Assembly: GCF_006715045.1 (NCBI RefSeq)
Contig: NZ_VFML01000001.1
Coordinates: forward strand, 744,001 to 808,000
Reading direction: 5' to 3'
Length of the DNA stretch: 64,000 nt
Source: Amycolatopsis cihanbeyliensis
GTDB lineage: Bacteria; Actinomycetota; Actinomycetes; Mycobacteriales; Pseudonocardiaceae
Part shown: positions 1 through 64,000 of the stretch, one piece after another
How positions within the stretch are numbered: the stretch's first letter is position 1
How the letters are laid out: every line of letters begins with the position of its first letter
The notes under the pieces: model-generated
Database searches by the model: none
What the model was told of the DNA's origin: nothing
What the model saw: only the letters and a program-made list of their open reading frames with translations
Made by a program: the position numbers and the translations under genes

Positions 1-1155
1 CTCGACGTGCTCGACGCCCACCGAGAGGCGCACCGTGCCCTCGCCGATGCCGGCCGCCCGCAACGCCTCCGGATCCAGCTGGCGGTGTGAGGTGCTCGCC
101 GGGTGCAGCAACGTGGTCTCCACCCCGCCCAGTGAACCGGCCAGCTTCGCCAGCCGCACCCGCTTGCCCAGCGCGTGCCCGGCTTCCCGTCCACCGGCCA
201 GCTCGAAGGCCACGATCGCGCCGTAGTCCGCGAGATGCCGGGCGGCGACCTGGTGGTCGGGGTGGTCGATCCGGCCCGGCCAGCGAACCGACTCCACCGC
301 GGGATGCCCGGCCAGCCGGTCGGCCAGCACGCGGGCGTTCGCGCACTGCTCCCGGATTCGCAGTGGCAGGGTGTGCAGCCCGCGGATGGTCAGCCAGGCC
401 GCGAACGGGTCGGCGCAGGCACCGAGCTCCATGGCGTGGTGCCAGGTGTGCCGGTACCGCTGCTCCTCGGCGAGGACGACAATCCCGCCGATCACGTCGG
501 AGTGCCCACCGAGGTACTTCGTGGCCGAGTGCACGACGGCGTCGGCGCCGAGCCGGATGGGTTGGCACAGCAGCGGTGTGGCGAAGGTGTTGTCCACAAT
601 CGTCATCAGGCCGGCCCGCTCGCCTGCGGCGAGGAACGCCGGCAGGTCGACCACCTTCGTCACCGGGTTCGCGATGGTCTCCAGGTAGAGCATGCGCGAG
701 TTCGGGCGCACCGCCGCGGCCACCTCGGCGGGGTCGTCACCGGGCACGAAGGTCACCTCTACCCCGAAGCGGGCGGCGAGGTCGCGCAGGCTGGCGTAGG
801 TGCCGCCGTAGAGGCAGTCCTGGGCGATCACGTGATCACCCGCGTTGAGCGTGGCCAGCAGCACCGAGTTGATCGCGCCCATACCGGAGGCCGTGGCGAT
901 GGCGGCCACCCCGCCCTCGAGATCGGCCACCGCTCGCTCCAGGGCCCGGATGGTCGGGTTGCCGTAGCGGCTGTAGACGAACGGGCCGTCCGGCCGCTCC
1001 ATCGAATCGGCGAGGGCGTCCGGGTCCTCGAAGGCGAAGTTGGCGGCCTGGTAGATCGGCACGCTGAGGGGCTGGGAGTGCTCCGGTCGGGGTGCGGATA
1101 CGTGTACGGCCCTGGTGGCCGGGTGCTGCTCGACAGTGGTTTCGGTAGCGGTCAT
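1..1155 (-). CDS. PLP-dependent transsulfuration enzyme (cystathionine gamma-synthase/lyase family), 3' end cut by window edge
   Basis: The reading frame runs leftward from an ATG at 1155 and is still open at base 1, giving 385 codons. The family is normally 380-400 residues, so only a few C-terminal residues should be missing. Visible motifs are the Y-S-R-Y-GNPT substrate/PLP loop near residues 61-67 and the SATKYLGG motif, whose Lys213 would form the Schiff base. Such enzymes catalyse gamma- or beta-elimination/replacement on cystathionine, O-acyl-homoserine or methionine in the cytoplasm. The exact reaction cannot be told from the sequence. It is divergent from a MocR regulator 62 bp away, which is a plausible regulator of this gene. 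Confidence 0.88.
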   Translation of the reverse strand, partial: MTATETTVEQHPATRAVHVSAPRPEHSQPLSVPIYQAANFAFEDPDALADSMERPDGPFVYSRYGNPTIRALERAVADLEGGVAAIATASGMGAINSVLLATLNAGDHVIAQDCLYGGTYASLRDLAARFGVEVTFVPGDDPAEVAAAVRPNSRMLYLETIANPVTKVVDLPAFLAAGERAGLMTIVDNTFATPLLCQPIRLGADAVVHSATKYLGGHSDVIGGIVVLAEEQRYRHTWHHAMELGACADPFAAWLTIRGLHTLPLRIREQCANARVLADRLAGHPAVESVRWPGRIDHPDHQVAARHLADYGAIVAFELAGGREAGHALGKRVRLAKLAGSLGGVETTLLHPASTSHRQLDPEALRAAGIGEGTVRLSVGVEHVE

Positions 1156-1193
1156 GCAGGCCAGCCTGCGCCGGGCAGACCTTCCCGACCAGC

Positions 1194-1214
1194 ACCAATT
1201 CCGGCTAGATTGGT
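1194..1214. promoter_or_regulatory. Putative MocR operator and leaderless promoter in the divergent gap
   Basis: ACCAAT (1194-1199) and ATTGGT (1209-1214) form a perfect 6-bp inverted repeat with a 9-nt spacer. TAGATT at 1206-1211 looks like a -10 box only 6 nt before the ATG at 1218, so mocR is probably transcribed without a leader. Autoregulation through this repeat is inference. Confidence 0.35.
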
Positions 1215-1217
1215 TTG

Positions 1218-2690
1218 ATGACCAAGCCAATACCCTGGCCGGTGGAGCGACTCGTCGCGCAGCTCGGCCGCTGGTCCACCAGCCGCGGGCCGCTGTACCT
1301 GCTGCTGGCCGAGCGGCTGCGCGAGCTGATCGACTCCGGGCAGCTGCCGCCGCGCGCCGCGCTGCCACCCGACCGGGTACTGGCCGAGCAGCTCGCTGTC
1401 GGGCGGAGCACCGTGGTCGCCGCGTACGACCATCTCCGGGCCGAGCGCAAGCTGGAACGGCAGCAGGGCCGGGGCACCTGGGTGGCGTCCGCCGTGCTGT
1501 CCGGGGTGCAGCCCAGCGCGGTGGGCACGGCGAACCCGTTGTTCCTCAACTACCTCGAGCCCGCGGACACGGCGACGCCGCTGGCCTGTGCCGCACCCTC
1601 CGGCCCGCCGCCGGAGCTGATCGATGCCTACCGGCGCGCGCTGGCGACGCTGCCCGGGCCGGACGGCGGCGACATCGGGTACCACCCGCTCGGGCATCCG
1701 GCGCTGCGCATGGGGTTGGCCAGGCGCTACACCGAGCACGGCCTGCCGACCGGACCGGAACAGATCCTGGTCACCACCGGCGGGCAGCAGGCGCTCGCGC
1801 TGATCGCCCGGTTGTTCCTCGGTCCGGGTGACCCGGTGCTGGTGCAGGGCCCGACCTATCCCGGGGCACTGGAGGTGTTCCGGGATGCCGCGGCGGTGAT
1901 CAGATCTGTTACAACCACTGTGGACGGTGTCGATCCAACACAGTGGACAGCCACACTGGACTCGACGAGGCCCCGGCTGGCCTACCTGAACCCGACCAAC
2001 CACAACCCCACCGGCGGCACGCTGCCCGTGCTGGCGCGGCGCAGGCTGGTGGAGGTGACCGTGGCCCGCGGAATCCCGCTGATCGCGGACACCGTGCTGG
2101 ACGGGCTGTCCTTCAGGGACACCGAGCCGCCGGGGCTCGCCGAGCTGGTCGACACCGGTACGGTGCTCACGGTCGGTTCGTTCAGCAAGACCGTATGGGG
2201 CGGGGTGCGGACCGGTTGGATCCGGGGGGCGACCGAGGACATCGCGCGGCTGTCCCGGATCAAGACGGTCCACGACCTCGGCAGCGCCGTGCTCGAGCAA
2301 CTCGCGCTGGCCGAGCTGCTCCCCCGGCTCGACGCCGTCGCCGCGGCCAGGGTGACGCGGCTGCGGCAGCGGCACGACCAGCTGTGCGCCCGGCTGCGCG
2401 ACGCGCTGCCGGACTGGCGGTTCGAGCCTGCCGGCGGCGGTCAGTGCCTGTGGGTGCGGCTGCCCTGCGGCGACGCCTCCGCGTTCGCCCAGGTGGCGCT
2501 GCGGCACGGGGTCACCGTGCTACCCGGTACCGCGCTGGATGCCACCGGCGGCAGCACCGAGTACCTGCGCATCCCGTTCACCGCACCGGTCGCGGAACTC
2601 ACCGAGAGCGTACGCAGGCTCGCGCTGGCCTGGCCCGCCTACCAGCGGACCGGACAGGCACCCGCCGCGGTGCACGCACTGGTGGTCTGA
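1218..2690 (+). CDS. MocR-type regulator: GntR winged helix fused to an aminotransferase-fold domain
   Basis: The protein has 490 residues. Residues about 20-85 form a GntR-type winged helix, with a typical sequence of leucine-rich helix, SGQLPPRAALPP loop and AVGRSTVVAAYDHL recognition helix. The remainder is a class-I aminotransferase fold. NPTNHNPTG and the SFSKTVWGGVRTGW segment, which holds the PLP lysine, are visible. MocR proteins use bound PLP or an amino-acid-like effector to regulate nearby genes, often divergent ones. Here the divergent partner is itself a PLP enzyme of sulfur amino-acid metabolism. The start was chosen at ATG 1218; a TTG just before it at 1215 is less likely. No strong Shine-Dalgarno is visible, consistent with leaderless expression. 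Confidence 0.9.
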   Translation: MTKPIPWPVERLVAQLGRWSTSRGPLYLLLAERLRELIDSGQLPPRAALPPDRVLAEQLAVGRSTVVAAYDHLRAERKLERQQGRGTWVASAVLSGVQPSAVGTANPLFLNYLEPADTATPLACAAPSGPPPELIDAYRRALATLPGPDGGDIGYHPLGHPALRMGLARRYTEHGLPTGPEQILVTTGGQQALALIARLFLGPGDPVLVQGPTYPGALEVFRDAAAVIRSVTTTVDGVDPTQWTATLDSTRPRLAYLNPTNHNPTGGTLPVLARRRLVEVTVARGIPLIADTVLDGLSFRDTEPPGLAELVDTGTVLTVGSFSKTVWGGVRTGWIRGATEDIARLSRIKTVHDLGSAVLEQLALAELLPRLDAVAAARVTRLRQRHDQLCARLRDALPDWRFEPAGGGQCLWVRLPCGDASAFAQVALRHGVTVLPGTALDATGGSTEYLRIPFTAPVAELTESVRRLALAWPAYQRTGQAPAAVHALVV

Positions 2691-3042
2691 CCACGAACCC
2701 GGCACGGGCCGGTCACGTTCGCGTGCTGCCGGTCCCACCCACCACGACCGGGTAGGTGCCCCCGCACGGGGCAGCGTCGTTCGCATTGCCCTTCCCATCC
2801 TCATGCAACCTCTCATCCGGTTTTCCGCACTCGGTCGGCGAGCCGCCCGGGCCGCCACTGTTCGCCGGAACCGGTGTGTTTGCTGCCCACGCGCGTGCGT
2901 TGGCCGTCCGCAACCGCGCGTTTGCCGTTCGCGCGGGGCTCGTCCTGGGAGGTGCCCGTCCACCGGCCACGAATGGCAGGTGGACGACCTGGCTGACGAG
3001 CCGCGAAACCGACAAGACTTCGCTGGCAACGGGAGGACCACG
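2691..3042. other. Intergenic region, 352 bp, holding repeat copy A
   Basis: No gene is supported here. The left two thirds carry no obvious signal beyond GC-rich sequence with several CGCG-type words. The last 80 bp hold the first copy of the 66-bp interspersed element described separately, ending 16 bp before the start codon of the small zinc protein. Confidence 0.6.
2961..3026 (+). repeat. Interspersed 66-bp element, copy A
   Basis: Aligned without gaps to 39316-39381, it matches at 53 of 66 positions (80%). Its core is GGCCACGAAT, then CAGGT-GGACG-ACCTG, then a degenerate right arm. The tail GCGAAACCG is identical in both copies. In this copy the outer stem is partly decayed but the inner CAGGT/ACCTG stem is intact. 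It lies directly upstream of the start at 3043, so it may be in that gene's promoter or leader. I do not recognise the family. Confidence 0.75.
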
Positions 3043-3264
3043 ATGTCAGCGACGTTCCGGTACTGGTGTGGCGAGTGCGGCTACAAGACGCCGTGGCTCG
3101 ACGAATGGGCGGGCGCCGAAGAACTCGAGCGCCACTATCTACGGCGGCACCCCGGCATCGAGCCGGGCGGCGACTTCGAGATCCGGCGCGGCGACGGGCA
3201 GGGCTGCCTCGGCACCGTGGCCGTCCCGTTCCTTCTCCTGCGCAGGCCGGACCGACGGCGTTAA
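3043..3264 (+). CDS. Small C2H2-like zinc-binding protein, 73 aa
   Basis: This short ORF has a good Shine-Dalgarno (GGGAGGACC) ahead of ATG 3043. The N-terminal half reads WCGECGY and later HYLRRH, giving C-X2-C-X18-H-X4-H, a spacing compatible with a single C2H2 zinc-finger or zinc-ribbon knuckle. A further Cys lies near residue 54, and the C-terminus is basic (RRPDRRR). A DNA- or RNA-binding role is possible, but I do not recognise a characterised family. It is followed after 3 bp by a convergent SARP-type regulator gene. The upstream region is the 66-bp repeat, an unusual promoter context. Confidence 0.7.
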   Translation: MSATFRYWCGECGYKTPWLDEWAGAEELERHYLRRHPGIEPGGDFEIRRGDGQGCLGTVAVPFLLLRRPDRRR

Positions 3265-3267
3265 GGC

Positions 3268-4224
3268 TCATACGTCCCCGCGTAACACCGCCTGGTGCGC
3301 GCGGTGCGCCACGTCGCTCGGCTCCACCCCGAGGTCGTCCGCCAACCGGTGGCGCAACCGAGCGAACGCGCCGAGGGCGTCGGCCCGCCTTCCGCTGCTG
3401 TGCAGGGCGCGCATCAGCAGCGCGGCCAGCGGCTCGCTGTACGGGTGCGCCGAGGTCAACGCGGACAGCTCGCCGATCACCTCGGGGTGCCTGCCCAGCC
3501 GCAGTTGCCCGTCCAGCTTCTCCTGCAGTAATGCCGTCCTGCGTTCGGTCAGCCGTCGCCGTTCCCCTTCCGCGAACGGCCCTGGCAGGCCGGCCAGCGG
3601 CTCGCCCCGGAACAACTCCAGTGCGCCGGCGTACCCGCCGACCGCGGCGGCCAGGTCGCCAGCGCGCTTGGCCGCGCCCGCCTCGGCGGCGATCTCCTCC
3701 ACCCGAGTCGAGTCCAACCACACCCCACCACCGGCGAACCGGTAGCCGCCGCGGTCACTGCCGATCACCGAATCGCGCCGTCCGTCGCCGGCCCCCAGGC
3801 ACGTGCGAAGCCGGTACACGTACACCGGCACCACGTTCGCGACCGGAGGCTCCATCCCCCACACGCCATCGAGCAGCTCCCGCCTGCTGACCGTCACGTC
3901 ACGGCGCAGTACCAACGCTGCCAGCAACGCCTGCTGCCGCACCGGCCCGAGGTTCAGCGGCACCTCGCCACGCCACGCCCGCAGCGGACCGAGCACTCTC
4001 AGCCGAAGTGGCGGGCCGGGTGCCGGAGGCGCACTCGGCGTGACCGCCAGCCCGAGCCTGAGGAGGATCCCCCTGAGGTGGCCTTCCACCGAGACCTCGG
4101 ACATGGCCAGCTCGGTGGCGGCCTCGGCGACGGTCAAGCCACGGCCGACGGCCTGCAGCACATCCCGCTCGCGAGCGGTGAGCGCCTCGGTGCGCGAGTC
4201 GTGGTCGAATGTGGTCAGCGCCAC
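3268..4224 (-). CDS. LuxR-type HTH fused to a SARP/BTAD transcriptional regulator
   Basis: The 318-residue protein starts at GTG 4224, 6 nt after a GGGGGAG Shine-Dalgarno on the minus strand. Residues about 12-60 are a GerE/LuxR helix-turn-helix (LTARERDVLQAVGRGLTVAEAA). Next comes an OmpR-like winged helix of SARP type (RLRVLGPLRAWRGEVPLNLG, then VYVYRLRTCLG with GGYRF). The last 130 residues form a bacterial transcriptional activation domain of helical repeats with the family hallmark DDLGVEPS. SARPs usually activate secondary-metabolite genes. An extra LuxR HTH in front is uncommon and gives the protein two DNA-binding modules. No biosynthetic cluster is adjacent, so its targets are unknown. 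Confidence 0.85.
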   Translation of the reverse strand: MALTTFDHDSRTEALTARERDVLQAVGRGLTVAEAATELAMSEVSVEGHLRGILLRLGLAVTPSAPPAPGPPLRLRVLGPLRAWRGEVPLNLGPVRQQALLAALVLRRDVTVSRRELLDGVWGMEPPVANVVPVYVYRLRTCLGAGDGRRDSVIGSDRGGYRFAGGGVWLDSTRVEEIAAEAGAAKRAGDLAAAVGGYAGALELFRGEPLAGLPGPFAEGERRRLTERRTALLQEKLDGQLRLGRHPEVIGELSALTSAHPYSEPLAALLMRALHSSGRRADALGAFARLRHRLADDLGVEPSDVAHRAHQAVLRGDV

Positions 4225-4639
4225 GGCGGACTCCCCCGTTCTCGACTGTCTGGCCGACGTGCGACAGATGGTGGCGTTCGGGCTGGTGGGAGGGCCAGGC
4301 CAGAGACCGGCCATATGTGACCGGTCCGCACGTCGACGTCCGATCTCGGGAATGGCACCGGCACGACCGACCGGTTCGGCGCGCGTCCGCGGGGCGCCGG
4401 TCCGTCCGGCTCGCGATTCCGGACGCGCCGAGCATCCGCTACACCGCGTGCGGCATCCCGCACGTCGTCGCGTCGAGCTGTTGTCGACCGGCCAGTGAGT
4501 GACGGCTCACCGAGGAGCGGATCGCCTCACCGGTGTAGGCGGGGCAAGGTGCCCGGCCGCTGCCGGTACGAGCCGGTCCCGGCACTTCGGACGTACCGGG
4601 ACCGGTCGCGCCATCGGTCGCCGTCGCCCTGCCCGACAC
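4225..4639. other. Intergenic region, 415 bp
   Basis: No coding sequence is supported on either strand. The right half holds the inverted repeat listed as the protease terminator (4573-4605). The part next to 4224 should carry the promoter of the SARP-type regulator, but I see no clear -35/-10 pair. Confidence 0.5.
4573..4605 (-). terminator. Hairpin downstream of the secreted protease gene
   Basis: CCGGTCCCGG (4573-4582) pairs perfectly with CCGGGACCGG (4596-4605) across a 13-nt loop, about 35 bp beyond the stop of the leftward protease gene. There is no T-run, as is usual for actinobacterial terminators. Confidence 0.5.
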
Positions 4640-5335
4640 TCAGGTGTCGACCGGGGTGAACCCGGCGCCAGGGGCATCGGAGCCACGAGCGGCGACATCA
4701 TCGAGGATGTTCCTGGCGCTGGTGTAGACGAACGGCGGGATGGTCAGCGAAACACGGGTCACGATGCCCGCCCACTCGGTCGCCGTGCCGCCGTTCCTGG
4801 CGAGGACGAGCGGGCCGCCGGAATCGCCGGGCATGTTCACCGCGAACGACGTGACCAGACCGCCTTCGTTCGCCCCTACCAGCCCGCAGGTCTTACCGGT
4901 GGTCCGCCCGTCCTTGCAGACGTTGGCCCCGACCGGTGGTAGCCCGCCGTCGAGGACACGATCGATCCGCAGCTCGGGGCCGTCGCTGCTCAGCGTCACC
5001 TTCCCCGGGTCGAACTCGATCACCGCGTAGTCGTGATAGGCCTGCTCCGGTGACACGTAGGCGTACCGACCGATCGGCCCGAGGTCGCGCTCTCCGGGGA
5101 AGTAGACGTCGTCGCCGCCATAGCAGTGCGCGGCCGTGATCCCGACCAACCTGCCCGCGTTGTCCGTCCCCACCGGGCCCAACGTACACAACGTCGCCCC
5201 CGCGCCGTGGTCCATCTGTATCCCGTTGGTCACCACGACCTTGCCTTCCGCGCCCGCACCGGGCGCGAACACCAATCCGAGCGACAACGCCACGGCGGCG
5301 ACCAAGGTCCGGTGCGACACCCGCGAGAACACCAC
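4640..5335 (-). CDS. Secreted chymotrypsin-fold (S1) serine protease
   Basis: The 231-residue protein begins with a Sec signal peptide (basic start, VAAVALSLGLVF core, AGAEG cleavage region). The catalytic triad is visible: His in ITAAHCYGG, Asp in YHDYAVIEF, and Ser in the classic PGDSGGPL motif. Cysteine pairs (TLCT/AAHC, NVCK/KTCG) suggest two disulfides. It is close to the S1 trypsin-like secreted proteases of actinomycetes, without the alpha-lytic pro-domain. Tandem GTG codons begin the frame, 10 nt after GGGGAGG; GTG 5335 is taken as the start. Upstream repeats of GATGAAA suggest control by a response regulator. Confidence 0.88.
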   Translation of the reverse strand: MVFSRVSHRTLVAAVALSLGLVFAPGAGAEGKVVVTNGIQMDHGAGATLCTLGPVGTDNAGRLVGITAAHCYGGDDVYFPGERDLGPIGRYAYVSPEQAYHDYAVIEFDPGKVTLSSDGPELRIDRVLDGGLPPVGANVCKDGRTTGKTCGLVGANEGGLVTSFAVNMPGDSGGPLVLARNGGTATEWAGIVTRVSLTIPPFVYTSARNILDDVAARGSDAPGAGFTPVDT

Positions 5336-5421
5336 TGGATCATCTACCTCCCCGTCTCGTGCCCGGTGCGGTGACTCGTCCGAGCGAACACGGTTCTCGT
5401 CGCCGTCAAGCTAGCTGGGGA

Positions 5422-5469
5422 CGATGAAATCGCGATGAAACCCAGCCCGGCGTGACCACCGTTTCATCG
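5422..5469 (-). promoter_or_regulatory. Direct and inverted GATGAAA boxes upstream of the protease gene
   Basis: CGATGAAA occurs at 5422-5429 and again at 5433-5440, an 11-bp period typical of OmpR-family response-regulator boxes. A perfect inverted copy, GTTTCATCG, lies at 5461-5469 and pairs with CGATGAAAC at 5433-5441. The boxes are 87-134 bp upstream of the protease start. The cognate regulator is not in this window. Confidence 0.45.
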
Positions 5470-5582
5470 GAATTTCAACGGGGAATCAGCGAATGCGACC
5501 CGGGAGCACGTCGGCGCGGGCCGCGCCGGCAGTGGCTCGGCCAGCAGCCGGGAGGAGGGCCGGCGCCACCTCGCCGGCCGCG

Positions 5583-6011
5583 TCAGATCTTTTCGCCCGG
5601 AAGGTTGCTGGCCTGCTCGATCCAGGATCGGAGTCGGTCCCCGTCCGGTTCGTCGTCCTCATAGAGGTCGAGGTAGCGCACCTCGTCGTGCTTGGACGCC
5701 TTCGGCGGTATGGGATCGAGCGATGTTCCTCGGAAGAACTGCAGCTGCACGTAGTTCGTGTAACAACGGAAGGACAGGAACCAGCCCTCGCCCTTGAGGC
5801 CGTAGAACGGTTGGTTCCATTTCACGGCCTTGTGTACGTGGGGGACCGTGCGCACGATCAGCTTATCGAGGCGTTGCCCGACATCTCGTTTCCAGCCGGG
5901 CATGGCGGCGATGTAATCCTGCACCGGGCCGTTCCCCTCACCCTTCGGGACCTGCGGGTTGCCGCCCGAGAGCAGCTTCGGTCCCGTGTCGTCTTTCGTG
6001 CGATCGGTCAT
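5583..6011 (-). CDS. DUF1801-family protein, 142 aa
   Basis: The start at ATG 6011 is fixed by a near-perfect Shine-Dalgarno (AGGAGGTGATC). The sequence carries the DUF1801 signature: a lysine-rich helix followed by VKWNQPFYG, then aromatic strands (GWFLSFRCYTNYVQLQFF) and the closing D-x-x-R-LRSWIEQA segment. These small cytosolic proteins share a fold with iron-carrier/YdhG-like proteins and have no established reaction. It lies 241 bp downstream of a protease gene on the same strand; co-transcription is uncertain. No role is proposed. Confidence 0.85.
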   Translation of the reverse strand: MTDRTKDDTGPKLLSGGNPQVPKGEGNGPVQDYIAAMPGWKRDVGQRLDKLIVRTVPHVHKAVKWNQPFYGLKGEGWFLSFRCYTNYVQLQFFRGTSLDPIPPKASKHDEVRYLDLYEDDEPDGDRLRSWIEQASNLPGEKI

Positions 6012-6252
6012 GGGATCACCTCCTGGACGCGGTCCGCGACAGCCGGCGACATGCTTCACGAGCACGCCGACGTGAGAATTGTAGTCCCACTTCCTGCCGA
6101 AGGCCCTTTGTCTCGAAGCCCGGTTTCGGTGATGACGACGTGGAGAGTCGCGACCGCCTTCTCTCGCCGTCGCCCGGCAGAGGGAAATGGCGAGCCGATC
6201 GGCCGGCCGGGAGCGCGGAACCGGTCACGTCCAGCGCGGGACCACCGGTTGC

Positions 6253-7519
6253 CTATCGTCCGTTTCGGACCACCCACTGGTCCGGCCGCACGCGGCCGAG
6301 CTGGTTCCGCGCGGAGCTTCCGGTGACCAGGGTCAGGTCCAACGCTCGCAACGCCTCGTTCACCGGTTGGAAGAAGGTCACCCCGCCTCGGGTGCAGTCG
6401 CCCGATCCACCGGACGTCATGCCCTGAGCCTGAGTACCGCTGACGAACGCACCGCCGGAGTCGCCCGGCTCGGCGCAGACGGTGGTCTGGGTCAGGCCAC
6501 GCACGATGTCCCCGTTCCCGTAGTTCACCGTCTGGTCGAACGCGACCACCTCGCCACAGAAGAACCCCGTGGTGGAACCGGAACGGCAGATCGAGGCGCC
6601 GACCGGCGCCCTGGCCGAACCACTCACCTCGATCGCCGTCCCATCCTGCCGGTTGACCAGCGGGGTCAGCCGGGATCCGGGGTCGGTCACGTCCACCAGC
6701 CCGAAGTCGCCCGCCGTGTCGAACACGCTCGCGCCGACCGAGCCGATTCGCCGGCCGTCGATGTCCCGCGCGCTGCCACCGGAGGTGGTGCAGTGCCCCG
6801 CGGTCACGAAGTGCGCGCTGCCACCGGGGCGGGTCGCGGAGAAGCCGATCGAGCAACGGCCCTGGTCGCCCTGGGAGCCGAAGGTGAACGGGTCACCGCC
6901 GATGATGTCGGCCAATGGTCGCGGGGCGCGCGGCCTGCCGCACCCGCAGCGGCGTTCCGTCTTCCCGAAGTCCGCTGAGCAACCGCTCGGTCGCGGTGTC
7001 CCACTGCCGGGAGTCCACCTCGACCACCACGCTGTTGCCGCCGGGCCGCACGTACCAGCCGGTGACCGCGTCCGGCACCGCGCTGCCCATCCGGTCGATC
7101 CGTTGCTTGGCGCCGGTCAGCTCGGCCATGCTGTGCTCGACCACCCTGGCCCGCGCGCCGGCGGTCCGGATCTCCGGCGACCTCGCCGGGTCGGTGACGG
7201 CGACGACCAACCTCCCCGCCGAGGAGTCGAACCAGGCGCCGGCGTAGCTGTCGCCGAGCGTGCCCCGCAGGGACCGCATCGTCCGCGTGGCGGCCGACTC
7301 CGCGGTCAGTCGCTCCCGCATTCGTTCCGCGGTGAGGCCGAGGTCCTCGCGCATGGCCGAGGCGAGGTCGGGCGACCCCGCGGCCGCCGGGATGTCCGGC
7401 TGCCGTTCCGGCCCGGCGATGGCCGGGATGGCGATGGCCGCCGCGACACCGGTGATCAGCGCGACCGCGCTGATCACCGGGACCACTACCCTGGGTCGGT
7501 AACGTCGGTGTCGACTCAC
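6253..7519 (-). pseudogene. Streptogrisin-type prepro-protease, split by a +1 frameshift
   Basis: Two overlapping frames together make a normal streptogrisin precursor. The first starts at GTG 7519 after GAGGAGA. It encodes a signal/anchor segment (VVVPVISAVALITGVAAAIA) and an alpha-lytic-type pro-domain ending near 6925. The second encodes the mature protease, beginning LADIIGGDPFTFG, with TAGHC (His), AGDFGLVDV (Asp) and EPGDSGGAF (Ser). Removing one C from the CCCC run (GGGG on the plus strand, 6923-6926) restores ARPRPLADIIGG, exactly the expected junction between pro-domain and mature enzyme. So this is either a one-base sequencing error or a very recent inactivation. All catalytic residues are intact. 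Confidence 0.88.
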
Positions 7520-7650
7520 TTGGCTGTCTCCTCGGGCGTTGTGCGTCTCCTGCCTGAGACACGGGGCAGCCCACGAGTCGGTTCACCCCAAGATATTCAA
7601 CTATCCGAACCGGACAGAGGAAGTCCGTGACCCGGTACGGGGCCACCTGC

Positions 7651-8610
7651 CTACCCGGAGGCCACGGCACCGGAGCCGCGGGGCGCCGGCTGCTGGTGGC
7701 GTTGCCTCGCCAGGGCCGGCGTGGTTGTCTCCTCCCGCTCCGGCGACCCGGCCAGCAGATGCTGCCGCAGCGCCCGATGTGTGGCCGGCAACGTGCCGGC
7801 CAGCACGGCGAGTTTCGCCCGCGGGGAGCGCGCGGCGCGCACCGCCGCGAGCGCGGCCGGTCGGATCGCCGCGTCCAGCACGACCGGCTGGTCGAAACCG
7901 CCGAGGCGGCGCATCCACTTCGGCAGGGTGGCGATGGTGGCCGGTGCCATCAGCCTGCTGACCGCCCACAACCTGGCCTTGCCCTGCGCGCGGGGCGTGC
8001 GCAGCAGGTAATGCATGGCCTCGTGCGCGCGTTCCGAACTGCACAGCCGGGGGCGCACGGCGGCGAAATACTCCCGCACCTGCTCCCTGGACCGTGGCAC
8101 GTCGGCGGCCTTGCAGGTCTGCAGCTCGGCGGCGACGGCGGACTCCGCCCAGTACCGGGCTTCCTCCTCGGCGGGCAGTGGGCCCGGCCCGTATCGCTCG
8201 TAGCACTTGAGCACCGAATGCCATCCGGTGACGTGAATCCACAGCTGCGCAGCGGGATTGTTCGCGCTGTAGCGCCTGCCGCTGATCGGCTCGATGCCGG
8301 TGGCCTGCGCGTGCACCTTCATCAGGAACTCGGACGCCTCGATCGCGGTGCGCCCGTCGGCGACGGCGACGGCGAGGAAGTACGCCAGCGTGCGGTCGAG
8401 CCGCCCGGCCGGATCCCGGTAGATGCCGCGCATGTCGGCGACCGCGGCGGTCAGGAACGGGTCGAAGTGCTCGAGCACGACGGAACGTTGGAAGCCGATC
8501 AACGCCGTCGGGCTGGTCCAGACCTTCCAGGTCGGCGAGCCGGGCCCGAAGAATCCGTTGTCTTCCGGTCGCGGCAGCGCCGCCCGCACCGGGGCTGTCC
8601 GAGACGCCAT
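7651..8610 (-). CDS. Oxygenase MpaB family / DUF2236 protein
   Basis: The 319-residue protein belongs to the DUF2236 family, which includes latex-clearing protein-like b-type haem enzymes and MpaB. Typical segments are the helix around FLMKVHAQATG, AQLWIHVTGWHSVLKCYERYG and the C-terminal AHEAMHYLL region, rich in His and aromatic residues. The start is ATG 8610, 6 nt from AGGAG; the GTG just upstream would be too close to the Shine-Dalgarno. It lies 30 bp downstream of an acyl-CoA dehydrogenase gene on the same strand, presumably one operon under the divergent TetR regulator. The substrate is unknown; a role in oxidising a hydrophobic compound is inference. Confidence 0.82.
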   Translation of the reverse strand: MASRTAPVRAALPRPEDNGFFGPGSPTWKVWTSPTALIGFQRSVVLEHFDPFLTAAVADMRGIYRDPAGRLDRTLAYFLAVAVADGRTAIEASEFLMKVHAQATGIEPISGRRYSANNPAAQLWIHVTGWHSVLKCYERYGPGPLPAEEEARYWAESAVAAELQTCKAADVPRSREQVREYFAAVRPRLCSSERAHEAMHYLLRTPRAQGKARLWAVSRLMAPATIATLPKWMRRLGGFDQPVVLDAAIRPAALAAVRAARSPRAKLAVLAGTLPATHRALRQHLLAGSPEREETTTPALARQRHQQPAPRGSGAVASG

Positions 8611-8640
8611 CACCTGCTCCTTTGCTCGGGGACGTACCGA

Positions 8641-10350
8641 TCAGGGTTTCATCTCGTAGCTTCCGTCCAGGGCCAGCACCTGCCGCCACACACCGTCGAA
8701 CGCGGCGTCGTCGCGGACCGGCTTGCGGATCACCGACACCGCCCACCGTTGCTGCGCCGGCGTCGAGTCGCGCCGGCCGTGCAGCTCGACCGCGTGCGCC
8801 GAGAAGTCGCGCACCAGCACGTCGAACACCGCGCCGAGCAGGTCGCCACCGACCCCGGTCAGCTCGGCCTGCTCGAGGATCAGCTGGCCGTAGACGATCA
8901 GGGTGAACAGCTCGCCGATGGTGAGGGAGGTGTCCAGGTCGCCCTGCTGCTCGCTGCTGAGCAGTTCGGCGAACGCGTTCGCCTGCTCGGTGAACACGGC
9001 GACGTTCGGCAGGTGCGCGTACCGCGCGTAGGTGTCCCGCCAGTCGTGGAACCGGACCTTGCTCAACCCACGCGCGGCGCCCTGCCGGAACAGGAACTCG
9101 TCATCGGCCGGGTCGGTCCGGGTGCCCACCGCCGGGTACTCCCCCGGCCGGAACAGGTAGGCAGGCATGAACTTGTTGATCAGCGCGAGGTTGACCGCCA
9201 CCGTGCCCTCCAGCTTGGGCAGGCCACCCGCATCCATCTTGGCGATCGGCAGGTAGTTGTCCGCCTCGAAGCCCCTGGCCGCGACGATCTCACCAAGCAG
9301 GGCCAGCACGGTCTCCGCCTCGGTGGTCACCTTCATCTTGGTGATCGGGTTGTACAGCAGGTAGCGCCGGTCCTCCGGGCCCGCGCTGCGGAAGTAGTCC
9401 ACCGCCCGGTCGGCGAACAGTCGCATCCCCGCCAGCCGCGCGTAGGCGTCGACGAACTGCCTGCGCACGTGCGGGAAGTCGGTGACCGGATTGCCGTACA
9501 GCACCCGGTTGTGCGCGTGCGTGATCGCCTCGTACAGCCCGTGGGTCGCCATCCCGATCCCGGCGAAGCACAGGTTGAACTTGCCGATGTTCACCGTGTT
9601 CAGCGCCGCGGAGAACGCCTCCTCGCCGGTGTGCAGGATGTCCTCGGCCCGCACCGGGTAGTCCTCCAGCCGGAACTCGGCCACGTACATCTGTGAGGGC
9701 ACCACGTTCTTCACCAGATGGTAGTTCGGGTGCCTGGAGTCGGCGTAGAAGAACACGTACTGGTCCGCGCCCTGCACACCGGCGATCCGGCCGAACACCG
9801 ACACCGTCCCCGCGCAGTTGCCGTTGCCGATGTAGTACTTGCCCCCGGTCGCGGTGTACCCGCCCGCGCCATCCGGGGTGAGCACCATGTCCGTGGCGTA
9901 GATGTCCGCCCCGTGGTCCCGCTCGGACAGGCCGAACGCCGCCACACCGCCGGCGTCCAGGGCCGCGGCCGCCCGCTCCCGCGCGGCCGCGTTCTCGCTC
10001 TGCCACACCGGACCGAGGCCCAGCACGGTGACCTGCCAGGGGTACCAGTAGTTCAAGCCGTAGAACCCCAGTATCTCGGACAGGGCGGCGATCCGGGCGG
10101 TGTCCCAGCGCTTGTCCGGCGCCGTACCGGCCTCGCCCGCCGGGGTCAGGAAGGTGGCGAACAACCCCTCGGCCGCCGCGAACTCGAGGAAGTCCGCGTA
10201 GAACACCTTGGCGTGGTAGTCCCCGACCAGCTTGCGCTTGCCGCGGGCCTCGAACCAGTCGATCGTCGCGCGCAGCAGGCGCCTGGTCTCCTGATCGAAG
10301 TACCGCGGGTCGTACCGGTTCGGATCCAGCAACAGCGACCGTGCCTCCAC
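8641..10350 (-). CDS. Acyl-CoA dehydrogenase family protein, long form (569 aa)
   Basis: An acyl-CoA dehydrogenase fold is recognisable from GVAAFGLSERDHGAD, the TGGKYYIGNGNCAG flavin-binding strand region, the central helical part (FAGIGMATHGLYEAITHAHNRVLYG) and a C-terminal extension beyond the usual 380 residues, closer in size to acyl-CoA oxidases. It would use FAD to introduce a double bond in an acyl thioester. The start is GTG 10350, 5 nt after a GGAGG-like site; the frame is open further upstream but runs into the operator region. It probably forms an operon with the DUF2236 gene. It is divergent from a TetR gene with paired operator sites between them. Confidence 0.85.
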   Translation of the reverse strand: MEARSLLLDPNRYDPRYFDQETRRLLRATIDWFEARGKRKLVGDYHAKVFYADFLEFAAAEGLFATFLTPAGEAGTAPDKRWDTARIAALSEILGFYGLNYWYPWQVTVLGLGPVWQSENAAARERAAAALDAGGVAAFGLSERDHGADIYATDMVLTPDGAGGYTATGGKYYIGNGNCAGTVSVFGRIAGVQGADQYVFFYADSRHPNYHLVKNVVPSQMYVAEFRLEDYPVRAEDILHTGEEAFSAALNTVNIGKFNLCFAGIGMATHGLYEAITHAHNRVLYGNPVTDFPHVRRQFVDAYARLAGMRLFADRAVDYFRSAGPEDRRYLLYNPITKMKVTTEAETVLALLGEIVAARGFEADNYLPIAKMDAGGLPKLEGTVAVNLALINKFMPAYLFRPGEYPAVGTRTDPADDEFLFRQGAARGLSKVRFHDWRDTYARYAHLPNVAVFTEQANAFAELLSSEQQGDLDTSLTIGELFTLIVYGQLILEQAELTGVGGDLLGAVFDVLVRDFSAHAVELHGRRDSTPAQQRWAVSVIRKPVRDDAAFDGVWRQVLALDGSYEMKP

Positions 10351-10372
10351 CTGCGCCTCCACCCATAAATTA

Positions 10373-10407
10373 CTACTGCCTAGTAGCAATATTCTACTGT
10401 AGGGTAG
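10373..10407. promoter_or_regulatory. Twin TetR operator between the acyl-CoA dehydrogenase and tetR genes
   Basis: Two related palindromes sit in tandem: CTACTGCCTAGTAG (10373-10386) and CTACTGTAGGGTAG (10394-10407). Their centres are 21 bp apart, two helical turns, on an AT-rich island in the divergent gap. This arrangement suits cooperative binding of two TetR dimers that would shut off both promoters. Confidence 0.65.
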
Positions 10408-10433
10408 TTTTGTCCAGTGGGAGGCGAGGAGAT

Positions 10434-11081
10434 GTGACGGCGACAACCGGCAGCGGGCGCAAGCGCCGCGCGTACGCCCCGCGGGTGCCCGTGGAGCAGC
10501 GCCGCACCGAGCTGCTCGACGCCGCCCTGCACCTGGTGGTCACCCGCGGGCATCCGGCGGCGACCATGGACGCCGTGGCCGAGCAGGCCGGGGTGACCAA
10601 GCCCGTGGTCTACGGCGTGTTCACCGGCCGGGCCGAGTTGCTGGCCACCCTGTTGCGGCGGGAACAGGGCCAGGCGTTGCGGCAGCTGCGCGCCCTCCTG
10701 CCGGCCCGGCTGGACCAACGGCTGGCCGAAGACCCCGGTGCGCTGATCACGGAGGTGCTCGAGGAGTTCCTGCGCGCCGTGCGGGAGGCGCCCAACCGCT
10801 GGTACTGCGTGGTCATGCCGATGCCGGACATGCCCACCGAGCTGCACCGGGCCAGGGAGCACGCGAGGAACCTGGCGCTGCGCGGCGCGGAAGGCATCGC
10901 CCGCAGGCTGCTGCGGACCGTGGACGCCCCGCCGGGGCTCGCCCCGGACATCCTCGCGCACACCGTGGTCACCCTGTTCGAGACGGCCGCACGCCTCGTG
11001 CTGACCGAACCGGATCGCTTCCGACCCGAGCGGTTCGGCGCCGCGATCCGCGCCGCGATCGAGCTGGCCGACCGGCCGTGA
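10434..11081 (+). CDS. TetR/AcrR-family repressor
   Basis: The 215-residue protein has the TetR N-terminal helix-turn-helix: RRTELLDAALHLVVTRG, then TMDAVAEQAGVTKPVVYGVFTGRAELL. Its helical C-terminal ligand domain has no obvious family. The basic start VTATTGSGRKRRAYAPRVP precedes the HTH. GTG 10434 was chosen because GAGGCGAGGA lies just upstream; codons before it overlap the operator. It should control itself and the divergent acyl-CoA dehydrogenase/DUF2236 operon, with a lipid or acyl-CoA-like inducer as the natural guess. Confidence 0.88.
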   Translation: MTATTGSGRKRRAYAPRVPVEQRRTELLDAALHLVVTRGHPAATMDAVAEQAGVTKPVVYGVFTGRAELLATLLRREQGQALRQLRALLPARLDQRLAEDPGALITEVLEEFLRAVREAPNRWYCVVMPMPDMPTELHRAREHARNLALRGAEGIARRLLRTVDAPPGLAPDILAHTVVTLFETAARLVLTEPDRFRPERFGAAIRAAIELADRP

Positions 11082-11226
11082 CCCCGGGCGCGGCCATCGT
11101 CGGGGATTGCCGGACTCACCCAGTCCGGGTTTGCCATAATTCCCGACGGAGCACGCGGTCGCCGGTGGGGAGCCACGGTGCCGCGCGGCTCCGGCCTGAC
11201 TTCGGCGACTTCCCGAAAGGAATGCA

Positions 11227-13140
11227 GTGGACACGCAGTTCGAAACGCTCGAGTTCCAGGCAGAGGCGCGTCAGCTCCTGCAGTTGATGGTCCATTCGAT
11301 CTACTCGAACAAGGACATATTCCTGCGGGAGCTCGTCTCGAACGCATCGGACGCGCTGGACAAGCTGCGGCTGGAGGCATTCCGGGACAAGGATCTCGAG
11401 GTCGACACCGATGACCTGCACATCGACCTGGAGATCGACACCGACCAGCGCACGCTCACCGTGCGCGACAACGGTATCGGGATGTCCCGGGACGAGGTGG
11501 TGACCCTGATCGGCACCATCGCCAAGTCCGGAACGGCCGAACTGCTGCGCAAGCTGAAGGAGGCGCAGGATTCCACCGCCTCGCAGGAACTGATCGGGCA
11601 GTTCGGGGTCGGCTTCTACTCCAGCTTCATGGTGGCCGAGAAGGTCACCCTGCTGACCCGGCGGGCCGGGGAGAGCCAGGCCACCCGCTGGGAGTCCGCG
11701 GGGGAAGGCACCTACACCATCGAGACGCTGGACGAGGCTCCGCAGGGCACCGCGGTCACCCTGCACCTCAAGCCGGAGGACACCGACGACCAGCTGTTCG
11801 ACTACACGAACACGCAGAAGGTCATGGGGATCGTCCAGCGGTACTCCGACTTCATCACCTGGCCGATCCGGATGGCCGTGGACCGGCCGGACGGCGAGGG
11901 CGGCACGAAGCGCGAGGTCGAGACCGTCAACTCGATGAAGGCGCTCTGGGCACGGCCGAAGGACGAGGCAAGCGAGGAGGAGTACAAGGAGTTCTACAAG
12001 CACATCAGCCACGACTGGACCGACCCGCTGGAAACCGTCCAGCTGCGGGCCGAGGGCACCTTCGAGTACCAGGCGCTGCTGTTCATCCCCGCGCACGCCC
12101 CGCTGGACCTGTTCATGCGGGAACGCAAGCGTGGGGTGCAGCTGTACGTGAAGCGGGTCTTCATCATGGACGACTGCGAGGCGCTCATCCCGGAGTACCT
12201 GCGCTTCGTCAAGGGCGTGGTGGACGCCCAGGACCTCTCGCTGAACGTCTCGCGGGAGATCCTGCAGCAGGACCGGCAGATCCAGCTGATCCGCAAGCGG
12301 CTGGTGAAGAAGGTGCTGTCCACGGTGAAGACGATGATGACCGAGGACACCGACCGCTACCGCACCTTCTGGAAGGAGTTCGGCGCCGCCGTCAAGGAAG
12401 GCCTGGTCGGCGATCCGGAAAACCAGGAAACGATCCTGGACATCGCGTCCTTCGCCTCCACGCACGACGCCGAGCAGCCGACCACGCTGCGCGAGTACAT
12501 CGAGCGGATGAAGGAGGGCCAGGAGCACATCTACTACCTGACCGGCGCCTCCCGGTCGGCGGTCGAGAACTCGCCGCACATGGAGGCGTTCACCGCCAAG
12601 GGCTACGAGGTGCTGATCCTGGCCGACCCGATCGACGAGATGTGGGTCGAGTCGGTGAACGGGTTCGAGGGCAAGCAGTTCCAGTCGATCGCCAAGGGCC
12701 AGGTGGACCTGGACACCGAGGAGGAGAAGAAGACCTCGGAGTCCGAGCGGGACCAGCAGCAGCAGGACTTCGCCGAGCTGCTCTCCTGGATGACGACCTC
12801 ATTGCAGGACACCGTGAAGGAGGTGCGGCTGTCCGCGCGGCTGACCACCTCCCCCGCCTGCATCGTCGGCGACGCGCACGACGTCACGCCCACCCTGGAG
12901 AAGATGTATCGCGCGATGGGGCAGGAGGTGCCGCAGATCAAGCGCATCCTGGAGATCAACCCGGAGCACCCGCTGGTGGCCGGGCTGCGCAAGGCGCACG
13001 CCGAGCACGCGGACGACCCCACGCTGGGCGAGACGGCCGAGCTGCTGTACGGCATGGCGTTGCTGGCCGAGGGTGGCGAGCTGAGTGACCCGCCGCGGTT
13101 CACCCGGCTGCTGGCCGACCGGCTGGCGAGTTCCCTGTGA
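11227..13140 (+). CDS. htpG: Molecular chaperone HtpG (Hsp90)
   Basis: The protein has 637 residues, the usual HtpG length. The N-terminal GHKL ATPase domain shows [29 protein letters not shown] and the [13 protein letters not shown] lid/glycine motif. The middle domain with [18 protein letters not shown] and the C-terminal dimerisation domain are complete. It acts as a cytosolic ATP-dependent chaperone of stress-sensitive proteins. The GTG start at 11227 follows a GAAAGGAA Shine-Dalgarno. I see no HspR or HrcA operator in the 145 bp upstream. The gene ends at a very strong hairpin. Confidence 0.97.
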
Positions 13141-13960
13141 CCTGATCCCGCACCGGTTGGGCACGCCGGGTGGCGTGCCCAACCGGCCGCTCGGCGAACC
13201 ACTCCCGCCCGAGCAGCAGGGCGAACACCGGTACCGGCAGCCGGGTCAGCACCCGGAACAGGCGTGCCGCCCTTCCACCGCCGGACACCTGGGACCGGTG
13301 CGCGGCCAGCGCGGCGCTTGTACCGCGCGAACCGGCGGACGTCCGGTCGATGCGTGATCTCGGAGCGGGGCGTGCCCGCGCCGTGCATGGTGCGTGCGTC
13401 GTACCTGCTCAGCAGCCGCAGGCTGCGCAGCACGGTGAACCAGCACATGATCGGCTCCCGTGGCACCGTCGCCTCGAGCAGCCGGGGCGTGCCGGCCAGC
13501 TGGCGGCCCGCGCGCCGACCTCGTGCACCCGCACGTGATCGCGGTGCCCGTACCCACCCTGCGGGTCGTAGCTCAGCAGGATGTCGGCCCGCTCCGCACG
13601 GAGCAGGGCGGCCAGCCGGCCCGCGGCCTCCTCGGGATCGGCACGGACGAACCGGGCCCGGTCCGGCGGGTCCGGATACAGCACCGGCCCGTGCCCGCTG
13701 TCGGCGTACCCGAGATGGACCACGCTGGCGACGCCCAGCACCGCGGCGGCCGCGTCCAGCTCGTCCAGCCGGGCCCGCCCACTCGCGCCGGTGGCCTCGC
13801 CCACGACCCCGTCACAGGCCACGACGAGCACCACCCGATGTCCCTGGGCCGCCAGCAGCGCCGACGTCCCGCCGGTGAGCAACACCTCGTCGTCCGGGTG
13901 CGCGTGAAACGCCAGGACCGTCCCCACAACGGTATCCTGCCACGTCCCGAACCAGCTCAC
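13100..13960 (-). pseudogene. PIG-L/LmbE-type deacetylase with two compensating frameshifts
   Basis: From the frame start at 13960 the protein reads AFHAHPDDEVLLTGG, the zinc-binding AHPDDE signature, and later GGYGHRDHVRVH with the second metal histidine pair. After HEVGARAA the frame breaks. Adding one base near 13501 gives ELAGTPRLLEATVPREPI in the next frame, which continues to RRFARYKR. A second break near 13318 (one base too many) leads to ALAAHRSQVSGGGRAARL and the C-terminus. The family removes N-acetyl groups from sugars, as in MshB and Mca of mycothiol metabolism. Two opposite single-base changes suggest sequence error or a decaying gene. It lies 29 bp downstream of a Ddn-hemerythrin gene. 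Confidence 0.82.
13153..13186. terminator. Bidirectional-type terminator after htpG
   Basis: CCGGTTGGGCACGCC (13153-13167) pairs perfectly with GGCGTGCCCAACCGG (13172-13186) around a GGGT loop: 15 bp with a 4-nt loop, 12 bp after the htpG stop. The convergent deacetylase frame reads through it at its extreme C-terminus. Confidence 0.85.
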
Positions 13961-13989
13961 GCGCAGGTGTTTGCCGTCCCCGGGCGGCG

Positions 13990-14916
13990 TCAGCCCACGT
14001 CCGGGGCGGGTCCGAGCGCGTTGAGCGCGGTGACCACCGTCTTCTCCTCGTAGGCGAAATGGGCCTCCAGGTCGGCGGCCAGGCGGTCCAGCTCGTCCCG
14101 CAGCCGGACCGGGTCGTCCTCGCCGGGGACGTGGTCCTCGACGAGTCGCCGGATCTCGGCCTGCAGCCGGGCCACGGTCTCGTGCTCGGCCGCGAGCTCG
14201 GTCAACGCCGGGGCCAGCGCGGGAAAGCGCTGCGCCAGCATGGGGAACGCGCCCCGGTCCTCACCGGTGTGATGCTCGACGAGGGCGCCGCAGAACTCCC
14301 GGCAGTGGGCACGCAGTTGCTGTCCGAGGTCCGGGGTTGCCGGTTCCGCCGGGTCGGCGCCACCGTACGACGGCCGGTCGACCTGGCGCCGCAGCTCGGC
14401 GAGCTCGGCGCGTAGCCATTCGTGCCCCTCCACCAGGAAGTCGCCCAACCCCCGGGCCCGGTCGGCCCCGGTCTCCACCCGGTGCAGGGTCACCACCGGA
14501 ATCACCCTGGTGGTCCGCGCCTGGTACTCGCCGAACCCGGGCTCGGCCTCGACGATCCCGGCGAACAGCTCGTCGCGTTCCTGGCCCTGGGGGACGGCGG
14601 CCATGGCCTGGTAGGTCTCGGTTCCGGTCTCGACGGTGACCATCGGGTTCTTCCGGATGTTGTGGTACCAGGCCGGATTCCTCGGCGCGCCCATCGCCGA
14701 GGCCACGACGACGGGCTGCCCTTCGATCTCCAGGTATCCGAGCGGGGTCGTGCGCCGCAGGCCGCTCCTGGCACCGACGGTGGTCAGCAGCACGAGGGTG
14801 GAACCCTCGAACATCCCGCCGACCTTGCCGCCGTTGTTCCGGAACTCGGCGATCACCTGCCGCTGGAACTCGGTGAAATCGAAATCCTGGGTCGCTGTTG
14901 ATTGCTCTTCGGTCAT
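13990..14916 (-). CDS. Ddn-like F420-dependent nitroreductase domain fused to a hemerythrin domain
   Basis: Residues about 1-140 match the deazaflavin-dependent nitroreductase (Ddn/DUF385) split-barrel: GGMFEGSTLVLLTTVGARSG, TPLGYLEIEGQPVVVAS, PAWYHNIRKNPMVTVE. After a charged linker, residues about 190-300 form a hemerythrin HHE four-helix bundle with the expected metal-ligand pattern: H in LRAHCREFCG, HH and E in LVEHHTGEDRGAFP, H in LAAEHETVARL, and H with E in LEAHFAYEEKTV. The first domain would reduce quinones or nitro compounds using F420H2 at the membrane. The second would bind di-iron and O2 or NO. The start is ATG 14916 after GGAAAGGACCAC. A possible structured leader lies upstream. 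Confidence 0.85.
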   Translation of the reverse strand: MTEEQSTATQDFDFTEFQRQVIAEFRNNGGKVGGMFEGSTLVLLTTVGARSGLRRTTPLGYLEIEGQPVVVASAMGAPRNPAWYHNIRKNPMVTVETGTETYQAMAAVPQGQERDELFAGIVEAEPGFGEYQARTTRVIPVVTLHRVETGADRARGLGDFLVEGHEWLRAELAELRRQVDRPSYGGADPAEPATPDLGQQLRAHCREFCGALVEHHTGEDRGAFPMLAQRFPALAPALTELAAEHETVARLQAEIRRLVEDHVPGEDDPVRLRDELDRLAADLEAHFAYEEKTVVTALNALGPAPDVG

Positions 14917-14992
14917 GTGGTCCTTTCCAGATCAGTGTGGATCGGAGGAACGGACGCCACCATGAGCGGACACGAGAAAACCCCGCAGGCCA

Positions 14993-15113
14993 TACGTGTA
15001 GAGGGAGAACGCACTACCTCGGTAAGAGGCTGCCCTCAACAGAAGGTTGCCAGAACGGGAGGCGGAAACATGCCGCACTCCGGTGGCAAAGAGAAAGTCA
15101 GTACCTCCACGTA
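14993..15113. ncRNA. Candidate structured RNA element, class not recognised
   Basis: A nested set of pairings fills this gap. The closing stem P1 is TACGTG (14993-14998) plus GAGG (15001-15004) with CCTC (15104-15107) plus CACGTA (15108-15113). P2 is CCTC/GAGG with a GGTAA loop (15017-15029). P3, TTGCC (15047-15051) with GGCAA (15085-15089), encloses P4, GGAGGCGG (15058-15065) with CCGC-A-CTCC (15073-15081). The base composition is less GC-biased than the surroundings. A promoter for the rightward gene lies beyond the element (15204-15232). It therefore fits best as the 5' leader of the leftward Ddn-hemerythrin gene, 76 nt from its ATG. The orientation is unproven. Confidence 0.5.
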
Positions 15114-15203
15114 TAGGCCCATCCGGGGCTCAGGCCCAGGCTAACAGATTGTCGAACCGGGCGTCGAGCGCAGCCGCACACCCATGGCAGGGCGGATTCT
15201 TGA

Positions 15204-15232
15204 TTGACACCGGTACGCGGGCTCACTAGCGT
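15204..15232 (+). promoter_or_regulatory. Sigma-70-like promoter for the leader peptide and FAH gene
   Basis: TTGACA (15204-15209) and TAGCGT (15227-15232) are separated by exactly 17 bp. The -35 is perfect and the -10 keeps TA...T. Transcription would begin near 15239, just before the GGGAGG Shine-Dalgarno of the leader ORF. Confidence 0.6.
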
Positions 15233-15266
15233 GCCAGCGCATACTCGATCGGCGAGGGAGGTAGGC

Positions 15267-15323
15267 ATGCGGGTCGTCGCGCGCCTGCCCGCCACCCGCC
15301 GGGAACGGCGCCGGCACCGATGA
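15267..15323 (+). CDS. 18-residue arginine-rich leader peptide overlapping the FAH gene
   Basis: ATG 15267 follows an excellent Shine-Dalgarno (GGGAGGTAGGC) and opens an 18-codon frame, MRVVARLPATRRERRRHR, ending at TGA 15321-15323. That stop overlaps the ATG of the hydrolase gene (ATGA). The hydrolase itself has no clear Shine-Dalgarno, so it is probably translated only by coupling to this leader. Seven of the last nine residues are Arg or His, which would make ribosomes pause if charged Arg-tRNA is scarce. Attenuation by arginine is speculation. Confidence 0.6.
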   Translation: MRVVARLPATRRERRRHR

Positions 15324-16282
15324 AGCTCGCGACCTTCCTTACCGCGGCCGGTGTGACCCGGTTCGGTGCCGTACGGGACGACAGGGTCGTGGCGTTCACC
15401 GACCTCGCCCCGCGGGCACGCGGACTGGGGTCGGTCGAGAAGTACCTCGCCGGGCTGCCCGCCACGTTCCAGCGGGCGCTGGACCTGCTGGAGGCCCACC
15501 CCGGCGCGCGGGGCACGCCGGTATCACAAGTGCGTTTCCTGCCCGCCGTGCCACGACCGGCCGCGTTGCTGGACTGCGCGCTGTCCCCGCGCCACCTGCG
15601 CTCCTCGACCGAGGTGCTGCTGCGGCACGCACTGCCGTGGCGGTTGGGCCGGCTGCTCGGCCCGGTCGCCGGTTCCCTGGTCGGCAGGCCGCGCACCGGG
15701 GTGCGGTACTACAAGGGCAATCACCACTCGATCATCGGCGACCAGGACACCATCGCCTGGCCGGACTACACCGCCTACCTCGATATCGAGCCCGAGCTCG
15801 CGCTGGTCACCGGTGCGGCGCAGGAGCTCGCCGGATACCTCATCTACAACGACGCCTCCGCACGGGATGTGCAACTGCCCGAGATGTTCTTCACCGGGCC
15901 GACCAGCTCCAAGGACTTCGACGACGGCAACGGCCTCGGACCGTTCCTGGTCACCCCGGACGAGGTACCGGAACCACTCGGCCTCGCCACCACCGTGGAC
16001 TTCCCCGGCCGGCCCACCTGGCGCGGCAGCACCGCCGAGTACACCCACCATCCCACCGAGGTGCTCACGCAGATCGCCGCGCGCCGCACCCTGCCGGCGG
16101 GCACGGTCATCGGCATGGGAACCGTCCCGGGATGCTGCGGGCTGGACCGCGACGAGTGGCTCACCCCCGGCGAGCAGGTCACCATCCGCATCGACCGGCT
16201 CGGCACCCTGCGGCAGTACGTTGGCACCCCCGCCGGCACGCCGAGCACGCGCTGGAGCCCGCGCACCTCGCTCGGCTGCTGA
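15320..16282 (+). CDS. Fumarylacetoacetate hydrolase (FAH) family protein
   Basis: The 320-residue protein has the FAH C-terminal catalytic fold: YYKGNHHSIIGDQDTI, then the metal ligands in AYLDIEPELALVTG (D-x-E-x-E), YLIYNDASARDVQ, and the strand TSSKDFDDGNGLGPFLVTPDE. The C-terminal PGEQVTIRIDRLGTL is typical. The family cleaves C-C bonds or decarboxylates oxo acids in aromatic and sugar-acid degradation, with a divalent metal. The substrate cannot be predicted, because no pathway genes flank it. The start at ATG 15320 overlaps the stop of the short leader ORF, implying translational coupling. Confidence 0.87.
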   Translation: MKLATFLTAAGVTRFGAVRDDRVVAFTDLAPRARGLGSVEKYLAGLPATFQRALDLLEAHPGARGTPVSQVRFLPAVPRPAALLDCALSPRHLRSSTEVLLRHALPWRLGRLLGPVAGSLVGRPRTGVRYYKGNHHSIIGDQDTIAWPDYTAYLDIEPELALVTGAAQELAGYLIYNDASARDVQLPEMFFTGPTSSKDFDDGNGLGPFLVTPDEVPEPLGLATTVDFPGRPTWRGSTAEYTHHPTEVLTQIAARRTLPAGTVIGMGTVPGCCGLDRDEWLTPGEQVTIRIDRLGTLRQYVGTPAGTPSTRWSPRTSLGC

Positions 16283-16402
16283 CCTTCCCTGGCGCACCCG
16301 TCGCCGATCTCACAAATGTGGGATCCGGTTGAACCACGCACGACCCGGCCTCGTATCCCCCGGTGTAGGTCCCGACGAGCGTCGTCCCCCGCGACGCTTG
16401 GT

Positions 16403-16434
16403 ATCCATTGTGGACAGAATTAATCCATAGTGGA
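16403..16434. promoter_or_regulatory. Tandem ATCCATwGTGGA motif upstream of the redox lipoprotein operon
   Basis: ATCCATTGTGGA (16403-16414) and ATCCATAGTGGA (16423-16434) repeat at a 20-bp interval. Each contains a short TCCA/TGGA dyad. They lie about 70-100 bp before the lipoprotein start in an otherwise featureless 222-bp gap, in an AT-richer patch. Best read as two operator sites on one face of the helix; the regulator is unknown. Confidence 0.45.
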
Positions 16435-16504
16435 TATTCCGCTCCCCGGAAAGGCCCAGTTGCAGACGATGGCGCACGCCCCTGGCCCCCGACAGGAGGA
16501 CGTC

Positions 16505-17689
16505 ATGACGCCCCGCAGGCGCTCGCTGATCCCGGCGGCCGTGGGTATCGCCCTGCTCGCGGCCACCACGGCCTGCGACGACAGCAACTCCTACGGAAGC
16601 TACTACTCCGCAGGTGTTCCCGACGGCGGCCAGATCCGGCTGGTCGCGCAACAAACCAACCCCGCGAACCGCCCCCCGGTGCACGCCGTCGAGGCGTTCG
16701 ACATCGGCCCGATGTTGGTGGACGACCAAGGATTCTCGCTCTACCGCTACGACCGGGACGATGCCGGCACTTCGACCTCGAACTGCACCGGTGCCTGCGC
16801 CGAGGTGTGGCAGCCGATGCCGGCCTCCCGGGAGCCGCTCGGCACCCTGCTCCAGGGGCGGCTGGGCTCGTTCACCAGGCCGGACGGGTCCGACCAGCTC
16901 ACCCTTGCCGGATGGCCGCTGTATCGCTACACCAAGGACGAGGTGCCCGGTGAGACCACGGGCCAGGGTGTCGACGACGCCTGGTTCCCGATCCGACCGA
17001 GCGGCGGGAAGATCGAGGAGGACGCTCAGCTCGAGTCCGTGGACACCTCGACCCCGCTGTCCGACACCGATGTCGAACTGCTGGTGAAGGTGCGGCAGGC
17101 GGGTCTGTGGGAGATGCCGTCCTCGAACTGGGCCAGGACACAGGGCGAGAACCGGCGGGTCCGCGAGATCGGGCTGATCCTCCTGGTCGACCACGGCAGG
17201 CTGGACGGCATGGTGCGGACGGTCGCCGGCCGGTTCGGTGCCGAGCTGCCGGACCAGCCGAACGTCAAGCAGCAGGACTGGCTGAACGAGATGCGCGACG
17301 CGGGAAGCGCCGCCGAGTTCGACCGGATCTACGCCAACCGGCTGCGGCTGGCCCACGGCAAGGTGCTCACCTATATCGCCAACGTGCGCGCGGGCAGCCG
17401 CAACGAGGCCGTCCGCGCCTTCGCCGACACCGGCAACAGCGCCGTGCTGCGGCACATCAATCTGCTGGAAAGCACCGGGCTGGTCGACTTCGAGGAACTT
17501 CCCTCGCCCGTACTGGACGCCTCGGCAACGGCCGCGGGCGCCGCGCTCAGCATGGAGGCCACCGACGTCTTCCTCGCCCTCCTGCTGGCGGCCCTGCTCT
17601 GCGGCGGGACCGTGCTCGCGCTCTGGTTGGTCCGCGGCAGCGGCACGCGGCCACGCAAACCACGCACCCCACCGATGACGTATCCCTGA
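16505..17689 (+). CDS. Lipoprotein with Yx(FWY)xxD redox-type repeats, DUF4142-like domain and C-terminal membrane anchor
   Basis: The 394-residue protein starts at ATG 16505 after GACAGGAGGA. A signal peptide ends at a weak lipobox (ATTAC-DDS). Residues about 45-165 carry two secreted-repeat units of the COG4315/Lipoprotein_15 type, with YRYDRD and YRYTKD matching Yx(FWY)xxD and a CTGAC disulfide loop before EVWQPM. Residues about 185-330 are helical and resemble DUF4142 (ligand-binding four-helix type). A hydrophobic segment (VFLALLLAALLCGGTVLALWLV) follows with a basic tail, so the protein may be tethered at both ends. A haem-type membrane protein follows 27 bp downstream. A role in surface electron transfer is inference. 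Confidence 0.75.
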   Translation: MTPRRRSLIPAAVGIALLAATTACDDSNSYGSYYSAGVPDGGQIRLVAQQTNPANRPPVHAVEAFDIGPMLVDDQGFSLYRYDRDDAGTSTSNCTGACAEVWQPMPASREPLGTLLQGRLGSFTRPDGSDQLTLAGWPLYRYTKDEVPGETTGQGVDDAWFPIRPSGGKIEEDAQLESVDTSTPLSDTDVELLVKVRQAGLWEMPSSNWARTQGENRRVREIGLILLVDHGRLDGMVRTVAGRFGAELPDQPNVKQQDWLNEMRDAGSAAEFDRIYANRLRLAHGKVLTYIANVRAGSRNEAVRAFADTGNSAVLRHINLLESTGLVDFEELPSPVLDASATAAGAALSMEATDVFLALLLAALLCGGTVLALWLVRGSGTRPRKPRTPPMTYP

Positions 17690-17716
17690 CCACAACTCGA
17701 TCAGGAGAGATGAGCT

Positions 17717-18322
17717 ATGCCGGACGGATGGGCTCAGACGCTCATCGAGCTCGCTCAACCGGCGGCGGACCAGGGCCTACGCTACGTCGCCGCCATCTCC
17801 GCACGCCTTTCCTACGCGTTCATGTGCCTGACCCTGTGCTGGGGAGTACTCACCGCGACGGGCTGGGTGCACCGCATCTGCGGGCGGAAGACCATGCGCA
17901 GCGGACACGTCGCGCTCGCCATGCTGGCCCTCGCCTTCGGCGCGATCCACGCCATCGGGTTCCTTTTCGTCACCGCGGGCACGTTCACCGTGCCACGACT
18001 GATCATCCCGCTCCTGCCGGGGACCCTTGCCCGGCACACCATGGGGATCCTCGGGCTCGAGCTGGCCGTGGCCATCGCGGTGACCGCGGGCCTGGTCCGG
18101 TTGATGTCGTACCGGCGCTGGCTGTGGCTGCACCGGCTCGCCTACCCCGCTTTCGCGCTGCTCGTGCTGCACTCGCTGTTCGGCGCGATCGCCAACGGGC
18201 GGCTGGCCCTGCTGTGGCTCGGCGGCATCACCCTGCTCGTGCCGACGGTCACCCTGGCCGTGTTGCGGTTCCTGCCGGTACGGACCCTGGAACGGATCGG
18301 CCTCGTCGAGGAGCAGGTCTAG
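17717..18322 (+). CDS. Ferric-reductase-like haem membrane protein, 201 aa
   Basis: Five or six membrane helices are evident. Paired histidines lie on two of them: SGHVALAMLALAFGAIHAIGF, and LHRLAYPAFALLVLHSLFG after an arginine-rich loop (YRRWLWLHR). The pattern H-X13-H on consecutive helices is that of the ferric reductase/NOX transmembrane domain, which binds b haems across the membrane. No FAD/NAD domain is attached. The start is ATG 17717 after TCAGGAGAG. It is the second gene of an apparent operon with the Yx(FWY)xxD lipoprotein, a pairing that suggests electrons moving from membrane to an outer partner. Its stop overlaps the convergent acyl-CoA synthetase stop. Confidence 0.75.
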   Translation: MPDGWAQTLIELAQPAADQGLRYVAAISARLSYAFMCLTLCWGVLTATGWVHRICGRKTMRSGHVALAMLALAFGAIHAIGFLFVTAGTFTVPRLIIPLLPGTLARHTMGILGLELAVAIAVTAGLVRLMSYRRWLWLHRLAYPAFALLVLHSLFGAIANGRLALLWLGGITLLVPTVTLAVLRFLPVRTLERIGLVEEQV

Positions 18323-19947
18323 GTGGCCGTGCCGGCCAGCAGCTCCCGGCGGAGGAGCTTCCCGGTGGCGTTCCGCGGCAGGCGGTCGATCAGCACGACC
18401 TCCCTGGGAACCTTGTACCTGGCGAGATTGGCCTTGACGTACTCCCTGACCTCATCGGGATCGACGCGGGCGCCCGGCGCCGCGACCAGGAAGGCCTTCA
18501 GCCGCTGGCCGAACTCCTCGTCCGGCACACCGAGTACCGCGGCCTCGAGGACGTCCTGGCGGTCGGCGAGCAGGTTCTCCACCTCGAGCGGGAAGACGTT
18601 CTCACCGCCGGAGACGATCATGTCGTCGTCCCTGCCGTCGATGAACAGCAGGCCGTCGGCGTCGAAATGGCCGACGTCTCCGGTGGAGAGCAGCCCGTCG
18701 ATGATCTCCTTCGAGCGGCCGTCGGTGTAGCCGGAGAAGCTCAGTCCACTGCCCACGAACACCCTGCCGACCGCCTCCGGCTCGGTGATCCGCTTCCCGT
18801 TGTCGTCGTGCAGCCGGACGCGGCAGGACACCGGCGGCCGCCCCGCGGTTCCCGGGGCCTTCCGCAGTTCCTCCGGCCTGGCCACCGTCGCGACCGCCAC
18901 CTCCGTGGAGCCGTACAGGTTGTAGAGCACGTCGCCGAACGCCTCCGCGGTCCGCCGGCACAGGTCGGGTGAGACCGCCGAACCGGCCGCGAACACGATC
19001 CGCAGGCGCGAGGTGTCGTGGCGAGCGAGCATATCCGGGCCCAGATCGATGATCCGCTGCAACATGGTCGGCACCACCACCAGCGTGCTACAGCGGTGCT
19101 CGGCGACAAGCCGCAGCGTGTTCTCCGGGTCGAACCGCCTGCTCAGCACCACTTTGCAGCCGAGAGCGAAGGCCAGGACGAACTGCGAAAGTCCGGTGCC
19201 GTGGAAGATCGGCGCCGCAAGGCAGGTGCTCTCCCCCGCCCGCAACGGGATGCGGTCGAGGAACTGGGCACTGGACAGCGCGGAGGTCCGCTCCCGGGGC
19301 GCGCCCTTCGGTGTCCCGGTCGTTCCGCTGGTCAGCAGCACGAATCCGCCCGGCCGCCGTGGTGCGGGCACCGCCGTATCCTCGGTGCTCGCGATCAGCT
19401 CGTCCAGTGTGGTCACCGTGGTTTCGGCCGGGGTCTCCTCGTCCACCCAGGCCAGATACCGCTCGACGCCGGGGTCCACGGCATCGAGCAGTTCGGTGAA
19501 CTCCTGGTCGTGGACCAGCGCCGATACCTGCTCACGGGCCACCACGTCGGCCAGTTGCGGCTTGGCGAAGCCGGTGTTCAGCAGGACCAGGCGGGCGCCG
19601 AGCTTGCCCGCGGCGAGCATCACGACCACCAGGCCCCGGTGGTCCCGGCACAACGCCGCGATCACCGTGCCCGCGGCGATCCCGCGTCCCTGCCATGCCC
19701 TCGTCAGCGCGTTCGACCGTTGCTCGAGTTGCTGGAAGGTCAACTCCCCGAGTTCGTCGGCCAGCGCGACGGCATCGCCGTTGCGGCGGGCGGCGTGCCG
19801 GACGGCACCGACGAACGGCCCGTACTTCCGAACGGCGACGAGCGAACGCAGCCCTTCGTCGAGGCGCGGAAACGGTGCCAGTCCCGCGCGGAACATCACC
19901 CACAGGCTGCGTGCCGTTTCCCGTGCTCCACGAAACAATCCGTCCAT
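18319..19947 (-). CDS. Acyl-CoA synthetase / AMP-dependent ligase
   Basis: The 542-residue protein has the ANL superfamily motifs in order: LTSGTTGTPKGA (P-loop), YGSTE (A5), the TGDVGHFDADGLLFIDGR hinge region, and PRNATGKLLRREL with the C-terminal catalytic lysine. This is the FadD type that activates a carboxylic acid to an acyl-adenylate and then to its CoA thioester. An N-terminal extension (RSLWVMFRAGLAPFPR) is common in long-chain FadD paralogues of actinobacteria. The start is ATG 19947; the upstream ATG-less extension was ignored. It is convergent with the ferric-reductase-like gene, with overlapping stops. Substrate chain length cannot be read from the sequence. Confidence 0.88.
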   Translation of the reverse strand: MDGLFRGARETARSLWVMFRAGLAPFPRLDEGLRSLVAVRKYGPFVGAVRHAARRNGDAVALADELGELTFQQLEQRSNALTRAWQGRGIAAGTVIAALCRDHRGLVVVMLAAGKLGARLVLLNTGFAKPQLADVVAREQVSALVHDQEFTELLDAVDPGVERYLAWVDEETPAETTVTTLDELIASTEDTAVPAPRRPGGFVLLTSGTTGTPKGAPRERTSALSSAQFLDRIPLRAGESTCLAAPIFHGTGLSQFVLAFALGCKVVLSRRFDPENTLRLVAEHRCSTLVVVPTMLQRIIDLGPDMLARHDTSRLRIVFAAGSAVSPDLCRRTAEAFGDVLYNLYGSTEVAVATVARPEELRKAPGTAGRPPVSCRVRLHDDNGKRITEPEAVGRVFVGSGLSFSGYTDGRSKEIIDGLLSTGDVGHFDADGLLFIDGRDDDMIVSGGENVFPLEVENLLADRQDVLEAAVLGVPDEEFGQRLKAFLVAAPGARVDPDEVREYVKANLARYKVPREVVLIDRLPRNATGKLLRRELLAGTAT

Positions 19948-20488
19948 ATGCCGACCGTAGCAGTCGGGTCGAATACACATGGACGTGTTCAGTGACACAA
20001 AAGAACGGCGACTTCCGGGCGTCACGGCATTTTTGTCATGGCCGCACGCGAAATTCGACGCATATATCGACCCCAGGTACGGAAAGCATCCTCGCGCACC
20101 CTGAGTACATCTTCGAGCACCATCCGTAGCGATCCGTCCTCGCCGCCCGCGAACAACCCAACCCCGAAAAATGGGCGAGTACCACCGGAAAAATTCAACG
20201 AATCACGACCGAACTGTGGCACGAGAAAGCATTCGACCGCCAGGACTCGACATTTCTTGTTCGGCAGCCGGGTTATTCGGGTCCGTAGCGTGCCGTCACC
20301 CAATGCCGTGAACTGCACCGACCTCCCGCACGGGCCTGGCGGCCCGCGGTCGCCGGGTCGTTCCGAACAACCCTCACGATGTCACATTGAAGTGTGTCAA
20401 CCGTTGTCAATACGTAACCGCCATCGGCGGTCACCGTGGCCTTACTGAGGGTACCCAGTGGAGGTATCCCCTCCGGAAGAGTGAGAGC
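19948..20488. other. Intergenic region of unusual composition, 541 bp
   Basis: This gap is clearly AT-richer than its flanks, with runs such as CCGAAAAATGGG and GGAAAAATTC. Two TGTCAA words 10 bp apart (20395-20410) and a short ACCGCC/GGCGGT hairpin lie close to the downstream gene. Head-to-head open frames exist, but their third-position GC is far below that of the neighbours. It could be a transferred fragment or a region with regulatory RNA; nothing is firmly assigned. Confidence 0.5.
20022..20318 (-). CDS. Doubtful small ORF, 98 aa
   Basis: This open frame encodes a plausible mixed sequence with aromatic-rich FGRDSLNF and PFFGVGLF segments and a basic end, RTWGRYMRRI. Third-position GC is only about 64% by my count, against about 90% in neighbouring genes. 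I see no convincing Shine-Dalgarno and no recognisable family. It may be a foreign gene remnant or chance. Confidence 0.25.
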   Translation of the reverse strand: MQFTALGDGTLRTRITRLPNKKCRVLAVECFLVPQFGRDSLNFSGGTRPFFGVGLFAGGEDGSLRMVLEDVLRVREDAFRTWGRYMRRISRAAMTKMP

Positions 20489-21016
20489 GTGGTGAGTTTC
20501 GTGGTTCCGGTACATCTGCACGGGGTGGTGACGATACCCGCGCGGCAGTCGCCGGTCATGCTGCTGCGCGAAACCGGCGGCGAGCGCCGCTGGCTCGCCG
20601 TGCCCATCGCCGAATCCGATGCCGAGGCCCTGCTGTCGGCCAAGGAACACGTCCGGCACTCCCGGCCCAGCACCGTCGAGCTCCTCGGCAGGGTGCTGGC
20701 CGAGTTCGGGCACCAGATAGTCCGGGTCCAGGTCACCGACCTGCACGAGGACACCTTCCAGGCCCGGCTCGTCCTGGACACCGGGGCGGAGATTCCCGCG
20801 CACCCCAGTGACGCGATCGCCATCGGCCTGCGTGCCGGAGCCCCGACCGAGGTCGCGGAGGCGGTACTCGATGTCGCCGCCGTGCAGCTGAGCATCATCG
20901 ACGACACCGCGCGCGGCCCGTCCGAGGACGAGGACGAGGAACACCAGATCGCCGAGTTCCGCGCCCTGCTCGAGAGCGCCGTCCCCGCCGACTTCGACGA
21001 CCTCCCCGAACGGTGA
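20489..21016 (+). CDS. Bifunctional nuclease (BFN/DUF151) domain protein
   Basis: The 175-residue protein matches the DUF151 fold: QSPVMLLRETGGERRWLAVPIAESDAEALL, RPSTVELLGRVLAEFGHQIVRVQVTDLHEDTFQARL, and AHPSDAIAIGLRAGAP. A long acidic tail follows (SEDEDEEHQIAEFRALLES). Plant members have DNase and RNase activity; in actinobacteria the domain is a small conserved protein of unproven function, usually near genes for translation or signalling. Tandem GTG codons open the frame; GTG 20489 is preceded by GGAAGAGTGAGAG, a weak Shine-Dalgarno. It stands alone before transketolase with a 92-bp gap. Confidence 0.8.
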   Translation: MVSFVVPVHLHGVVTIPARQSPVMLLRETGGERRWLAVPIAESDAEALLSAKEHVRHSRPSTVELLGRVLAEFGHQIVRVQVTDLHEDTFQARLVLDTGAEIPAHPSDAIAIGLRAGAPTEVAEAVLDVAAVQLSIIDDTARGPSEDEDEEHQIAEFRALLESAVPADFDDLPER

Positions 21017-21060
21017 ACCGGCGCGGGCCGGGTGCATGGAAATCGGGAGTACCGGGTACG

Positions 21061-21098
21061 CCTGGTCACGGCATACCGACGAATCCGCCGTGACCAGG
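21061..21098 (+). promoter_or_regulatory. 12-bp hairpin in the transketolase leader abutting its ribosome site
   Basis: CCTGGTCACGGC (21061-21072) pairs perfectly with GCCGTGACCAGG (21087-21098) around a 14-nt loop. The right arm runs into AGGAGGG (21095-21101), the Shine-Dalgarno of ATG 21109, so folding would partly mask it. It could equally be the terminator of the preceding gene, 45 bp upstream. Confidence 0.5.
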
Positions 21099-21108
21099 AG
21101 GGACGCTG

Positions 21109-22953
21109 ATGCCGGAAGCCGTGTCGAGCACCGATCGGATGGCCGAGCTCGGTCAGCAACTTCGGGTCGACGCCGTCCGGGCCTGCGCGGAGGCCGGTTC
21201 CGGCCACGCCACCTCGTCGATGTCCGCGGCCGACCTGATGGCCGTCCTGCTGGCCAAGCACCTTCGGTACGACTTCGACGCGCCCGAGGATCCCGGCAAC
21301 GACGAGCTGATCTTCTCCAAGGGCCACGCCTCGCCGCTGCTGTACGCGATGTTCACCGCGGCCGGCGCGATCTCCGAGGACGAGTTGCTGACCTTCCGCT
21401 CCGACGGCAGCCGGCTGGAGGGCCATCCGACCCCGCGGCTGCCCTGGGTCGAGGTGGCCACCGGCTCGCTGGGCCAGGGCCTACCCCTGGGCGTCGGCTT
21501 CGCCCTCGTCACCGCGCGGCTGGAGACCACCGGATCCCGGGTATGGGTGCTGTGCGGGGACAGCGAGCTCGCCGAGGGATCGGTGTGGGAGGCATTCGAG
21601 CACGCCGGAACCTCCGGTCTGGACAACCTGACAGCCATCGTGGACGTCAACCGGCTCGGTCAGCGCGGGCCGACCCGGCACGGCTGGGACGTCGACGCCT
21701 ACAGCAGGCGGATCAGGGCGTTCGGCTGGAACGTCATCGAGGTCGAAGGGCACGACCCGGACCAGATCGACCGGGCGTTCGCCACGGCGACGGGCACCAC
21801 CGGCATGCCGACCGCGATCGTGGCCCGTACCAGCAAGGGAAAGGGCGTCGCGGCGGTCGAGGACCAGGAAGGTGCGCACGGTAAGCCGTTGCCGGACACC
21901 GAGGAGGCCATCCGCGAACTCGGCGGACGGCGGTCGATGCGGGTGCGGGTCGCCCGGCCGGAATCGCTCCGGCGTGGCTCACCGCGCCGGAGCGAGCCGA
22001 AACTGCCCGGCTACGAGGTGGGCGCCGAGGCCGCCACCCGCACCGCCTTCGGGGAGGCATTGACCGCGCTCGGGCACGCGCGCTCGGACGTGGTCGTGCT
22101 GGACGGCGAGGTCAGCGACTCCACCCGGAGCGGGTACTTCGCCGAGGAGCATCCGGAACGCTTCGTGCAGTGCTACATCGCCGAGCAACAGCTGGTCGCC
22201 GCGGCGGTGGGGCTGCAGGCCCGCGGCTGGGTCCCCTACCTCGCCACCTTCGCCGCCTTCCTCACCCGGGCACACGACTTTCTCCGGATGGCGGCGGTGA
22301 GCGGTGCGAACCTGCGCGTGGTGGGCTCGCACGCGGGGGTCTCGATCGGCAAGGACGGTCCCTCGCAGATGGGACTGGAGGATCTGGCCATGTTCCGCGC
22401 GGTGGCGGGCAGCGCGGTGCTCCATCCCTGCGACGCCAACCAGGCGGCCCAGCTCACGGCTGGCATGGCCGACCTCGACGGCATCTCCTATCTGCGCGCG
22501 ACCCGCGGCAACACCCCGGTCATCTACGGGCCGGAGGAGACCTTCCCGGTGGGCGGCAGCCGGGTGCTGCGCTCCTCGCCGGAGGACCAGATCACCCTGG
22601 TCGCCGCCGGTGTGACCGTGCCCGAAGCCCTGCGGGCCGCCGACCGGCTGGCCGAGGCAGGCATTCCCGCGCGGGTGATCGACCTGTACTCGATCAAGCC
22701 GGTGGACACGGCCACCCTGCGCACCGCGGCCGAGGAGACCGGGCGGCTGCTGACGGTGGAGGACCACTGGCCGCAGGGTGGACTCGGCGCCGCCGTCCTG
22801 GAGGCGTTCGCCGGTGGGCCGCCCCCTCCTCGATACACCACGCTCGCCGTGCGGGCCATGCCCGCCTCGGCGACGCCCGAGGAGCAACTGCGGCACGCCG
22901 GTATCGACGCCGAGGCGATCGCGGACGCCGCCCGCGCGCTCGCCGCCTCCTGA
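21109..22953 (+). CDS. Transketolase, both domains in one chain (614 aa)
   Basis: The first half carries SGHATSSMSAADLM, FSKGHASPLLYA and GQGLPLGVGFA. The TPP motif starts GDSELAEGS and ends at IVDVN. The second half (from about residue 300) has TAFGEALTALG, the catalytic-glutamate segment CYIAEQQLVAAAVG and the C-terminal PVDTATLRTAAEETGRLLTVEDH. Length and the short linker resemble the fused form of the archaeal-type split transketolases more than the 700-residue TktA. It transfers two-carbon units between sugar phosphates with TPP and Mg. A transaldolase gene lies 1 kb downstream in the opposite direction, so both non-oxidative pentose-phosphate enzymes are neighbours. Confidence 0.9.
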   Translation: MPEAVSSTDRMAELGQQLRVDAVRACAEAGSGHATSSMSAADLMAVLLAKHLRYDFDAPEDPGNDELIFSKGHASPLLYAMFTAAGAISEDELLTFRSDGSRLEGHPTPRLPWVEVATGSLGQGLPLGVGFALVTARLETTGSRVWVLCGDSELAEGSVWEAFEHAGTSGLDNLTAIVDVNRLGQRGPTRHGWDVDAYSRRIRAFGWNVIEVEGHDPDQIDRAFATATGTTGMPTAIVARTSKGKGVAAVEDQEGAHGKPLPDTEEAIRELGGRRSMRVRVARPESLRRGSPRRSEPKLPGYEVGAEAATRTAFGEALTALGHARSDVVVLDGEVSDSTRSGYFAEEHPERFVQCYIAEQQLVAAAVGLQARGWVPYLATFAAFLTRAHDFLRMAAVSGANLRVVGSHAGVSIGKDGPSQMGLEDLAMFRAVAGSAVLHPCDANQAAQLTAGMADLDGISYLRATRGNTPVIYGPEETFPVGGSRVLRSSPEDQITLVAAGVTVPEALRAADRLAEAGIPARVIDLYSIKPVDTATLRTAAEETGRLLTVEDHWPQGGLGAAVLEAFAGGPPPPRYTTLAVRAMPASATPEEQLRHAGIDAEAIADAARALAAS

Positions 22954-23001
22954 CCGCACCGGTGCCGACTGCTGGGAGGTGCCGACGATACCGAGTCAAC
23001 C

Positions 23002-23963
23002 GTGGCCGCGACCACCCGGCTGGTCCGGCTCGGGGACGCTTAGGCGGACCGCACCGGGTGGGGCGAGGCCGTGTTCGGCGCGGTGTTCTGCGGCGCGGCC
23101 ACCTCGCTGTCGGGCATCGTGATGACCGCGGTCAGCGCGGAGGCCGGGCAGCCGGGGCTCGCCTACGGCAACGCCGTCGGCGGGATCGCCGTGCAGACGC
23201 TGGCCATCGTGATCGCCGATATCGCCTACCGACACAGCAACCTGGAGCACGCCGCGGCGTCCTGGGAGAACCTGCTGTTCGGCTGCCTGCTCATGGCACT
23301 GCTCAGCGTCGCCCCGCTGGCCACGTTCAGCCCCGCCTTCACGGTGGGCCGCCGCACCCGGCGTCGGTGCTCATGGTCGCGCTGTACCTCGGCGGGCTGA
23401 AGATCGCGCGCGTACAACGACCACCGATGTGGCGACCGGTCACCACCAGCGACACCCGCGCGGACCGGCGGGAGGACCACGACCGGCAGAGCAAGCGGCC
23501 GCTGTACCGGCTGTGGGCGGGGTTCCTCGCACTCGACCTGCTCGTGGTGATCGGCGGCGGGGCGACGGCGCGAGCCGCCGGAACCCTGCTCACCACCACC
23601 CAGCTCAACGCGGGCGTGATCGGTGGCATCTTCATGGCCGTGGTCAACGCCCTGCCGGAGACGCTCACCGCCATCGTGGCGGCCCGCCGGGGTGCGGTGA
23701 CCCTGGCGATCGCGGGCGTGATCGGCGGGCACTGCCTGGACGCGCTCAACCTGGCGGTCGGGGATCTCGCCTACGGTGGTGGTTCGCTGTTCCACGCCGC
23801 CGGCACCGGCCAGTTGTTCCTCACCACGACGGCGCTGCTGATGACCGCCGTCCTGCTCGGCGGGCTGCTGGTGCGGCAGCGTCACGGCTGGTGGCGGATG
23901 GGGTTCGACGGGGTGCTGCTCATGCTGATCTACGCCATCGCCGTGGTGACGCTCGCGTTCTGA
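23002..23963 (+). pseudogene. CaCA-type sodium/calcium exchanger, broken by a stop, a frameshift and a lost N-terminus
   Basis: The frame ATTRLVRLGDA, then TAG at 23041-23043, then ADRTGWGEAVFGAVFCGAATSLSGIV shows a CaCA alpha-repeat interrupted by an in-frame stop where a leucine codon would be expected. Near 23352 one base is missing: the frame shifts from SPAFTVG to PPHPASVLMVALYLGGLK. The second half then continues with VNALPETLTAIVAARRG, the second alpha-repeat, and several membrane helices to 23963. The usual first membrane helix before ATTRLVRLGDA is absent. Three separate lesions make this a genuine pseudogene more likely than a sequencing artefact. Confidence 0.82.
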
Positions 23964-23975
23964 GCGCCGTGCCAC

Positions 23976-25072
23976 CTACCGCACCAGGGCCTCCTGCTTC
24001 GCCGCGATGCCGTCGAGCAGTTCCCGGAACGAGTCCGCGAACTGGCGCACCCCGTCCTCCTCCAGCGCCGCGGTGACCGAGTCGTAGTCAACGCCGGCCT
24101 CGGCGAACCGGTCCAGGGTGCGCCGCGCCTCGGGCAGGCCGGTCTCCAGCGTGTCCGCGGCCCGCCCGTGGTCCCGGAAGTCGGCGATGGTCTGCCGCGG
24201 CATCGTGTTGACCGTGTCCGGACCGATCAGTTCCTCGACGTACAGCACGTCCCGCAACTGCGGGTCCTTGGTCGAGGTGGAAGCCCACAGGCACTGCTGG
24301 GGGTGTGCCCCGGCGGCGGCGAGTTCCTCCCATTCCGGCCCCTGGAAGACCTCGCGGTAGGTCTGGTACGCCAGTTTCGCGTTCGCGATCGCCAGGGTGC
24401 CCCGCAGGTCCTCGGGCCCGCCTGCCTCGGCCAGCCTGCGGTCGGCCTCCGCGTCGACCCGGGACACGAAGAACGAGGCCACCGAGCCCACCGAGGCCAG
24501 GTCGCCGCCGCTGTCTCGGAGCCGGCGCAGCCCGCGCAGGTAGGCCTCGGCCGCGGCACGGTGCCGGGACAGCGAGAACAGCAGGGTCACGTTCACCGGG
24601 ATCCCGCCGGCGATGGACTCCTCGATCGCCGGCAGTCCCTCCTCCGTACCGGGGATCTTGACGAACAGGTTCGGGCGGTCGATCAGCCGGTGCAGGTGGA
24701 CCGCCTCGTCGACGGAAGCCTGGGTGTCGTAGGCCAGCCGCGGGTCGGCCTCCAGGGACACCCAGCCCTCCTCATTGCCCCCTGCCCGGTCGAAGGCCGG
24801 GCGCAACAGGTCACATGCCTCGCGGATGTCCCGCTGGGCGAGGGCGAGGAAGGCGTCCTTCGGCTTGCTTCCCGCCTCGATCAACTCGCGCAGCTGGTCG
24901 TCGTAGGCCTCGGCGTCGGCGATGGCCTTCTTGAACGTCGTCGGGTTGGACGTGACCCGGTGACCCCGGCATCGACCAACTCGCCCAGCTCACCGGTACG
25001 CGGCATGGGGCGGGACAGGTAGTCCACCCACACGCTCTGTCCTCGTTCGGAGAGCTCTCGCAGGGAAGCCAT
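23976..25072 (-). pseudogene. tal: Transaldolase with a single-base frameshift
   Basis: Starting at ATG 25072 (after GAGGTG) the protein reads LRELSERGQSVWVDYLSR and VDAGVTG, then breaks. Adding one G to the G-run at about 24957 restores GVTSNPTTFKKAIADAEAYDDQLRELIEAG. The chain then stays intact to 23976, giving about 365 residues. The actinobacterial Tal family features are complete: PNLFVKIPGTEEGLPAI with the Schiff-base lysine, NVTLLFSLSRH, SVASFFVSRVD and QQCLWASTSTKDP. It would move the three-carbon unit in the non-oxidative pentose phosphate pathway, next to transketolase. Because the lesion is one base in a homopolymer and all else is conserved, a sequencing error is likely. Confidence 0.88.
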
Positions 25073-25161
25073 CATCACCTCACAGCGTGCTGCCTCCGTT
25101 CGCTCCACCTCAGCTACCCGCCCCGCGTACCGCCCAAACGGCGTTCCCGCCGGCACGTCGC

Positions 25162-26136
25162 TCAGGACGCTCGCTTCCGGGCGGAACGCGCGGCCTCGAT
25201 CGCCTCGACCAGCTCCGCGCGACTCATCTTCGAGCGGCCGGCGACAGCGAGCTCGCGGGCAATCCTGGCCAACTCGGACTTGCTCGCCTCGGCCAGCTCC
25301 GCCCGGTCGTCCCCGGAGCGTTGACCGGACCGCCGCCGGGACGGCTTGCCCGACTTCCCGCCGTGCCGCTGGATGCTCGCGGACAGCGCCTCGGTCAGGT
25401 CCACGACATTGGTCGGCTCGGGGGCCTCGGCGGCCACCGTGACGGTGCGCCCCGCCTTCTTGTCCTCGATCAACTCGCGGACGCGCTGGGTAGAGGTGTC
25501 CGGGTAGTCCTCCGGCTGCCACCGGGTGCTCATCGACTCGATCAGGTCGACGGCCATGTCCCGTTCCTTCCGGCCGATCTCGGGCAGCTCGGGAAGGCCG
25601 CCGAGTTCGGTTTCCGGGTCGCGGACGTCCTCGGCGAACAGCAGGGTGTCCATGGTCAGCAGCGCCTCGGTGGCCCGGACCAGCGCGATGTGCTCCCTGC
25701 CGCACATGACGAAGGACGCGACGGCCCCGCGTCCGGTCTCGGCCATCGCCGCGGCCAGCACGGCGTAGGGACGCGCGAACTCGGCGTCACCCGGCGTGAG
25801 CCAGTAGCTCTTCTGGAAGAAGAGCGGGTCGATCTCGGCCGGGTCTATGAAGGACCGGATGTCGATGGTGCGCGAGCGACCCGGTGCGACCTCCGCCAGC
25901 TCGGACTGCTCGACCTGGACATACTCCCCGCCGCCGAGATCATAGCCCCGCACCAGGTCGTGGTAGTCGACCTCCTCGCCGGTTCGCTCGTTGACCCGCC
26001 GGTAACGGACCCGGTCCGACGTGCCGCGCTCGAACTGCCGGAAGTGGATGGTGTGATCACCGGTGGCGCTGAACACCTGGACCGGGACGGTCACCAGACC
26101 GAAGTTCAACGAACCCTTCCAGACCGGCCTCGCCAT
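25162..26136 (-). CDS. ku: Ku protein for non-homologous end joining
   Basis: The 324-residue protein starts at ATG 26136, 5 nt after GAGGAG. It begins ARPVWKGSLNFGLVTVPV, the invariant bacterial Ku opening, and continues through the beta-barrel (HFRQFERGTSDRVRYRRVNERTGEEV, DIRSFIDPAEIDPLFFQKSYWL). After the core, residues about 255-324 form a lysine/arginine-rich extension ending in a SAP/Rho-N-like helix pair (ASKSELARIARELAVAGRSKMSRAELVEAI), a feature of long Ku paralogues. It binds double-strand breaks and recruits LigD. No ligD gene is in the window. Confidence 0.95.
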   Translation of the reverse strand: MARPVWKGSLNFGLVTVPVQVFSATGDHTIHFRQFERGTSDRVRYRRVNERTGEEVDYHDLVRGYDLGGGEYVQVEQSELAEVAPGRSRTIDIRSFIDPAEIDPLFFQKSYWLTPGDAEFARPYAVLAAAMAETGRGAVASFVMCGREHIALVRATEALLTMDTLLFAEDVRDPETELGGLPELPEIGRKERDMAVDLIESMSTRWQPEDYPDTSTQRVRELIEDKKAGRTVTVAAEAPEPTNVVDLTEALSASIQRHGGKSGKPSRRRSGQRSGDDRAELAEASKSELARIARELAVAGRSKMSRAELVEAIEAARSARKRAS

Positions 26137-26331
26137 GGTCACTCCTCACCTTTCGGACGACCCCGCCGGCTGCTGGCTGAACCGGCGAACCCTGAGCCCC
26201 CGCCGCTCCCGGGCGCGGCGACGACCTGGCTGTGGGGTGCCCCGATCGCGGCGAACCCAATCACCGGCTCGGCGCACGTGTGACGGTCACCCGGCCCGGG
26301 CATTCCCGAATCGAGGAGGAGGTGAGCAGTG

Positions 26332-27055
26332 ATGTCCGAGTGCTCGGAATGGACCGACCTGGCGACCGGGCTGGCGGGAATGGCCCGCGACCTGCTCGCC
26401 CAGTATTCCGTGCACGGCACACTGGACCGAATCACGTCCCACGCCGTCGGGTTGGTGGATGGCTGTGCCTCCGCGGGCGTCCAGGTGCTGCGCGGGGGGC
26501 GCGTGCATACCTTGTCGGTGACCGACAACCTGGCCAGGGCTTCCGACCGGAAGCAGGCCGAGCTGCGGTCGGGACCGTGCTTCGACGCCGCGTACCACAA
26601 GCAGAAGGTGTACCGGATCGCCGACCTGACCACCGCGGAGCACCGGTGGCCGAGGTACGCCTCCTGGCGCGTGAGCTGGGGATCGGCAGCATGATGGGTT
26701 CCTGCTGTACACCGAGGGTGAGGACGACCTCGGGGCGTTGAACCTGTACTCGACGCGGCCACACGCCTGCAACGAACGTTCCGAGCAGGCGGGCTGGGTC
26801 CTGGCCTCGCATGCCGCCGTGGCGCTGTCCAGTGCCCGCGCCCATGCGCAGCTGCACGAGGCGATCAGCGGCCGGCAGGACATCGGCGAGGCCCTCGGCA
26901 TCCTGATGGAACGGCACAAGCTCGACGAACGGGCGGCGTTCGACATGTTGACGAAGGTGTCGCAGGATCACAACATCAAGATTCGCGAACTCGCCAGCAC
27001 CATCAACACCACCGGTGAGATTCCGGACCACGGTCAACCGGCGAACGACCCGTAG
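26332..27055 (+). pseudogene. GAF-ANTAR regulator with two single-base deletions
   Basis: From ATG 26332 (after GAGGAGGTGAGC) a GAF domain is readable: LDRITSHAVGLVDGCASAGVQVLRGG, then SGPCFDAAYHKQKVYRIADLT. It is out of frame after RYAS (about 26662); the next frame gives LARELGIGSMMG, and a second shift near 26695 gives FLLYTEGEDDLGALNLYS. The last frame stays open through the ANTAR RNA-binding domain (QLHEAISGRQDIGEALGILMERHKL ... RELASTI). Each break is cured by one added base. ANTAR proteins act as antiterminators that bind paired RNA hairpins. The gene may be intact in reality. Confidence 0.82.
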
Positions 27056-27066
27056 GCTCCCCGGCC

Positions 27067-27507
27067 CTACCCGTCACCGGCCGGAAGCCTCCCGGCCGGT
27101 AAGTCCGGGGCGGACAGGGCGGCAACGGCGTCGGCCAGGCAGTCGTAGGTCACCAGCAGGTCCAGGGCACCGGTCAGCTCCAGCACCCGCCGCACCGGCC
27201 GGGTGGCTACCACCAGGCCCAGTTGCCGGTGCGCGGCCCGTGCCTGCTGCGCGGCCGTCACCAGCACCCGCACCCCCGCTACGGCGAGGAACTCCACCTC
27301 GGACAGGTCGATCAGCACCCGGCCGGTCCGCCGCTGCTCGGCCTCGCGCAGGGCGTCCCGCAACAGCACCACGGTGTGCAGGTCGATCTCCCCGGCCGCG
27401 GCGCACACCTCCACGTCGGCACGATGCCGGGTACAGCGCACCGTCAGGTACCGGGTCGCCGCCGCGCGCTCGGCCACGGCGGCGGCGAGGATCTCGCAAG
27501 AATCCAT
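27067..27507 (-). CDS. STAS-domain protein (anti-sigma factor antagonist type)
   Basis: The 146-residue protein has a 30-residue N-terminal helix and then a STAS fold: VEVCAAAGEIDLHTVVLLRDALRE, then VLIDLSEVEFLAVAGVRVLVTA. In SpoIIAA-type antagonists the phosphorylatable residue follows the DLS-x-V-x-F-hydrophobic motif as S or T in a D-S-S/T-G-like turn. Here that turn reads FLAVAG, so the usual serine is missing and partner switching by phosphorylation looks unlikely. Such divergent STAS proteins are common in actinomycetes and may bind an anti-sigma factor constitutively. The start is ATG 27507. Confidence 0.82.
   Translation of the reverse strand: MDSCEILAAAVAERAAATRYLTVRCTRHRADVEVCAAAGEIDLHTVVLLRDALREAEQRRTGRVLIDLSEVEFLAVAGVRVLVTAAQQARAAHRQLGLVVATRPVRRVLELTGALDLLVTYDCLADAVAALSAPDLPAGRLPAGDG
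27076..27100. terminator. Hairpin between convergent GAF-ANTAR and STAS genes
   Basis: ACCGGCCGG (27076-27084) and CCGGCCGGT (27092-27100) form a perfect 9-bp stem with a 7-nt loop. It lies just after the rightward gene and inside the last codons of the leftward STAS gene, so it could serve both. Confidence 0.45.
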
Positions 27508-27801
27508 TGAACGTGCCTTCCTGGCAGTCAATGGCGAGAAGCCGGCGGCACGCGGTCTGGACCGGACGATCACTCTCGCACAGAGGGACGGGTACTCCAG
27601 CTCGGGCTCAACCGGCACCATCCACGGTAGCCCTCCCCCGCCCCCGTGACCACCCCGGCATGTCGACGGCATGAGCGCGATCGGCCCGCGCCCGCCGGCG
27701 GGTTGCTCCCGCGCCCACTCCGGAACCTCCTGGGGTTTGGCCGGGCACGTCACGGGTAGCCGATGCGCGACGACCCACCACGTTCGAAAGGCGGCGGCAC
27801 C

Positions 27802-29910
27802 GTGGCCAACTCCCGAACCGGCGACGCCAAGGACGAGCAGCTCGAACGCGCGCGCGTGGACCAGGACGGCACCCTGCTCACCACCCAGCAGGGGGTGCGG
27901 GTGGACCACACCGACGACTCCCTCACCGCGGGGGCGCGCGGCCCGACCCTGCTCGAGGACTTCCACGCCCGTGAGAAGATCACCCATTTCGACCACGAAC
28001 GGATCCCGGAGCGCGTGGTGCACGCCCGCGGCGCGGGCGCCTACGGCCGGTTCCGTCCCTACGACAGCTCCCTCGCCGAGCACACCACCGCGGAGTTCCT
28101 GACCAATCCCGATGAGGAGATCCCGGTGTTCGTCCGGTTCTCCACGGTCGCCGGTTCCCGCGGCTCCGCGGACACGGTACGGGACGTGCGCGGCTTCGCC
28201 ACCAAGTTCTACACCCGGCAGGGCAACTACGACCTGGTCGGGAACAACATGCCGGTGTTCTTCATCCAGGACGGCATCAAGTTTCCCGATTTCGTGCACG
28301 CGGTGAAGCCGGAGCCGCCGAACGAGATCCCGCAGGCGCAGTCGGCGCACGACACCTTCTGGGACTTCGTGTCCCTGCAGCCGGAGTCGCTGCACATGGT
28401 GATGTGGCTGATGTCCGACCGTGCGCTGCCGCGTAGCTACCGGATGATGCAGGGCTTCGGGGTGCACACCTTCCGGCTGGTCAACGCCGACGGCAGGGGG
28501 ACGTTCGTCAAGTTCCACTGGAAACCCGTGCTGGGCACCCACTCGCTGGTGTGGGACGAGACGCAGAAGATCGCCGGCAAGGACCCGGACTTCAACCGCC
28601 GGGACCTGTGGGACAGCATCGAGGCCGGGCAGTACCCCGAGTACGAGCTCGGGGTGCAGCTGGTGGACGAGGCCGACGAGTTCGCCTTCGACTTCGACCT
28701 GCTGGACCCGACCAAGATCATCCCGGAGGAGCGGGTTCCGGTGCGGCCGGTGGGGAGGATGGTGCTCGACCGCAACCCGGACAACTTCTTCGCCGAAACC
28801 GAGCAGATCGCCTTCCACACCGCCAACGTGGTGCCCGGTATCGACTTCACCAACGATCCGCTGCTGCAGACGCGCAACTTCTCGTACCTCGACACCCAGC
28901 TGATCCGGCTCGGCGGGCCGAACTTCGCCCAGCTACCGGTCAACCGGCCGATCGCGCCCGTGCACACCAACCAGCGCGACGGCTACGGCCAGCAGGACAT
29001 CCATCGGGGACAGTCCAGCTACTTCAAGAACAGCGTTGGCGGAGGCTGCCCGGCGCTGGCCGAGTCCGGGGCGTTCCGGCACTACACCGAGCGGGTGGAC
29101 GGGCAGAAGATCCGGGAACGCAGCGCGAGTTTCACCGACCACTACAGCCAGGCAAGGCTGTTCTGGAACAGCATGTCCGATGTGGAGGCCGAGCACATCG
29201 TCGCGGCGTACCGGTTCGAACTCGGCAAGGTGGTCGACAAGGAGATCAGGGCACGAACGGTCACCCAGCTCAACCACGTCGACCACGACCTCGCCCGCAG
29301 GGCCGCCGAAGGCGTCGGGGTCACCGCTCCCGCACCGGACGGGGAGCAGGGTCACCAGCGGTCCTCTCCCGCGCTGTCCCAGCTGAACGCACCGATGCAC
29401 AAGATCGAGACCCGCAAGATCGCGGTACTCGCGGCCGATGGTGTGGACGCCACCGGTGTCCGCAGGCTGATCGACGCGCTGCGCGACCAGGGCGCCATCG
29501 TGGAGGTGCTGGCACCGACCGAGGGCGAGCTCAGCGCGGGCCACGGCGAGCCGATCACCGCCGACCGCGCGATCAACACGATGGCCTCGGTGCTGTACGA
29601 CGCGGTGGTGGCTCCCTGCGGCCCGGACAGCGTGGCCACCCTCGCCACCGATGGCTACGCGGTGCACTTTCTTGCCGAGGCCTACAAGCACGCCAAGCCG
29701 GTCGCCGGCTTCGGCTCCGGCCTCGAGCTGCTGCGCAAAGCGGGCATCACGGACAATCTCGCCGGCGGACCCGAAGTCCGGACCGACAACGGGGTGGTCA
29801 CCTCCACAGCGGCGGAGAACTCGCTACCCGAGGACTTCTTCGCCGCCTTCGCGGGTCAACTCGCCCAACACCGGATCTGGAGCAGGCGCACCGAAAGCGT
29901 GGCCGCCTGA
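27802..29910 (+). CDS. katE: Large-subunit catalase (HPII type) with C-terminal DJ-1/PfpI-like domain
   Basis: The protein has 702 residues. The core shows [15 protein letters not shown] (distal His), [44 protein letters not shown] (distal Asn region), and the proximal-haem motif around [18 protein letters not shown] with the tyrosine ligand. The extra 150 residues ([22 protein letters not shown] through [12 protein letters not shown]) form the flavodoxin/GATase-like domain of large catalases, without its catalytic cysteine. It disproportionates hydrogen peroxide. GTG 27802 was chosen because AAAGGCGGC precedes it and family members begin close to [12 protein letters not shown] 27763 in frame is an alternative. 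Confidence 0.95.
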
Positions 29911-29998
29911 GCGGGCCGGGACAAGCCGAGCCACCGGATCGGGTGCCGATCGCGAGGCCAGGACCTGGACGCAATCGGCCGATCAGGTGAAGGCGCGG

Positions 29999-30023
29999 CG
30001 GGCTTCCGGCCGCCGGAAGCCCG
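29999..30023 (+). terminator. Terminator hairpin of the catalase gene
   Basis: CGGGCTTCCGG (29999-30009) and CCGGAAGCCCG (30013-30023) pair perfectly over 11 bp with a 3-nt loop, about 90 bp beyond the katE stop. Confidence 0.6.
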
Positions 30024-30141
30024 TCCGATCTACTGTGGACCGTTACCGGAGTGGTACCGAGCCCACCCTTGGCGGGCTCGCCCGTCCGCCGGATAATGGC
30101 GTCGTCGGCTCTGTCTCGAGGACGAGAGGTGGAACGGCACG

Positions 30142-30531
30142 ATGTTCACACATTCCGAGTGCGTCCGACTCATCGGATCACCTGAGCGTGGTCGCCGTGC
30201 CATGGTATCGATCGACGGGCGGGTCCCGATCCGCCTCGCTTGCGTCATTCTCGACAGCGGCGACCTGCTGATCCCGGTCGGGGCCGACAGATCACTGGTC
30301 CGCAGCGCGGTCGGTCGCCCGGTGACGGTCGAATTCGCCCAGGGTGACCGGCAGGGGAACATCGGCTGGATCGTCATCGGGGTCGGGCTCGCCCGCCCGA
30401 TGCGGCATCACGACCCGCCGGTGCCGCTGCCGCGCACGACGGTCACCGCGACCATGACCGCACCGTTCGAGAACGGTATTCGCGTCAACATCGCCCGTTT
30501 CTCCGGTGACTGGCGGGGCACCATCGCCTGA
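30142..30531 (+). CDS. Pyridoxamine 5'-phosphate oxidase-like (FMN split-barrel) protein, 129 aa
   Basis: The sequence opens with a C-x-R-L-I-type helix (HSECVRLIGSPERGRRAMVSIDGRVPI). It continues with alternating strands (LACVILDSGDLLIPVG, PVTVEFAQGDRQGNIGWIVIGVGLARP), the arrangement seen in the many small actinobacterial PNPOx-like proteins that bind FMN, F420 or haem. No catalytic assignment is possible. The start is ATG 30142; an AGAGGTGG site lies somewhat far upstream. It ends 9 bp before the convergent esterase stop. Confidence in the fold is moderate, and in the gene being real fairly good. Confidence 0.65.
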   Translation: MFTHSECVRLIGSPERGRRAMVSIDGRVPIRLACVILDSGDLLIPVGADRSLVRSAVGRPVTVEFAQGDRQGNIGWIVIGVGLARPMRHHDPPVPLPRTTVTATMTAPFENGIRVNIARFSGDWRGTIA

Positions 30532-30539
30532 CCGGTCGG

Positions 30540-31628
30540 TCACGGGTGAGCGAGTCCCGCCATGAGCAGCCCGACGAAGTGCCGCATGTCGGCCTTCAGG
30601 CAGGCAGGTTGTGCGTGCTTGCCGTCGCAGCCTTCCGCCCAGGTGCTGCCGTCGCCGTAGTCGACGAAGGTGTGCGGAATCCCGGCCGCCACCAGGTTGT
30701 CCCTGGTGACCAGGTTGGTATCGCGTGCCACGCTCTCGGCGAGGGCCGCCACGGGTTCCTCGGCCAGGTTGCCGCCGTTGCCCGCGTACATCGCCACGCC
30801 CATGCCGCGCAGCGACTCCACGTGCTGTGCCGGGCTTCTCACGTTCCACACCGTGTCCAGCGGCCACACCGGCACGCCGAAGATCGCGTCCGCCGGCACT
30901 GTCGGCGTGCCGCTGCCGGGCAGTTGCGTGGTGCCGACCACCGCCGCCCGCTGCGCCTGGTTCAGCAGGTCGAGCCCGCCGGAGAAGCTGCCGAGGTAAC
31001 CGAACAGCTCGGGCCTGCGCTCGGCGTAGTGGAACGCGCCGAAGCCGCCCATCGAGTGCCCGGAGATCGCCCTTGCGTCCCGCGTCGAGATCGTCCGCAG
31101 GTTCGCGTCGACGAACGGGATCACCTGGTCGAGGTGGAAGTTCTCCCAGTTCTGCTGCCCGAGCTCGGCGGGCGAGTTCACCCAGTTCGTGTACCAGCCG
31201 CGACCGGACCCGTTGGGCGCCACGTTGATCAGCGGGACACCGCCGGCCGTGGACTCCTCGAACATCTGCTGGTTCAGCGCGGTGTCCGGGTAGTCGGGGT
31301 GGCCGTGCAGGTGGTACTGCACCGGGTAGCGGGTGCCGCCGGAAGAGTCGTAGTCCTCCGGCAACGTCACCATGATCACGTGCTCGCCGGAGACCTGGCC
31401 CGCCATCGCCGAGTACTTCGGCACCTCGTCCGTTCGCACGACGAACGTGAACGTGCGCTCGTTCCCGTCCACCCACCACGGCTGCTTGACGACGGTCAAC
31501 CCGTGGCCGTCGGTGAGGACCGGCGGCGCGGTCGACGCCCGCGCGCCCGGCGTGGCTCCGGTCAGGCCGAGCACGCTCACCAGCGCGAAGCCGAGACCGA
31601 GTGCCGTCGGCATCCACCTTCGCCTCAT
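30540..31628 (-). CDS. Secreted alpha/beta-hydrolase esterase (PF00756 type), last gene of the ESX accessory string
   Basis: The 362-residue protein begins RRRWMPTALGLGFALVSVLGL with an ALA-like cleavage region (GARAS), a Sec signal peptide. The esterase D/mycolyltransferase-like fold is recognised by YPVQYHLHGH, the oxyanion region, the nucleophile elbow ISGHSMGGFGAFHYA (Ser in G-H-S-M-G) and HTFVDYGDGSTWAEG with the likely catalytic His. A cysteine pair occurs near the C-terminus. Actinobacterial relatives include antigen-85-type mycolyltransferases and feruloyl/S-formylglutathione esterases. ATG 31628 shares one base with the stop of the upstream serine hydrolase, so the two are translationally coupled. 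Confidence 0.85.
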   Translation of the reverse strand: MRRRWMPTALGLGFALVSVLGLTGATPGARASTAPPVLTDGHGLTVVKQPWWVDGNERTFTFVVRTDEVPKYSAMAGQVSGEHVIMVTLPEDYDSSGGTRYPVQYHLHGHPDYPDTALNQQMFEESTAGGVPLINVAPNGSGRGWYTNWVNSPAELGQQNWENFHLDQVIPFVDANLRTISTRDARAISGHSMGGFGAFHYAERRPELFGYLGSFSGGLDLLNQAQRAAVVGTTQLPGSGTPTVPADAIFGVPVWPLDTVWNVRSPAQHVESLRGMGVAMYAGNGGNLAEEPVAALAESVARDTNLVTRDNLVAAGIPHTFVDYGDGSTWAEGCDGKHAQPACLKADMRHFVGLLMAGLAHP

Positions 31629-32773
31629 CACGACTCTCCTTCGCACAGGGCGGCGTTGACCACGTCGGCGGCCGCGGGGTCCTTCCCGATGATGTTGGCG
31701 TTGGTCATCAGCGACGCGAACCGGCCGTCGTCGGTGACCATCGTGATCGACGCGTGCCCGGTCGTCGAGATGCCGTCGTGCCCCCACGCCACACCACCGC
31801 ACGAAAGGGCCAGGTTGAACAGGCCGAGGCCGTAACCTGCCGGGGAACCCGGCGCGACCGGCACGGTGGTACGCATCTCGGCGAGTGCCTCGGCCGAGAC
31901 GACCTCGCCGCCGGCGAGCGCGCGGTAGAACGTCGCCATATCGCCCATCGAGGAGGCCATCGCACCGGCGGTGCTCAATCGGGACAGCTCGACCATGGTC
32001 GTGGCGTCGAGCCAGAAGAAGAGACCGCCCAGCCGGAAGCCCTGGTAGCCGGGCACGTACGGCTCGGCCAGCGCCCGCTCCCCCTGCGCAGGGAACGACG
32101 TGCCGGTCAGCCCGAGCGGCTCGATGATCCGCTCGGTGATCGCGTCACCGACGAACTGGCCGGTGATCTTCTCGATCAGCATGCCGAGCACCAGGTAGCC
32201 GACGTTGGAGTAGTGCATCGGCCCGCCGGGTTCGGACACCGGCGCGTCGTCCATCGCCGCTCGCACCACCGCGGCCAGCTCGTAGGTGCCGTCCGGCCCC
32301 GGCTCCGCCCCGCCGGCCTCGCGGGGCAGCCCGGCGGTGTGGTTGAGCAGCTGGCGCACCGTGATGACGTTGCCGTCGTAGTTCCCGGTGACCACGCCGG
32401 GCAGGTACCGCTCGACCGGCGCGTCGAGCTCGGCGAGGCCCTCGTCGACCAGTTGCAGCACCACCGCCGCCGTGAACGTCTTGGTCTGGCTACCGATCCG
32501 GAAATGGTCGGCCGCCGTGATCGGCCGGTCCTCGCGGGTGCTGGCGGACCCGCTGGTCAGTGTCCATGCCTCGGTGCCCCGCCCGGCATGGACGGCCGCG
32601 CCGGGGCCGGTCTTCTGCTGGTACCGGTCGAGCATGGCCTGGGTGTCCGCGTGCTCGTCGGCCCACGCCGGTGCGAAGGGGGCGACGACGGCGAGCGCGA
32701 CACCTCCCGCGAGCGCGACCAGCCACCGCTGTGTCGCTCTGGTCGCTCTGGTCGCTCTGGTCGCTCTCGTCAC
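31628..32773 (-). CDS. Secreted serine beta-lactamase-like hydrolase / D,D-peptidase
   Basis: The 381-residue protein carries an odd N-terminus, a 3-residue ATR repeat (from a 9-bp DNA repeat), then a signal peptide (RWLVALAGGVALAVVAPFAPAWA). Class-C/PBP4* motifs are present: FRIGSQTKTF (S-x-x-K), MHYSNVGYLVLG (Y-x-N) and a C-terminal GHDGISTTGHAS (HxG-type box). It would act outside the cell on peptidoglycan stem peptides, esters or D-amino acid peptides. GTG 32773 overlaps the previous stop by 4 nt (GTGA) and follows GAGGAACTC. Its position within an ESX accessory string suggests a wall-remodelling role coupled to secretion. Confidence 0.85.
   Translation of the reverse strand: MTRATRATRATRATQRWLVALAGGVALAVVAPFAPAWADEHADTQAMLDRYQQKTGPGAAVHAGRGTEAWTLTSGSASTREDRPITAADHFRIGSQTKTFTAAVVLQLVDEGLAELDAPVERYLPGVVTGNYDGNVITVRQLLNHTAGLPREAGGAEPGPDGTYELAAVVRAAMDDAPVSEPGGPMHYSNVGYLVLGMLIEKITGQFVGDAITERIIEPLGLTGTSFPAQGERALAEPYVPGYQGFRLGGLFFWLDATTMVELSRLSTAGAMASSMGDMATFYRALAGGEVVSAEALAEMRTTVPVAPGSPAGYGLGLFNLALSCGGVAWGHDGISTTGHASITMVTDDGRFASLMTNANIIGKDPAAADVVNAALCEGES
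32733..32768 (-). repeat. Four copies of a 9-bp tandem repeat in a signal peptide
   Basis: GTCGCTCTG occurs at 32733, 32742 and 32751, and with one mismatch at 32760. Read on the minus strand it encodes A-T-R units in the positively charged n-region of the serine hydrolase. Copy number changes would keep frame and alter only n-region length and charge. Confidence 0.8.
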
Positions 32774-33633
32774 CTGAGTTCCTCCCCGGTCGTCTCGGGT
32801 TCCCGGTCCCGAGTCTCGGATGATCCGCCACCGGCCAGGTCGCCGATAACGGTGAGCCCTTCCCGGACCACGTTGAGCACGCCGACCGCGCCCTCGATCA
32901 GCTTCACCAGGTTCTCGCCGCTGGCGAGCAACGCGCCCAGCTTTGCCGCGATCCGCCCGCCGTAGTCCACGGCGATCGCCACACACCGCGGGATGGCCTG
33001 CGCGATACTCGCCCCGAACGTGGCGGGGGCCGCGGCGATGGCCTCGGTCATGATCGGCACGATCTTGCCGACGGCTTCGGTAATCAGCCGAGTGACGATG
33101 TCGACGACCTGCGCGACCACCTCCCCCGCGGCGATCATCGCCTTCGAACTGGTCGCCGCCGTCTCGGCGACCGACCTGATCCCGTCGGTCAGCTTGGTGG
33201 CCGTCTCCGCGTAGTTCGCCTTGGCGGAACCGGACCACTCGCTGGTCTCGCGTTCTGTCGTGGAGCTGTAGTCGTCGGCGACGGAGTTCGCGGCCCGCGA
33301 GGCACCTTCGTGCTCGCCGGCCGGGCCCGACACCGAGTCCGGCTCGCCGCGCAACTGGTCGAGCGGCTCCTCGAGGAACGAGATCATCGGGGTGAGGAAG
33401 TCGCACCCCGCGCTGGCCAAGGCGGACAGTGGGCTCGCCGTCGAACCGAGCATCCCGAGCGAGACGGCGGGCTCGCCCGCGATCTCGGCCGACAACCATT
33501 CCTTGTTGCCGACGGAGTCCCCGGCAATCCGCAGTTCGGCGAGCGCCGTGCTGATCTCCACCGCCGACGGATCGGGGCCACCGGACTCCGACACTTCCCC
33601 GGAGCGTTCCCGCGGTTGCGTTGTCGTGCTCAT
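32770..33633 (-). CDS. WXG-bearing helical protein, probable ESX-type secretion substrate (287 aa)
   Basis: The protein is almost wholly alpha-helical, with low-complexity Ser/Glu ends. A W-S-G motif at residues 133-135 (TSEWSGSAKANYAET) sits between two predicted helices, as in WXG100 proteins. It is followed by a long Ala-rich amphipathic region (residues 150-265) similar in feel to EspA/EspE-type substrates. No signal peptide is present. It lies between an EspC-like gene and a Sec-exported hydrolase, with 4-nt overlaps on both sides. The start ATG 33633 follows GAGGAGGGC. No enzymatic motif is visible. Assignment as a secreted effector or partner rests on context and the WXG turn. Confidence 0.65.
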   Translation of the reverse strand: MSTTTQPRERSGEVSESGGPDPSAVEISTALAELRIAGDSVGNKEWLSAEIAGEPAVSLGMLGSTASPLSALASAGCDFLTPMISFLEEPLDQLRGEPDSVSGPAGEHEGASRAANSVADDYSSTTERETSEWSGSAKANYAETATKLTDGIRSVAETAATSSKAMIAAGEVVAQVVDIVTRLITEAVGKIVPIMTEAIAAAPATFGASIAQAIPRCVAIAVDYGGRIAAKLGALLASGENLVKLIEGAVGVLNVVREGLTVIGDLAGGGSSETRDREPETTGEELR

Positions 33634-33962
33634 CGAGTGCCCTCCTCGAGCATCGACCCGAGACCGGTGAGTGCGGCGGCGTGGCCCTCATCGGAGCGCT
33701 GGTACTGATCGGCGACTCGCCGCATCCCATGGCTCACCGTGTCCAATGTCGACGCGGCCTGAGCGACCGCGTCCGCCGTCTCGGTCATCGCGGAGCCGAT
33801 GCCTGCCGCGATGAACTGCGCGAACGCGCCCAGCGACAGCGACCCCATCTCACCCGGCAGCCCCGTGCCGGCCGAGGACAGCTGGTCGGCGTGCGCGGCC
33901 AGCCTGGTGGCGTGTCCGCGCAGCTGCTCGGGGTCGACGCTGTACGACCGCTGTGTGGTCAT
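33630..33962 (-). CDS. EspC-like type VII secretion target, 110 aa
   Basis: A short helical protein beginning YSVDPEQLRGHATRLAAHADQL, followed by a 30-residue glycine/serine turn region and a second helix (ADAVAQAASTLDTVSHGMRRVADQYQRSDE). This is the usual shape of the ESX-1 secretion-associated EspC/DUF2580 family, with the D-P-E-Q-L opening and the closing Y-x-x-x-D/E-like segment (YQRSDE) resembling the YxxxD/E export signal. It would form a helical hairpin recognised by an ESX ATPase. ATG 33962 overlaps the stop of the YbaB-like gene by 4 nt. Confidence 0.78.
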   Translation of the reverse strand: MTTQRSYSVDPEQLRGHATRLAAHADQLSSAGTGLPGEMGSLSLGAFAQFIAAGIGSAMTETADAVAQAASTLDTVSHGMRRVADQYQRSDEGHAAALTGLGSMLEEGTR

Positions 33963-34306
33963 CGCACTACCTCCGCCGGCAGGTGCTGCGTGAGCTGGGT
34001 GAGTGCCGGGCTGTCACCCAGGTAGCCAGCCATCACCTCGGCCATCCGTTCGGCGGCGAGGCACTGGGCTTCGCGCGCGGTGTTCACGATGAGCCCGGCC
34101 AGCGCGTCGGCCTCGAGCTTGCGCGCCATCGGCGTCAGCGTGACTCCCTCGAGCACCCCGGCGGCGTTCACCGATACCGTGACCTCGCCGCGCGGCGACC
34201 TCGCGGTCGCCCCGGACTCCTGCAGGCTCTCGCGTGCCTGGCGAGCGCCGCGCGCCGCGCGCTCGAGGCGGTCGCGGTAATCGGCCAGCCATTGTGCTGG
34301 ATCCAT
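33959..34306 (-). CDS. YbaB/EbfC-like protein of ESX loci, 115 aa
   Basis: The pattern is an N-terminal helix (MDPAQWLADYRDRLERAARGARQARESL), a central beta-sheet (GEVTVSVNAAGVLEGVTLTPMARKL) and a C-terminal helix (LAGLIVNTAREAQCLAAERMAEVMAGYL). This is the YbaB/EbfC fold found beside many ESX and EspG genes in actinobacteria. It probably dimerises; nucleoid binding is the family's classical activity, but its function in secretion loci is unknown. ATG 34306 follows AAGGAGACC. The gap to espG upstream is 59 bp, the only sizeable one within the string. Confidence 0.8.
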   Translation of the reverse strand: MDPAQWLADYRDRLERAARGARQARESLQESGATARSPRGEVTVSVNAAGVLEGVTLTPMARKLEADALAGLIVNTAREAQCLAAERMAEVMAGYLGDSPALTQLTQHLPAEVVR

Positions 34307-34365
34307 GGCGGTCTCCTTCTTCCTTCCCCCGTGTGTTGACCGAGCTTTTGTTGTGTTCCCCCGCG

Positions 34366-35172
34366 CTAGCGGCGGGCGAGCGTCGCCGCCTCGCGTAGTA
34401 CCCGGACCAGTTCGCCGCGCCGCAACGGGTTGATGCTCACCCAGCCGCGAGCGTCGTTGTCCACCCTGATTCTCCCTTGCGGACTGTCCAACCACGACAG
34501 TTCCAGCGGGCGCTCCGCTCCGCCCGCTCGCCGGACGACGGTGCCGAGCTGCCCACGTCCGGTCACCGGCGGCACCAGCTCGACGAGCGCGTCGACAGCG
34601 GCCTCGTCGCCCCCGCGTTCCCGGATCAGCGTGCGCACACGCTTCCGGGGTGCCGCGATACCCGCCGTGTTCTCGAGCAGCCGCGTCGCGTCACCGACGA
34701 CGCCGGGAGGCAAAGTGATCGGCGCCGCCGGCGCGGCCTCCACCCTCGGGATCCGGTTCGTGAACTCGTCGGTCAGCGCGGTCGCCGTGACCCGCGTGAC
34801 GGCGACCGGACCCGGTGTGCCGCCGATCGACTGGCGGCACACCACCGCGCGACGCCCGTGGACCATGGCCAGGACGCCGGTCGCCTTACCACGGTCGACC
34901 ACCACGAGGTCGACCGTGCTCCGGTGCTCGCGCAGCGCGGTGACCAGGTCCGCCGCGGCGCCGACCGGCCCGCGTGCCGTGGCGAGGCCTCGCTCGGACA
35001 GTGCCTGGGCGGCCCCGCCCAGCAGCGCCTTGCGCTCGCCCTCGATCCGGCCGAACGAGGGCACCCGCAGCGGAAACGGGAAGCGCTCCCCCGCGAAGGT
35101 CGCGAGGAGGTCCAGCTCCGGCAAGCTGAACGGGACGCCGTGTTCGACGGGTGGTTCGGTCGTCACCGTCAT
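34366..35172 (-). CDS. EspG-family ESX secretion-associated protein
   Basis: The 268-residue protein has EspG features: an N-terminal strand region (FSLPELDLLATFAGERFPFPLRVPSFG), the segment RGPVGAAADLVTALREHRSTVDLVVVDRG, and the C-terminal sheet GQLGTVVRR with RGWVSINPLRRGELVRVLREA. EspG proteins are cytosolic chaperones that bind the tip of PE-PPE dimers and deliver them to the ESX ATPase. The candidate client, a PPE/WXG-like protein, is encoded two genes upstream in the same string. ATG 35172 overlaps the stop of the preceding gene by 4 nt. Confidence 0.85.
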   Translation of the reverse strand: MTVTTEPPVEHGVPFSLPELDLLATFAGERFPFPLRVPSFGRIEGERKALLGGAAQALSERGLATARGPVGAAADLVTALREHRSTVDLVVVDRGKATGVLAMVHGRRAVVCRQSIGGTPGPVAVTRVTATALTDEFTNRIPRVEAAPAAPITLPPGVVGDATRLLENTAGIAAPRKRVRTLIRERGGDEAAVDALVELVPPVTGRGQLGTVVRRAGGAERPLELSWLDSPQGRIRVDNDARGWVSINPLRRGELVRVLREAATLARR

Positions 35173-35540
35173 GCGGGCCGCCCTGATGAACCGGGCCGGC
35201 CGGCCGCGTCACCGACCTCTCCCCTGGCCCGAACGTCCTCGCCGGACTGGTCCTCGTGCTCCTCGTACTTCCGCTTGGCACTGGCGAGCAGTTGCTTGTA
35301 CTCCCGCACCTCCCGCTCCGTGGCCTCGACCTCGCCGGCGAGGCCGGAACTGCCCGCAGCCTCGCGCAACCGCATCGCCAGGTGCACGGCCGGCGGCGCG
35401 GTGCCGAGCATCGGCAGCCGCTCGGCCAGCCGGCTCGCGGTGGCCACCAGGTCGCCGGTCAGGTCACCGAGCTCGGCCAGCGTCGTGATCCGCTGGTCGA
35501 GCAGGTCCAGCTCGAGTCCGATTCCCTGCCCGTCGCTCAC
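35169..35540 (-). CDS. Coiled-coil protein in the ESX accessory string, 123 aa
   Basis: I do not recognise a family. The sequence begins with a leucine-rich helix (LELDLLDQRITTLAELGDLTGDLVATASRLAERL). After a proline turn it has a long charged coiled coil (EVEATEREVREYKQLLASAKRKYEEHEDQ) and a disordered Gly/Arg tail. Two antiparallel helices of this size resemble the PE/WXG100 partner shape, so it may be the dimer partner of the PPE-like protein just upstream. The start GTG 35540 overlaps that gene's stop. There is no W-x-G turn. Confidence 0.65.
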   Translation of the reverse strand: MSDGQGIGLELDLLDQRITTLAELGDLTGDLVATASRLAERLPMLGTAPPAVHLAMRLREAAGSSGLAGEVEATEREVREYKQLLASAKRKYEEHEDQSGEDVRARGEVGDAAGRPGSSGRPA

Positions 35541-36736
35541 CGGCGGGCCTCCGGCGGAAGGCCGATGACCGCTTCGCTACCCGGCTCCGCGAGCGGGAAG
35601 AGCTCGTGGTCGATCGTCGGCAGGTGGTTTTCGTGCTCTTCCCCCTCCGACCCGCCGCGCGCGCCGGCACCGGGTGGCACCGTGCCCCCGAGCGCACCCG
35701 TACGCGCCGCGGCCGACTCGGCGGCGACCTGCGCCGCCGCGCCGCCCGGCCCACCCTGGATCGGCATCGCACCGGCCCGCATGCCCTGTGCCAACGGGTT
35801 GGCGGGGCCCATCCCGGCGACGGGGCCCATCCCCGCGGCCTGTCCCATCCCGGTGACGACGCGCCCCGCGCCCACGAGCGCGCCGGCGGTGGCACCCGCC
35901 GACGGCCCCGTGGCCGCGCCGCCACCGCCTCCGGAGCCGACCAGGTCCCGCCAGGACCGCGTGCCGCCTGCGGCCCCACCGGCGGGCTCGGTCGTGCCGC
36001 TCGGCGTCGCGGCGGCGGCCGGAATCGTTCCCTGCGCCTGGCCGATCAGGTGACTCGAGTCCGTCAGGCTGGATTCGTAGGTTCGCATCGAGCGGACCGC
36101 TTGCTGCTTGTGCATGTCCGTCGCGTTGGCGCCGACGTAGAAGCTGAACCCCGCGCCGCCCACCGCGTCGAAGGCATTGCCCGTGTCCGCGGTGGGCGTG
36201 CTCGGTGCCGGCCGGCTCGCCGGCGTCGCCGCGGTGAGATCCGCCCAGTTCGTCGCCGCGTCGGTCATCGGCGCGGCCGCCTCCCCCGGTGGCGCGGGCA
36301 TCGTGGCCCGTGCCCTCGCCAGCGCGTCGGCCGCCTGCTCCGCGGCCCGCTCACCCGCGTGGGCCAGCTCGGCGATCTTCTCCACCCGGTCGGCGAGCAG
36401 GTCGAGCCTGCGCGCGGCCTGCTCGGCGCCCGTGCCCTGCCAGCCCTCCAGTAACGCGACCCGCTGCTCGCGCAGCACCTCGGCGTGGTTGACCAGCGCG
36501 GACCGGTGCTCGGACCACTCCGCGGCGATGGTGCTGACGTCGGCGACATCGGCGTCCTGCCACAACATCTGGTACAACTCCTCGTGGCTGTAGGTGTCCC
36601 AGTTCACGCCGCCTTCCGGCGGCGCGGGCCGGCCGAAATACCCATCCCACACACCGGACGTTCCCGTGGTCGCCGGTTGCTCGGCCGCGGACACCGGCTC
36701 CGGCCACACCCCTTCCGCTGACGTCTCGCTCGCCAC
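35537..36736 (-). CDS. PPE/WXG100-like protein heading the ESX accessory string (399 aa)
   Basis: After a 55-residue disordered start, helices carry VSTIAAEWSEHRSALVNHAEVL, then a W-Q-G turn at residues 99-101 (LLEGWQGTGAEQAARRLDLLADRV), the WXG hallmark shared by PPE proteins. The C-terminal 200 residues are Gly/Ala/Pro/Met-rich with AGMGPVAGMGPANPLAQGMR-type repeats, like the PPE-domain proteins of Pseudonocardiaceae. No signal peptide exists, so export by a type VII system is expected. The start GTG 36736 lies 8 nt after GGGG. The upstream 126-bp gap, between this gene and the NACHT gene, should hold the string's promoter. Confidence 0.78.
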   Translation of the reverse strand: MASETSAEGVWPEPVSAAEQPATTGTSGVWDGYFGRPAPPEGGVNWDTYSHEELYQMLWQDADVADVSTIAAEWSEHRSALVNHAEVLREQRVALLEGWQGTGAEQAARRLDLLADRVEKIAELAHAGERAAEQAADALARARATMPAPPGEAAAPMTDAATNWADLTAATPASRPAPSTPTADTGNAFDAVGGAGFSFYVGANATDMHKQQAVRSMRTYESSLTDSSHLIGQAQGTIPAAAATPSGTTEPAGGAAGGTRSWRDLVGSGGGGGAATGPSAGATAGALVGAGRVVTGMGQAAGMGPVAGMGPANPLAQGMRAGAMPIQGGPGGAAAQVAAESAAARTGALGGTVPPGAGARGGSEGEEHENHLPTIDHELFPLAEPGSEAVIGLPPEARR

Positions 36737-36862
36737 CCCAGAATCCCCTTTCCGGTCGCTGACCCCTGGTCGGCGGTGCCCCATGCTCGTGGCCGCGGGG
36801 AACAGCGCGGAAGGTCACGCGGCGGCCATTTCTGGCCGGTGGTCTTGACCAGGCAAAAGGAC

Positions 36863-39265
36863 TCAGCGACCGGCGCGGTACGCCTTCGCGAGGTGCTCCT
36901 GCAGGCGCGCGTGGCGGAACTGGTAGACGGCGCCGGACCGGCGCAGCACGCCCCGCCGGTAGGCGTCGTCGAGCAACGCGTTGACAGCCCAGGGCAACCT
37001 GCCGACGAGCGGGAGGCGGAAGCGAGTGAAGAGGAGCCACTGCCCCCACGCGGTGAAGGTCACGATGTACGCCAGGCCCGCGCTCATCCCGCCCATCAGT
37101 CCCAGCAGCAGACCGGTCTCCAGGTTCCAGTGCAGATCCCAGGGCAGCGGATCCGCGATCGCCTGCACCGCACCGATGGCCGCGAAGCCGCCGAAGGCGA
37201 TGGCCAGCGCGAGGGCGAGCGCGAGCCCGCAGGCGAGGCGTAGCGCGGTCGCGCGGTTGGCCGCGAGCAGATCGCCGGGGCTGGTGGCGGTGGTGAGGTT
37301 GGCCGGCGCCTCGAGGACGGCCGCGAGTGCCAGCACCACCCCACAGGCCAGACCGAAGACGAGGGCGTAGACGCCGGCGTCGACAAGGGTCACCCGCACG
37401 AGCACGCCGGCGTCGACAGCGTAGGTCCAGTTCGGGGACAGCACCTTCACCACGGTGGCCGCCAGCGCATAACCGACGCCCGCGACAACGCCGCCCAGCA
37501 CCCCGGCCGCGAACCGCGCGACGACCTTGCGCCGGAAGCCGGGCTGCCGACCCGATCGGTCGAGCAGCCGCACCCGGACTCGCGTCGGCTCGGGCATCCT
37601 GCCCCTGCGCACCACCACCAGCAGGTACAGCAGGCCGAACGGCACGCCGACGACCGGGCCGATGACCAGCCCGTCCACGAGGACGACATGCCCATGCAGC
37701 GGCGTGCCGGACACGAGCGCGTTGACGGGGCTGAAGACCAGCCAGTCGACCAGCGCCGCGGCCACACACGCGAAAGCCGCCACCAGAAGGACACGCGACG
37801 AGCGGCGAAGCGAGCCGCCCATCCGCCACCATTCCAGGTCGCCGGTGCCCCGCCGGTCGAGGTCGTCGGCGAGGAATCCCAGCCAGCGCCGAACGCGGTC
37901 GACCTCCCAGCTCCGCCGCGTGCCGCCGTCGCGGGCGGATGCCGCCTGCCCGCCGTACACGGTGGGCACGAAGGTGTCGAGCAGGTGCTCCTCGACGGCG
38001 CGCGGCGTGGGGAACCGCGTGGCGTCCAGCAGGTCGGTCGGGTCGCGGTCGCGCGAGTCACTGTAGACCGTGCGGGCGAGGCCGACCATGAGCGGCGTCG
38101 TCAGCACGGCGGCCAGGTTGGCCGGCGGGCTCGCCTCGGCATTGTCGGGGTCACGCAACGCGCTGAGGACGGCGTCCCACGTGGTGCCGCTGCCGCCGTC
38201 GGCGGTGCCGCGTCGGGCGGTGCGGGGCAGGTAGCCTGCGAGGTCGTCGGGGGTGAGGTCGGTCAGCTCGACCACGGCGGCCGAGGTCAGCACGTCGACC
38301 ACGGTCACGGCCCGCTGGTACTCGGCGAAACGGCTGGTCAGCACCAGCGGCGTCGACAGGGAGTTCAGCGTTTCCAGGGCCGGGCGGTGCAGGCCCTCGG
38401 CGATCTCGTCGAAGCCGTCGAGCACCGGCAGGACGCGCCCGGTGTCGACCAGCACGGCCGCCAGCGTCGCCCCGCCGGGCGCGGCGGCGGCGAGGCCGGG
38501 CTGGTCACGCTGCAACCTCTCGACCAGCCACGTGCGCAACGGTGTCGCGGTCGGGTCCCACGACCCGATGTCGAAGATCACCGGGACCGCGCCGCCCGGC
38601 TCCCGCGCGGCCAGCGTATCGAGGACGAACCGCAGGGCCAGCACGGTCTTGCCCGAGCCGGCGCGGCCCAGCACCACCAGCCGCCGTGACGGAACACGCC
38701 GGTAGGCGCTCGCGATGTCGCCCACCTCGCCGGAGAGGTCCAGCGGGGCGGCGGTCACGCCAGCGGGGACGCGGCAGATGTTGTCCCAGTGGTCGGCAAG
38801 GTGCTCAGGTGCCTGCCGCCACCGCACGGGCAGCGGGAACGGGTCGTGCACGCGGCGCAGTTCCTCCGCGCGCCGCAGCCGGGCGGCCATGACCCTGGCC
38901 AGGTGGTCGGCCGCCTCGGACACCTCCGGCGGGACCGCGGGCAGTCCTCCGGGTGCCGGTACGGAACGCGCTTCGCCCTCCACCGGTGCCGGCCCAGCGG
39001 CGGTGGGGGACGGTGCGGGCTCGGGCGGCTCCTGTCGCGGTTGCTTACCGTCGGCCGCGGCCAGCAGGTTACGGCGTTCGTCGGGGGTCACGTCCAGCGC
39101 GTCGGCGAGCAAGGTCACCGTGCCGACACGCGGGTCGGTGCCGCTGCCGGTCTCCAGCCTGCGAATGGTCCGCACGCCGACACCGGACCGCGCGGCCAGC
39201 TCGTCCTGGGTCAGGCCCGCCCGGCGCCGGGCATCACGAAGGAGGACGCCGAAACGGTTGGCCAC
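36863..39265 (-). CDS. XRE HTH - NACHT NTPase - multi-pass membrane protein (800 aa)
   Basis: Residues about 1-65 are an XRE helix-turn-helix (FGVLLRDARRRAGLTQDELAARSGVGVRTIRRLE). A Pro-rich linker leads to a NACHT domain from about residue 165: Walker A VVLGRAGSGKTVLALRF, Walker B VLPVLDGFDEIAEG and the sensor LVLTSRFAEYQ. The C-terminal 300 residues hold at least six hydrophobic segments and end in a soluble helix pair (YQFRHARLQEHLAKAYRAGR). It is a STAND-type switch anchored in the membrane. The start GTG 39265 follows GGAGGAACTC. Whether it regulates the downstream ESX string or acts in defence, like bacterial NACHT antiphage proteins, cannot be decided. Confidence 0.85.
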   Translation of the reverse strand: MANRFGVLLRDARRRAGLTQDELAARSGVGVRTIRRLETGSGTDPRVGTVTLLADALDVTPDERRNLLAAADGKQPRQEPPEPAPSPTAAGPAPVEGEARSVPAPGGLPAVPPEVSEAADHLARVMAARLRRAEELRRVHDPFPLPVRWRQAPEHLADHWDNICRVPAGVTAAPLDLSGEVGDIASAYRRVPSRRLVVLGRAGSGKTVLALRFVLDTLAAREPGGAVPVIFDIGSWDPTATPLRTWLVERLQRDQPGLAAAAPGGATLAAVLVDTGRVLPVLDGFDEIAEGLHRPALETLNSLSTPLVLTSRFAEYQRAVTVVDVLTSAAVVELTDLTPDDLAGYLPRTARRGTADGGSGTTWDAVLSALRDPDNAEASPPANLAAVLTTPLMVGLARTVYSDSRDRDPTDLLDATRFPTPRAVEEHLLDTFVPTVYGGQAASARDGGTRRSWEVDRVRRWLGFLADDLDRRGTGDLEWWRMGGSLRRSSRVLLVAAFACVAAALVDWLVFSPVNALVSGTPLHGHVVLVDGLVIGPVVGVPFGLLYLLVVVRRGRMPEPTRVRVRLLDRSGRQPGFRRKVVARFAAGVLGGVVAGVGYALAATVVKVLSPNWTYAVDAGVLVRVTLVDAGVYALVFGLACGVVLALAAVLEAPANLTTATSPGDLLAANRATALRLACGLALALALAIAFGGFAAIGAVQAIADPLPWDLHWNLETGLLLGLMGGMSAGLAYIVTFTAWGQWLLFTRFRLPLVGRLPWAVNALLDDAYRRGVLRRSGAVYQFRHARLQEHLAKAYRAGR

Positions 39266-39305
39266 GTCGGAGTTCCTCCATGCGCACGGTGCGGACCCGC
39301 CGATC

Positions 39306-41588
39306 CTAGTAAGCCCACCGGCCACGAACGGCAGGTGGTCGACCTGGTTCGTGGCCTGCGAAACCGGCAGGACCTCGCCGGGCTCGGGCCTCGGTGACGA
39401 CGGTGGGGTCGAGGTTGGGGTGCTGCCGAGCGGCCCGGCTCCAATGGTGCCGGGCTCGGTCCGGTCTACCCAGGGCCGCGGCGATGTTGCCGAGGCCGGT
39501 CTCGGCGCGCGCGGCTTCGAAGGTGCTTCCGCATCGATGGCTGCGCTCGAGCGCGTCGCTGTATGCGGTCGCCGCCTCCTCGTGCTCGCCCGCGTGGAAG
39601 TGGATCCAGCCGCGCGCGTTGCAGGCCATGGTCGCGTCCAGGTCGAGGCCGAGCTCTTCGAACGCGGTGAGTGCCTCGGTGGCGTGGTCGAGCGCGCCAG
39701 GGTGATCACCGAGTTCGGCCAGGACCATGGCGAGGCCGCGTTGGGCGATGGCGGCGTTGCGGTGGGCTCCGGTTCGCCGGTAGAACGCGAACGCGGTCCA
39801 CATACCTTCGGCCGCGCCGGCGTGGTCGCCGCGGAAGAAGTGGATCCAGGCGAGGTTGTTGAGGGTGGTGTGCACCCCGTTCTCGTCGCCGATGGTGCGG
39901 AACAGCGGCAGCGCGGCACGGTAGTGGCGTTCGGCGCCGCCGACGTCCCCGCGGTCGATGGTGGCGACGCCGAGGTTGTTGACCGTGATGGCCTGGGCCC
40001 AGGTGTCCCCGACGGCCTCGGCGGAGGCGAGAGCGTGTTCGTGGGTGGTGATCCAGGGGTCCCAGAGTTTGGTGAGGAAGAAGAAGCCGCGCAGCGCGAA
40101 CGCGAGCTGCCAGCACCGGTCGTGGACACCGTGCCGTGCGGCGAGAGCGCAGAGCGCGACCAGGTTGGCCCACTCCCCCCGGATCCAGTCCTCCCCGGAA
40201 CCGTCGCGGTGGAAGTCCGGCACCGACACGGGCAGGTACGGGTAGGCGAACTCGGGTCGGTATCGCTGCGGGGCCAGGATCCGGTCCACCTGGTCGGTGG
40301 CGTGCAGGGTGAGATCCAGCAGCCGGCGCAGCGCGACGCGCCGTTCGGTCCCGGGAATCTCGGGGAGCGCGACGGTGCGGGCGAAGGTGCGGAGAAGATC
40401 GTGGAACTGGTACCGGCCGGTGTGCTGGTGGGTAAGGAGGTGCGCGTCGTGCAAGCCGGCCAGCAGAGCTTCCGTGGTGCGGAGGTCCGTGTCGGCCAGG
40501 GCGGCGGCGCTGTAGAGCTCGAGGTCCGTCCCGGGGTGGAGGGCCAGGAGCCCGAACAGGCGTCGTTGCCCGGGCGGTAGGTCCTGGTAGGACAGTCGGA
40601 AGGTGGCCGTGACACTGCGCTCGCCGTCGTCGAGCTCACCCAGTCGAGCTGATTCGACGGCGAGACGCTGATCGAGATCGGCCGGGCTCCAGCTGGGGTT
40701 CGCGCGCAGCCGAGCCCCGGCGACCCGGATGGCAAGGGGAAGCCGGCCGCAGTGGTCCACGACGCTGCCGAACACCTCCTCGGCACCGTCCCCACCGGGG
40801 TGGTCCCGGACCAGCTCGGCGAGCAGGTCGATCGCCTGGGTCCGGGGTAGCAGGGACACCGGCACGTGCCAGGCGTCGTCGAGCGCGGCGAGCCGGTGCC
40901 TGCTGGTGATCAGGACCCGGCATTTCGGCTCGGCCGGGATCAGCGGACGCAGCTGCCGAACACTCCTGGCGTTGTCCAGGACGATCAGCATGCTCCGGCC
41001 CAGCAGGCGGTCCCGATACAGCGCGGCCCGGTCGTCGACGTCGGCCGGAATCTCCTCGCCGGGAACTCCGAGGAACCTCAGGAACCGGTCCAGCGCTTCG
41101 GCCGCGGTGACCTCGCCGGCATCCGGGGTGTGCCCGCGCAGGTCCAGGAACAGGTGGCCATCGGTGAAACGGGCCTGCAGGCGGTGTGCGCAGCGCACCG
41201 CCAGTGTCGTCTTGCCGACCCCGGCCATGCCATGGACCGCGCACACCGCCGCTGCCCCATCCACCTCCCGCGACAACGCCGCCCGGATCTGGTCGAGTTC
41301 CTCGGCCCGGCCGGTGAAGTGCGGGGTGACCGCGGGCAACCCGGATCGCATGGGCGTCAACACCACCCCACGTCGGCGGGGTGCGGCATCGGCGGGCAGC
41401 AGGGACGCCAGCGCTCCTCCGGTGGTGAACTCGGTATCGCACAGGGCGGCCAGCGCCGCGTTGGGCCGGGCGGCACCGGTCTCCACCTTGCTCAGGTAAC
41501 CCTTGCTGTAGTGGACCTTCGCCGCCAGGTCCGTCAGCGACAGCCCGGCCTCCCGCCGCAACCTGCGCAACTCCGCCCCGAACGACAC
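39306..41588 (-). CDS. XRE HTH - NB-ARC - TPR regulator (760 aa)
   Basis: Residues about 1-60 are an XRE HTH (GAELRRLRREAGLSLTDLAAKVHYSKGYLSKVETG). From about residue 95 comes an NB-ARC ATPase with FTGRAEELDQI, Walker A AVHGMAGVGKTTLAVRCAH, Walker B SMLIVLDNARS, RVLITSRHRLAAL and the GLPL-like CGRLPLAIRVAGARL. From about residue 430 tetratricopeptide repeats follow (NNLGVATIDRGDVGGAERHYRAAL and later units). This layout is that of AfsR-like or TPR-STAND regulators without the SARP domain. GTG 41588 was preferred, with GAGGAG upstream; GTG 41603 is possible. The last 15 or so residues are encoded by the 66-bp repeat and are probably not ancestral. Confidence 0.87.
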   Translation of the reverse strand: MSFGAELRRLRREAGLSLTDLAAKVHYSKGYLSKVETGAARPNAALAALCDTEFTTGGALASLLPADAAPRRRGVVLTPMRSGLPAVTPHFTGRAEELDQIRAALSREVDGAAAVCAVHGMAGVGKTTLAVRCAHRLQARFTDGHLFLDLRGHTPDAGEVTAAEALDRFLRFLGVPGEEIPADVDDRAALYRDRLLGRSMLIVLDNARSVRQLRPLIPAEPKCRVLITSRHRLAALDDAWHVPVSLLPRTQAIDLLAELVRDHPGGDGAEEVFGSVVDHCGRLPLAIRVAGARLRANPSWSPADLDQRLAVESARLGELDDGERSVTATFRLSYQDLPPGQRRLFGLLALHPGTDLELYSAAALADTDLRTTEALLAGLHDAHLLTHQHTGRYQFHDLLRTFARTVALPEIPGTERRVALRRLLDLTLHATDQVDRILAPQRYRPEFAYPYLPVSVPDFHRDGSGEDWIRGEWANLVALCALAARHGVHDRCWQLAFALRGFFFLTKLWDPWITTHEHALASAEAVGDTWAQAITVNNLGVATIDRGDVGGAERHYRAALPLFRTIGDENGVHTTLNNLAWIHFFRGDHAGAAEGMWTAFAFYRRTGAHRNAAIAQRGLAMVLAELGDHPGALDHATEALTAFEELGLDLDATMACNARGWIHFHAGEHEEAATAYSDALERSHRCGSTFEAARAETGLGNIAAALGRPDRARHHWSRAARQHPNLDPTVVTEARARRGPAGFAGHEPGRPPAVRGRWAY
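39316..39381 (+). repeat. Interspersed 66-bp palindromic element, copy B
   Basis: This copy retains a near-perfect fold: GGCCACGAAC (39320-39329) pairs with GTTCGTGGCC (39347-39356), and inside it CAGGT (39332-39336) pairs with ACCTG (39342-39346) around a GGTCG loop. The tail CCTGC/GCAGG could form a second small hairpin. It aligns to 2961-3026 at 53 of 66 positions. It lies inside the last codons of the leftward NB-ARC gene and about 50 bp upstream of the NACHT start, so it has become part of one protein's C-terminus. Confidence 0.8.
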
Positions 41589-41751
41589 GTCCGAGCTCCT
41601 CACCCGCGGCCTGTGGCTCAGCACCAGTATGGCGGGAACGGCAAGCCCGGTCACCCGTGCCATCCGGCCGTACTGTCGCGTCCAGCCGTGCCACGGCCGC
41701 TTCGGCGACCCGCCGCGACAGGCCGCAGGTGTTCCCGGAGGAAAGTCGGCC

Positions 41752-41786
41752 GGTGTCCGGGCCGGCGCACGGCCGGCCCGGACACC
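41752..41786 (-). terminator. Strong terminator after katG
   Basis: GGTGTCCGGGCCGGC (41752-41766) pairs perfectly with GCCGGCCCGGACACC (41772-41786) around a 5-nt loop, 4 bp beyond the katG stop. It also separates katG from the divergent STAND gene region. Confidence 0.85.
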
Positions 41787-41790
41787 GGGC

Positions 41791-44040
<2,250 letters not shown>

Positions 44041-44050
44041 TCAGCGTTGC

Positions 44051-44482
44051 TCAGGAACGGGTTGCGGTGAAGCAGGTGGGACACAGGCCCCAGTAGATGA
44101 CCTCGGCCTCGTCGATCACGAAGCCGTGGTCGTCGGACGCCGCCAGGCAAGGCGCCGTGCCAACGGCGCAGTCGACATCGGCGATGGCCCCGCACGACCG
44201 GCACACCACGTGGTGGTGGTTGTCCCCCACCCGCGACTCGTAACGCGCCACGGAGCCCGGCGGCTGGATACGTCGCACCAGCCCCGCGGCGGTCAGCGCG
44301 CGCAGTACGTCGTAGACGGCCTGATGGGACACCCCGCCGAGGCTCCCCCGCACGATACCGATGATCGAGTCCGTGTCGGCGTGCGGATGGTCGTGGACCG
44401 CGGACAGCACCGCCACCCGGGGACGCGTCACCCGCAGGGCGACCCCGCGCAGCATGCGCTCGAGGTCCGAGGTCGTTGGCAC
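44051..44482 (-). CDS. furA: Fur-family redox/metal regulator FurA
   Basis: The 143-residue protein has the Fur winged helix (RVTRPRVAVLSAVHDHPHADTDSI, GGVSHQAVYDVLRALTAAGLVRRI) and the dimer domain with HHHVVCRSCGAIADVDC, plus a C-terminal CPTCF, giving two Cys-x2-Cys zinc sites. In actinobacteria FurA represses itself and katG and is inactivated by peroxide. GTG 44482 is chosen as the start: a TTGATT -35 and CACACT -10 with 17-bp spacing place transcription start exactly on this GTG, so the mRNA is leaderless as in mycobacteria. A TTG further upstream (44518) would lie inside the -35 and is rejected. Confidence 0.93.
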   Translation of the reverse strand: MPTTSDLERMLRGVALRVTRPRVAVLSAVHDHPHADTDSIIGIVRGSLGGVSHQAVYDVLRALTAAGLVRRIQPPGSVARYESRVGDNHHHVVCRSCGAIADVDCAVGTAPCLAASDDHGFVIDEAEVIYWGLCPTCFTATRS

Positions 44483-44489
44483 GCCCGGC

Positions 44490-44523
44490 AGTGTGCCCGA
44501 GTTTCTGGAATCAATCAAGATTC
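44490..44523 (-). promoter_or_regulatory. furA-katG promoter with overlapping FurA operator
   Basis: On the minus strand TTGATT (44518-44513) and CACACT (44495-44490) are spaced by 17 bp. A GAATC-AATCAA-GATTC palindrome (44508-44523) covers the -35 box, the place where FurA-type operators lie in actinobacteria. Autorepression is therefore expected; binding is inferred. Confidence 0.6.
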
Positions 44524-44770
44524 AGTCGCCGCGGTCAAGGTGCGGGCCTTACGCAGGGCGACCATACCGCCGACCGCGAAGGCCACCACGACGAGGGCGC
44601 CGATGGCGGCGACGGTGTGCGGCCCGCCGGCGAAGGCTTCCCTGACCGAACTCAGCAGGGTCTCGCCGGCCCGGTCACCGAGCCCACCGGCGACGTTGAC
44701 CGCACCGGCAAGGCTCCCGGCGGCTTCGGCCGCCGCGACCGCGCCGAGGCGGAGAACTGGGCTGGCGAGA
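44515..44770 (-). pseudogene. C-terminal remnant of a DHA2-type MFS drug transporter
   Basis: The frame ends with AAAEAAGSLAGAVNVAGGLGDRAGETLLSSVREAFAGG (in part) and a last membrane helix (AAIGALVVVAFAVGGMVALRKA). This is the typical loop and final helix of 14-helix QacA-like exporters. Everything before about 44770 is unrelated sequence, so 400 or more residues are missing. Its stop overlaps the furA operator region. This is evidence of a deletion upstream of furA. Confidence 0.7.
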
Positions 44771-45037
44771 TCGAAGGTATCGACACGACCCTCACCTTCC
44801 CGCGAGCCAAGCGTGAGGACACCCGGCGAACGCTCCGTCGACCGGCCATCAGCCTGGGCATCCCCACGTTCAGGGGGGCAAGCGGGCAATGAGCCGCGCC
44901 TTGTCGAGCAACGGCAACGTCACACTCGTCGGCGAGGCAAGGGACACGCCTCGCGTCGCGACCTGCCCGCGAGCGATCTTGCCGCCCTCATCGTCATTGT
45001 CATGGGAATCAACGAGACCAGGGCCACGTGCCCTTGG

Positions 45038-46939
45038 TCAGGGCCGGAGCCAGCGGTCGAACCAGGCACGGGTCCGGCGCAGGACGTCGAGTTGGTGAGG
45101 GCGTTCGCGGATCGAGTGGCCCTCTCTCGGGTAGATCACGAACTCGTGCTCGACGCCGAAGTGGCGCAGCGCCCGGTGGAAGTACACGGACTGGCCGAGG
45201 GGAACGTTGGTGTCCTCGGCGCCGTGCAGGATGAGCACCGGGGTGTGAACGCGGCTGGCGAAGGAGATCGGGCTGACCGCGTCGTGCGGATGCGGGCCGA
45301 CGCCGGACCACCCGGTGCTGCCGCCGAGCGCGGCATCGAGCTGGCCGTACTCTCCGGTCGCGGCGAGCATGCCCCAGTCGATGACGCCGGCGAGGACCAG
45401 CGCGGCGCGGAACCGGTCGGTCTGGCCGACGGCCCAGGCGGCCATGAACCCGCCGTGGCTCCCGCCGGCGATGCCCAACCGATCCGGATCGGCGACGCCC
45501 TCGGCGGTGAGCAGGTCGATGCCGGTCAGGATGTCGGTCCACTCCTCCTGTCCGACCCGGCCGGCGACACTGGCGGCGAACTGGTGGCCGTGGCCCTGGC
45601 CCCCGCGCGGGTTGGGCAGGAACACCGCGTAGCCGGCGGTGGCCAGCCACTGCGCGCTGGGGAACCAGAACAGCTGGAAACGATCGGCGAAGCGGTCGTA
45701 GGGGCCGCCGTGGGCGATGGTGACCAGCGGAAACGGGCCGTCCGACGCGGATTGTCCTGCCGGCAGTACGAGCAAGCCGTCCAGGTCGAGGCCGTCGGCG
45801 GCACGGTAAGCCAGCGGTCGCTGGGTGCCGAGCGTGACGCCGTCCAGTTCCGGGCGGGTGTTGGTGATCTTGCGCAGCGGCCCGGTCGCCGGCCCGAGGT
45901 GGACGTTCGGGGGCTGGTAGCGGGTGCCGGTCAGTGCCGCGACTTTCTCGCCGGTGGGTGTGGTGGTGAGGTCGGCGAGGCGTCCGGGGTGCCGCGACAC
46001 GGTGGTGGGACCGGTGGGGTCCAGCCGGGCCAGGGTCGTGTTCAGGCCGTCGGCGAACACCACCAGTGGGGCGGTGTCGGTCTGGTGCAGCTCGGTGGGG
46101 CACATCGGCAGGTCGGCGGTGCGGTTACGCACGACGCGGCTGTGCACGGTCAAAACGAACACGGCGGTGCCGGCGTGCAGAACCGGTGGGGTGAGTGCGA
46201 GGTACCCGAGGTGCCAGCCGTCCTCGCCTGGCCACCAGGCCAGAGAGTGTGCGTCTACCCCGACCGGCCCGAGGTCCACCGTGGCCCCGGTCGCGGGGTC
46301 GAACAGGTGCAGCTGGCCGGTGCGGGGGCCGTAGTCCTTGTCGCCGCTGGCCTGGGTGAGCACGGCGAGCGGGCCACCGTCGGGACGTTGCCGCAGTTCC
46401 ACCACGTGCCGGTCGCCGAACACAGCCGGGGTGGTGACCTGGCCGGTGCGCAGGTCGAGCAGGCGCAACCGGTCCCGCGGTTCGCGTTCGCCGACGACTA
46501 TGGCGTCGTCGCGGTCCCGGGCGCGGCGCGCGTCCCGCTCGGTGGGTTCGTCCTGGGCGAGCAGAGCGACCAGGTTGGGGTCGGCGAGCGGCAGGTGGTC
46601 GCTGATGCCGGCGCGCCAGTGGGTCACCGCGGTCGCCGCGCCGTCGGCGAGGGTGAGCCGGTGCACCTGCGAGGTACCGCGGTCAGCTCGGTCGGACAGG
46701 AAGAACAGCGTGCCCGAGTCCGCGGACCAGCGTGGTCGGGACTCCGTCGACGTGTCGGCGGTCGCCCGGCGCGACGCGGTGGCGCCGTCGGTGTCGACGA
46801 GCCGGAGTTCGGTGTCGAGGTGGTCACCGGTCCGGCTGAGGGGAGCGAGGATGTAGCACAGCAGTTGCCCGTTCGGGGCAAGGGCCGGGGTCCGCGGTGC
46901 GCGACCATCAACCACGAGTTCGGCGGTCAGACCTGTCAT
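45038..46939 (-). CDS. S9-family prolyl oligopeptidase / acylaminoacyl-peptidase-like hydrolase
   Basis: The 633-residue protein combines an N-terminal beta-propeller (repeating W-S-A-D-S-G and P-D-G type blades, for example RPRWSADSGTLFFLSDRAD) with a C-terminal alpha/beta-hydrolase. The catalytic serine lies in LGIAGGSHGGFMAAW, the Asp is likely in HGAEDTNVP, and the His is in YPREGHSIRERPHQ. GGPYDRFAD and NPRGGQGHGHQFA are standard S9C features. It would cleave short peptides in the cytosol; there is no signal peptide. The start is ATG 46939, with no strong Shine-Dalgarno visible. It stands alone between the MFS remnant and an IS relic. Confidence 0.9.
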   Translation of the reverse strand: MTGLTAELVVDGRAPRTPALAPNGQLLCYILAPLSRTGDHLDTELRLVDTDGATASRRATADTSTESRPRWSADSGTLFFLSDRADRGTSQVHRLTLADGAATAVTHWRAGISDHLPLADPNLVALLAQDEPTERDARRARDRDDAIVVGEREPRDRLRLLDLRTGQVTTPAVFGDRHVVELRQRPDGGPLAVLTQASGDKDYGPRTGQLHLFDPATGATVDLGPVGVDAHSLAWWPGEDGWHLGYLALTPPVLHAGTAVFVLTVHSRVVRNRTADLPMCPTELHQTDTAPLVVFADGLNTTLARLDPTGPTTVSRHPGRLADLTTTPTGEKVAALTGTRYQPPNVHLGPATGPLRKITNTRPELDGVTLGTQRPLAYRAADGLDLDGLLVLPAGQSASDGPFPLVTIAHGGPYDRFADRFQLFWFPSAQWLATAGYAVFLPNPRGGQGHGHQFAASVAGRVGQEEWTDILTGIDLLTAEGVADPDRLGIAGGSHGGFMAAWAVGQTDRFRAALVLAGVIDWGMLAATGEYGQLDAALGGSTGWSGVGPHPHDAVSPISFASRVHTPVLILHGAEDTNVPLGQSVYFHRALRHFGVEHEFVIYPREGHSIRERPHQLDVLRRTRAWFDRWLRP

Positions 46940-47744
46940 GTGAGCAGTCTGCCAACCTCAACAACGCAACACGCGATCGAATCAGCACAGGTTGACACGA
47001 CGCTGTCCGGCCAGTTCCGGAGCGGATCGTGCCCTCGACCCGTGCCGACGATGCAGCATCCCGATGCGCCAGGCCAGCGGTAGTGCAGATAGGCACACAA
47101 CAACACAGGACGCGGCCAGCCGGCACTCCCAGTGGTCGGCGGCGTCCATCGGCCGCCAGGTGGATCGTCGTGGTCGGCCCACCACGGGACCGACCGGTAG
47201 CGTGGTCGTCCGGCTCGCCGGCTGGAGTCCTCTTTTGTGAGCTCCGGCCGCGTGCTGGTGGGCCCGCACGATCCTGGAGTCCACCGACACCGCCCCGCTC
47301 ACGTTCCGGTCAGCATCGGCCCGGTCGATCAGGGCGGTGAAACCCCGCTCCCAAGTGCCGTCGACGGCCACATCCGCTACTCGGCGGTATACGTCTCGCC
47401 AGTCCCGGCCGACTTACCCAGACGAAACCGCCTGGCACTGGCTAGGCACAGGCCCCACTTCCGCTGTAGAGCGGTGCCGTTTGCGCGGAGCATTGAACGG
47501 GCAGGCCGCCGTGCCCCATTGGGATGTCGTGGTGACCATGCTCGGGCTCGAACACCTACGTCGGACAGGGGTGCCGCTGGAGGACATCGCGCGGCTCCGG
47601 ACACAACGGTGATGGTTCAGGGCGCGGTGGCCATGGACCGGGTCCGCCGAGCGGGCGCGACGGTCGTAGTCACCCAGCTGGTCACTCCGCCGCCTACCCG
47701 GTCCGATGAGGACCGTCCGCACGAACCTCAGGCTGGACGTAAAC
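46940..47744. other. Gene-poor scar region upstream of tRNA-Pro
   Basis: No intact gene is supported. The middle holds the IS5-type transposase relic (47120-47415). From 47416 to 47744 several short frames exist on both strands. One rightward frame ends with a plausible helix (VTMLGLEHLRRTGVPLEDIARLR) but has no start signal or known family. The composition is slightly less GC-rich than the neighbouring genes. Confidence 0.5.
47120..47415 (-). mobile_element. Degenerate IS5-family transposase fragment
   Basis: On the minus strand the reading DWRDVYRRVADVAVDGTWERGFTALIDRADAD, then VSVDSRIVRAHQHAAGAHKRG, is the N-terminal DDE region of IS5/IS427-group transposases, including the first catalytic Asp in SVDS. 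A frameshift near 47215 leads to EPDDHATGRSRGGPTTTIHLAADG, the next conserved block. The usual ERYGPWQTVY segment and the whole C-terminal half are lost, and I find no terminal inverted repeats. It is a dead relic. Confidence 0.75.
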
Positions 47745-47782
47745 GGGGCCGCTGACCTGGCATTTCTCAGACCAGCGGCCCC
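47745..47782 (-). terminator. Terminator downstream of tRNA-Pro
   Basis: GGGGCCGCTG (47745-47754) pairs with CAGCGGCCCC (47773-47782); on the minus strand the stem is followed by GTTT. It lies 11 bp beyond the 3' end of the leftward tRNA gene. Confidence 0.75.
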
Positions 47783-47793
47783 GTTCTAGCCGG

Positions 47794-47867
<74 letters not shown>

Positions 47868-47943
47868 GCCATCGCCAGCCGCGTGGAAGGCGATGGTCAG
47901 TACTGTAGCGCGCCCGCTCCGCGACCTCGACAGCAGGTTCCGC

Positions 47944-48645
47944 TCAGGCTTCGGTGCTGGTCAGGCGGCCGCGCAGCTCCGGGTGGTCGGCAAGGCCTTC
48001 GCGGAGTGCCGCGTCGACGGCGGGGGCCCACCGGGCGCGCGGGGCCCGGTCCCAGTCCAGGGTGCCGAAGGGTGGGTCCGGGTCGTACTCGATGGCGAAC
48101 TGCGCCTGCCAGGCCGCCTCCTCGCCCGCCAGCCGCGCGACCAGGTACAGCGCCATGTCGACGCCGGCGGCCACACCGGCCGCGGTCAGCACCGGGCCGT
48201 CCTCGACCCAGCGCCGGGAAACCGGTGTGGCGCCGAAGACCGCCAGCTTCCCCAGCATCGACCAGTGTGTCGTCGCCTCCCTTCCGTGCAGCAGCCCGGC
48301 CGCGCCGAGGATCAGGGAGCCCGTGCACACCGAGGTCATCAACTCCGCGCCGGTGGCCGCAGTACGCAGGTAGTTCAGCATCGTGTCGTCGGTCATCGCC
48401 CGGAGAGTGCCCGCCATACCGCCGGGCACGACGACGATGTCCGGCTTGGGGACCTGAGCGAAGGTCCTGTTCGGGGCGATGGCCAGTGGGGTGTCGGTCT
48501 CGTGCGTTTCCGTGGTCTGACCGACGGTGACCACGTGGTAGCCGGCGTTCAGCGCGGCCAGGGTGCCTATCACCTGCAGCGGTCCGGCCAGGTCCAGCAG
48601 CGTCAGCTCGGGATAGGTCACGAACGCGATCGTCTTCTCAGCCAT
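47944..48645 (-). CDS. DJ-1/PfpI family protein (isonitrile hydratase-like)
   Basis: The 233-residue protein opens with KTIAFVTYPELTLLDLAGPLQVIG, characteristic of the GATase1-like AraC/InhA branch. It has the nucleophile-elbow cysteine in LMTSVCTGSLILGAAGLL and the conserved RWVEDGPVLTAAGVAAGVDMALYLV. There is no C-terminal AraC HTH, so it is the stand-alone form, similar to isonitrile hydratase and ThiJ/PfpI proteins. The physiological reaction is unknown. The start is ATG 48645. Immediately upstream lies a 13-bp hairpin whose 3' arm (in mRNA sense) ends 3 nt before the ATG, an unusual position. Confidence 0.87.
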   Translation of the reverse strand: MAEKTIAFVTYPELTLLDLAGPLQVIGTLAALNAGYHVVTVGQTTETHETDTPLAIAPNRTFAQVPKPDIVVVPGGMAGTLRAMTDDTMLNYLRTAATGAELMTSVCTGSLILGAAGLLHGREATTHWSMLGKLAVFGATPVSRRWVEDGPVLTAAGVAAGVDMALYLVARLAGEEAAWQAQFAIEYDPDPPFGTLDWDRAPRARWAPAVDAALREGLADHPELRGRLTSTEA

Positions 48646-48648
48646 GCC

Positions 48649-48686
48649 CGCGACGGTGCCCGACTCGGCTCCTGGGCACCGTCGCG
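48649..48686 (-). promoter_or_regulatory. 13-bp hairpin abutting the DJ-1-like start codon
   Basis: CGCGACGGTGCCC (48649-48661) pairs perfectly with GGGCACCGTCGCG (48674-48686) around a 12-nt loop. In the mRNA its descending arm occupies the ribosome-binding region of ATG 48645. It may be a second terminator for aconitase or a translation-blocking leader fold. Confidence 0.5.
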
Positions 48687-48705
48687 ATGTCCGGAATCCT
48701 GCGAT

Positions 48706-48724
48706 CCCTGTCCGGCGGACAGGG
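48706..48724 (-). terminator. Aconitase terminator hairpin
   Basis: CCCTGTCC (48706-48713) and GGACAGGG (48717-48724) form an 8-bp stem with a 3-nt loop, 2 bp beyond the aconitase stop. Confidence 0.6.
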
Positions 48725-48726
48725 CA

Positions 48727-50676
48727 TCATGACTCTGCCAGCAACGGAATGCGGCCACCGGCCAGCACCTGCTCCACCTGCCGCTCGGACAACCGGTGCC
48801 GCAGCCGGTACTCCTCATCCCTGGTCACGTTCCGGATGGTCAGCTCCGAGCCCTTCACCTGCTCCCGCACGTCGTCCAGCACCAGGGTGTCCCCGGCCTC
48901 GACCCGGTCGTGATCCGCGGGGTCGGCGAACTCCAGCGCGAGGATGCCGAAGTTGGCCAGGTTCTGCCAGTGGATCCGGGCGAACGACTTGGCGATCACC
49001 ACTCGCAGGCCCAGGTGGCGCGGGGCGATCGCGGCATGCTCGCGGGACGAACCCTGCCCGTAGTTGTCCCCGCCGACCACGACGTGCCCGCTCCCGTCGG
49101 ACAGCTCGCGGGCCCGGCGCGGGTACGTCTCGTCGACCTGGGTGAAGGTGAACTCGGCGAGCCGGGGGATGTTCGATCGGAACGGCAGTGCCCTGGCCCC
49201 GGCGGGCGAGATCTCGTCGGTGGACACGTTGTCGCCCAGCTTCAGCAACACCGGGGCCTCGATCCGCTCCGGCAGCGGCGGGAAGTCCGGCAACGACGAG
49301 ATGTTCGGTCCCTTGACCAGCTCCTCCCGCGCGGCCGGCTCCGGCTCCAGGGGCGGCTCCAGCATGTCCGTGTTCACCGATGCCCGCTCCGGCAGCTCGA
49401 AGGTGGGCGTGCCCACGCCGAGCCGCTCGGCCAGCTCCCGCGGGTCGGTGATCTCCCCGGTCAACGCCGCCGCGGCCGCGGTCTCCGGGGAGCACAGCCA
49501 CACCGAGTCCTCCTTGGTTCCGGAGCGGCCGGGGAAGTTCCTGGGGAAGGTGCGCAGCGAGTTGTGCCCCACCGCGGGCGCCTGCCCCATGCCGATACAT
49601 CCCATGCAGCCCGCCTGGTGGATCCGCGCACCCGCGGAGATCAACGCGAACGTGTCCCCCATCTTGGTGAGGTCGGCGAAGATCTCCCGCGAGGACGGGT
49701 TCACGTCGAAGCTCACCGCGTCGTCGGTCTGCCTGCCCCGCACCAACTCCGTCGCGACGGCATAGTCCCGCAGCCCCGGGTTGGCCGAGGAGCCGATCAC
49801 CACCTGGCTCACCTCGGTTCCGGCCACCTCGCGCACCGGCACCACGTTGCCCGGCGAGGACGGCTTGGCGATCAGCGGCTCCAGGCCGGACAGGTCGATC
49901 TCGTCGGTCACGTCGTAGCGTGCGTCCGCCGCGGCGGGGATCTCCACGAAGTCCTGCTCCCTGTCCTCGACGCGCAGGAACTCCCGTACCGCCTCGTCTG
50001 CGGGGAACACCGTGGTGGTCGCGCCGAGCTCGGCCCCCATGTTCGCGATGACGTGCCGGTCCATCGCCGACAGCCCGGCCAGCCCCGGCCCGTGGTACTC
50101 GATGATCCGGTTCAGCCCCCCGTTCACCCCGTGCCTGCGCAGCATCTCCAGCACCACGTCCTTGGCCGACACCCACGGCGGCAGCTCGCCGGTGAGCCGA
50201 ACTCCCCAGATCTCCGGCATCCGCAGGTACAGCGGCCCGCCGGAGATGGCCATCGCCACCTCGAGCCCGCCGACGCCGATGGCGAGCATGCCCAGCGACC
50301 CGGCCGCGCACGTGTGCGAGTCCGAACCCACCATCGTCTTGCCGGGCACCCCGAACCGTTGCATATGCGTCGGATGCGACACCCCGTTGCCCGGTTTGGA
50401 GTACCAGAGCCCGTACCGCCGGCAGGCCGAGCGCAGGAACGTGTGGTCCTCGGCGTTCTTCTCGTCGGTCTGCAGCAGGTTGTGGTCGATGTACTGCACG
50501 CTGACCTCGGTCCGCGCCCGGTCGAGGCCCAGTGCCTCCAGCTCCTGCATCACCAGGGTCCCGGTGGCGTCCTGGGTCAGCGTCTGGTCGATCCGCAGCG
50601 CGATCTCGCTTCCTGGCGTCATCTCCCCGCTCACCAGGTGATCGGCGATGAGTCGTTCCGCGATGGTGTTTGCCAT
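48727..50676 (-). CDS. acn: Aconitate hydratase, short (about 650 aa) type
   Basis: The 649-residue protein has the aconitase domains in the usual order. Substrate and cluster residues are visible in DHNLLQTDEKNAEDH, MVGSDSHTCAAGSLGMLAIG and QAGCMGCIGMGQAP. The first cysteine lies in the SHTC motif and the next two in the CMGC motif, the three ligands of the 4Fe-4S cluster. The swivel domain at the C-terminus has GDNYGQGSSREHAAIAPRHLG. It is shorter than the 900-residue AcnA and matches the mitochondrial-like/TIGR01342 group. It interconverts citrate and isocitrate in the TCA cycle. ATG 50676 follows GGGAGGTAG. Confidence 0.92.
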   Translation of the reverse strand: MANTIAERLIADHLVSGEMTPGSEIALRIDQTLTQDATGTLVMQELEALGLDRARTEVSVQYIDHNLLQTDEKNAEDHTFLRSACRRYGLWYSKPGNGVSHPTHMQRFGVPGKTMVGSDSHTCAAGSLGMLAIGVGGLEVAMAISGGPLYLRMPEIWGVRLTGELPPWVSAKDVVLEMLRRHGVNGGLNRIIEYHGPGLAGLSAMDRHVIANMGAELGATTTVFPADEAVREFLRVEDREQDFVEIPAAADARYDVTDEIDLSGLEPLIAKPSSPGNVVPVREVAGTEVSQVVIGSSANPGLRDYAVATELVRGRQTDDAVSFDVNPSSREIFADLTKMGDTFALISAGARIHQAGCMGCIGMGQAPAVGHNSLRTFPRNFPGRSGTKEDSVWLCSPETAAAAALTGEITDPRELAERLGVGTPTFELPERASVNTDMLEPPLEPEPAAREELVKGPNISSLPDFPPLPERIEAPVLLKLGDNVSTDEISPAGARALPFRSNIPRLAEFTFTQVDETYPRRARELSDGSGHVVVGGDNYGQGSSREHAAIAPRHLGLRVVIAKSFARIHWQNLANFGILALEFADPADHDRVEAGDTLVLDDVREQVKGSELTIRNVTRDEEYRLRHRLSERQVEQVLAGGRIPLLAES

Positions 50677-50750
50677 GGCTACCTCCCGGTGGCGGCTACC
50701 CACTCCGACGCCGTGCCAATCGTCGCCGTACCCTCCACAAGGGAGGGAAC

Positions 50751-51182
50751 ATGCAGCGACGACATCGTCCACGCTGGGACGTCCTGCTGGCGATCGCCGC
50801 GGGCGGCGCGTTGGGCAGCCTGGCCCGGTACGGGCTCACCGTGGCCTTCCCCCATCCCCGCGGCGGGTTCGCCACCTCCACCCTGCTGGCGAACCTGATC
50901 GGCTGCCTGCTGGTCGGGGGGTTGATGGTGACCGTCACGGACCTGGCCCAGCCGCACCGCCTGCTCCGACCGTTTCTCGGCATCGGCCTGCTCGGTGGCT
51001 TCACCACCTTCTCGACCTACGTGCTGGACGCCACGGACTCGGCGCTCACCGGGCACCCCGGCCTCGCCCTGCTCTACGCGGTGGTCTCGGTCCTCGGTTC
51101 GCTGGCACTGGTGGTCACCGGCATGTCGGGCACCCGCGCGCTGCGCAAGCTGGTCACGGTACGGCCGAGGCAGTCCGGATGA
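50751..51182 (+). CDS. crcB: Fluoride exporter subunit CrcB/Fluc, first copy (143 aa)
   Basis: Four membrane helices and the Fluc signatures are visible: GGALGSLARYGL near the start, the TLLANLIGCLLVGGLM helix with the conserved Asn, and GLLGGFTTFSTYVLD, which lines the fluoride pore. In organisms with two crcB genes the products usually form a heterodimeric dual-topology channel that lets toxic fluoride out. ATG 50751 has GGGAGGG 6 nt upstream. It overlaps the second crcB by 4 nt. No fluoride riboswitch precedes it. Confidence 0.93.
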   Translation: MQRRHRPRWDVLLAIAAGGALGSLARYGLTVAFPHPRGGFATSTLLANLIGCLLVGGLMVTVTDLAQPHRLLRPFLGIGLLGGFTTFSTYVLDATDSALTGHPGLALLYAVVSVLGSLALVVTGMSGTRALRKLVTVRPRQSG

Positions 51183-51553
51183 CGGCACTGCTGGTCGCGA
51201 TCGGCGGCGCGGGCGGCGCGGTGCTGCGCCACCTCATCGACCGCAGGGTACAACGTAGCCACGACTCCGCCTTCCCCTGGGGCACACTGACCGTGAACGT
51301 GGTCGGGTCGGCGCTACTCGGGCTGCTCGCGGGCTGGGCGCTGACCGCCACCCAGCCGAGCGCGCTGCACGCGCTGCTCGGCACCGGCGTGTGCGGCGCG
51401 CTGACCACGTTCTCCACCTTCGGCTACGAGACGGTGCGCCTGCTCACCGACCGGGCCCGGCTGTACGCCGTGACGAACGTCGTGCTCACCGTGCTCGCCG
51501 GGGTGGGCGCCGCCGCCACCGGCCTGCTCATCGCTACCGTGCTGTGGCACTAG
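51179..51553 (+). CDS. crcB: Fluoride exporter subunit CrcB/Fluc, second copy (124 aa)
   Basis: The partner copy starts at ATG 51179, overlapping the previous TGA (ATGA), so the two are translated together. It shows GGAGGAVLRHLIDRR, the WGTLTVNVVGSALLGLLAG helix with its Asn, and GTGVCGALTTFSTFGYETV. The charge pattern of the loops differs from the first copy, as expected for opposite membrane orientation. Its 3' end overlaps the convergent SGNH hydrolase gene by 20 bp. Confidence 0.93.
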   Translation: MTALLVAIGGAGGAVLRHLIDRRVQRSHDSAFPWGTLTVNVVGSALLGLLAGWALTATQPSALHALLGTGVCGALTTFSTFGYETVRLLTDRARLYAVTNVVLTVLAGVGAAATGLLIATVLWH

Positions 51554-52727
51554 GGTCGGCGAAGGGGCCGCCGCCGGCGAAGGCGTGCTCGGCGAAGCGT
51601 TCACCGATCCGCCGGTGGGTGGCGGCGTCCGGGTGCAGCTGGTCGGGCAGCGGCAGTTCGGCGAAGTCGGCGGCACCGTAGAGCGCGCGGCCATCCAGGT
51701 AGTGCAGGTTCGGGTCCTCGGGCACCCGCTGCCGCACGATCCGGGTCAGCTCCTCGCGGATGACGCCCAGGGTGAGCTTCCCACTCGCCCGCTCCGCCGG
51801 GTCGCCGGTGGCCTGGAAGCGCAGCCGCCCGGCGCGAAGGGCCGGCACATCGAACGCGCCAGGGCCGGGCGTGTCTTCGTGGATGGGGCAGTAGAGGGGC
51901 GAGACGACCAGCAGCGGCGTGCCGGGGTGGCCTTCGCGGATCGTGTCGAGGAAGCCGTGGACGGCGGGGGTGAAGGCACGCAGGCGCATCAGGTCGGCGT
52001 TCACCAGGTTGATGCCGATCTTGAGGCTGATCAGGTCGGCGCGGGTGTCCCGCAGGATACGGGCGGTGAACGGATCGAGCAGGGCGCTGCCGCCGAAGCC
52101 AAGGTTGGTCAGTTCCACGCCGCCGAGAGAGGCGGCGAGTGCGGGCCAGGTGGTGCTGGGGCTGGCGGCGTTGGAGCCCTGGCTGATGGAACTGCCGTGG
52201 TGCAGCCACACCGCGCGGCCCCGGTCCGGTGCGGGTTCGACGGGGGCGTTGGCGCGCAGCGCGAGGAGTTCGGTGAGCTCGTTGTGCGGTAGCCAGATCT
52301 CGACGTGCTTCACGCCGTCGGGCAGGTCGGTGAAGCGGAGGGTGCCGGCCGGTCCGGGCTGGGTCTCGGTGTGCCCGGTGGTCATGTCGATGGTCAGGGT
52401 GTTCCCACCGGTCACGCAGGCCTGGTCGGTGCGGCGGCCGTCGACGAGCAGGTCGTACACACCATCCGGGCGAGGAGGGACGCCGCGATAGACCCGTTTG
52501 GTGCGTCGCGTCTCCAGTTCGACAGCGGTGGCCGCGGTGCGCAGGGCCAGCCGTACGCCGGAAGGCTCGGCCTCGGCCATGGCGAGTTGACCGTCGGCGC
52601 CCCGGGCGCGGGCCCAGGCGGGCAGCCGATGCGGCCGCACCCCGTGCGCGGTGTGCTCGAGGTCGAGGGCGCCGCGCAGCAGGTCCGCGGTGATGGGCGT
52701 GGTGATCCGGAGGTGCTCGCCGCTCAT
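51534..52727 (-). CDS. SGNH/GDSL-type esterase (397 aa)
   Basis: The C-terminal two thirds are an SGNH hydrolase: block I is VWLHHGSSISQGSNA (a G-x-S variant), block II is NLGFGGSALLDPFTARIL, block III is LISLKIGINLVN with the Asn, and block V is LPLPDQLHPDAATHRRIGERF with D-x-x-H. The first 170 residues form a beta-rich module like that of the cytoplasmic carbohydrate esterases. No signal peptide is present. ATG 52727 overlaps the TetR stop by 4 nt, so regulator and enzyme are one unit. The substrate may be an acylated sugar or lipid; this is inference. Confidence 0.83.
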   Translation of the reverse strand: MSGEHLRITTPITADLLRGALDLEHTAHGVRPHRLPAWARARGADGQLAMAEAEPSGVRLALRTAATAVELETRRTKRVYRGVPPRPDGVYDLLVDGRRTDQACVTGGNTLTIDMTTGHTETQPGPAGTLRFTDLPDGVKHVEIWLPHNELTELLALRANAPVEPAPDRGRAVWLHHGSSISQGSNAASPSTTWPALAASLGGVELTNLGFGGSALLDPFTARILRDTRADLISLKIGINLVNADLMRLRAFTPAVHGFLDTIREGHPGTPLLVVSPLYCPIHEDTPGPGAFDVPALRAGRLRFQATGDPAERASGKLTLGVIREELTRIVRQRVPEDPNLHYLDGRALYGAADFAELPLPDQLHPDAATHRRIGERFAEHAFAGGGPFADPSATAR

Positions 52728-53308
52728 GGCCTCGACCCGCCGGTCGCGGGCCAGTTCCGCAGCAGGACGTCGAGCGCGTCCAGGATCCGGGACCAGCTCT
52801 CCTCGGGAGCCGGGTCGCTGTGGCTGAACGATCCCCCCAGCTCCAGGCTGACGTAGCCGTGGAAGACGCTGCCCAGCAGCCGGACCGCGTGCGTCTGCTC
52901 CGGCTCGGTCAGCTCGTAACCACGCAGGATCGCCCGCATCATCTCGGCATTCCTGCCGCCGGCACTGGCCGCTGCCGTCTCCGGGTCGAGCCTGATCCTC
53001 GCCGCGGCGTAGCGGCCGGGATGCTCCCTGGCGTAGTCGCGGTACACATCGGCGCAGGCGGTCAGGGCGTCCTTGCCTGCCCGCCCGGCCAGGGCGACGG
53101 CGAGCCGGTCGGCGAGCTCCTCCAGGGCGAGCAGGGCGATCCTGGTCCTGAGGTCCTGGGAGTTCTTCAGGTGCGAGTACAGGCTCGCGACCTTGACCTC
53201 GAACCTCCTGGCGAGCGCGGAGACGGTCACCTGCTCGAGGCCGACCTCGTCGGCCAGTTCCGCCCCGGCCCGCGTCAGGCGGTCCGCGGTCAGTCCCACA
53301 CGCGCCAT
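52724..53308 (-). CDS. TetR/AcrR regulator with WHG-type C-terminal domain
   Basis: The 194-residue protein has the TetR HTH (GLEQVTVSALARRFEVKVASLYSHLKNSQDL) and a C-terminal domain with AVRLLGSVFHGYVSLELGGSF, the WHG/TetR_C_33-like signature. It starts at ATG 53308 after GGGAAGGGT-like sequence. A 25-bp palindrome lies 34 bp upstream. The downstream SGNH gene overlaps by 4 nt, suggesting the regulator represses its own operon until a substrate-like ligand binds. Confidence 0.88.
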   Translation of the reverse strand: MARVGLTADRLTRAGAELADEVGLEQVTVSALARRFEVKVASLYSHLKNSQDLRTRIALLALEELADRLAVALAGRAGKDALTACADVYRDYAREHPGRYAAARIRLDPETAAASAGGRNAEMMRAILRGYELTEPEQTHAVRLLGSVFHGYVSLELGGSFSHSDPAPEESWSRILDALDVLLRNWPATGGSRP

Positions 53309-53341
53309 ACCCTTCCTCCCGTTCAGCAGATCCCATTATGC

Positions 53342-53366
53342 ATTTGCCTAATACATTTAGGCAAAT
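53342..53366. promoter_or_regulatory. TetR operator palindrome
   Basis: ATTTGCCTAA (53342-53351) and TTAGGCAAAT (53357-53366) are perfect 10-bp arms around TACAT, in a short AT-rich island just upstream of the TetR gene. Also within reach of the F420-type oxidoreductase 3' end, but its position fits autoregulation of the tetR-SGNH operon. Confidence 0.75.
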
Positions 53367-53402
53367 AAGCCTGCCGGGGGAGGTGGCGGGAAGGTCGACC
53401 GC

Positions 53403-54353
53403 TCACCGCGGGGCGAGCGCGCGCACCTGCTCGGCCGGGTCGTCGCCGGTGGGCAGCAGGGCGATCACCGGGGTATCCAGCCCGTTGTCCACGTAGGCCT
53501 GGACGCGCTCGCGGCACTCCTCGGCACTGCCGTGCACGATCAACTCGTCCACCACCTCGTCCGGGATGACCTCGTTCGCCCGCTGCCGATCGCCCGCGGC
53601 CCACGCCTCGTGCATCGGCGCCAGCCGCTCACCCCTGCCGAGCCACTCGTGGAACGCCCGGTACACGGGAACCGTCAGGTAGCTGCTGATCAGCATCCGA
53701 CCCAGCCCGCGCGCCGCGTCCGCGTCCTCGGTGGGGCAGACGAAGATCCGCGCCGCCAGCTCGGTGTCCGGCCCGACCTCGGCCCGCACCGTCGGCACGT
53801 CGGTGGCCGCGAGCCAGTTGGTGATGGCGCCGTCGGCCTCGGCGGCGGCCAGCCGCAGCATGCCGGGCCGCAGCGCGGCGAGCATGATCGGCGGCGCCGG
53901 CTCCGGGGCCCGCTCCAATCGGAACTTGCTCACCGAGAACGTCGGGTACTCCTTGGTCACCTTCTCCCCCGCCAGCGCCGCGCGCAGGAACCGCAGGGTG
54001 TCCCTGCTGCGACCGTAGGGCTCGGTGAACTCGGCCGCGTTCCAGTTCTCCACGATCACCGGGGACGAGCTGCCCAGCCCGAGCACGAACCGCCCCGGGG
54101 CGCACTCGGCGAGCGTGGCCGCGCTCATCGCCAGCAGCCCGGGTCCGCGGGTGTAGACCGGCACGATCGCGGTACCGAGCCGCAGCCGCGGCGCCCACTG
54201 CGAGGCCAGCAGCAGCGGGGAGAACGCGTCGGTGCCCGCGGTCTCCGCCGACCAGGCGTCGGTGTACCCGAGGTCGGGCAACTGCTCGACCAGCTCCCGG
54301 TGTTGCGCCAGCGGAACCCCGGTCAGCGGGATGGTGATGCCCCACCGTGTCAT
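53403..54353 (-). CDS. LLM-class F420-dependent oxidoreductase
   Basis: The 316-residue luciferase-like protein shows WGITIPLTGVPLAQHRELVEQLPDLGYTDAW, the LGTAIVPVYTRGPGLLAMSAATLAECAPGRFVLGLGSSSP core strand-loop (typical of F420-binding LLM enzymes), and the C-terminal GSAEECRERVQAYVDNGLDTPVIALLP. Such enzymes move hydride from F420H2 to varied substrates; the substrate is not predictable. It starts 15 bp downstream of the DPP-IV-like peptidase stop, so it is probably the second gene of that operon. TACCTCCT on the plus strand corresponds to its AGGAGGTA Shine-Dalgarno. Confidence 0.88.
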   Translation of the reverse strand: MTRWGITIPLTGVPLAQHRELVEQLPDLGYTDAWSAETAGTDAFSPLLLASQWAPRLRLGTAIVPVYTRGPGLLAMSAATLAECAPGRFVLGLGSSSPVIVENWNAAEFTEPYGRSRDTLRFLRAALAGEKVTKEYPTFSVSKFRLERAPEPAPPIMLAALRPGMLRLAAAEADGAITNWLAATDVPTVRAEVGPDTELAARIFVCPTEDADAARGLGRMLISSYLTVPVYRAFHEWLGRGERLAPMHEAWAAGDRQRANEVIPDEVVDELIVHGSAEECRERVQAYVDNGLDTPVIALLPTGDDPAEQVRALAPR

Positions 54354-54368
54354 ACCGCGTCTACCTCC

Positions 54369-56456
54369 TCAGTGTGCGCCGAGCTCATGTTTGATCCAGT
54401 CGACCTGCAGCAGCATCAGGTTCTCCGCGACATCCTCGGCCTGCGGGGTCATATGGGTCGCGCCGTTCAGCGGCAGGAAGGTGTGGGGCCTGCCCGCGGC
54501 CAGCAACGCCCCGGACAGCCGGAGGGCATGCGCCACGAACACGTTGTCGTCGGCGAGGCCGTGCACGATCAGCAACGCCCTGCGCAACTGGCCCGCGTCG
54601 GCGATCAGCGAGTTGTCCCGGTAACGGTCCGGTTCCTCCTGGGGCAGGCCGAGATAGCGTTCGGTGTAGTGCGTGTCGTACAGCGACCAGTCGGTCACCG
54701 GGGCCCCGGCGACGGCGGCGTGGAACACCTCCGGCGCGCGCAGCACGGCGAGCGCCGCGAGGTAGCCGCCGTAGGACCAGCCGCGGATCGCCACCCGGTC
54801 CAGGTCGAGCTCCGGGTGCAGCCGGGCGGCCGCCCGCAACGCGTCCACCTGGTCGGCCAGGGTCACCTCGGCGAGCCTGCCCGCGATCTCCCGCTCCCAG
54901 GCAGGCCCCCGCCCCGGGGTGCCGCGCCCGTCCGCGACCAGCACGGCGAACCCCTGGTCGGCGAGCCATTGCGAGGTCAGGAACGCGTTGCGGCTCTGCA
55001 GCACCCGCTGCGCGTGCGGACCGCCGTAGGGGTCGAGCAGCACCGGCAGCTTCCCGTCGCCGGCACGGTAGCCCGTCGGCAGCAGCAACGCGGCCCGCAG
55101 CCCGCGCTCCCCCAGGGTCAGCCAGGTGAGGACCGGTTCGATGCCCGGATCCACGGTGTACGAACCGATCGTGGCCGCCGGTTCGCCGTCGCGCAGCACG
55201 GCGACCTCGGGTCCACTGTGCTCGAGGCTCCACGAGGACAGCACCGTGACCTCGGCGTTGCCGGCACCGATGTGCACACCCTCCGATGTGGACAACCGAC
55301 GCACGCCGCCGGACTCGGTGCGGTACACGTGGATCTGGGTCGGGTCCTCGGCGGAGGCGCTGAACAGGACCTCCGCGCCGACGTGCAGTACCGAGCGGAC
55401 CTGCAGCGAGGGCTCGGTGACCGGGATGCCGTCCAGGACCAGCCGGTAGCCGCCTTCGGCCGCGCTCACCCGGACCAGCCTGCCGTCGGAGGTCCAGGCG
55501 GGCACCCCGGTGATGATCTCCACCCAGTCCGGGTCGGACTCGGTGTGCAGCAGCGTGGTGGAGCCATCGGTGACGTCCACCGCGTGCACCTCCAGCCGCC
55601 GCTGGTCCCGTGGCTGCACGGCGATCAGCGGCGGCCCACCCGCCGACCAGTGCACGGCCACCAGGTACTCCCAGTCGCCACCGCGCACGTCCACCCTGCT
55701 GCCGTCCAGGCCGAGGATCGCCAGCGACACCGCCACGTTCGGCGAACCCGCGGCCGGGTAGGCCACCGTGTTCACCGGCGCGTCGGGGTTGGCGGGGTCG
55801 GCGATGTTCCAGCGCGGCACGCCGGAGCGATCGGCGCGCTCCGCCAGCAGGTGGCGGCCGTCCGGCGCCCACCAGTGGCCGCGCACCCTGCTCATCTCCT
55901 CGGCGGCGACGAACTCCGCGAGCCCCCACGCGATGTCCTCTCCGGACTCCTCGACCAGTTCCCGGTCCGCACCGGTGGTGAGGTCGATCACCCGCAGCCT
56001 GCGCTCCCGCACGTAGGCCACGTGCGTACCGGACGGGTCCGGCCGCGGGTCCACCACGGCGCCGTCCACCAGCAGCGTCACCTCGGCGGTGGCCAGGTCC
56101 ACGGTGTAGAGCTTGCCGGAGAGCGAGAACGCGGCCAGCGAGAACGCCTCGTCCACGGTGTAGCCGACGACCCCGCCGGAGGTCTCCCTGCTGCGCTCGC
56201 GGCGCGCCCGCTCCTCGGCCGGCAGCTCCTCCTCCCCCGGCAACAGCGCCGCGGCGTCGACCAGCTTCGACTCGGCGCCGGAGGCCAGGTCCAGCGACCA
56301 GAGACTGTTGCGGTGATCGACACCGGACTCGGCACGCAGGAACAGCACCCGGGAACCGTCCGGCGCGACCCGGAACTCCTTGGGAGCGCCGAGGGTGAAG
56401 CGCTGGGTACGGGCCTGGGTGCGGAGGAAGGACAGCTCGTCGGTCACACCGTGCAC
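54369..56456 (-). CDS. S9B-type dipeptidyl-peptidase IV-like hydrolase
   Basis: The protein is about 695 residues. The N-terminal beta-propeller (WSLDLASGAESKLVDAAALLPGEEELP through repeated blades) carries the DPP-IV double-glutamate-like AEFVAAEEMSR motif that binds the peptide N-terminus. The C-terminal hydrolase has LLDPYGGPHAQRV, RGTPGRGPAWERE, catalytic GWSYGGYLAALAVL, Asp in HGLADDNVF and His in LNGATHMTP. It would remove dipeptides after proline or alanine inside the cell; no signal peptide is seen. Candidate GTG starts are 56456 and 56447; neither has a strong Shine-Dalgarno, suggesting leaderless initiation. Confidence 0.9.
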   Translation of the reverse strand: MHGVTDELSFLRTQARTQRFTLGAPKEFRVAPDGSRVLFLRAESGVDHRNSLWSLDLASGAESKLVDAAALLPGEEELPAEERARRERSRETSGGVVGYTVDEAFSLAAFSLSGKLYTVDLATAEVTLLVDGAVVDPRPDPSGTHVAYVRERRLRVIDLTTGADRELVEESGEDIAWGLAEFVAAEEMSRVRGHWWAPDGRHLLAERADRSGVPRWNIADPANPDAPVNTVAYPAAGSPNVAVSLAILGLDGSRVDVRGGDWEYLVAVHWSAGGPPLIAVQPRDQRRLEVHAVDVTDGSTTLLHTESDPDWVEIITGVPAWTSDGRLVRVSAAEGGYRLVLDGIPVTEPSLQVRSVLHVGAEVLFSASAEDPTQIHVYRTESGGVRRLSTSEGVHIGAGNAEVTVLSSWSLEHSGPEVAVLRDGEPAATIGSYTVDPGIEPVLTWLTLGERGLRAALLLPTGYRAGDGKLPVLLDPYGGPHAQRVLQSRNAFLTSQWLADQGFAVLVADGRGTPGRGPAWEREIAGRLAEVTLADQVDALRAAARLHPELDLDRVAIRGWSYGGYLAALAVLRAPEVFHAAVAGAPVTDWSLYDTHYTERYLGLPQEEPDRYRDNSLIADAGQLRRALLIVHGLADDNVFVAHALRLSGALLAAGRPHTFLPLNGATHMTPQAEDVAENLMLLQVDWIKHELGAH

Positions 56457-56601
56457 TCTGTCAGATCGACTCCCGGGCACCCTCCCCCGTACTGGCACGC
56501 AACTGCTGGCACGCAACGATCGGCAGTTCGTACGCACGATGTGCGCAATGATCCGCGTAGGCAAGCAACGACTTCCGGATGAACCGTACGCATCGGGGCT
56601 C

Positions 56602-56607
56602 TAACCT
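56602..56607 (+). promoter_or_regulatory. -10 box of a leaderless rocD promoter
   Basis: TAACCT (56602-56607) stands 6 nt before ATG 56614, placing the transcription start at or beside the start codon. No Shine-Dalgarno precedes the ATG, in agreement with leaderless expression. Confidence 0.4.
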
Positions 56608-56613
56608 GAACGC

Positions 56614-57843
56614 ATGACGACGTTCGCCGACCGCACCACCGGTTCCACCACCGACGAGTTCATCGGGCTCGACGAGCGGTGGAGCACGCACAACTACCAC
56701 CCGTTGCCGGTGGTCATCGCCGAGGCAGCGGGCGCATGGGTGACCGATGTCGAGGGCAGCAGCTACCTCGACTTCCTCGCCGGCTACTCCGCACTGAACT
56801 TCGGCCACCGGCACCCCGCCCTGGTCGAGGCCGCGACGCAGCAGCTCGGCCGGGTCACCCTCACCTCGCGTGCCTTCCACCACGACCAGCTCGGCCCGTT
56901 CTGCCGGGAACTCGCCGAGCTCACCGGCACCGACATGGTGCTGCCGATGAACTCCGGCGCCGAGGCCGTGGAGTCGGCGATCAAGGTGGCCAGGAAGTGG
57001 GCCTACCGGGTCAAGGGCCTCCCGGCGGGAACGGCCGAGATCGTCGTGGCCGGCTCGAACTTCCACGGCCGGACCACCACGATCGTTTCCTTCTCCACCG
57101 ACGACGCCGCGCGCGCCGACTACGGCCCGTACACGCCCGGCTTCGTCACGGTCGAGTACGGCGACGCCGAGGCACTGGCCGGAGCCATCACCGACCGGAC
57201 GGCGGCGGTGCTGCTGGAGCCGATCCAGGGTGAGGCCGGCGTGATCGTGCCCCCGGACGGCTACCTCGCCGAGGCACGCAGGCTCTGCGACCAGGCGGGG
57301 GCGCTGCTGATCGCCGACGAGATCCAGTCCGGCCTCGCCCGCACCGGCACCCTGTTCGCCCTGGACCACGAGCGGGTAAGGGCCGATCTCTACACCCTGG
57401 GCAAGGCGCTCGGCGGCGGCATCATGCCGGTCTCCGCGGTGGTCGGCAGCGGCGAGGTGCTCGGGGTGCTGCGGCCGGGCGAGCACGGCTCGACCTTCGG
57501 TGGCAACCCGCTCGCCTGCGCCGTCGGCCGCGCCGTGCTGCGGCTGCTGAGCACGGGCGAGTTCCAGCAGCGCTCCGCCTCGCTGGGCGAGCAGTTGCGG
57601 AGCCGGCTGTCCGAACTGGTCGGCGACGGCCTGGCCGAGGTTCGCGGCCGCGGCCTGTGGGCCGGGGTGGATATCGCCCCCGGCGGGCCGACCGGGCGGC
57701 AGGCCTCGCAGGCGCTGGCCGAGCGCGGTGTGCTGTGCAAGGAGACGCACGGCAACACGCTCCGGATCGCGCCCCCGCTGGTGATCTCCGAGCAGGACCT
57801 GGACCGGGGCATCGACGCGATCGCCGAGGTGGTCCGACACTGA
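56614..57843 (+). CDS. rocD: Ornithine--oxo-acid transaminase RocD
   Basis: The 409-residue class-III aminotransferase has STHNYHPLPVVI and ALNFGHRHPAL, features specific to ornithine delta-aminotransferase. It also shows PMNSGAEAVESAIKVARKW (PLP phosphate site), LLIADEIQSGLARTG with the cofactor Asp, and YTLGKALGGGIMP with the Schiff-base lysine. It converts ornithine and 2-oxoglutarate to glutamate-semialdehyde and glutamate in arginine catabolism and proline synthesis. It is followed after 18 bp by a DUF2252 gene, likely one transcript. No rocF or putA homologue is in the window. Confidence 0.94.
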   Translation: MTTFADRTTGSTTDEFIGLDERWSTHNYHPLPVVIAEAAGAWVTDVEGSSYLDFLAGYSALNFGHRHPALVEAATQQLGRVTLTSRAFHHDQLGPFCRELAELTGTDMVLPMNSGAEAVESAIKVARKWAYRVKGLPAGTAEIVVAGSNFHGRTTTIVSFSTDDAARADYGPYTPGFVTVEYGDAEALAGAITDRTAAVLLEPIQGEAGVIVPPDGYLAEARRLCDQAGALLIADEIQSGLARTGTLFALDHERVRADLYTLGKALGGGIMPVSAVVGSGEVLGVLRPGEHGSTFGGNPLACAVGRAVLRLLSTGEFQQRSASLGEQLRSRLSELVGDGLAEVRGRGLWAGVDIAPGGPTGRQASQALAERGVLCKETHGNTLRIAPPLVISEQDLDRGIDAIAEVVRH

Positions 57844-57861
57844 CGCTGAAACACTGGGGGC

Positions 57862-59235
57862 ATGCACGAGGAACGCGTAGACCTACGGACACCGGTCGAC
57901 GACGCTGAGGCACACGCCCGGGGCAAGGCGCTCCGGGACGCGACCCCGCCGACCGCGCACGATCACCAGCCGACCGGCCCGCACCGGCCGGGGGTACTCG
58001 AGTTCATCGAGACCAGCCACCGGGGGCGGCTGCCGGAGTTGCTGCCGCTGCGAGTCGGCAGGATGGTGTCCTCGCCGTTCTCCTTCTTCCGCGGCGCCGC
58101 GGGGCTGATGGCGGCCGACCTGGCCGGAACCCCGGTCAGCGGGCTCACCGCCCAGCTCTGCGGCGACGCGCACGCGGCGAACTTCGGGCTGTACGGCACG
58201 CCCGAGGGCCGGATCGTGATGGACATCAACGACTTCGACGAGACCGTGCCCGGACCGTGGGAGTGGGACCTCAAACGGCTGGCCGCCAGCCTGGTACTGG
58301 CCGGGCGCGAGGGCGACGCCTCCGAGGACGGCTGCCTCGAGGCCGCGGAGGACGCGGTGAAGTCCTACCGGCGCACCATCCGGGCGCTGGCCGAGCTGCC
58401 GTTCCTGCGGTCGTGGAACGCGCTGCCGGACTCCTCGGTGGTGAGCAAGGCCCAGGCCGACGAGCTGGTCGACGACTTCGAGAAGGCCGCGGCCAAGGCC
58501 CGCAAGAACACCAGCGCCAAGGTCACCAGGAAGTGGACCGAGCACATCGACGACCACTCGGCGGGAACGCACAACCTGCGGTTCGTGGACAACCCACCGA
58601 TCCTGACCCATGTGGACGACGCCGTGGCCGAGGCCGTGACCGACGGCCTGGAATCCTATGCGGATAGCCTGCGGGAGTCCCGTCGCAATCTGATCACCAG
58701 GTACTCGGTGTCCGATGTGGCCTTCCGGGTGGTCGGCACCGGAAGTGTCGGGCTCCGCAGCTACATCGCCCTGCTGCACGGCAACGGCGACGAGACGCTG
58801 GTGCTGCAGGCCAAGGAGGCGACGCCCTCGGCGCTGGGCCGGTACCTCGACGTCAAGCCCACCAAGCATGCCGGCAAGCGGATCGTCCGCGGTGCCCGGC
58901 TGGTGCAGGCCGAGTCGGACATCCTGCTCGGCTGGACCACCATCGAGGGCAGGCCGTTCATGGTCCGTCAGTTCCGCAACATGAAGGGCAGCATCGACCC
59001 GACCGAACTGCGGGAGAACCACCTGGACGACTACGGGCGGCTGGCCGGTGCGTTGCTGGCACGGGCGCACACCCGCTCGGTGGACCCGAGGCTGCTCGCC
59101 GGCTACTTCGCCGACGACAAGGACATGGACGAGGCCGTCGGCCGGTACGCGGTGCGCTACGCCGACCAGACCGAGGCCGACCACGCCGAGCTGGTGGCCG
59201 CCGTGGAGCGCGGTTCGCTTCCCGCGGAGTCCTGA
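57862..59235 (+). CDS. DUF2252 protein, kinase-like fold (457 aa)
   Basis: The family signature is complete: RVGRMVSSPFSFFRGAAGLMAADL, then QLCGDAHAANFGLYGTPEGRIVMDINDFDET and the WEWDLKRLAASLVLAGR helix. GDAHxxN and the DINDFD pair resemble the catalytic loop and DxD of aminoglycoside-phosphotransferase-like kinases, so ATP-dependent phosphorylation is plausible but unproven. Late motifs include VGTGSVGLRSYIALLHG and VRQFRNMKGS. The start is ATG 57862 with CTGGGGG upstream. It is downstream of rocD in an apparent operon; whether it modifies an amino-acid metabolite is speculation. Confidence 0.88.
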   Translation: MHEERVDLRTPVDDAEAHARGKALRDATPPTAHDHQPTGPHRPGVLEFIETSHRGRLPELLPLRVGRMVSSPFSFFRGAAGLMAADLAGTPVSGLTAQLCGDAHAANFGLYGTPEGRIVMDINDFDETVPGPWEWDLKRLAASLVLAGREGDASEDGCLEAAEDAVKSYRRTIRALAELPFLRSWNALPDSSVVSKAQADELVDDFEKAAAKARKNTSAKVTRKWTEHIDDHSAGTHNLRFVDNPPILTHVDDAVAEAVTDGLESYADSLRESRRNLITRYSVSDVAFRVVGTGSVGLRSYIALLHGNGDETLVLQAKEATPSALGRYLDVKPTKHAGKRIVRGARLVQAESDILLGWTTIEGRPFMVRQFRNMKGSIDPTELRENHLDDYGRLAGALLARAHTRSVDPRLLAGYFADDKDMDEAVGRYAVRYADQTEADHAELVAAVERGSLPAES

Positions 59236-59247
59236 GTCAGGACTCCG
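59225..59247. terminator. Palindrome spanning both convergent stop codons
   Basis: CGGAGTCCTGA (59225-59235) and TCAGGACTCCG (59237-59247) are perfect inverted copies about one central G. The palindrome contains the stop of the rightward DUF2252 gene and the stop of the leftward oxidase gene, so it likely terminates both transcripts with an 8-bp stem and 7-nt loop. Confidence 0.65.
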
Positions 59248-60151
59248 TGGCGAGGGCGGCCACCTCGTCGGCGCAGCCCCAGGACAGGGTGATGCCCATC
59301 CCGCCGTGGCCGTAGCAGTGGATCACCTCGTCCGCCCGCTCCAGCCGGACCTCGGGGCGGGCCGGGCGCAGGCCCACCCTCGTGCGCAGCACCTCGACCC
59401 CCTCCAGCGCGGGCTCCAGCGCGCGGCAGCGGCGCAGGATGTCGGCCGTGGTGTGCTCGTCGGGCTCCAGTGCGGCGCTGCCCACCTCCTCGGTACCGCC
59501 GCAGACGACGTGGCCGCCGTGCGGCAGGACATAGCTGAAGCCGTCCTCGTCCACCACCCACTCGGCCAGCCCGGGGTCGCGGACGTGCACCACCTGGCCC
59601 CTCGCGGGGTACACGGCCGGATCAGGGGCCAGTTCCCGCGCGCCGAGGCCGGCCGCGTTCACCACCAGGTCGGCCCCGGGACGGGCCTGGTCGAGGCCGG
59701 TCAGCTCGCGATACACCGTCCGCACCCCGGCCTCGGCCGCGACGCCGGCCAGCCACTCCAGGTACACCATGGTGTCCACCAGCGGTGGGGCGAAGGCCAG
59801 CGCGTCCAGCCACGGCCCGTCCAGCCCGGTGTGCCTGCTGATGCCGCCGACCGCGTCCGCCCACTCCGGTACCGGCCGATCCTCCCGCCGCAGCAACCGG
59901 CCCGGCAGTAGCCGGACCCCGGTGCCCTGCTGCCCGGCGAGCCGGCGGAACTCGGCCACGCTGGCCGCGGTCCAGCCCGCGCAGCGGTCGGCGGGTTCGG
60001 CGAACCGGGGATAGATCAACCCGCCGGCCGCCATCGAGGCGGTGTCCGCCAGCGGGTGCGCGGTGATCACGGTCACCTCCCACCCGGGCCGCGCCAGCCG
60101 CACCGCGCAGCTCAACCCGATGATCCCGCCGCCGACGACCGTGACCCGCAT
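59237..60151 (-). CDS. FAD-dependent D-amino-acid oxidase-like enzyme
   Basis: The 304-residue protein starts with a Rossmann dinucleotide site (VTVVGGGIIGLSCAVRLARPGW). It has the DAAO features VNAAGLGARELAPDPAVYPARGQVVHV, the active-site Tyr/Gly region DGFSYVLPHGGHVVCGGTEE and the C-terminal CYGHGGMGITLSWGCADEV FAD-binding motif. It would oxidatively deaminate a D-amino acid, giving oxo acid, ammonia and hydrogen peroxide. It lies 10 bp downstream of an ABC-F gene. The convergent rocD-DUF2252 unit is also linked to amino-acid metabolism, though that may be coincidence. Confidence 0.9.
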   Translation of the reverse strand: MRVTVVGGGIIGLSCAVRLARPGWEVTVITAHPLADTASMAAGGLIYPRFAEPADRCAGWTAASVAEFRRLAGQQGTGVRLLPGRLLRREDRPVPEWADAVGGISRHTGLDGPWLDALAFAPPLVDTMVYLEWLAGVAAEAGVRTVYRELTGLDQARPGADLVVNAAGLGARELAPDPAVYPARGQVVHVRDPGLAEWVVDEDGFSYVLPHGGHVVCGGTEEVGSAALEPDEHTTADILRRCRALEPALEGVEVLRTRVGLRPARPEVRLERADEVIHCYGHGGMGITLSWGCADEVAALATES

Positions 60152-60161
60152 CCGCTGCCCC

Positions 60162-61784
60162 CTACCTGCTCCGTGCCACCCGTCCCTCGGTCCAGACGGG
60201 CGCGTCCACCTCGGTCACCCTGCCATCCGCGGCGAACAGCAGATAGCGGTCGAAGGACTCGGCGAACCACCGGTCGTGAGTCACCGCCAGCACGGTGCCG
60301 GTGAACTCCTCCAGCGCGGCCTGCAGCGCCTCCGCGGACACCAGGTCGAGGTTGTCCGTCGGCTCGTCCAGCAGCAACAGGGTCGCTCCGGACAGCTCCA
60401 GCAGCAGCACCTGGAACCGGGCCTGCTGGCCGCCGGAGAGCAGCTCGAACCGCTGCTCCGCGGCGGCGGCCAGCCCGTAGCGGCTCAGCGCGGCCGTGGC
60501 GGCCCCACGCTCCATACCCTGCCGGGTGCCCTCGCCGCGGCCGAGAATGTCCAGCAGCGAACGACCCGCCCATTCCGGGTGCTGGTGGGTCTGCGCGAAC
60601 AGGCCGGGCAGCACCCGCGAGCCGAGCCGGTACCGCCCGGTGTGCGGCACCTCGGCGCCGCCGTCCAGCAGCCGCAGGAAGTGGCTCTTGCCGGAGCCGT
60701 TGGAGCCGAGCACGCACACCCGGTCACCGAAGAACACCTCGAGGTCGAAGGGCGCCATCAGCCCGGCCAGCTCGAGCCGCTCGCAGGTGATCGCCCGCAC
60801 CGCGGTCCTTCCGCCCCGCAAGCGGGGCTTGACCTGCTGTTCCCGAGGCGGCAACGGTGGGGCGCCCTCCTCCTCGAACTTCCGCAGCCGGGTCTGCGCC
60901 GCCCGGTACCGCGAAGTCATCTCGTCGCTCATGGTGGCCGCGCGCTGCAGCGAACGAACCAGTTCCTTCAGCTGCTCGTGCTTGTCGTCCCAGCGCCTGC
61001 GCAGCTCGGCCATCCGCTCCGCCCGTGCCCGCCGCGCCTGGTGCCAGCCGCCGAAACCGCCGCCGTGCACCCAGCCCGTCCCACCCTCCAGGGTGACGAC
61101 GTGCGTGGCGGCGCTGGCAAGCAACTGCCGGTCGTGGCTGATCAGCAGCACGGCCTTGGCCGTCTCGGCCAGCCGCCCCTCCAGCCACCGCTTGCCCGGC
61201 ACGTCCAGGTAGTTGTCCGGTTCGTCCAGCAGCAGCACCTGCTCGGGGCCACGCAGCAGCGCCTCCAGCACCAGCCGTTTCTGCTCGCCGCCGGAGAGCG
61301 TGCGTACCTCGCGGAACCGCGCCCGGTCGAACGGGACGCCGAGGGCGGCCACGGTCACCGTGTCCCACAGCACCTCGACCTGGTAGCCACCCGCCTCTCC
61401 CCACGCGGACAGTGCCTCGGCGTAGCGCAGCTGGGTCGGCTCGTCGTCGGTGTCCATCAGGGCGAGCTCCACCGCGTCCAGCTCGGCAGCGGCCGTGCGC
61501 AGCGCCGGGGGCGCGACCTCAAGCAGCAGGTCGCGCACGGTTCGCTCGTCCCGCACCGACCCGATGAACTGCGGCATCACCGCCAGCCCGCCCTGGGTGT
61601 GCACCGCCCCCCGCTCCGGGCGCAGCTCGCCACCGAGGATGCGCAGCAGGGTCGTCTTGCCGACGCCGTTGTCCCCGACCAGCGCGACCACGTCCGCACC
61701 GGCGACGCGGAAGGACACGTCGGTGAACAGGGTCCGCCCGTCGCTGCGGCGGTACGCCAGCGCGCTCGCCTCGAGATGTCCCAC
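60162..61784 (-). CDS. ABC-F family ATPase (two ABC domains, 540 aa)
   Basis: Two ATP-binding cassettes are present and no membrane segment. The first has VGDNGVGKTTLLRIL, LSGGEQKRLVLEALL and VLLLDEPDNYLD; the second has LGSNGSGKSHFLRLLDG, LSGGQQARFQVLLLEL and LLLLDEPTDNLD. A charged linker (RRRWDDKHEQLKELVRSLQRAATMSDEMTSRYR, in part) joins them, as in ABC-F translation factors. Members rescue stalled ribosomes or protect against antibiotics such as macrolides and lincosamides. No antibiotic cluster is nearby, so a housekeeping role is likely. Start GTG 61784 is the best guess; the Shine-Dalgarno is weak. Confidence 0.9.
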   Translation of the reverse strand: MGHLEASALAYRRSDGRTLFTDVSFRVAGADVVALVGDNGVGKTTLLRILGGELRPERGAVHTQGGLAVMPQFIGSVRDERTVRDLLLEVAPPALRTAAAELDAVELALMDTDDEPTQLRYAEALSAWGEAGGYQVEVLWDTVTVAALGVPFDRARFREVRTLSGGEQKRLVLEALLRGPEQVLLLDEPDNYLDVPGKRWLEGRLAETAKAVLLISHDRQLLASAATHVVTLEGGTGWVHGGGFGGWHQARRARAERMAELRRRWDDKHEQLKELVRSLQRAATMSDEMTSRYRAAQTRLRKFEEEGAPPLPPREQQVKPRLRGGRTAVRAITCERLELAGLMAPFDLEVFFGDRVCVLGSNGSGKSHFLRLLDGGAEVPHTGRYRLGSRVLPGLFAQTHQHPEWAGRSLLDILGRGEGTRQGMERGAATAALSRYGLAAAAEQRFELLSGGQQARFQVLLLELSGATLLLLDEPTDNLDLVSAEALQAALEEFTGTVLAVTHDRWFAESFDRYLLFAADGRVTEVDAPVWTEGRVARSR

Positions 61785-61854
61785 CGCGGCATCGTCACCG
61801 ACCGGTGCGGAACCTCGCCAGCGAATTCCCGGCGAGCTGCCGTAGTGTCGCCGC

Positions 61855-62484
61855 GTGGCCGATCTCCGCGCGCGGGCGCTTGCCGTGGGCGCGGGCCTGC
61901 TGATGGTGCTGCTCGGTGTGCCGCACGCCGGGGACACCGGCCCGGACGCGCTGGACGCCGCGGTCGCCACGGCCGTGCACAGCGCCTTCGCCGGGCAGGA
62001 CGCACTGCTGCGGCTGCTGGTGCTGCCCACCCAGCCCGCGGTGCTGCTCGGCGTCCTCGGTGTGCTGGCGGTCACGTGTGTGCTGCAGCGCCGCCGCACC
62101 GGGCTCGCGCTGGTGCTGCTCGGTCCCGCACTGGCCGTGGCCGTCAACACCTGGCTGCTGAAACCGCTGTTCGGCCGGTACTACGACGACCACCTCGCCT
62201 ACCCGAGCGGCCATACGGTGAGCCTGGTCGCCGTGCTGACCGTGCTGGCCCTGCTCGCCCGCCCGCGTACCGCGACCCGGCTGGTGATCCTGCTCGGCTG
62301 CCTGCTGCTCACCGCCGCCGGGATCGGCATGATCGGGCTGCGCTACCACTACCTGACCGACATCCTGGGCGGCGCGGCCTGCGCGGTGGCCGTGGTCCTC
62401 GCGCTGGCGGTCGGGCTGGAAGCCGCTATCCCCGCTCGCTCGGTTCCGGATCCCGGCCGACCGCGTCCCTGGACAGGGCGGTGA
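61855..62484 (+). CDS. PAP2-type membrane phosphatase
   Basis: The 209-residue integral membrane protein has about five helices. The PAP2 catalytic motifs are K-x6-R-like (LLKPLFGRYYDD), PSGHT, and the final histidine motif in LRYHYLTDILGG. This lipid-phosphatase superfamily dephosphorylates undecaprenyl pyrophosphate, phosphatidic acid or phosphatidylglycerol phosphate at the membrane's outer face. The start is GTG 61855, 71 bp from the divergent ABC-F start. Its C-terminus overlaps the convergent zapE gene by 59 bp, an unusually long overlap. Confidence 0.87.
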   Translation: MADLRARALAVGAGLLMVLLGVPHAGDTGPDALDAAVATAVHSAFAGQDALLRLLVLPTQPAVLLGVLGVLAVTCVLQRRRTGLALVLLGPALAVAVNTWLLKPLFGRYYDDHLAYPSGHTVSLVAVLTVLALLARPRTATRLVILLGCLLLTAAGIGMIGLRYHYLTDILGGAACAVAVVLALAVGLEAAIPARSVPDPGRPRPWTGR

Positions 62485-63475
62485 GCCTGCTGACCGCCCG
62501 CAGGTACTTCTTGCGGTACCCGCCGTGCAGCATCTCCTCGGGAAACAGCTCCGAAAGCGGCGTTCCGGAGGCGAGCACCGGGATGGCCCGGTCGTACAGC
62601 CGGTCGGCGAGGGCCACCAGCCGCAAGGCCACCGTCTGGTCCCGCGCGGGCCGCACTCCGCGCAGATGCACCATGGACACCCCGTCCACCAGCCGCCCGT
62701 AGCGGGAGGGATGCAGCGCGGACAGGTGCGCGCACAGTGCGTCGAAGTCGTCCACTGTGGATCCGGGATGCGCCCGTGCCGAGGTGGCCAGCTCGTCCTC
62801 GGTGACCGGGGCCGGGGCGTCGGGCAGCCCACGATGCCGGTAGTCCGGCCCGTCCACCCGGACCACGCCGAACCGGGCGGACAGCGACTGGATCTCGCGC
62901 AGGAAGTCCTCGGCGGCGAAGCGGCCCTCCCCCAGCTTGTCCGGCAGCGTGTTCGACGTGGCCGCAACGTACACCCCGGCCTCGGTGAGCTCCCGCAGCA
63001 ACCGGGTCACCAGCATCGTGTCACCGGGGTCGTCCAGCTCGAACTCGTCGATGGCGAGCAACCGGTGCTCGGAGAGCCTGCGCACCGCCTCGGCGAACCC
63101 GAGCGCGCCCACCAGGTGGGTCAGCTCCACGAACGTGCCGTACGACTTCGGCCCCGGCACCGCGTGCCAGACCGAGGCCAGCAAGTGGGTCTTGCCGACG
63201 CCGAACCCGCCGTCCAGGTACAGGCCGGTCTGCTGCGGGGCCGCCGCGCCCCCACCACCGAACAGCGCCCGCCAGCCGGACCGCTTCCGCCGCCCGGTGC
63301 CGACCCGCTCGGCGAAGGTGGAACAGGCCGCCACGGCCGCGGCCTGGCTCGGCTCCTGCGGGTTGGGCAGGTAGGTGGAGAACCGGACGGCGTCGAACCG
63401 CGGCGGGGGAACCAGCGCCGTGATCAGCTCGTCGGCTTCGAGCTCCGGCCAGCGACCGGTCAAGTCAGCGGGCAT
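62426..63475 (-). CDS. zapE: Cell-division-associated ATPase ZapE (AFG1-like)
   Basis: The 349-residue AAA+-type ATPase has the AFG1/ZapE pattern. It shows LYLDGGFGVGKTHLLASVWHA (Walker A), SYGTFVELTHLVGALGF, LLAIDEFELDDPGDTMLVTRLL (Walker B, with the family's D-E-F) and VAATSNTLPDKLGEGRFAAEDFLREI. The closing RLVALADRLYDRAIPVLASGTPLSELF is typical of actinobacterial members. In E. coli ZapE acts at the Z-ring; the mitochondrial homologue handles misfolded membrane proteins. ATG 63475 is used. Confidence 0.92.
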   Translation of the reverse strand: MPADLTGRWPELEADELITALVPPPRFDAVRFSTYLPNPQEPSQAAAVAACSTFAERVGTGRRKRSGWRALFGGGGAAAPQQTGLYLDGGFGVGKTHLLASVWHAVPGPKSYGTFVELTHLVGALGFAEAVRRLSEHRLLAIDEFELDDPGDTMLVTRLLRELTEAGVYVAATSNTLPDKLGEGRFAAEDFLREIQSLSARFGVVRVDGPDYRHRGLPDAPAPVTEDELATSARAHPGSTVDDFDALCAHLSALHPSRYGRLVDGVSMVHLRGVRPARDQTVALRLVALADRLYDRAIPVLASGTPLSELFPEEMLHGGYRKKYLRAVSRLTALSRDAVGRDPEPSERG

Positions 63476-63582
63476 GCCGGCCAGCGTAGCGACCGCCGCG
63501 CGCTCCCCCCGCCGGCCGCGCGACCAGGGAGATCCAGCCCACTCGAATGGCTCCGGCGAGCGAACCGTGTTGGGATGGAACC

Positions 63583-64000
63583 GTGCAGATGTTGTGGCCG
63601 CCACGGGGAGACGGCAGCCCGTCCGACCCGCTCACCGACGCCGACCTGGAACGGATCTATGCGTACCCGGACCGGTTGAGCAGGCCGTGGATCCAGGCCA
63701 ACTTCGTCGCCTCGGCCGACGGCGCGGCCGCCGTCGAGCACCGTTCGGCCGGCCTGTCCCATCCCGCGGACAAGCGGATCTTCGCGCTCGGCCGCGACCT
63801 CGCCGACGTCGTGCTGGTGGGAGCGGGCACCGTCGAGACCGAGAACTACCGCGGTGTCCGCAACACCGCTCGGCGCGCCGAGCGCAGGCGGCGCAGGGGG
63901 CTCACCGATGTACCGCCGATCGCCGTGGTCAGCGGGCGTTGCACCATCCGGCCGGACGCCGCACTGCTCACCGACACGGCGGTGCCACCGATCATCTTCA
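63583..64000 (+). CDS. Pyrimidine reductase family protein (RibD C-terminal type), 3' end outside window
   Basis: The open frame of 139 codons continues beyond the window. It reads MLWPPRGDGSP, then RPWIQANFVASADGAAAVEHRSAGLSHPADKRIFALGRDLADVVLVGAGTVETENYRG, a clear RibD_C/dihydrofolate-reductase-like fold with the conserved N-F-V-x-S-x-D-G substrate loop and GAGTV NADPH strand. Such proteins reduce the ribosylamino-pyrimidine of riboflavin or F420 synthesis or a related substrate. GTG 63583, two codons before an ATG, fits the M-Q-x-LWPP opening of relatives. It is divergent from zapE. Confidence 0.87.
   Translation, partial: MQMLWPPRGDGSPSDPLTDADLERIYAYPDRLSRPWIQANFVASADGAAAVEHRSAGLSHPADKRIFALGRDLADVVLVGAGTVETENYRGVRNTARRAERRRRRGLTDVPPIAVVSGRCTIRPDAALLTDTAVPPIIF

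What the first reader, a model, noticed from the sequence alone, without database searches (positions are those of the whole stretch)
30540..36736. Eight-gene ESX accessory string that ends in two Sec-exported hydrolases, with no ESX core in sight
Seen: seven gene junctions, six with 1-4 nt overlaps, in the order PPE/WXG-like (WQG 99-101), coiled-coil, EspG-like, YbaB-like, EspC-like, WXG-bearing helical protein (WSG 133-135), serine beta-lactamase-like hydrolase and esterase. Known: EspG chaperones PE/PPE clients for ESX ATPases. Inference: the two signal-peptide hydrolases belong to the same function, perhaps opening the wall or lipid layer for the type VII cargo, so one transcript would feed two export routes. 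I know no described system with this exact content.
Basis: partly seen in the sequence, partly recalled or inferred. Interest (0 to 1): 0.72.

Follow-up and report, generated by a model that had tools for sequence, protein, structure and literature searches.

The report
Sensor-wired type VII secretion gene cassette
A block of genes that supplies cargo and helpers to a bacterial protein-export machine sits, together with two exported enzymes, behind a likely DNA switch next to a membrane sensor related to animal immune receptors, which suggests that one sensor controls two protein-export routes at once.

Summary
The eight genes are there as described: six overlaps of 1-4 nt, one 59-nt gap. Three things change the picture. 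(1) It is an orphan cassette: the only ESX core found in the genome lies about 2.4 Mb away, yet A-B-C recurs in 76 and D-E-F in 64 of 77 Pseudonocardiaceae loci. A is PPE-like by fold; B and E carry the YxxxD/E export motif (74/76, 64/64); C is EspG; D is YbaB-type; F is WXG-like. (3) The hydrolases (30 of 77 loci) follow S: 28 of 42 loci with S, 2 of 35 without; and 8 of 19 S genes lacking an EspG cassette have G or H close by. A 20-bp palindrome lies upstream of A in 35 of 41 S-bearing loci (11 of 504 other genes), in 5 of 6 divergent promoters beside S, and at four places in this window (0.14 expected; two helped define it). Best reading: a NACHT-type membrane regulator controls a unit that feeds type VII and Sec export. 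Binding and function are untested.

The parts
35537..36736 (-). A: PPE-like protein (WQG), predicted EspG client
   Evidence: Pfam PPE 0.02, below cut-off; helical hairpin 51-145 at high confidence in a model of mean pLDDT 64; nine best PDB matches are chains of PE/PPE or PE/PPE/EspG structures, best E 7e-3; A-B-C in 76 of 77 loci
35169..35540 (-). B: PE/EspC-like small helical protein with YxxxE
   Evidence: YxxxD/E in 74 of 76 (21% in shuffles); profile match to E, prob 95.6, E 1.2e-8
34366..35172 (-). C: EspG-family chaperone
   Evidence: PF14011 2.4e-35; one of 17 EspG matches in this genome
33959..34306 (-). D: YbaB-type protein of 115 aa, EspL-like candidate helper
   Evidence: PF02575 1e-11; D-E-F in 64 of 77 loci
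33630..33962 (-). E: EspC-like protein with YxxxD
   Evidence: PF10824 1.4e-6; YxxxD/E in 64 of 64
32770..33633 (-). F: WXG-bearing long helical protein, partner of E by inference
   Evidence: PF25547 6e-4, below cut-off; all-helical model, structural matches weak and unspecific
31628..32773 (-). G: S12 DD-carboxypeptidase-like enzyme with signal-peptide-like N terminus
   Evidence: PF00144 3.8e-59; phmmer 4.9e-56 to an S12 peptidase, 2.3e-50 to alkaline D-peptidase, 1.1e-43 to 1cef (R61 by recall); of 26 G-labelled genes 20 signal-peptide-like, 25 with SxxK
30540..31628 (-). H: PF00756 esterase with signal-peptide-like N terminus
   Evidence: PF00756 1.2e-26; CE1-type esterases, Protein PS1 (3.5e-14) and Ag85B (2.7e-8) matched; signal-peptide-like 17 of 20, GxSxGG 20 of 20
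36863..39265 (-). S: XRE-HTH + NACHT + about 6-7 hydrophobic segments, STAND ATPase, candidate regulator of the cassette
   Evidence: HTH_3 1.5e-13, NACHT 3.1e-8; immediately upstream of A in 36 of 77 loci; P-loop in 43 of 43, median 6 hydrophobic segments, range 4-8
36821..36840 (-). 20-bp palindromic candidate operator upstream of A, within an extended site 36823-36852
   Evidence: extended pattern: 1 match in the window, 0.01 expected
39317..39336 (-). candidate operator 51 bp upstream of S (inside the 3' end of the neighbouring NB-ARC gene)
3043..3264 (+). [not shown]
   Evidence: Z-like genes in 15 other non-duplicate loci, each with S; none in the 35 loci without S; no Pfam match
2962..2981 (+). 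candidate operator upstream of Z (1 mismatch)
3268..4224 (-). SARP/BTAD regulator with LuxR HTH, candidate regulon member
   Evidence: BTAD 1.5e-36, Trans_reg_C 6.2e-11, GerE 2e-7
4306..4325 (-). perfect candidate operator, 81 bp upstream of the SARP gene

Best explanation
The block is a sensor-controlled regulon unit. S is a membrane-anchored STAND ATPase: an XRE DNA-binding head, a NACHT switch and about six TM segments. It binds a 20-bp palindrome upstream of itself and of the operon A-H and so controls the whole block. On activation the operon makes two type VII substrate pairs with their helpers: A/B (PPE/PE-like) with chaperone C (EspG), and E/F (EspC/WXG-like) with helper D (YbaB-type, EspL-like). 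These travel to the genome's single, distant ESX-4-type machine. The same transcript makes G (DD-carboxypeptidase-like) and H (esterase), which leave by Sec and modify the cell envelope. Shown by computation: gene content, synteny, the type VII motif, signal-peptide-like N termini, the palindrome and its association with S. Inferred: that S binds the palindrome, that it activates rather than represses, the signal (probably envelope-related), the protein pairs, and use of the ESX-4 core.
For: S directly upstream of A in 36 of 77 loci, within six genes before to seven after C in 42; in an earlier set of 41 loci the gene beyond S is conserved in 1 of 820 pairs. Of 35 loci without S, 7 have a SARP-NB-ARC-TPR and 10 a LuxR-type regulator within three genes upstream of A. 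Palindrome at 13 or more of 16 positions upstream of A in 35 of 41 S-loci (25 of the 30 not used to derive it), 7 of 35 non-S loci, 11 of 504 other genes; reversed pattern 1 of 41; 100 shuffled palindromes mean 0.6, largest 9. Same element at 15-16 of 16 in 5 of 6 divergent promoters between S and H or G-H. Four sites in the window against 0.14 expected, two of them new finds at Z and a SARP gene. G or H in 28 of 42 S-loci, 2 of 35 others; 14 of 18 close H homologues share a cluster with S. YxxxD/E in B 74 of 76, E 64 of 64; signal-peptide-like G 20 of 26, H 17 of 20, A-F 1 of 423. A has a PPE-like fold. Single ESX core.
Against: The S-hydrolase association inside the cassette is largely inherited and the tree-aware test is underpowered (S vs G/H: 5 independent pairs, on average 1.6 the same way, 0.0 the other). 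The palindrome shows no genome-wide excess in the own genome (41 sites, reversed control 39). Upstream of S itself it reaches 13/16 for only 10 of 43 S genes in cassette loci and 5 of 19 S-only loci; these five are the same physical sites as those before H or G. Six of 41 S-loci lack it before A, and L172, with H beside S, has no convincing site. Six non-S loci have a convincing site before A (a seventh, L145, looks like chance); three of these strains carry S elsewhere, but the S genes of two (L172, L173) lack a good site of their own; the other three strains were not checked. 37 of 64 loci with D-E-F have no G or H. S was not shown to bind anything.
Confidence: 0.55

Rival explanations
1. 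One reading: G and H locally open or remodel the wall or a lipid layer so that type VII cargo of the same operon can pass.
For: The tail is often translationally coupled (last gene to G/H: 15 of 28 at -4; G-H: 13 of 15 at -4). G is related to peptidoglycan DD-peptidases. In L149 the tail slot holds a protein with an Amidase_6 domain, another possible wall enzyme.
Against: 47 of 77 loci have no G or H. G or H lies close to S without any EspG cassette in 8 of 19 S-only loci. DD-carboxypeptidases trim stem peptides rather than open the wall (general knowledge).
Confidence: 0.15
2. An NLR-like immune system: S senses phage or rivals, and the cassette plus hydrolases are its exported response.
For: S has a NACHT domain. 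The tail slot of some other loci holds other type VII-like or enzyme-bearing proteins. Weak relatives of F occur in long open frames elsewhere.
Against: PADLOC models match S only in its HTH (best 8.7e-8) and match none of A, B, D, F, G, H; C and E were not scanned. The XRE head and the conserved palindrome point to transcription control. No toxin family was matched in A-H.
Confidence: 0.15
3. The palindrome belongs to another regulator, such as the SARP protein next to its own perfect site, and S is only a neighbour.
For: The best site in the window is upstream of a SARP/LuxR gene. Six loci without S nearby keep a convincing site upstream of A, and most S genes have no good site of their own.
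Against: The site tracks S: 35 of 41 with S, 7 of 35 without. It lies in five divergent promoters beside S; no gene in those stretches matched my SARP-NB-ARC profile, though small SARP genes were not searched for. Three of the exceptional strains carry S elsewhere.
Confidence: 0.15

Closest known systems
PE/PPE-EspG chaperone pathway of mycobacterial ESX systems
   Same: EspG family C next to a PPE-fold A and a PE-like YxxxD/E protein B
   Different: Order is PPE-PE-EspG, an orphan locus with the ESX core megabases away, PPE similarity below the Pfam cut-off; in the passages of PMC4791881 that I saw espG is described inside complete ESX or ESX-4EVOL clusters
EspA-EspC-EspD / EspE-EspF-EspH and EspL of ESX-1
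   Same: A YbaB-type protein of 115 aa beside an EspC-family small protein and a WXG-bearing partner; EspL (115 aa, YbaB-type) stabilises EspE, EspF and EspH (PMC6319747, abstract and passages)
   Different: Here in one operon with PPE/PE/EspG and hydrolases and linked to a NACHT protein; homology of D or F to EspL, EspD, EspA or EspE was not tested (D has a weak DUF2694 match, 0.049, a family that I recall as holding EspD/EspH)
STAND transcription regulators (MalT, AfsR/SARP, LAL types; names recalled)
   Same: DNA-binding head plus P-loop NTPase switch; SARP-NB-ARC and LuxR-type proteins occupy the same position in 17 of 35 loci without S
   Different: S has an XRE head, a NACHT domain and a multi-TM C terminus and sits with type VII cargo genes; the AAA match of the LuxR-type protein is below cut-off
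S12 DD-carboxypeptidases (R61 type) and CE1-like esterases
   Same: G: phmmer 1.1e-43 to 1cef, SxxK kept; H: CE1 and PS1/Ag85 matches, GxSxGG kept
   Different: Encoded at the end of an ESX accessory operon; substrates unknown

Membership tests
ESX (type VII) secretion system core | EccC, EccD, EccB, EccE and MycP in the locus | tested here: not met
   None among A-H or S; the only core found is L094 at C1:3.23-3.25 Mb
EspG-PE/PPE client set | EspG domain | tested here: met
   PF14011 2.4e-35
EspG-PE/PPE client set | PPE-fold partner | tested here: met
   Nine best structural matches of A are chains of PE/PPE(/EspG) structures, best E 7e-3, prob 0.99-1.00, none at 0.001; Pfam PPE below cut-off
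EspG-PE/PPE client set | YxxxD/E secretion motif on the small partner | tested here: met
   B 74 of 76, E 64 of 64; about 20% in shuffles
EspG-PE/PPE client set | physical A-B-C complex and ESX-dependent export | not testable with these tools
   needs co-purification and secretome
EspACD/EspEFH-EspL type set | EspC-family protein plus YbaB-type helper | tested here: met
   PF10824 1.4e-6, PF02575 1e-11
EspACD/EspEFH-EspL type set | direct homology of F to EspA/EspE and of D to EspL | not tested
   F is only WXG-like; virulence proteins of a listed germ were not fetched
STAND transcription regulators | DNA-binding domain plus STAND NTPase | tested here: met
   HTH_3 1.5e-13, NACHT 3.1e-8, both above cut-offs
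STAND transcription regulators | binds and controls the neighbouring promoter | not testable with these tools
   palindrome association only
Catalogued NACHT antiphage systems | match of S to a defence NACHT model | tested here: not met
   PADLOC-DB 2023: S matched only in its HTH
S12 DD-peptidases (R61 type) | SxxK, YxN and HxG motifs (recalled) | tested here: met
   SxxK 25, YxN 20, HxG 22 of 26 G-labelled genes by regular expression; the 26 include one distant gene in L163 and one truncated gene

The most novel reading that the evidence does not exclude
A bacterial NLR-like membrane protein (XRE-NACHT-TM) is the direct, operator-bound switch of an orphan type VII cargo cassette and of Sec-exported envelope enzymes. 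One immune-receptor-like sensor then coordinates two export pathways, and different lineages have swapped in different STAND-type sensors at the same spot.
Probability: 0.4. Interest if true: 0.8.

Novelty: new variant of a known kind. Interest (0 to 1): 0.64.

Why it matters
Most type VII biology comes from mycobacteria, where main cargo is encoded beside its secretion machine. This genome has 17 EspG genes and one machine, and one cassette type comes with a sensor and a likely DNA switch. If S binds the palindrome, the inducing signal, the regulon and the cargo of an orphan cassette become directly testable in harmless soil actinomycetes, and a NACHT protein gains a regulatory role coupled to protein export.

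Tried and rejected
An ESX core next door: rejected. Hydrolases as universal cassette parts: rejected, 30 of 77 loci. S-hydrolase link as a pure artefact of descent: not excluded inside the cassette tree; the S-only loci argue against it. Structural naming of F: the fold search gave no match at 0.001, mostly long helical proteins, with PE/PPE-complex chains among them at E 0.61-0.73, and PDB profile hits no better than 0.06, so F stays 'WXG-like'. An EspG profile against PDB sequences found nothing at 0.01. Genome-wide regulon from the palindrome alone: rejected, 41 sites vs 39 control. F outside the family (200 genomes of the order): hits of 39% identity or more only in the same family; all others are 35% or less and look like a broad WXG domain. 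Literature, held library only: no paper with EspG + type VII secretion + Pseudonocardiaceae, NACHT + EspG + type VII secretion, or YbaB + NACHT + WXG; EspG + Amycolatopsis gave one unrelated listing; NACHT + STAND + type VII secretion gave four with unrelated titles; D-alanyl-D-alanine carboxypeptidase + type VII secretion + WXG100 gave three unrelated listings. PMC7159879 on STAND-rich conflict systems does not contain WXG, ESX, YbaB or EspG in its main text (find).

My own errors: one search read the wrong record as the window and gave nothing; one search reversed minus-strand loci twice; both were redone. In one search profile drift labels many B genes 'E'; separate B and E profiles were used from then on. 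Loci L168 and L169 were dropped from the 77 because EspG was cut short. The gene caller is a home-made codon-usage script, so some starts, and hence some signal-peptide calls and gaps, are wrong (for example H of the window and of L063, G of L065).
Full report
OBSERVATION. The eight genes are real and placed as stated: A 36736-35537, B 35540-35169, C 35172-34366, D 34306-33959, E 33962-33630, F 33633-32770, G 32773-31628, H 31628-30540, all on the minus strand. Five junctions overlap by 4 nt, G/H by 1 nt, and C/D is a 59-nt gap. Pfam supports EspG (C), YbaB (D), EspC (E), beta-lactamase/S12 (G) and PF00756 esterase (H); A and F match PPE and WXG100_2 only below the cut-offs, and B has no convincing match.

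NO CORE NEARBY. The window lies at C1:744001-808000 of a 7.4 Mb genome in two contigs. That genome has one EccD match and one tandem EccC, at C1:3.235-3.240 Mb (L094), together with EccB, EccE and a subtilase and, by inspection, two WXG100-like genes and glmM/rpsI/rplM-like genes. This is the ESX-4 neighbourhood as I recall it. The genome has 17 EspG matches. In the 15 stretches that hold the other 16 (L095-L109) no gene matched the F profile, and 11 of 15 show an A-like gene within two genes of EspG. All 150 sampled family genomes have an EccD match.

THE CASSETTE IN RELATIVES. C found relatives at E 1e-10 or better, many of them weak, in 58 of 150 family genomes, and 60 loci in named genome contigs by two peptide patterns; the 58 of these that were used are all Pseudonocardiaceae. 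After removing duplicates and two truncated loci, 77 loci including the window remain: A-B-C in 76, D-E-F in 64, G in 25, H in 20, either in 30, both in 15. All eight genes are in 13, two of these with H before G (L147, L071) and one with a truncated G (L110). Overlaps recur: B-C 76 of 76, D-E 63 of 64, E-F 63 of 64, A-B 42 of 76, C-D 25 of 64, tail 17 of 28, G-H 13 of 15.

TYPE VII SIGNATURES. YxxxD/E is present in B in 74 of 76 and in E in 64 of 64, against about 20% in shuffled tails. B and E profiles match each other (prob 95.6, E 1.2e-8). The A model (mean pLDDT 64) has a confident helical hairpin, and its nine best PDB matches are chains of PE/PPE and PE/PPE/EspG structures, best E 7e-3; I take them to be the PPE subunits. 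D has the length and YbaB class of EspL, which stabilises EspE, EspF and EspH (PMC6319747, abstract and passages seen). That D serves E/F is inference. By a crude rule, 20 of 26 G-labelled and 17 of 20 H genes look signal-peptide-bearing, A-F 1 of 423.

THE MISSED GENE. Immediately upstream of A is S (36863-39265): XRE-HTH, NACHT and about six hydrophobic segments. It is at the same place in 36 of 77 loci and nearby in 42. In an earlier set of 41 loci, gene conservation fell from 238 of 820 pairs at the S position to 1 of 820 one gene further. Of the 35 loci without S, 7 have a SARP-NB-ARC-TPR gene and 10 a LuxR-type gene within three genes upstream of A, 4 have such a gene downstream and 14 have neither. 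These classes rest on Pfam scans of a few members (L076, L068; L125, L077, L070), and the AAA match of the LuxR type is below cut-off. A different regulator of the same broad STAND type at the same spot suggests that such a regulator is needed there.

HYDROLASES FOLLOW S. G or H is in 28 of 42 loci with S and 2 of 35 without (Fisher 2e-8, not corrected for descent). On the EspG tree the corrected test is underpowered: 5 independent pairs, on average 1.6 in favour and none against. Independent support comes from S outside the cassette. Of the 37 best S homologues in 100 genomes (E 4.5e-118 or better; ten candidates scored per genome), 18 lie by an EspG match. The other 19 were fetched and show no EspG-profile match; 6 have H divergently adjacent and 3 have G beside S or one gene away (L174 has both), so 8 of 19 have G or H close by; L183 has a weaker G three genes away and was not counted. 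Conversely, of 18 close H homologues (47% identity or more), 8 are in cassettes with S, 6 beside S alone and 4 unlinked, one of these 938 bases from a contig end. G is less exclusive: 10 of the best 25 are in a cassette or near S, by comparing positions.

MECHANISM. Most likely S is a membrane STAND regulator that binds this element and switches on a unit whose products leave by the ESX-4-type machine (A/B with C; E/F with D) and by Sec (G, H). Binding, direction of control, signal, pairing and export are inferred.

KNOWN OR NEW. The parts are known kinds: EspG/PE/PPE, EspC and YbaB-type helpers, STAND regulators, S12 and CE1-like hydrolases. In the passages of PMC4791881 that I saw, espG, pe and ppe are described inside complete ESX or ESX-4EVOL clusters. 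The searches found no description of this combination in the held library, which lacks most subscription papers. I class it as a new variant of a known kind.

Noticed in passing
[not shown]
   Followed up: partly
window 39306-41588 (-): A second STAND protein (XRE-HTH + NB-ARC + TPR) ends just upstream of S; the S palindrome lies inside its last codons, so it may be a later insertion.
   Followed up: partly
window 32735-32773: The start of G carries a short tandem repeat giving the N terminus TRATRATRATRAT.
   Followed up: no
L149:12970-14595: In Actinokineospora iranica the slot after F holds a 419-aa protein with an Amidase_6 domain and a 110-aa small protein (not scanned); by eye a possible type VII-delivered wall enzyme in place of G/H.
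   Followed up: partly
L054:6728-7393 / L110:12506-13171: In Prauserella endophytica the G gene as called is only 221 aa (possibly a decaying copy).
   Followed up: no
L193:1283-1441: A one-mismatch palindrome elsewhere in the own genome (C1:2266977) lies 59 bp upstream of a small DUF6307 gene.
   Followed up: no
L088:4591-6636: In Actinophytocola algeriensis two other genes with signal-peptide-like starts follow F; the 468-aa one has no Pfam match, the 152-aa one was not scanned.
   Followed up: no
G000 genome, L095-L109: 17 EspG matches for a single ESX core; 11 of 15 stretches with the other EspG genes show an A-like gene nearby and none shows F.
   Followed up: partly
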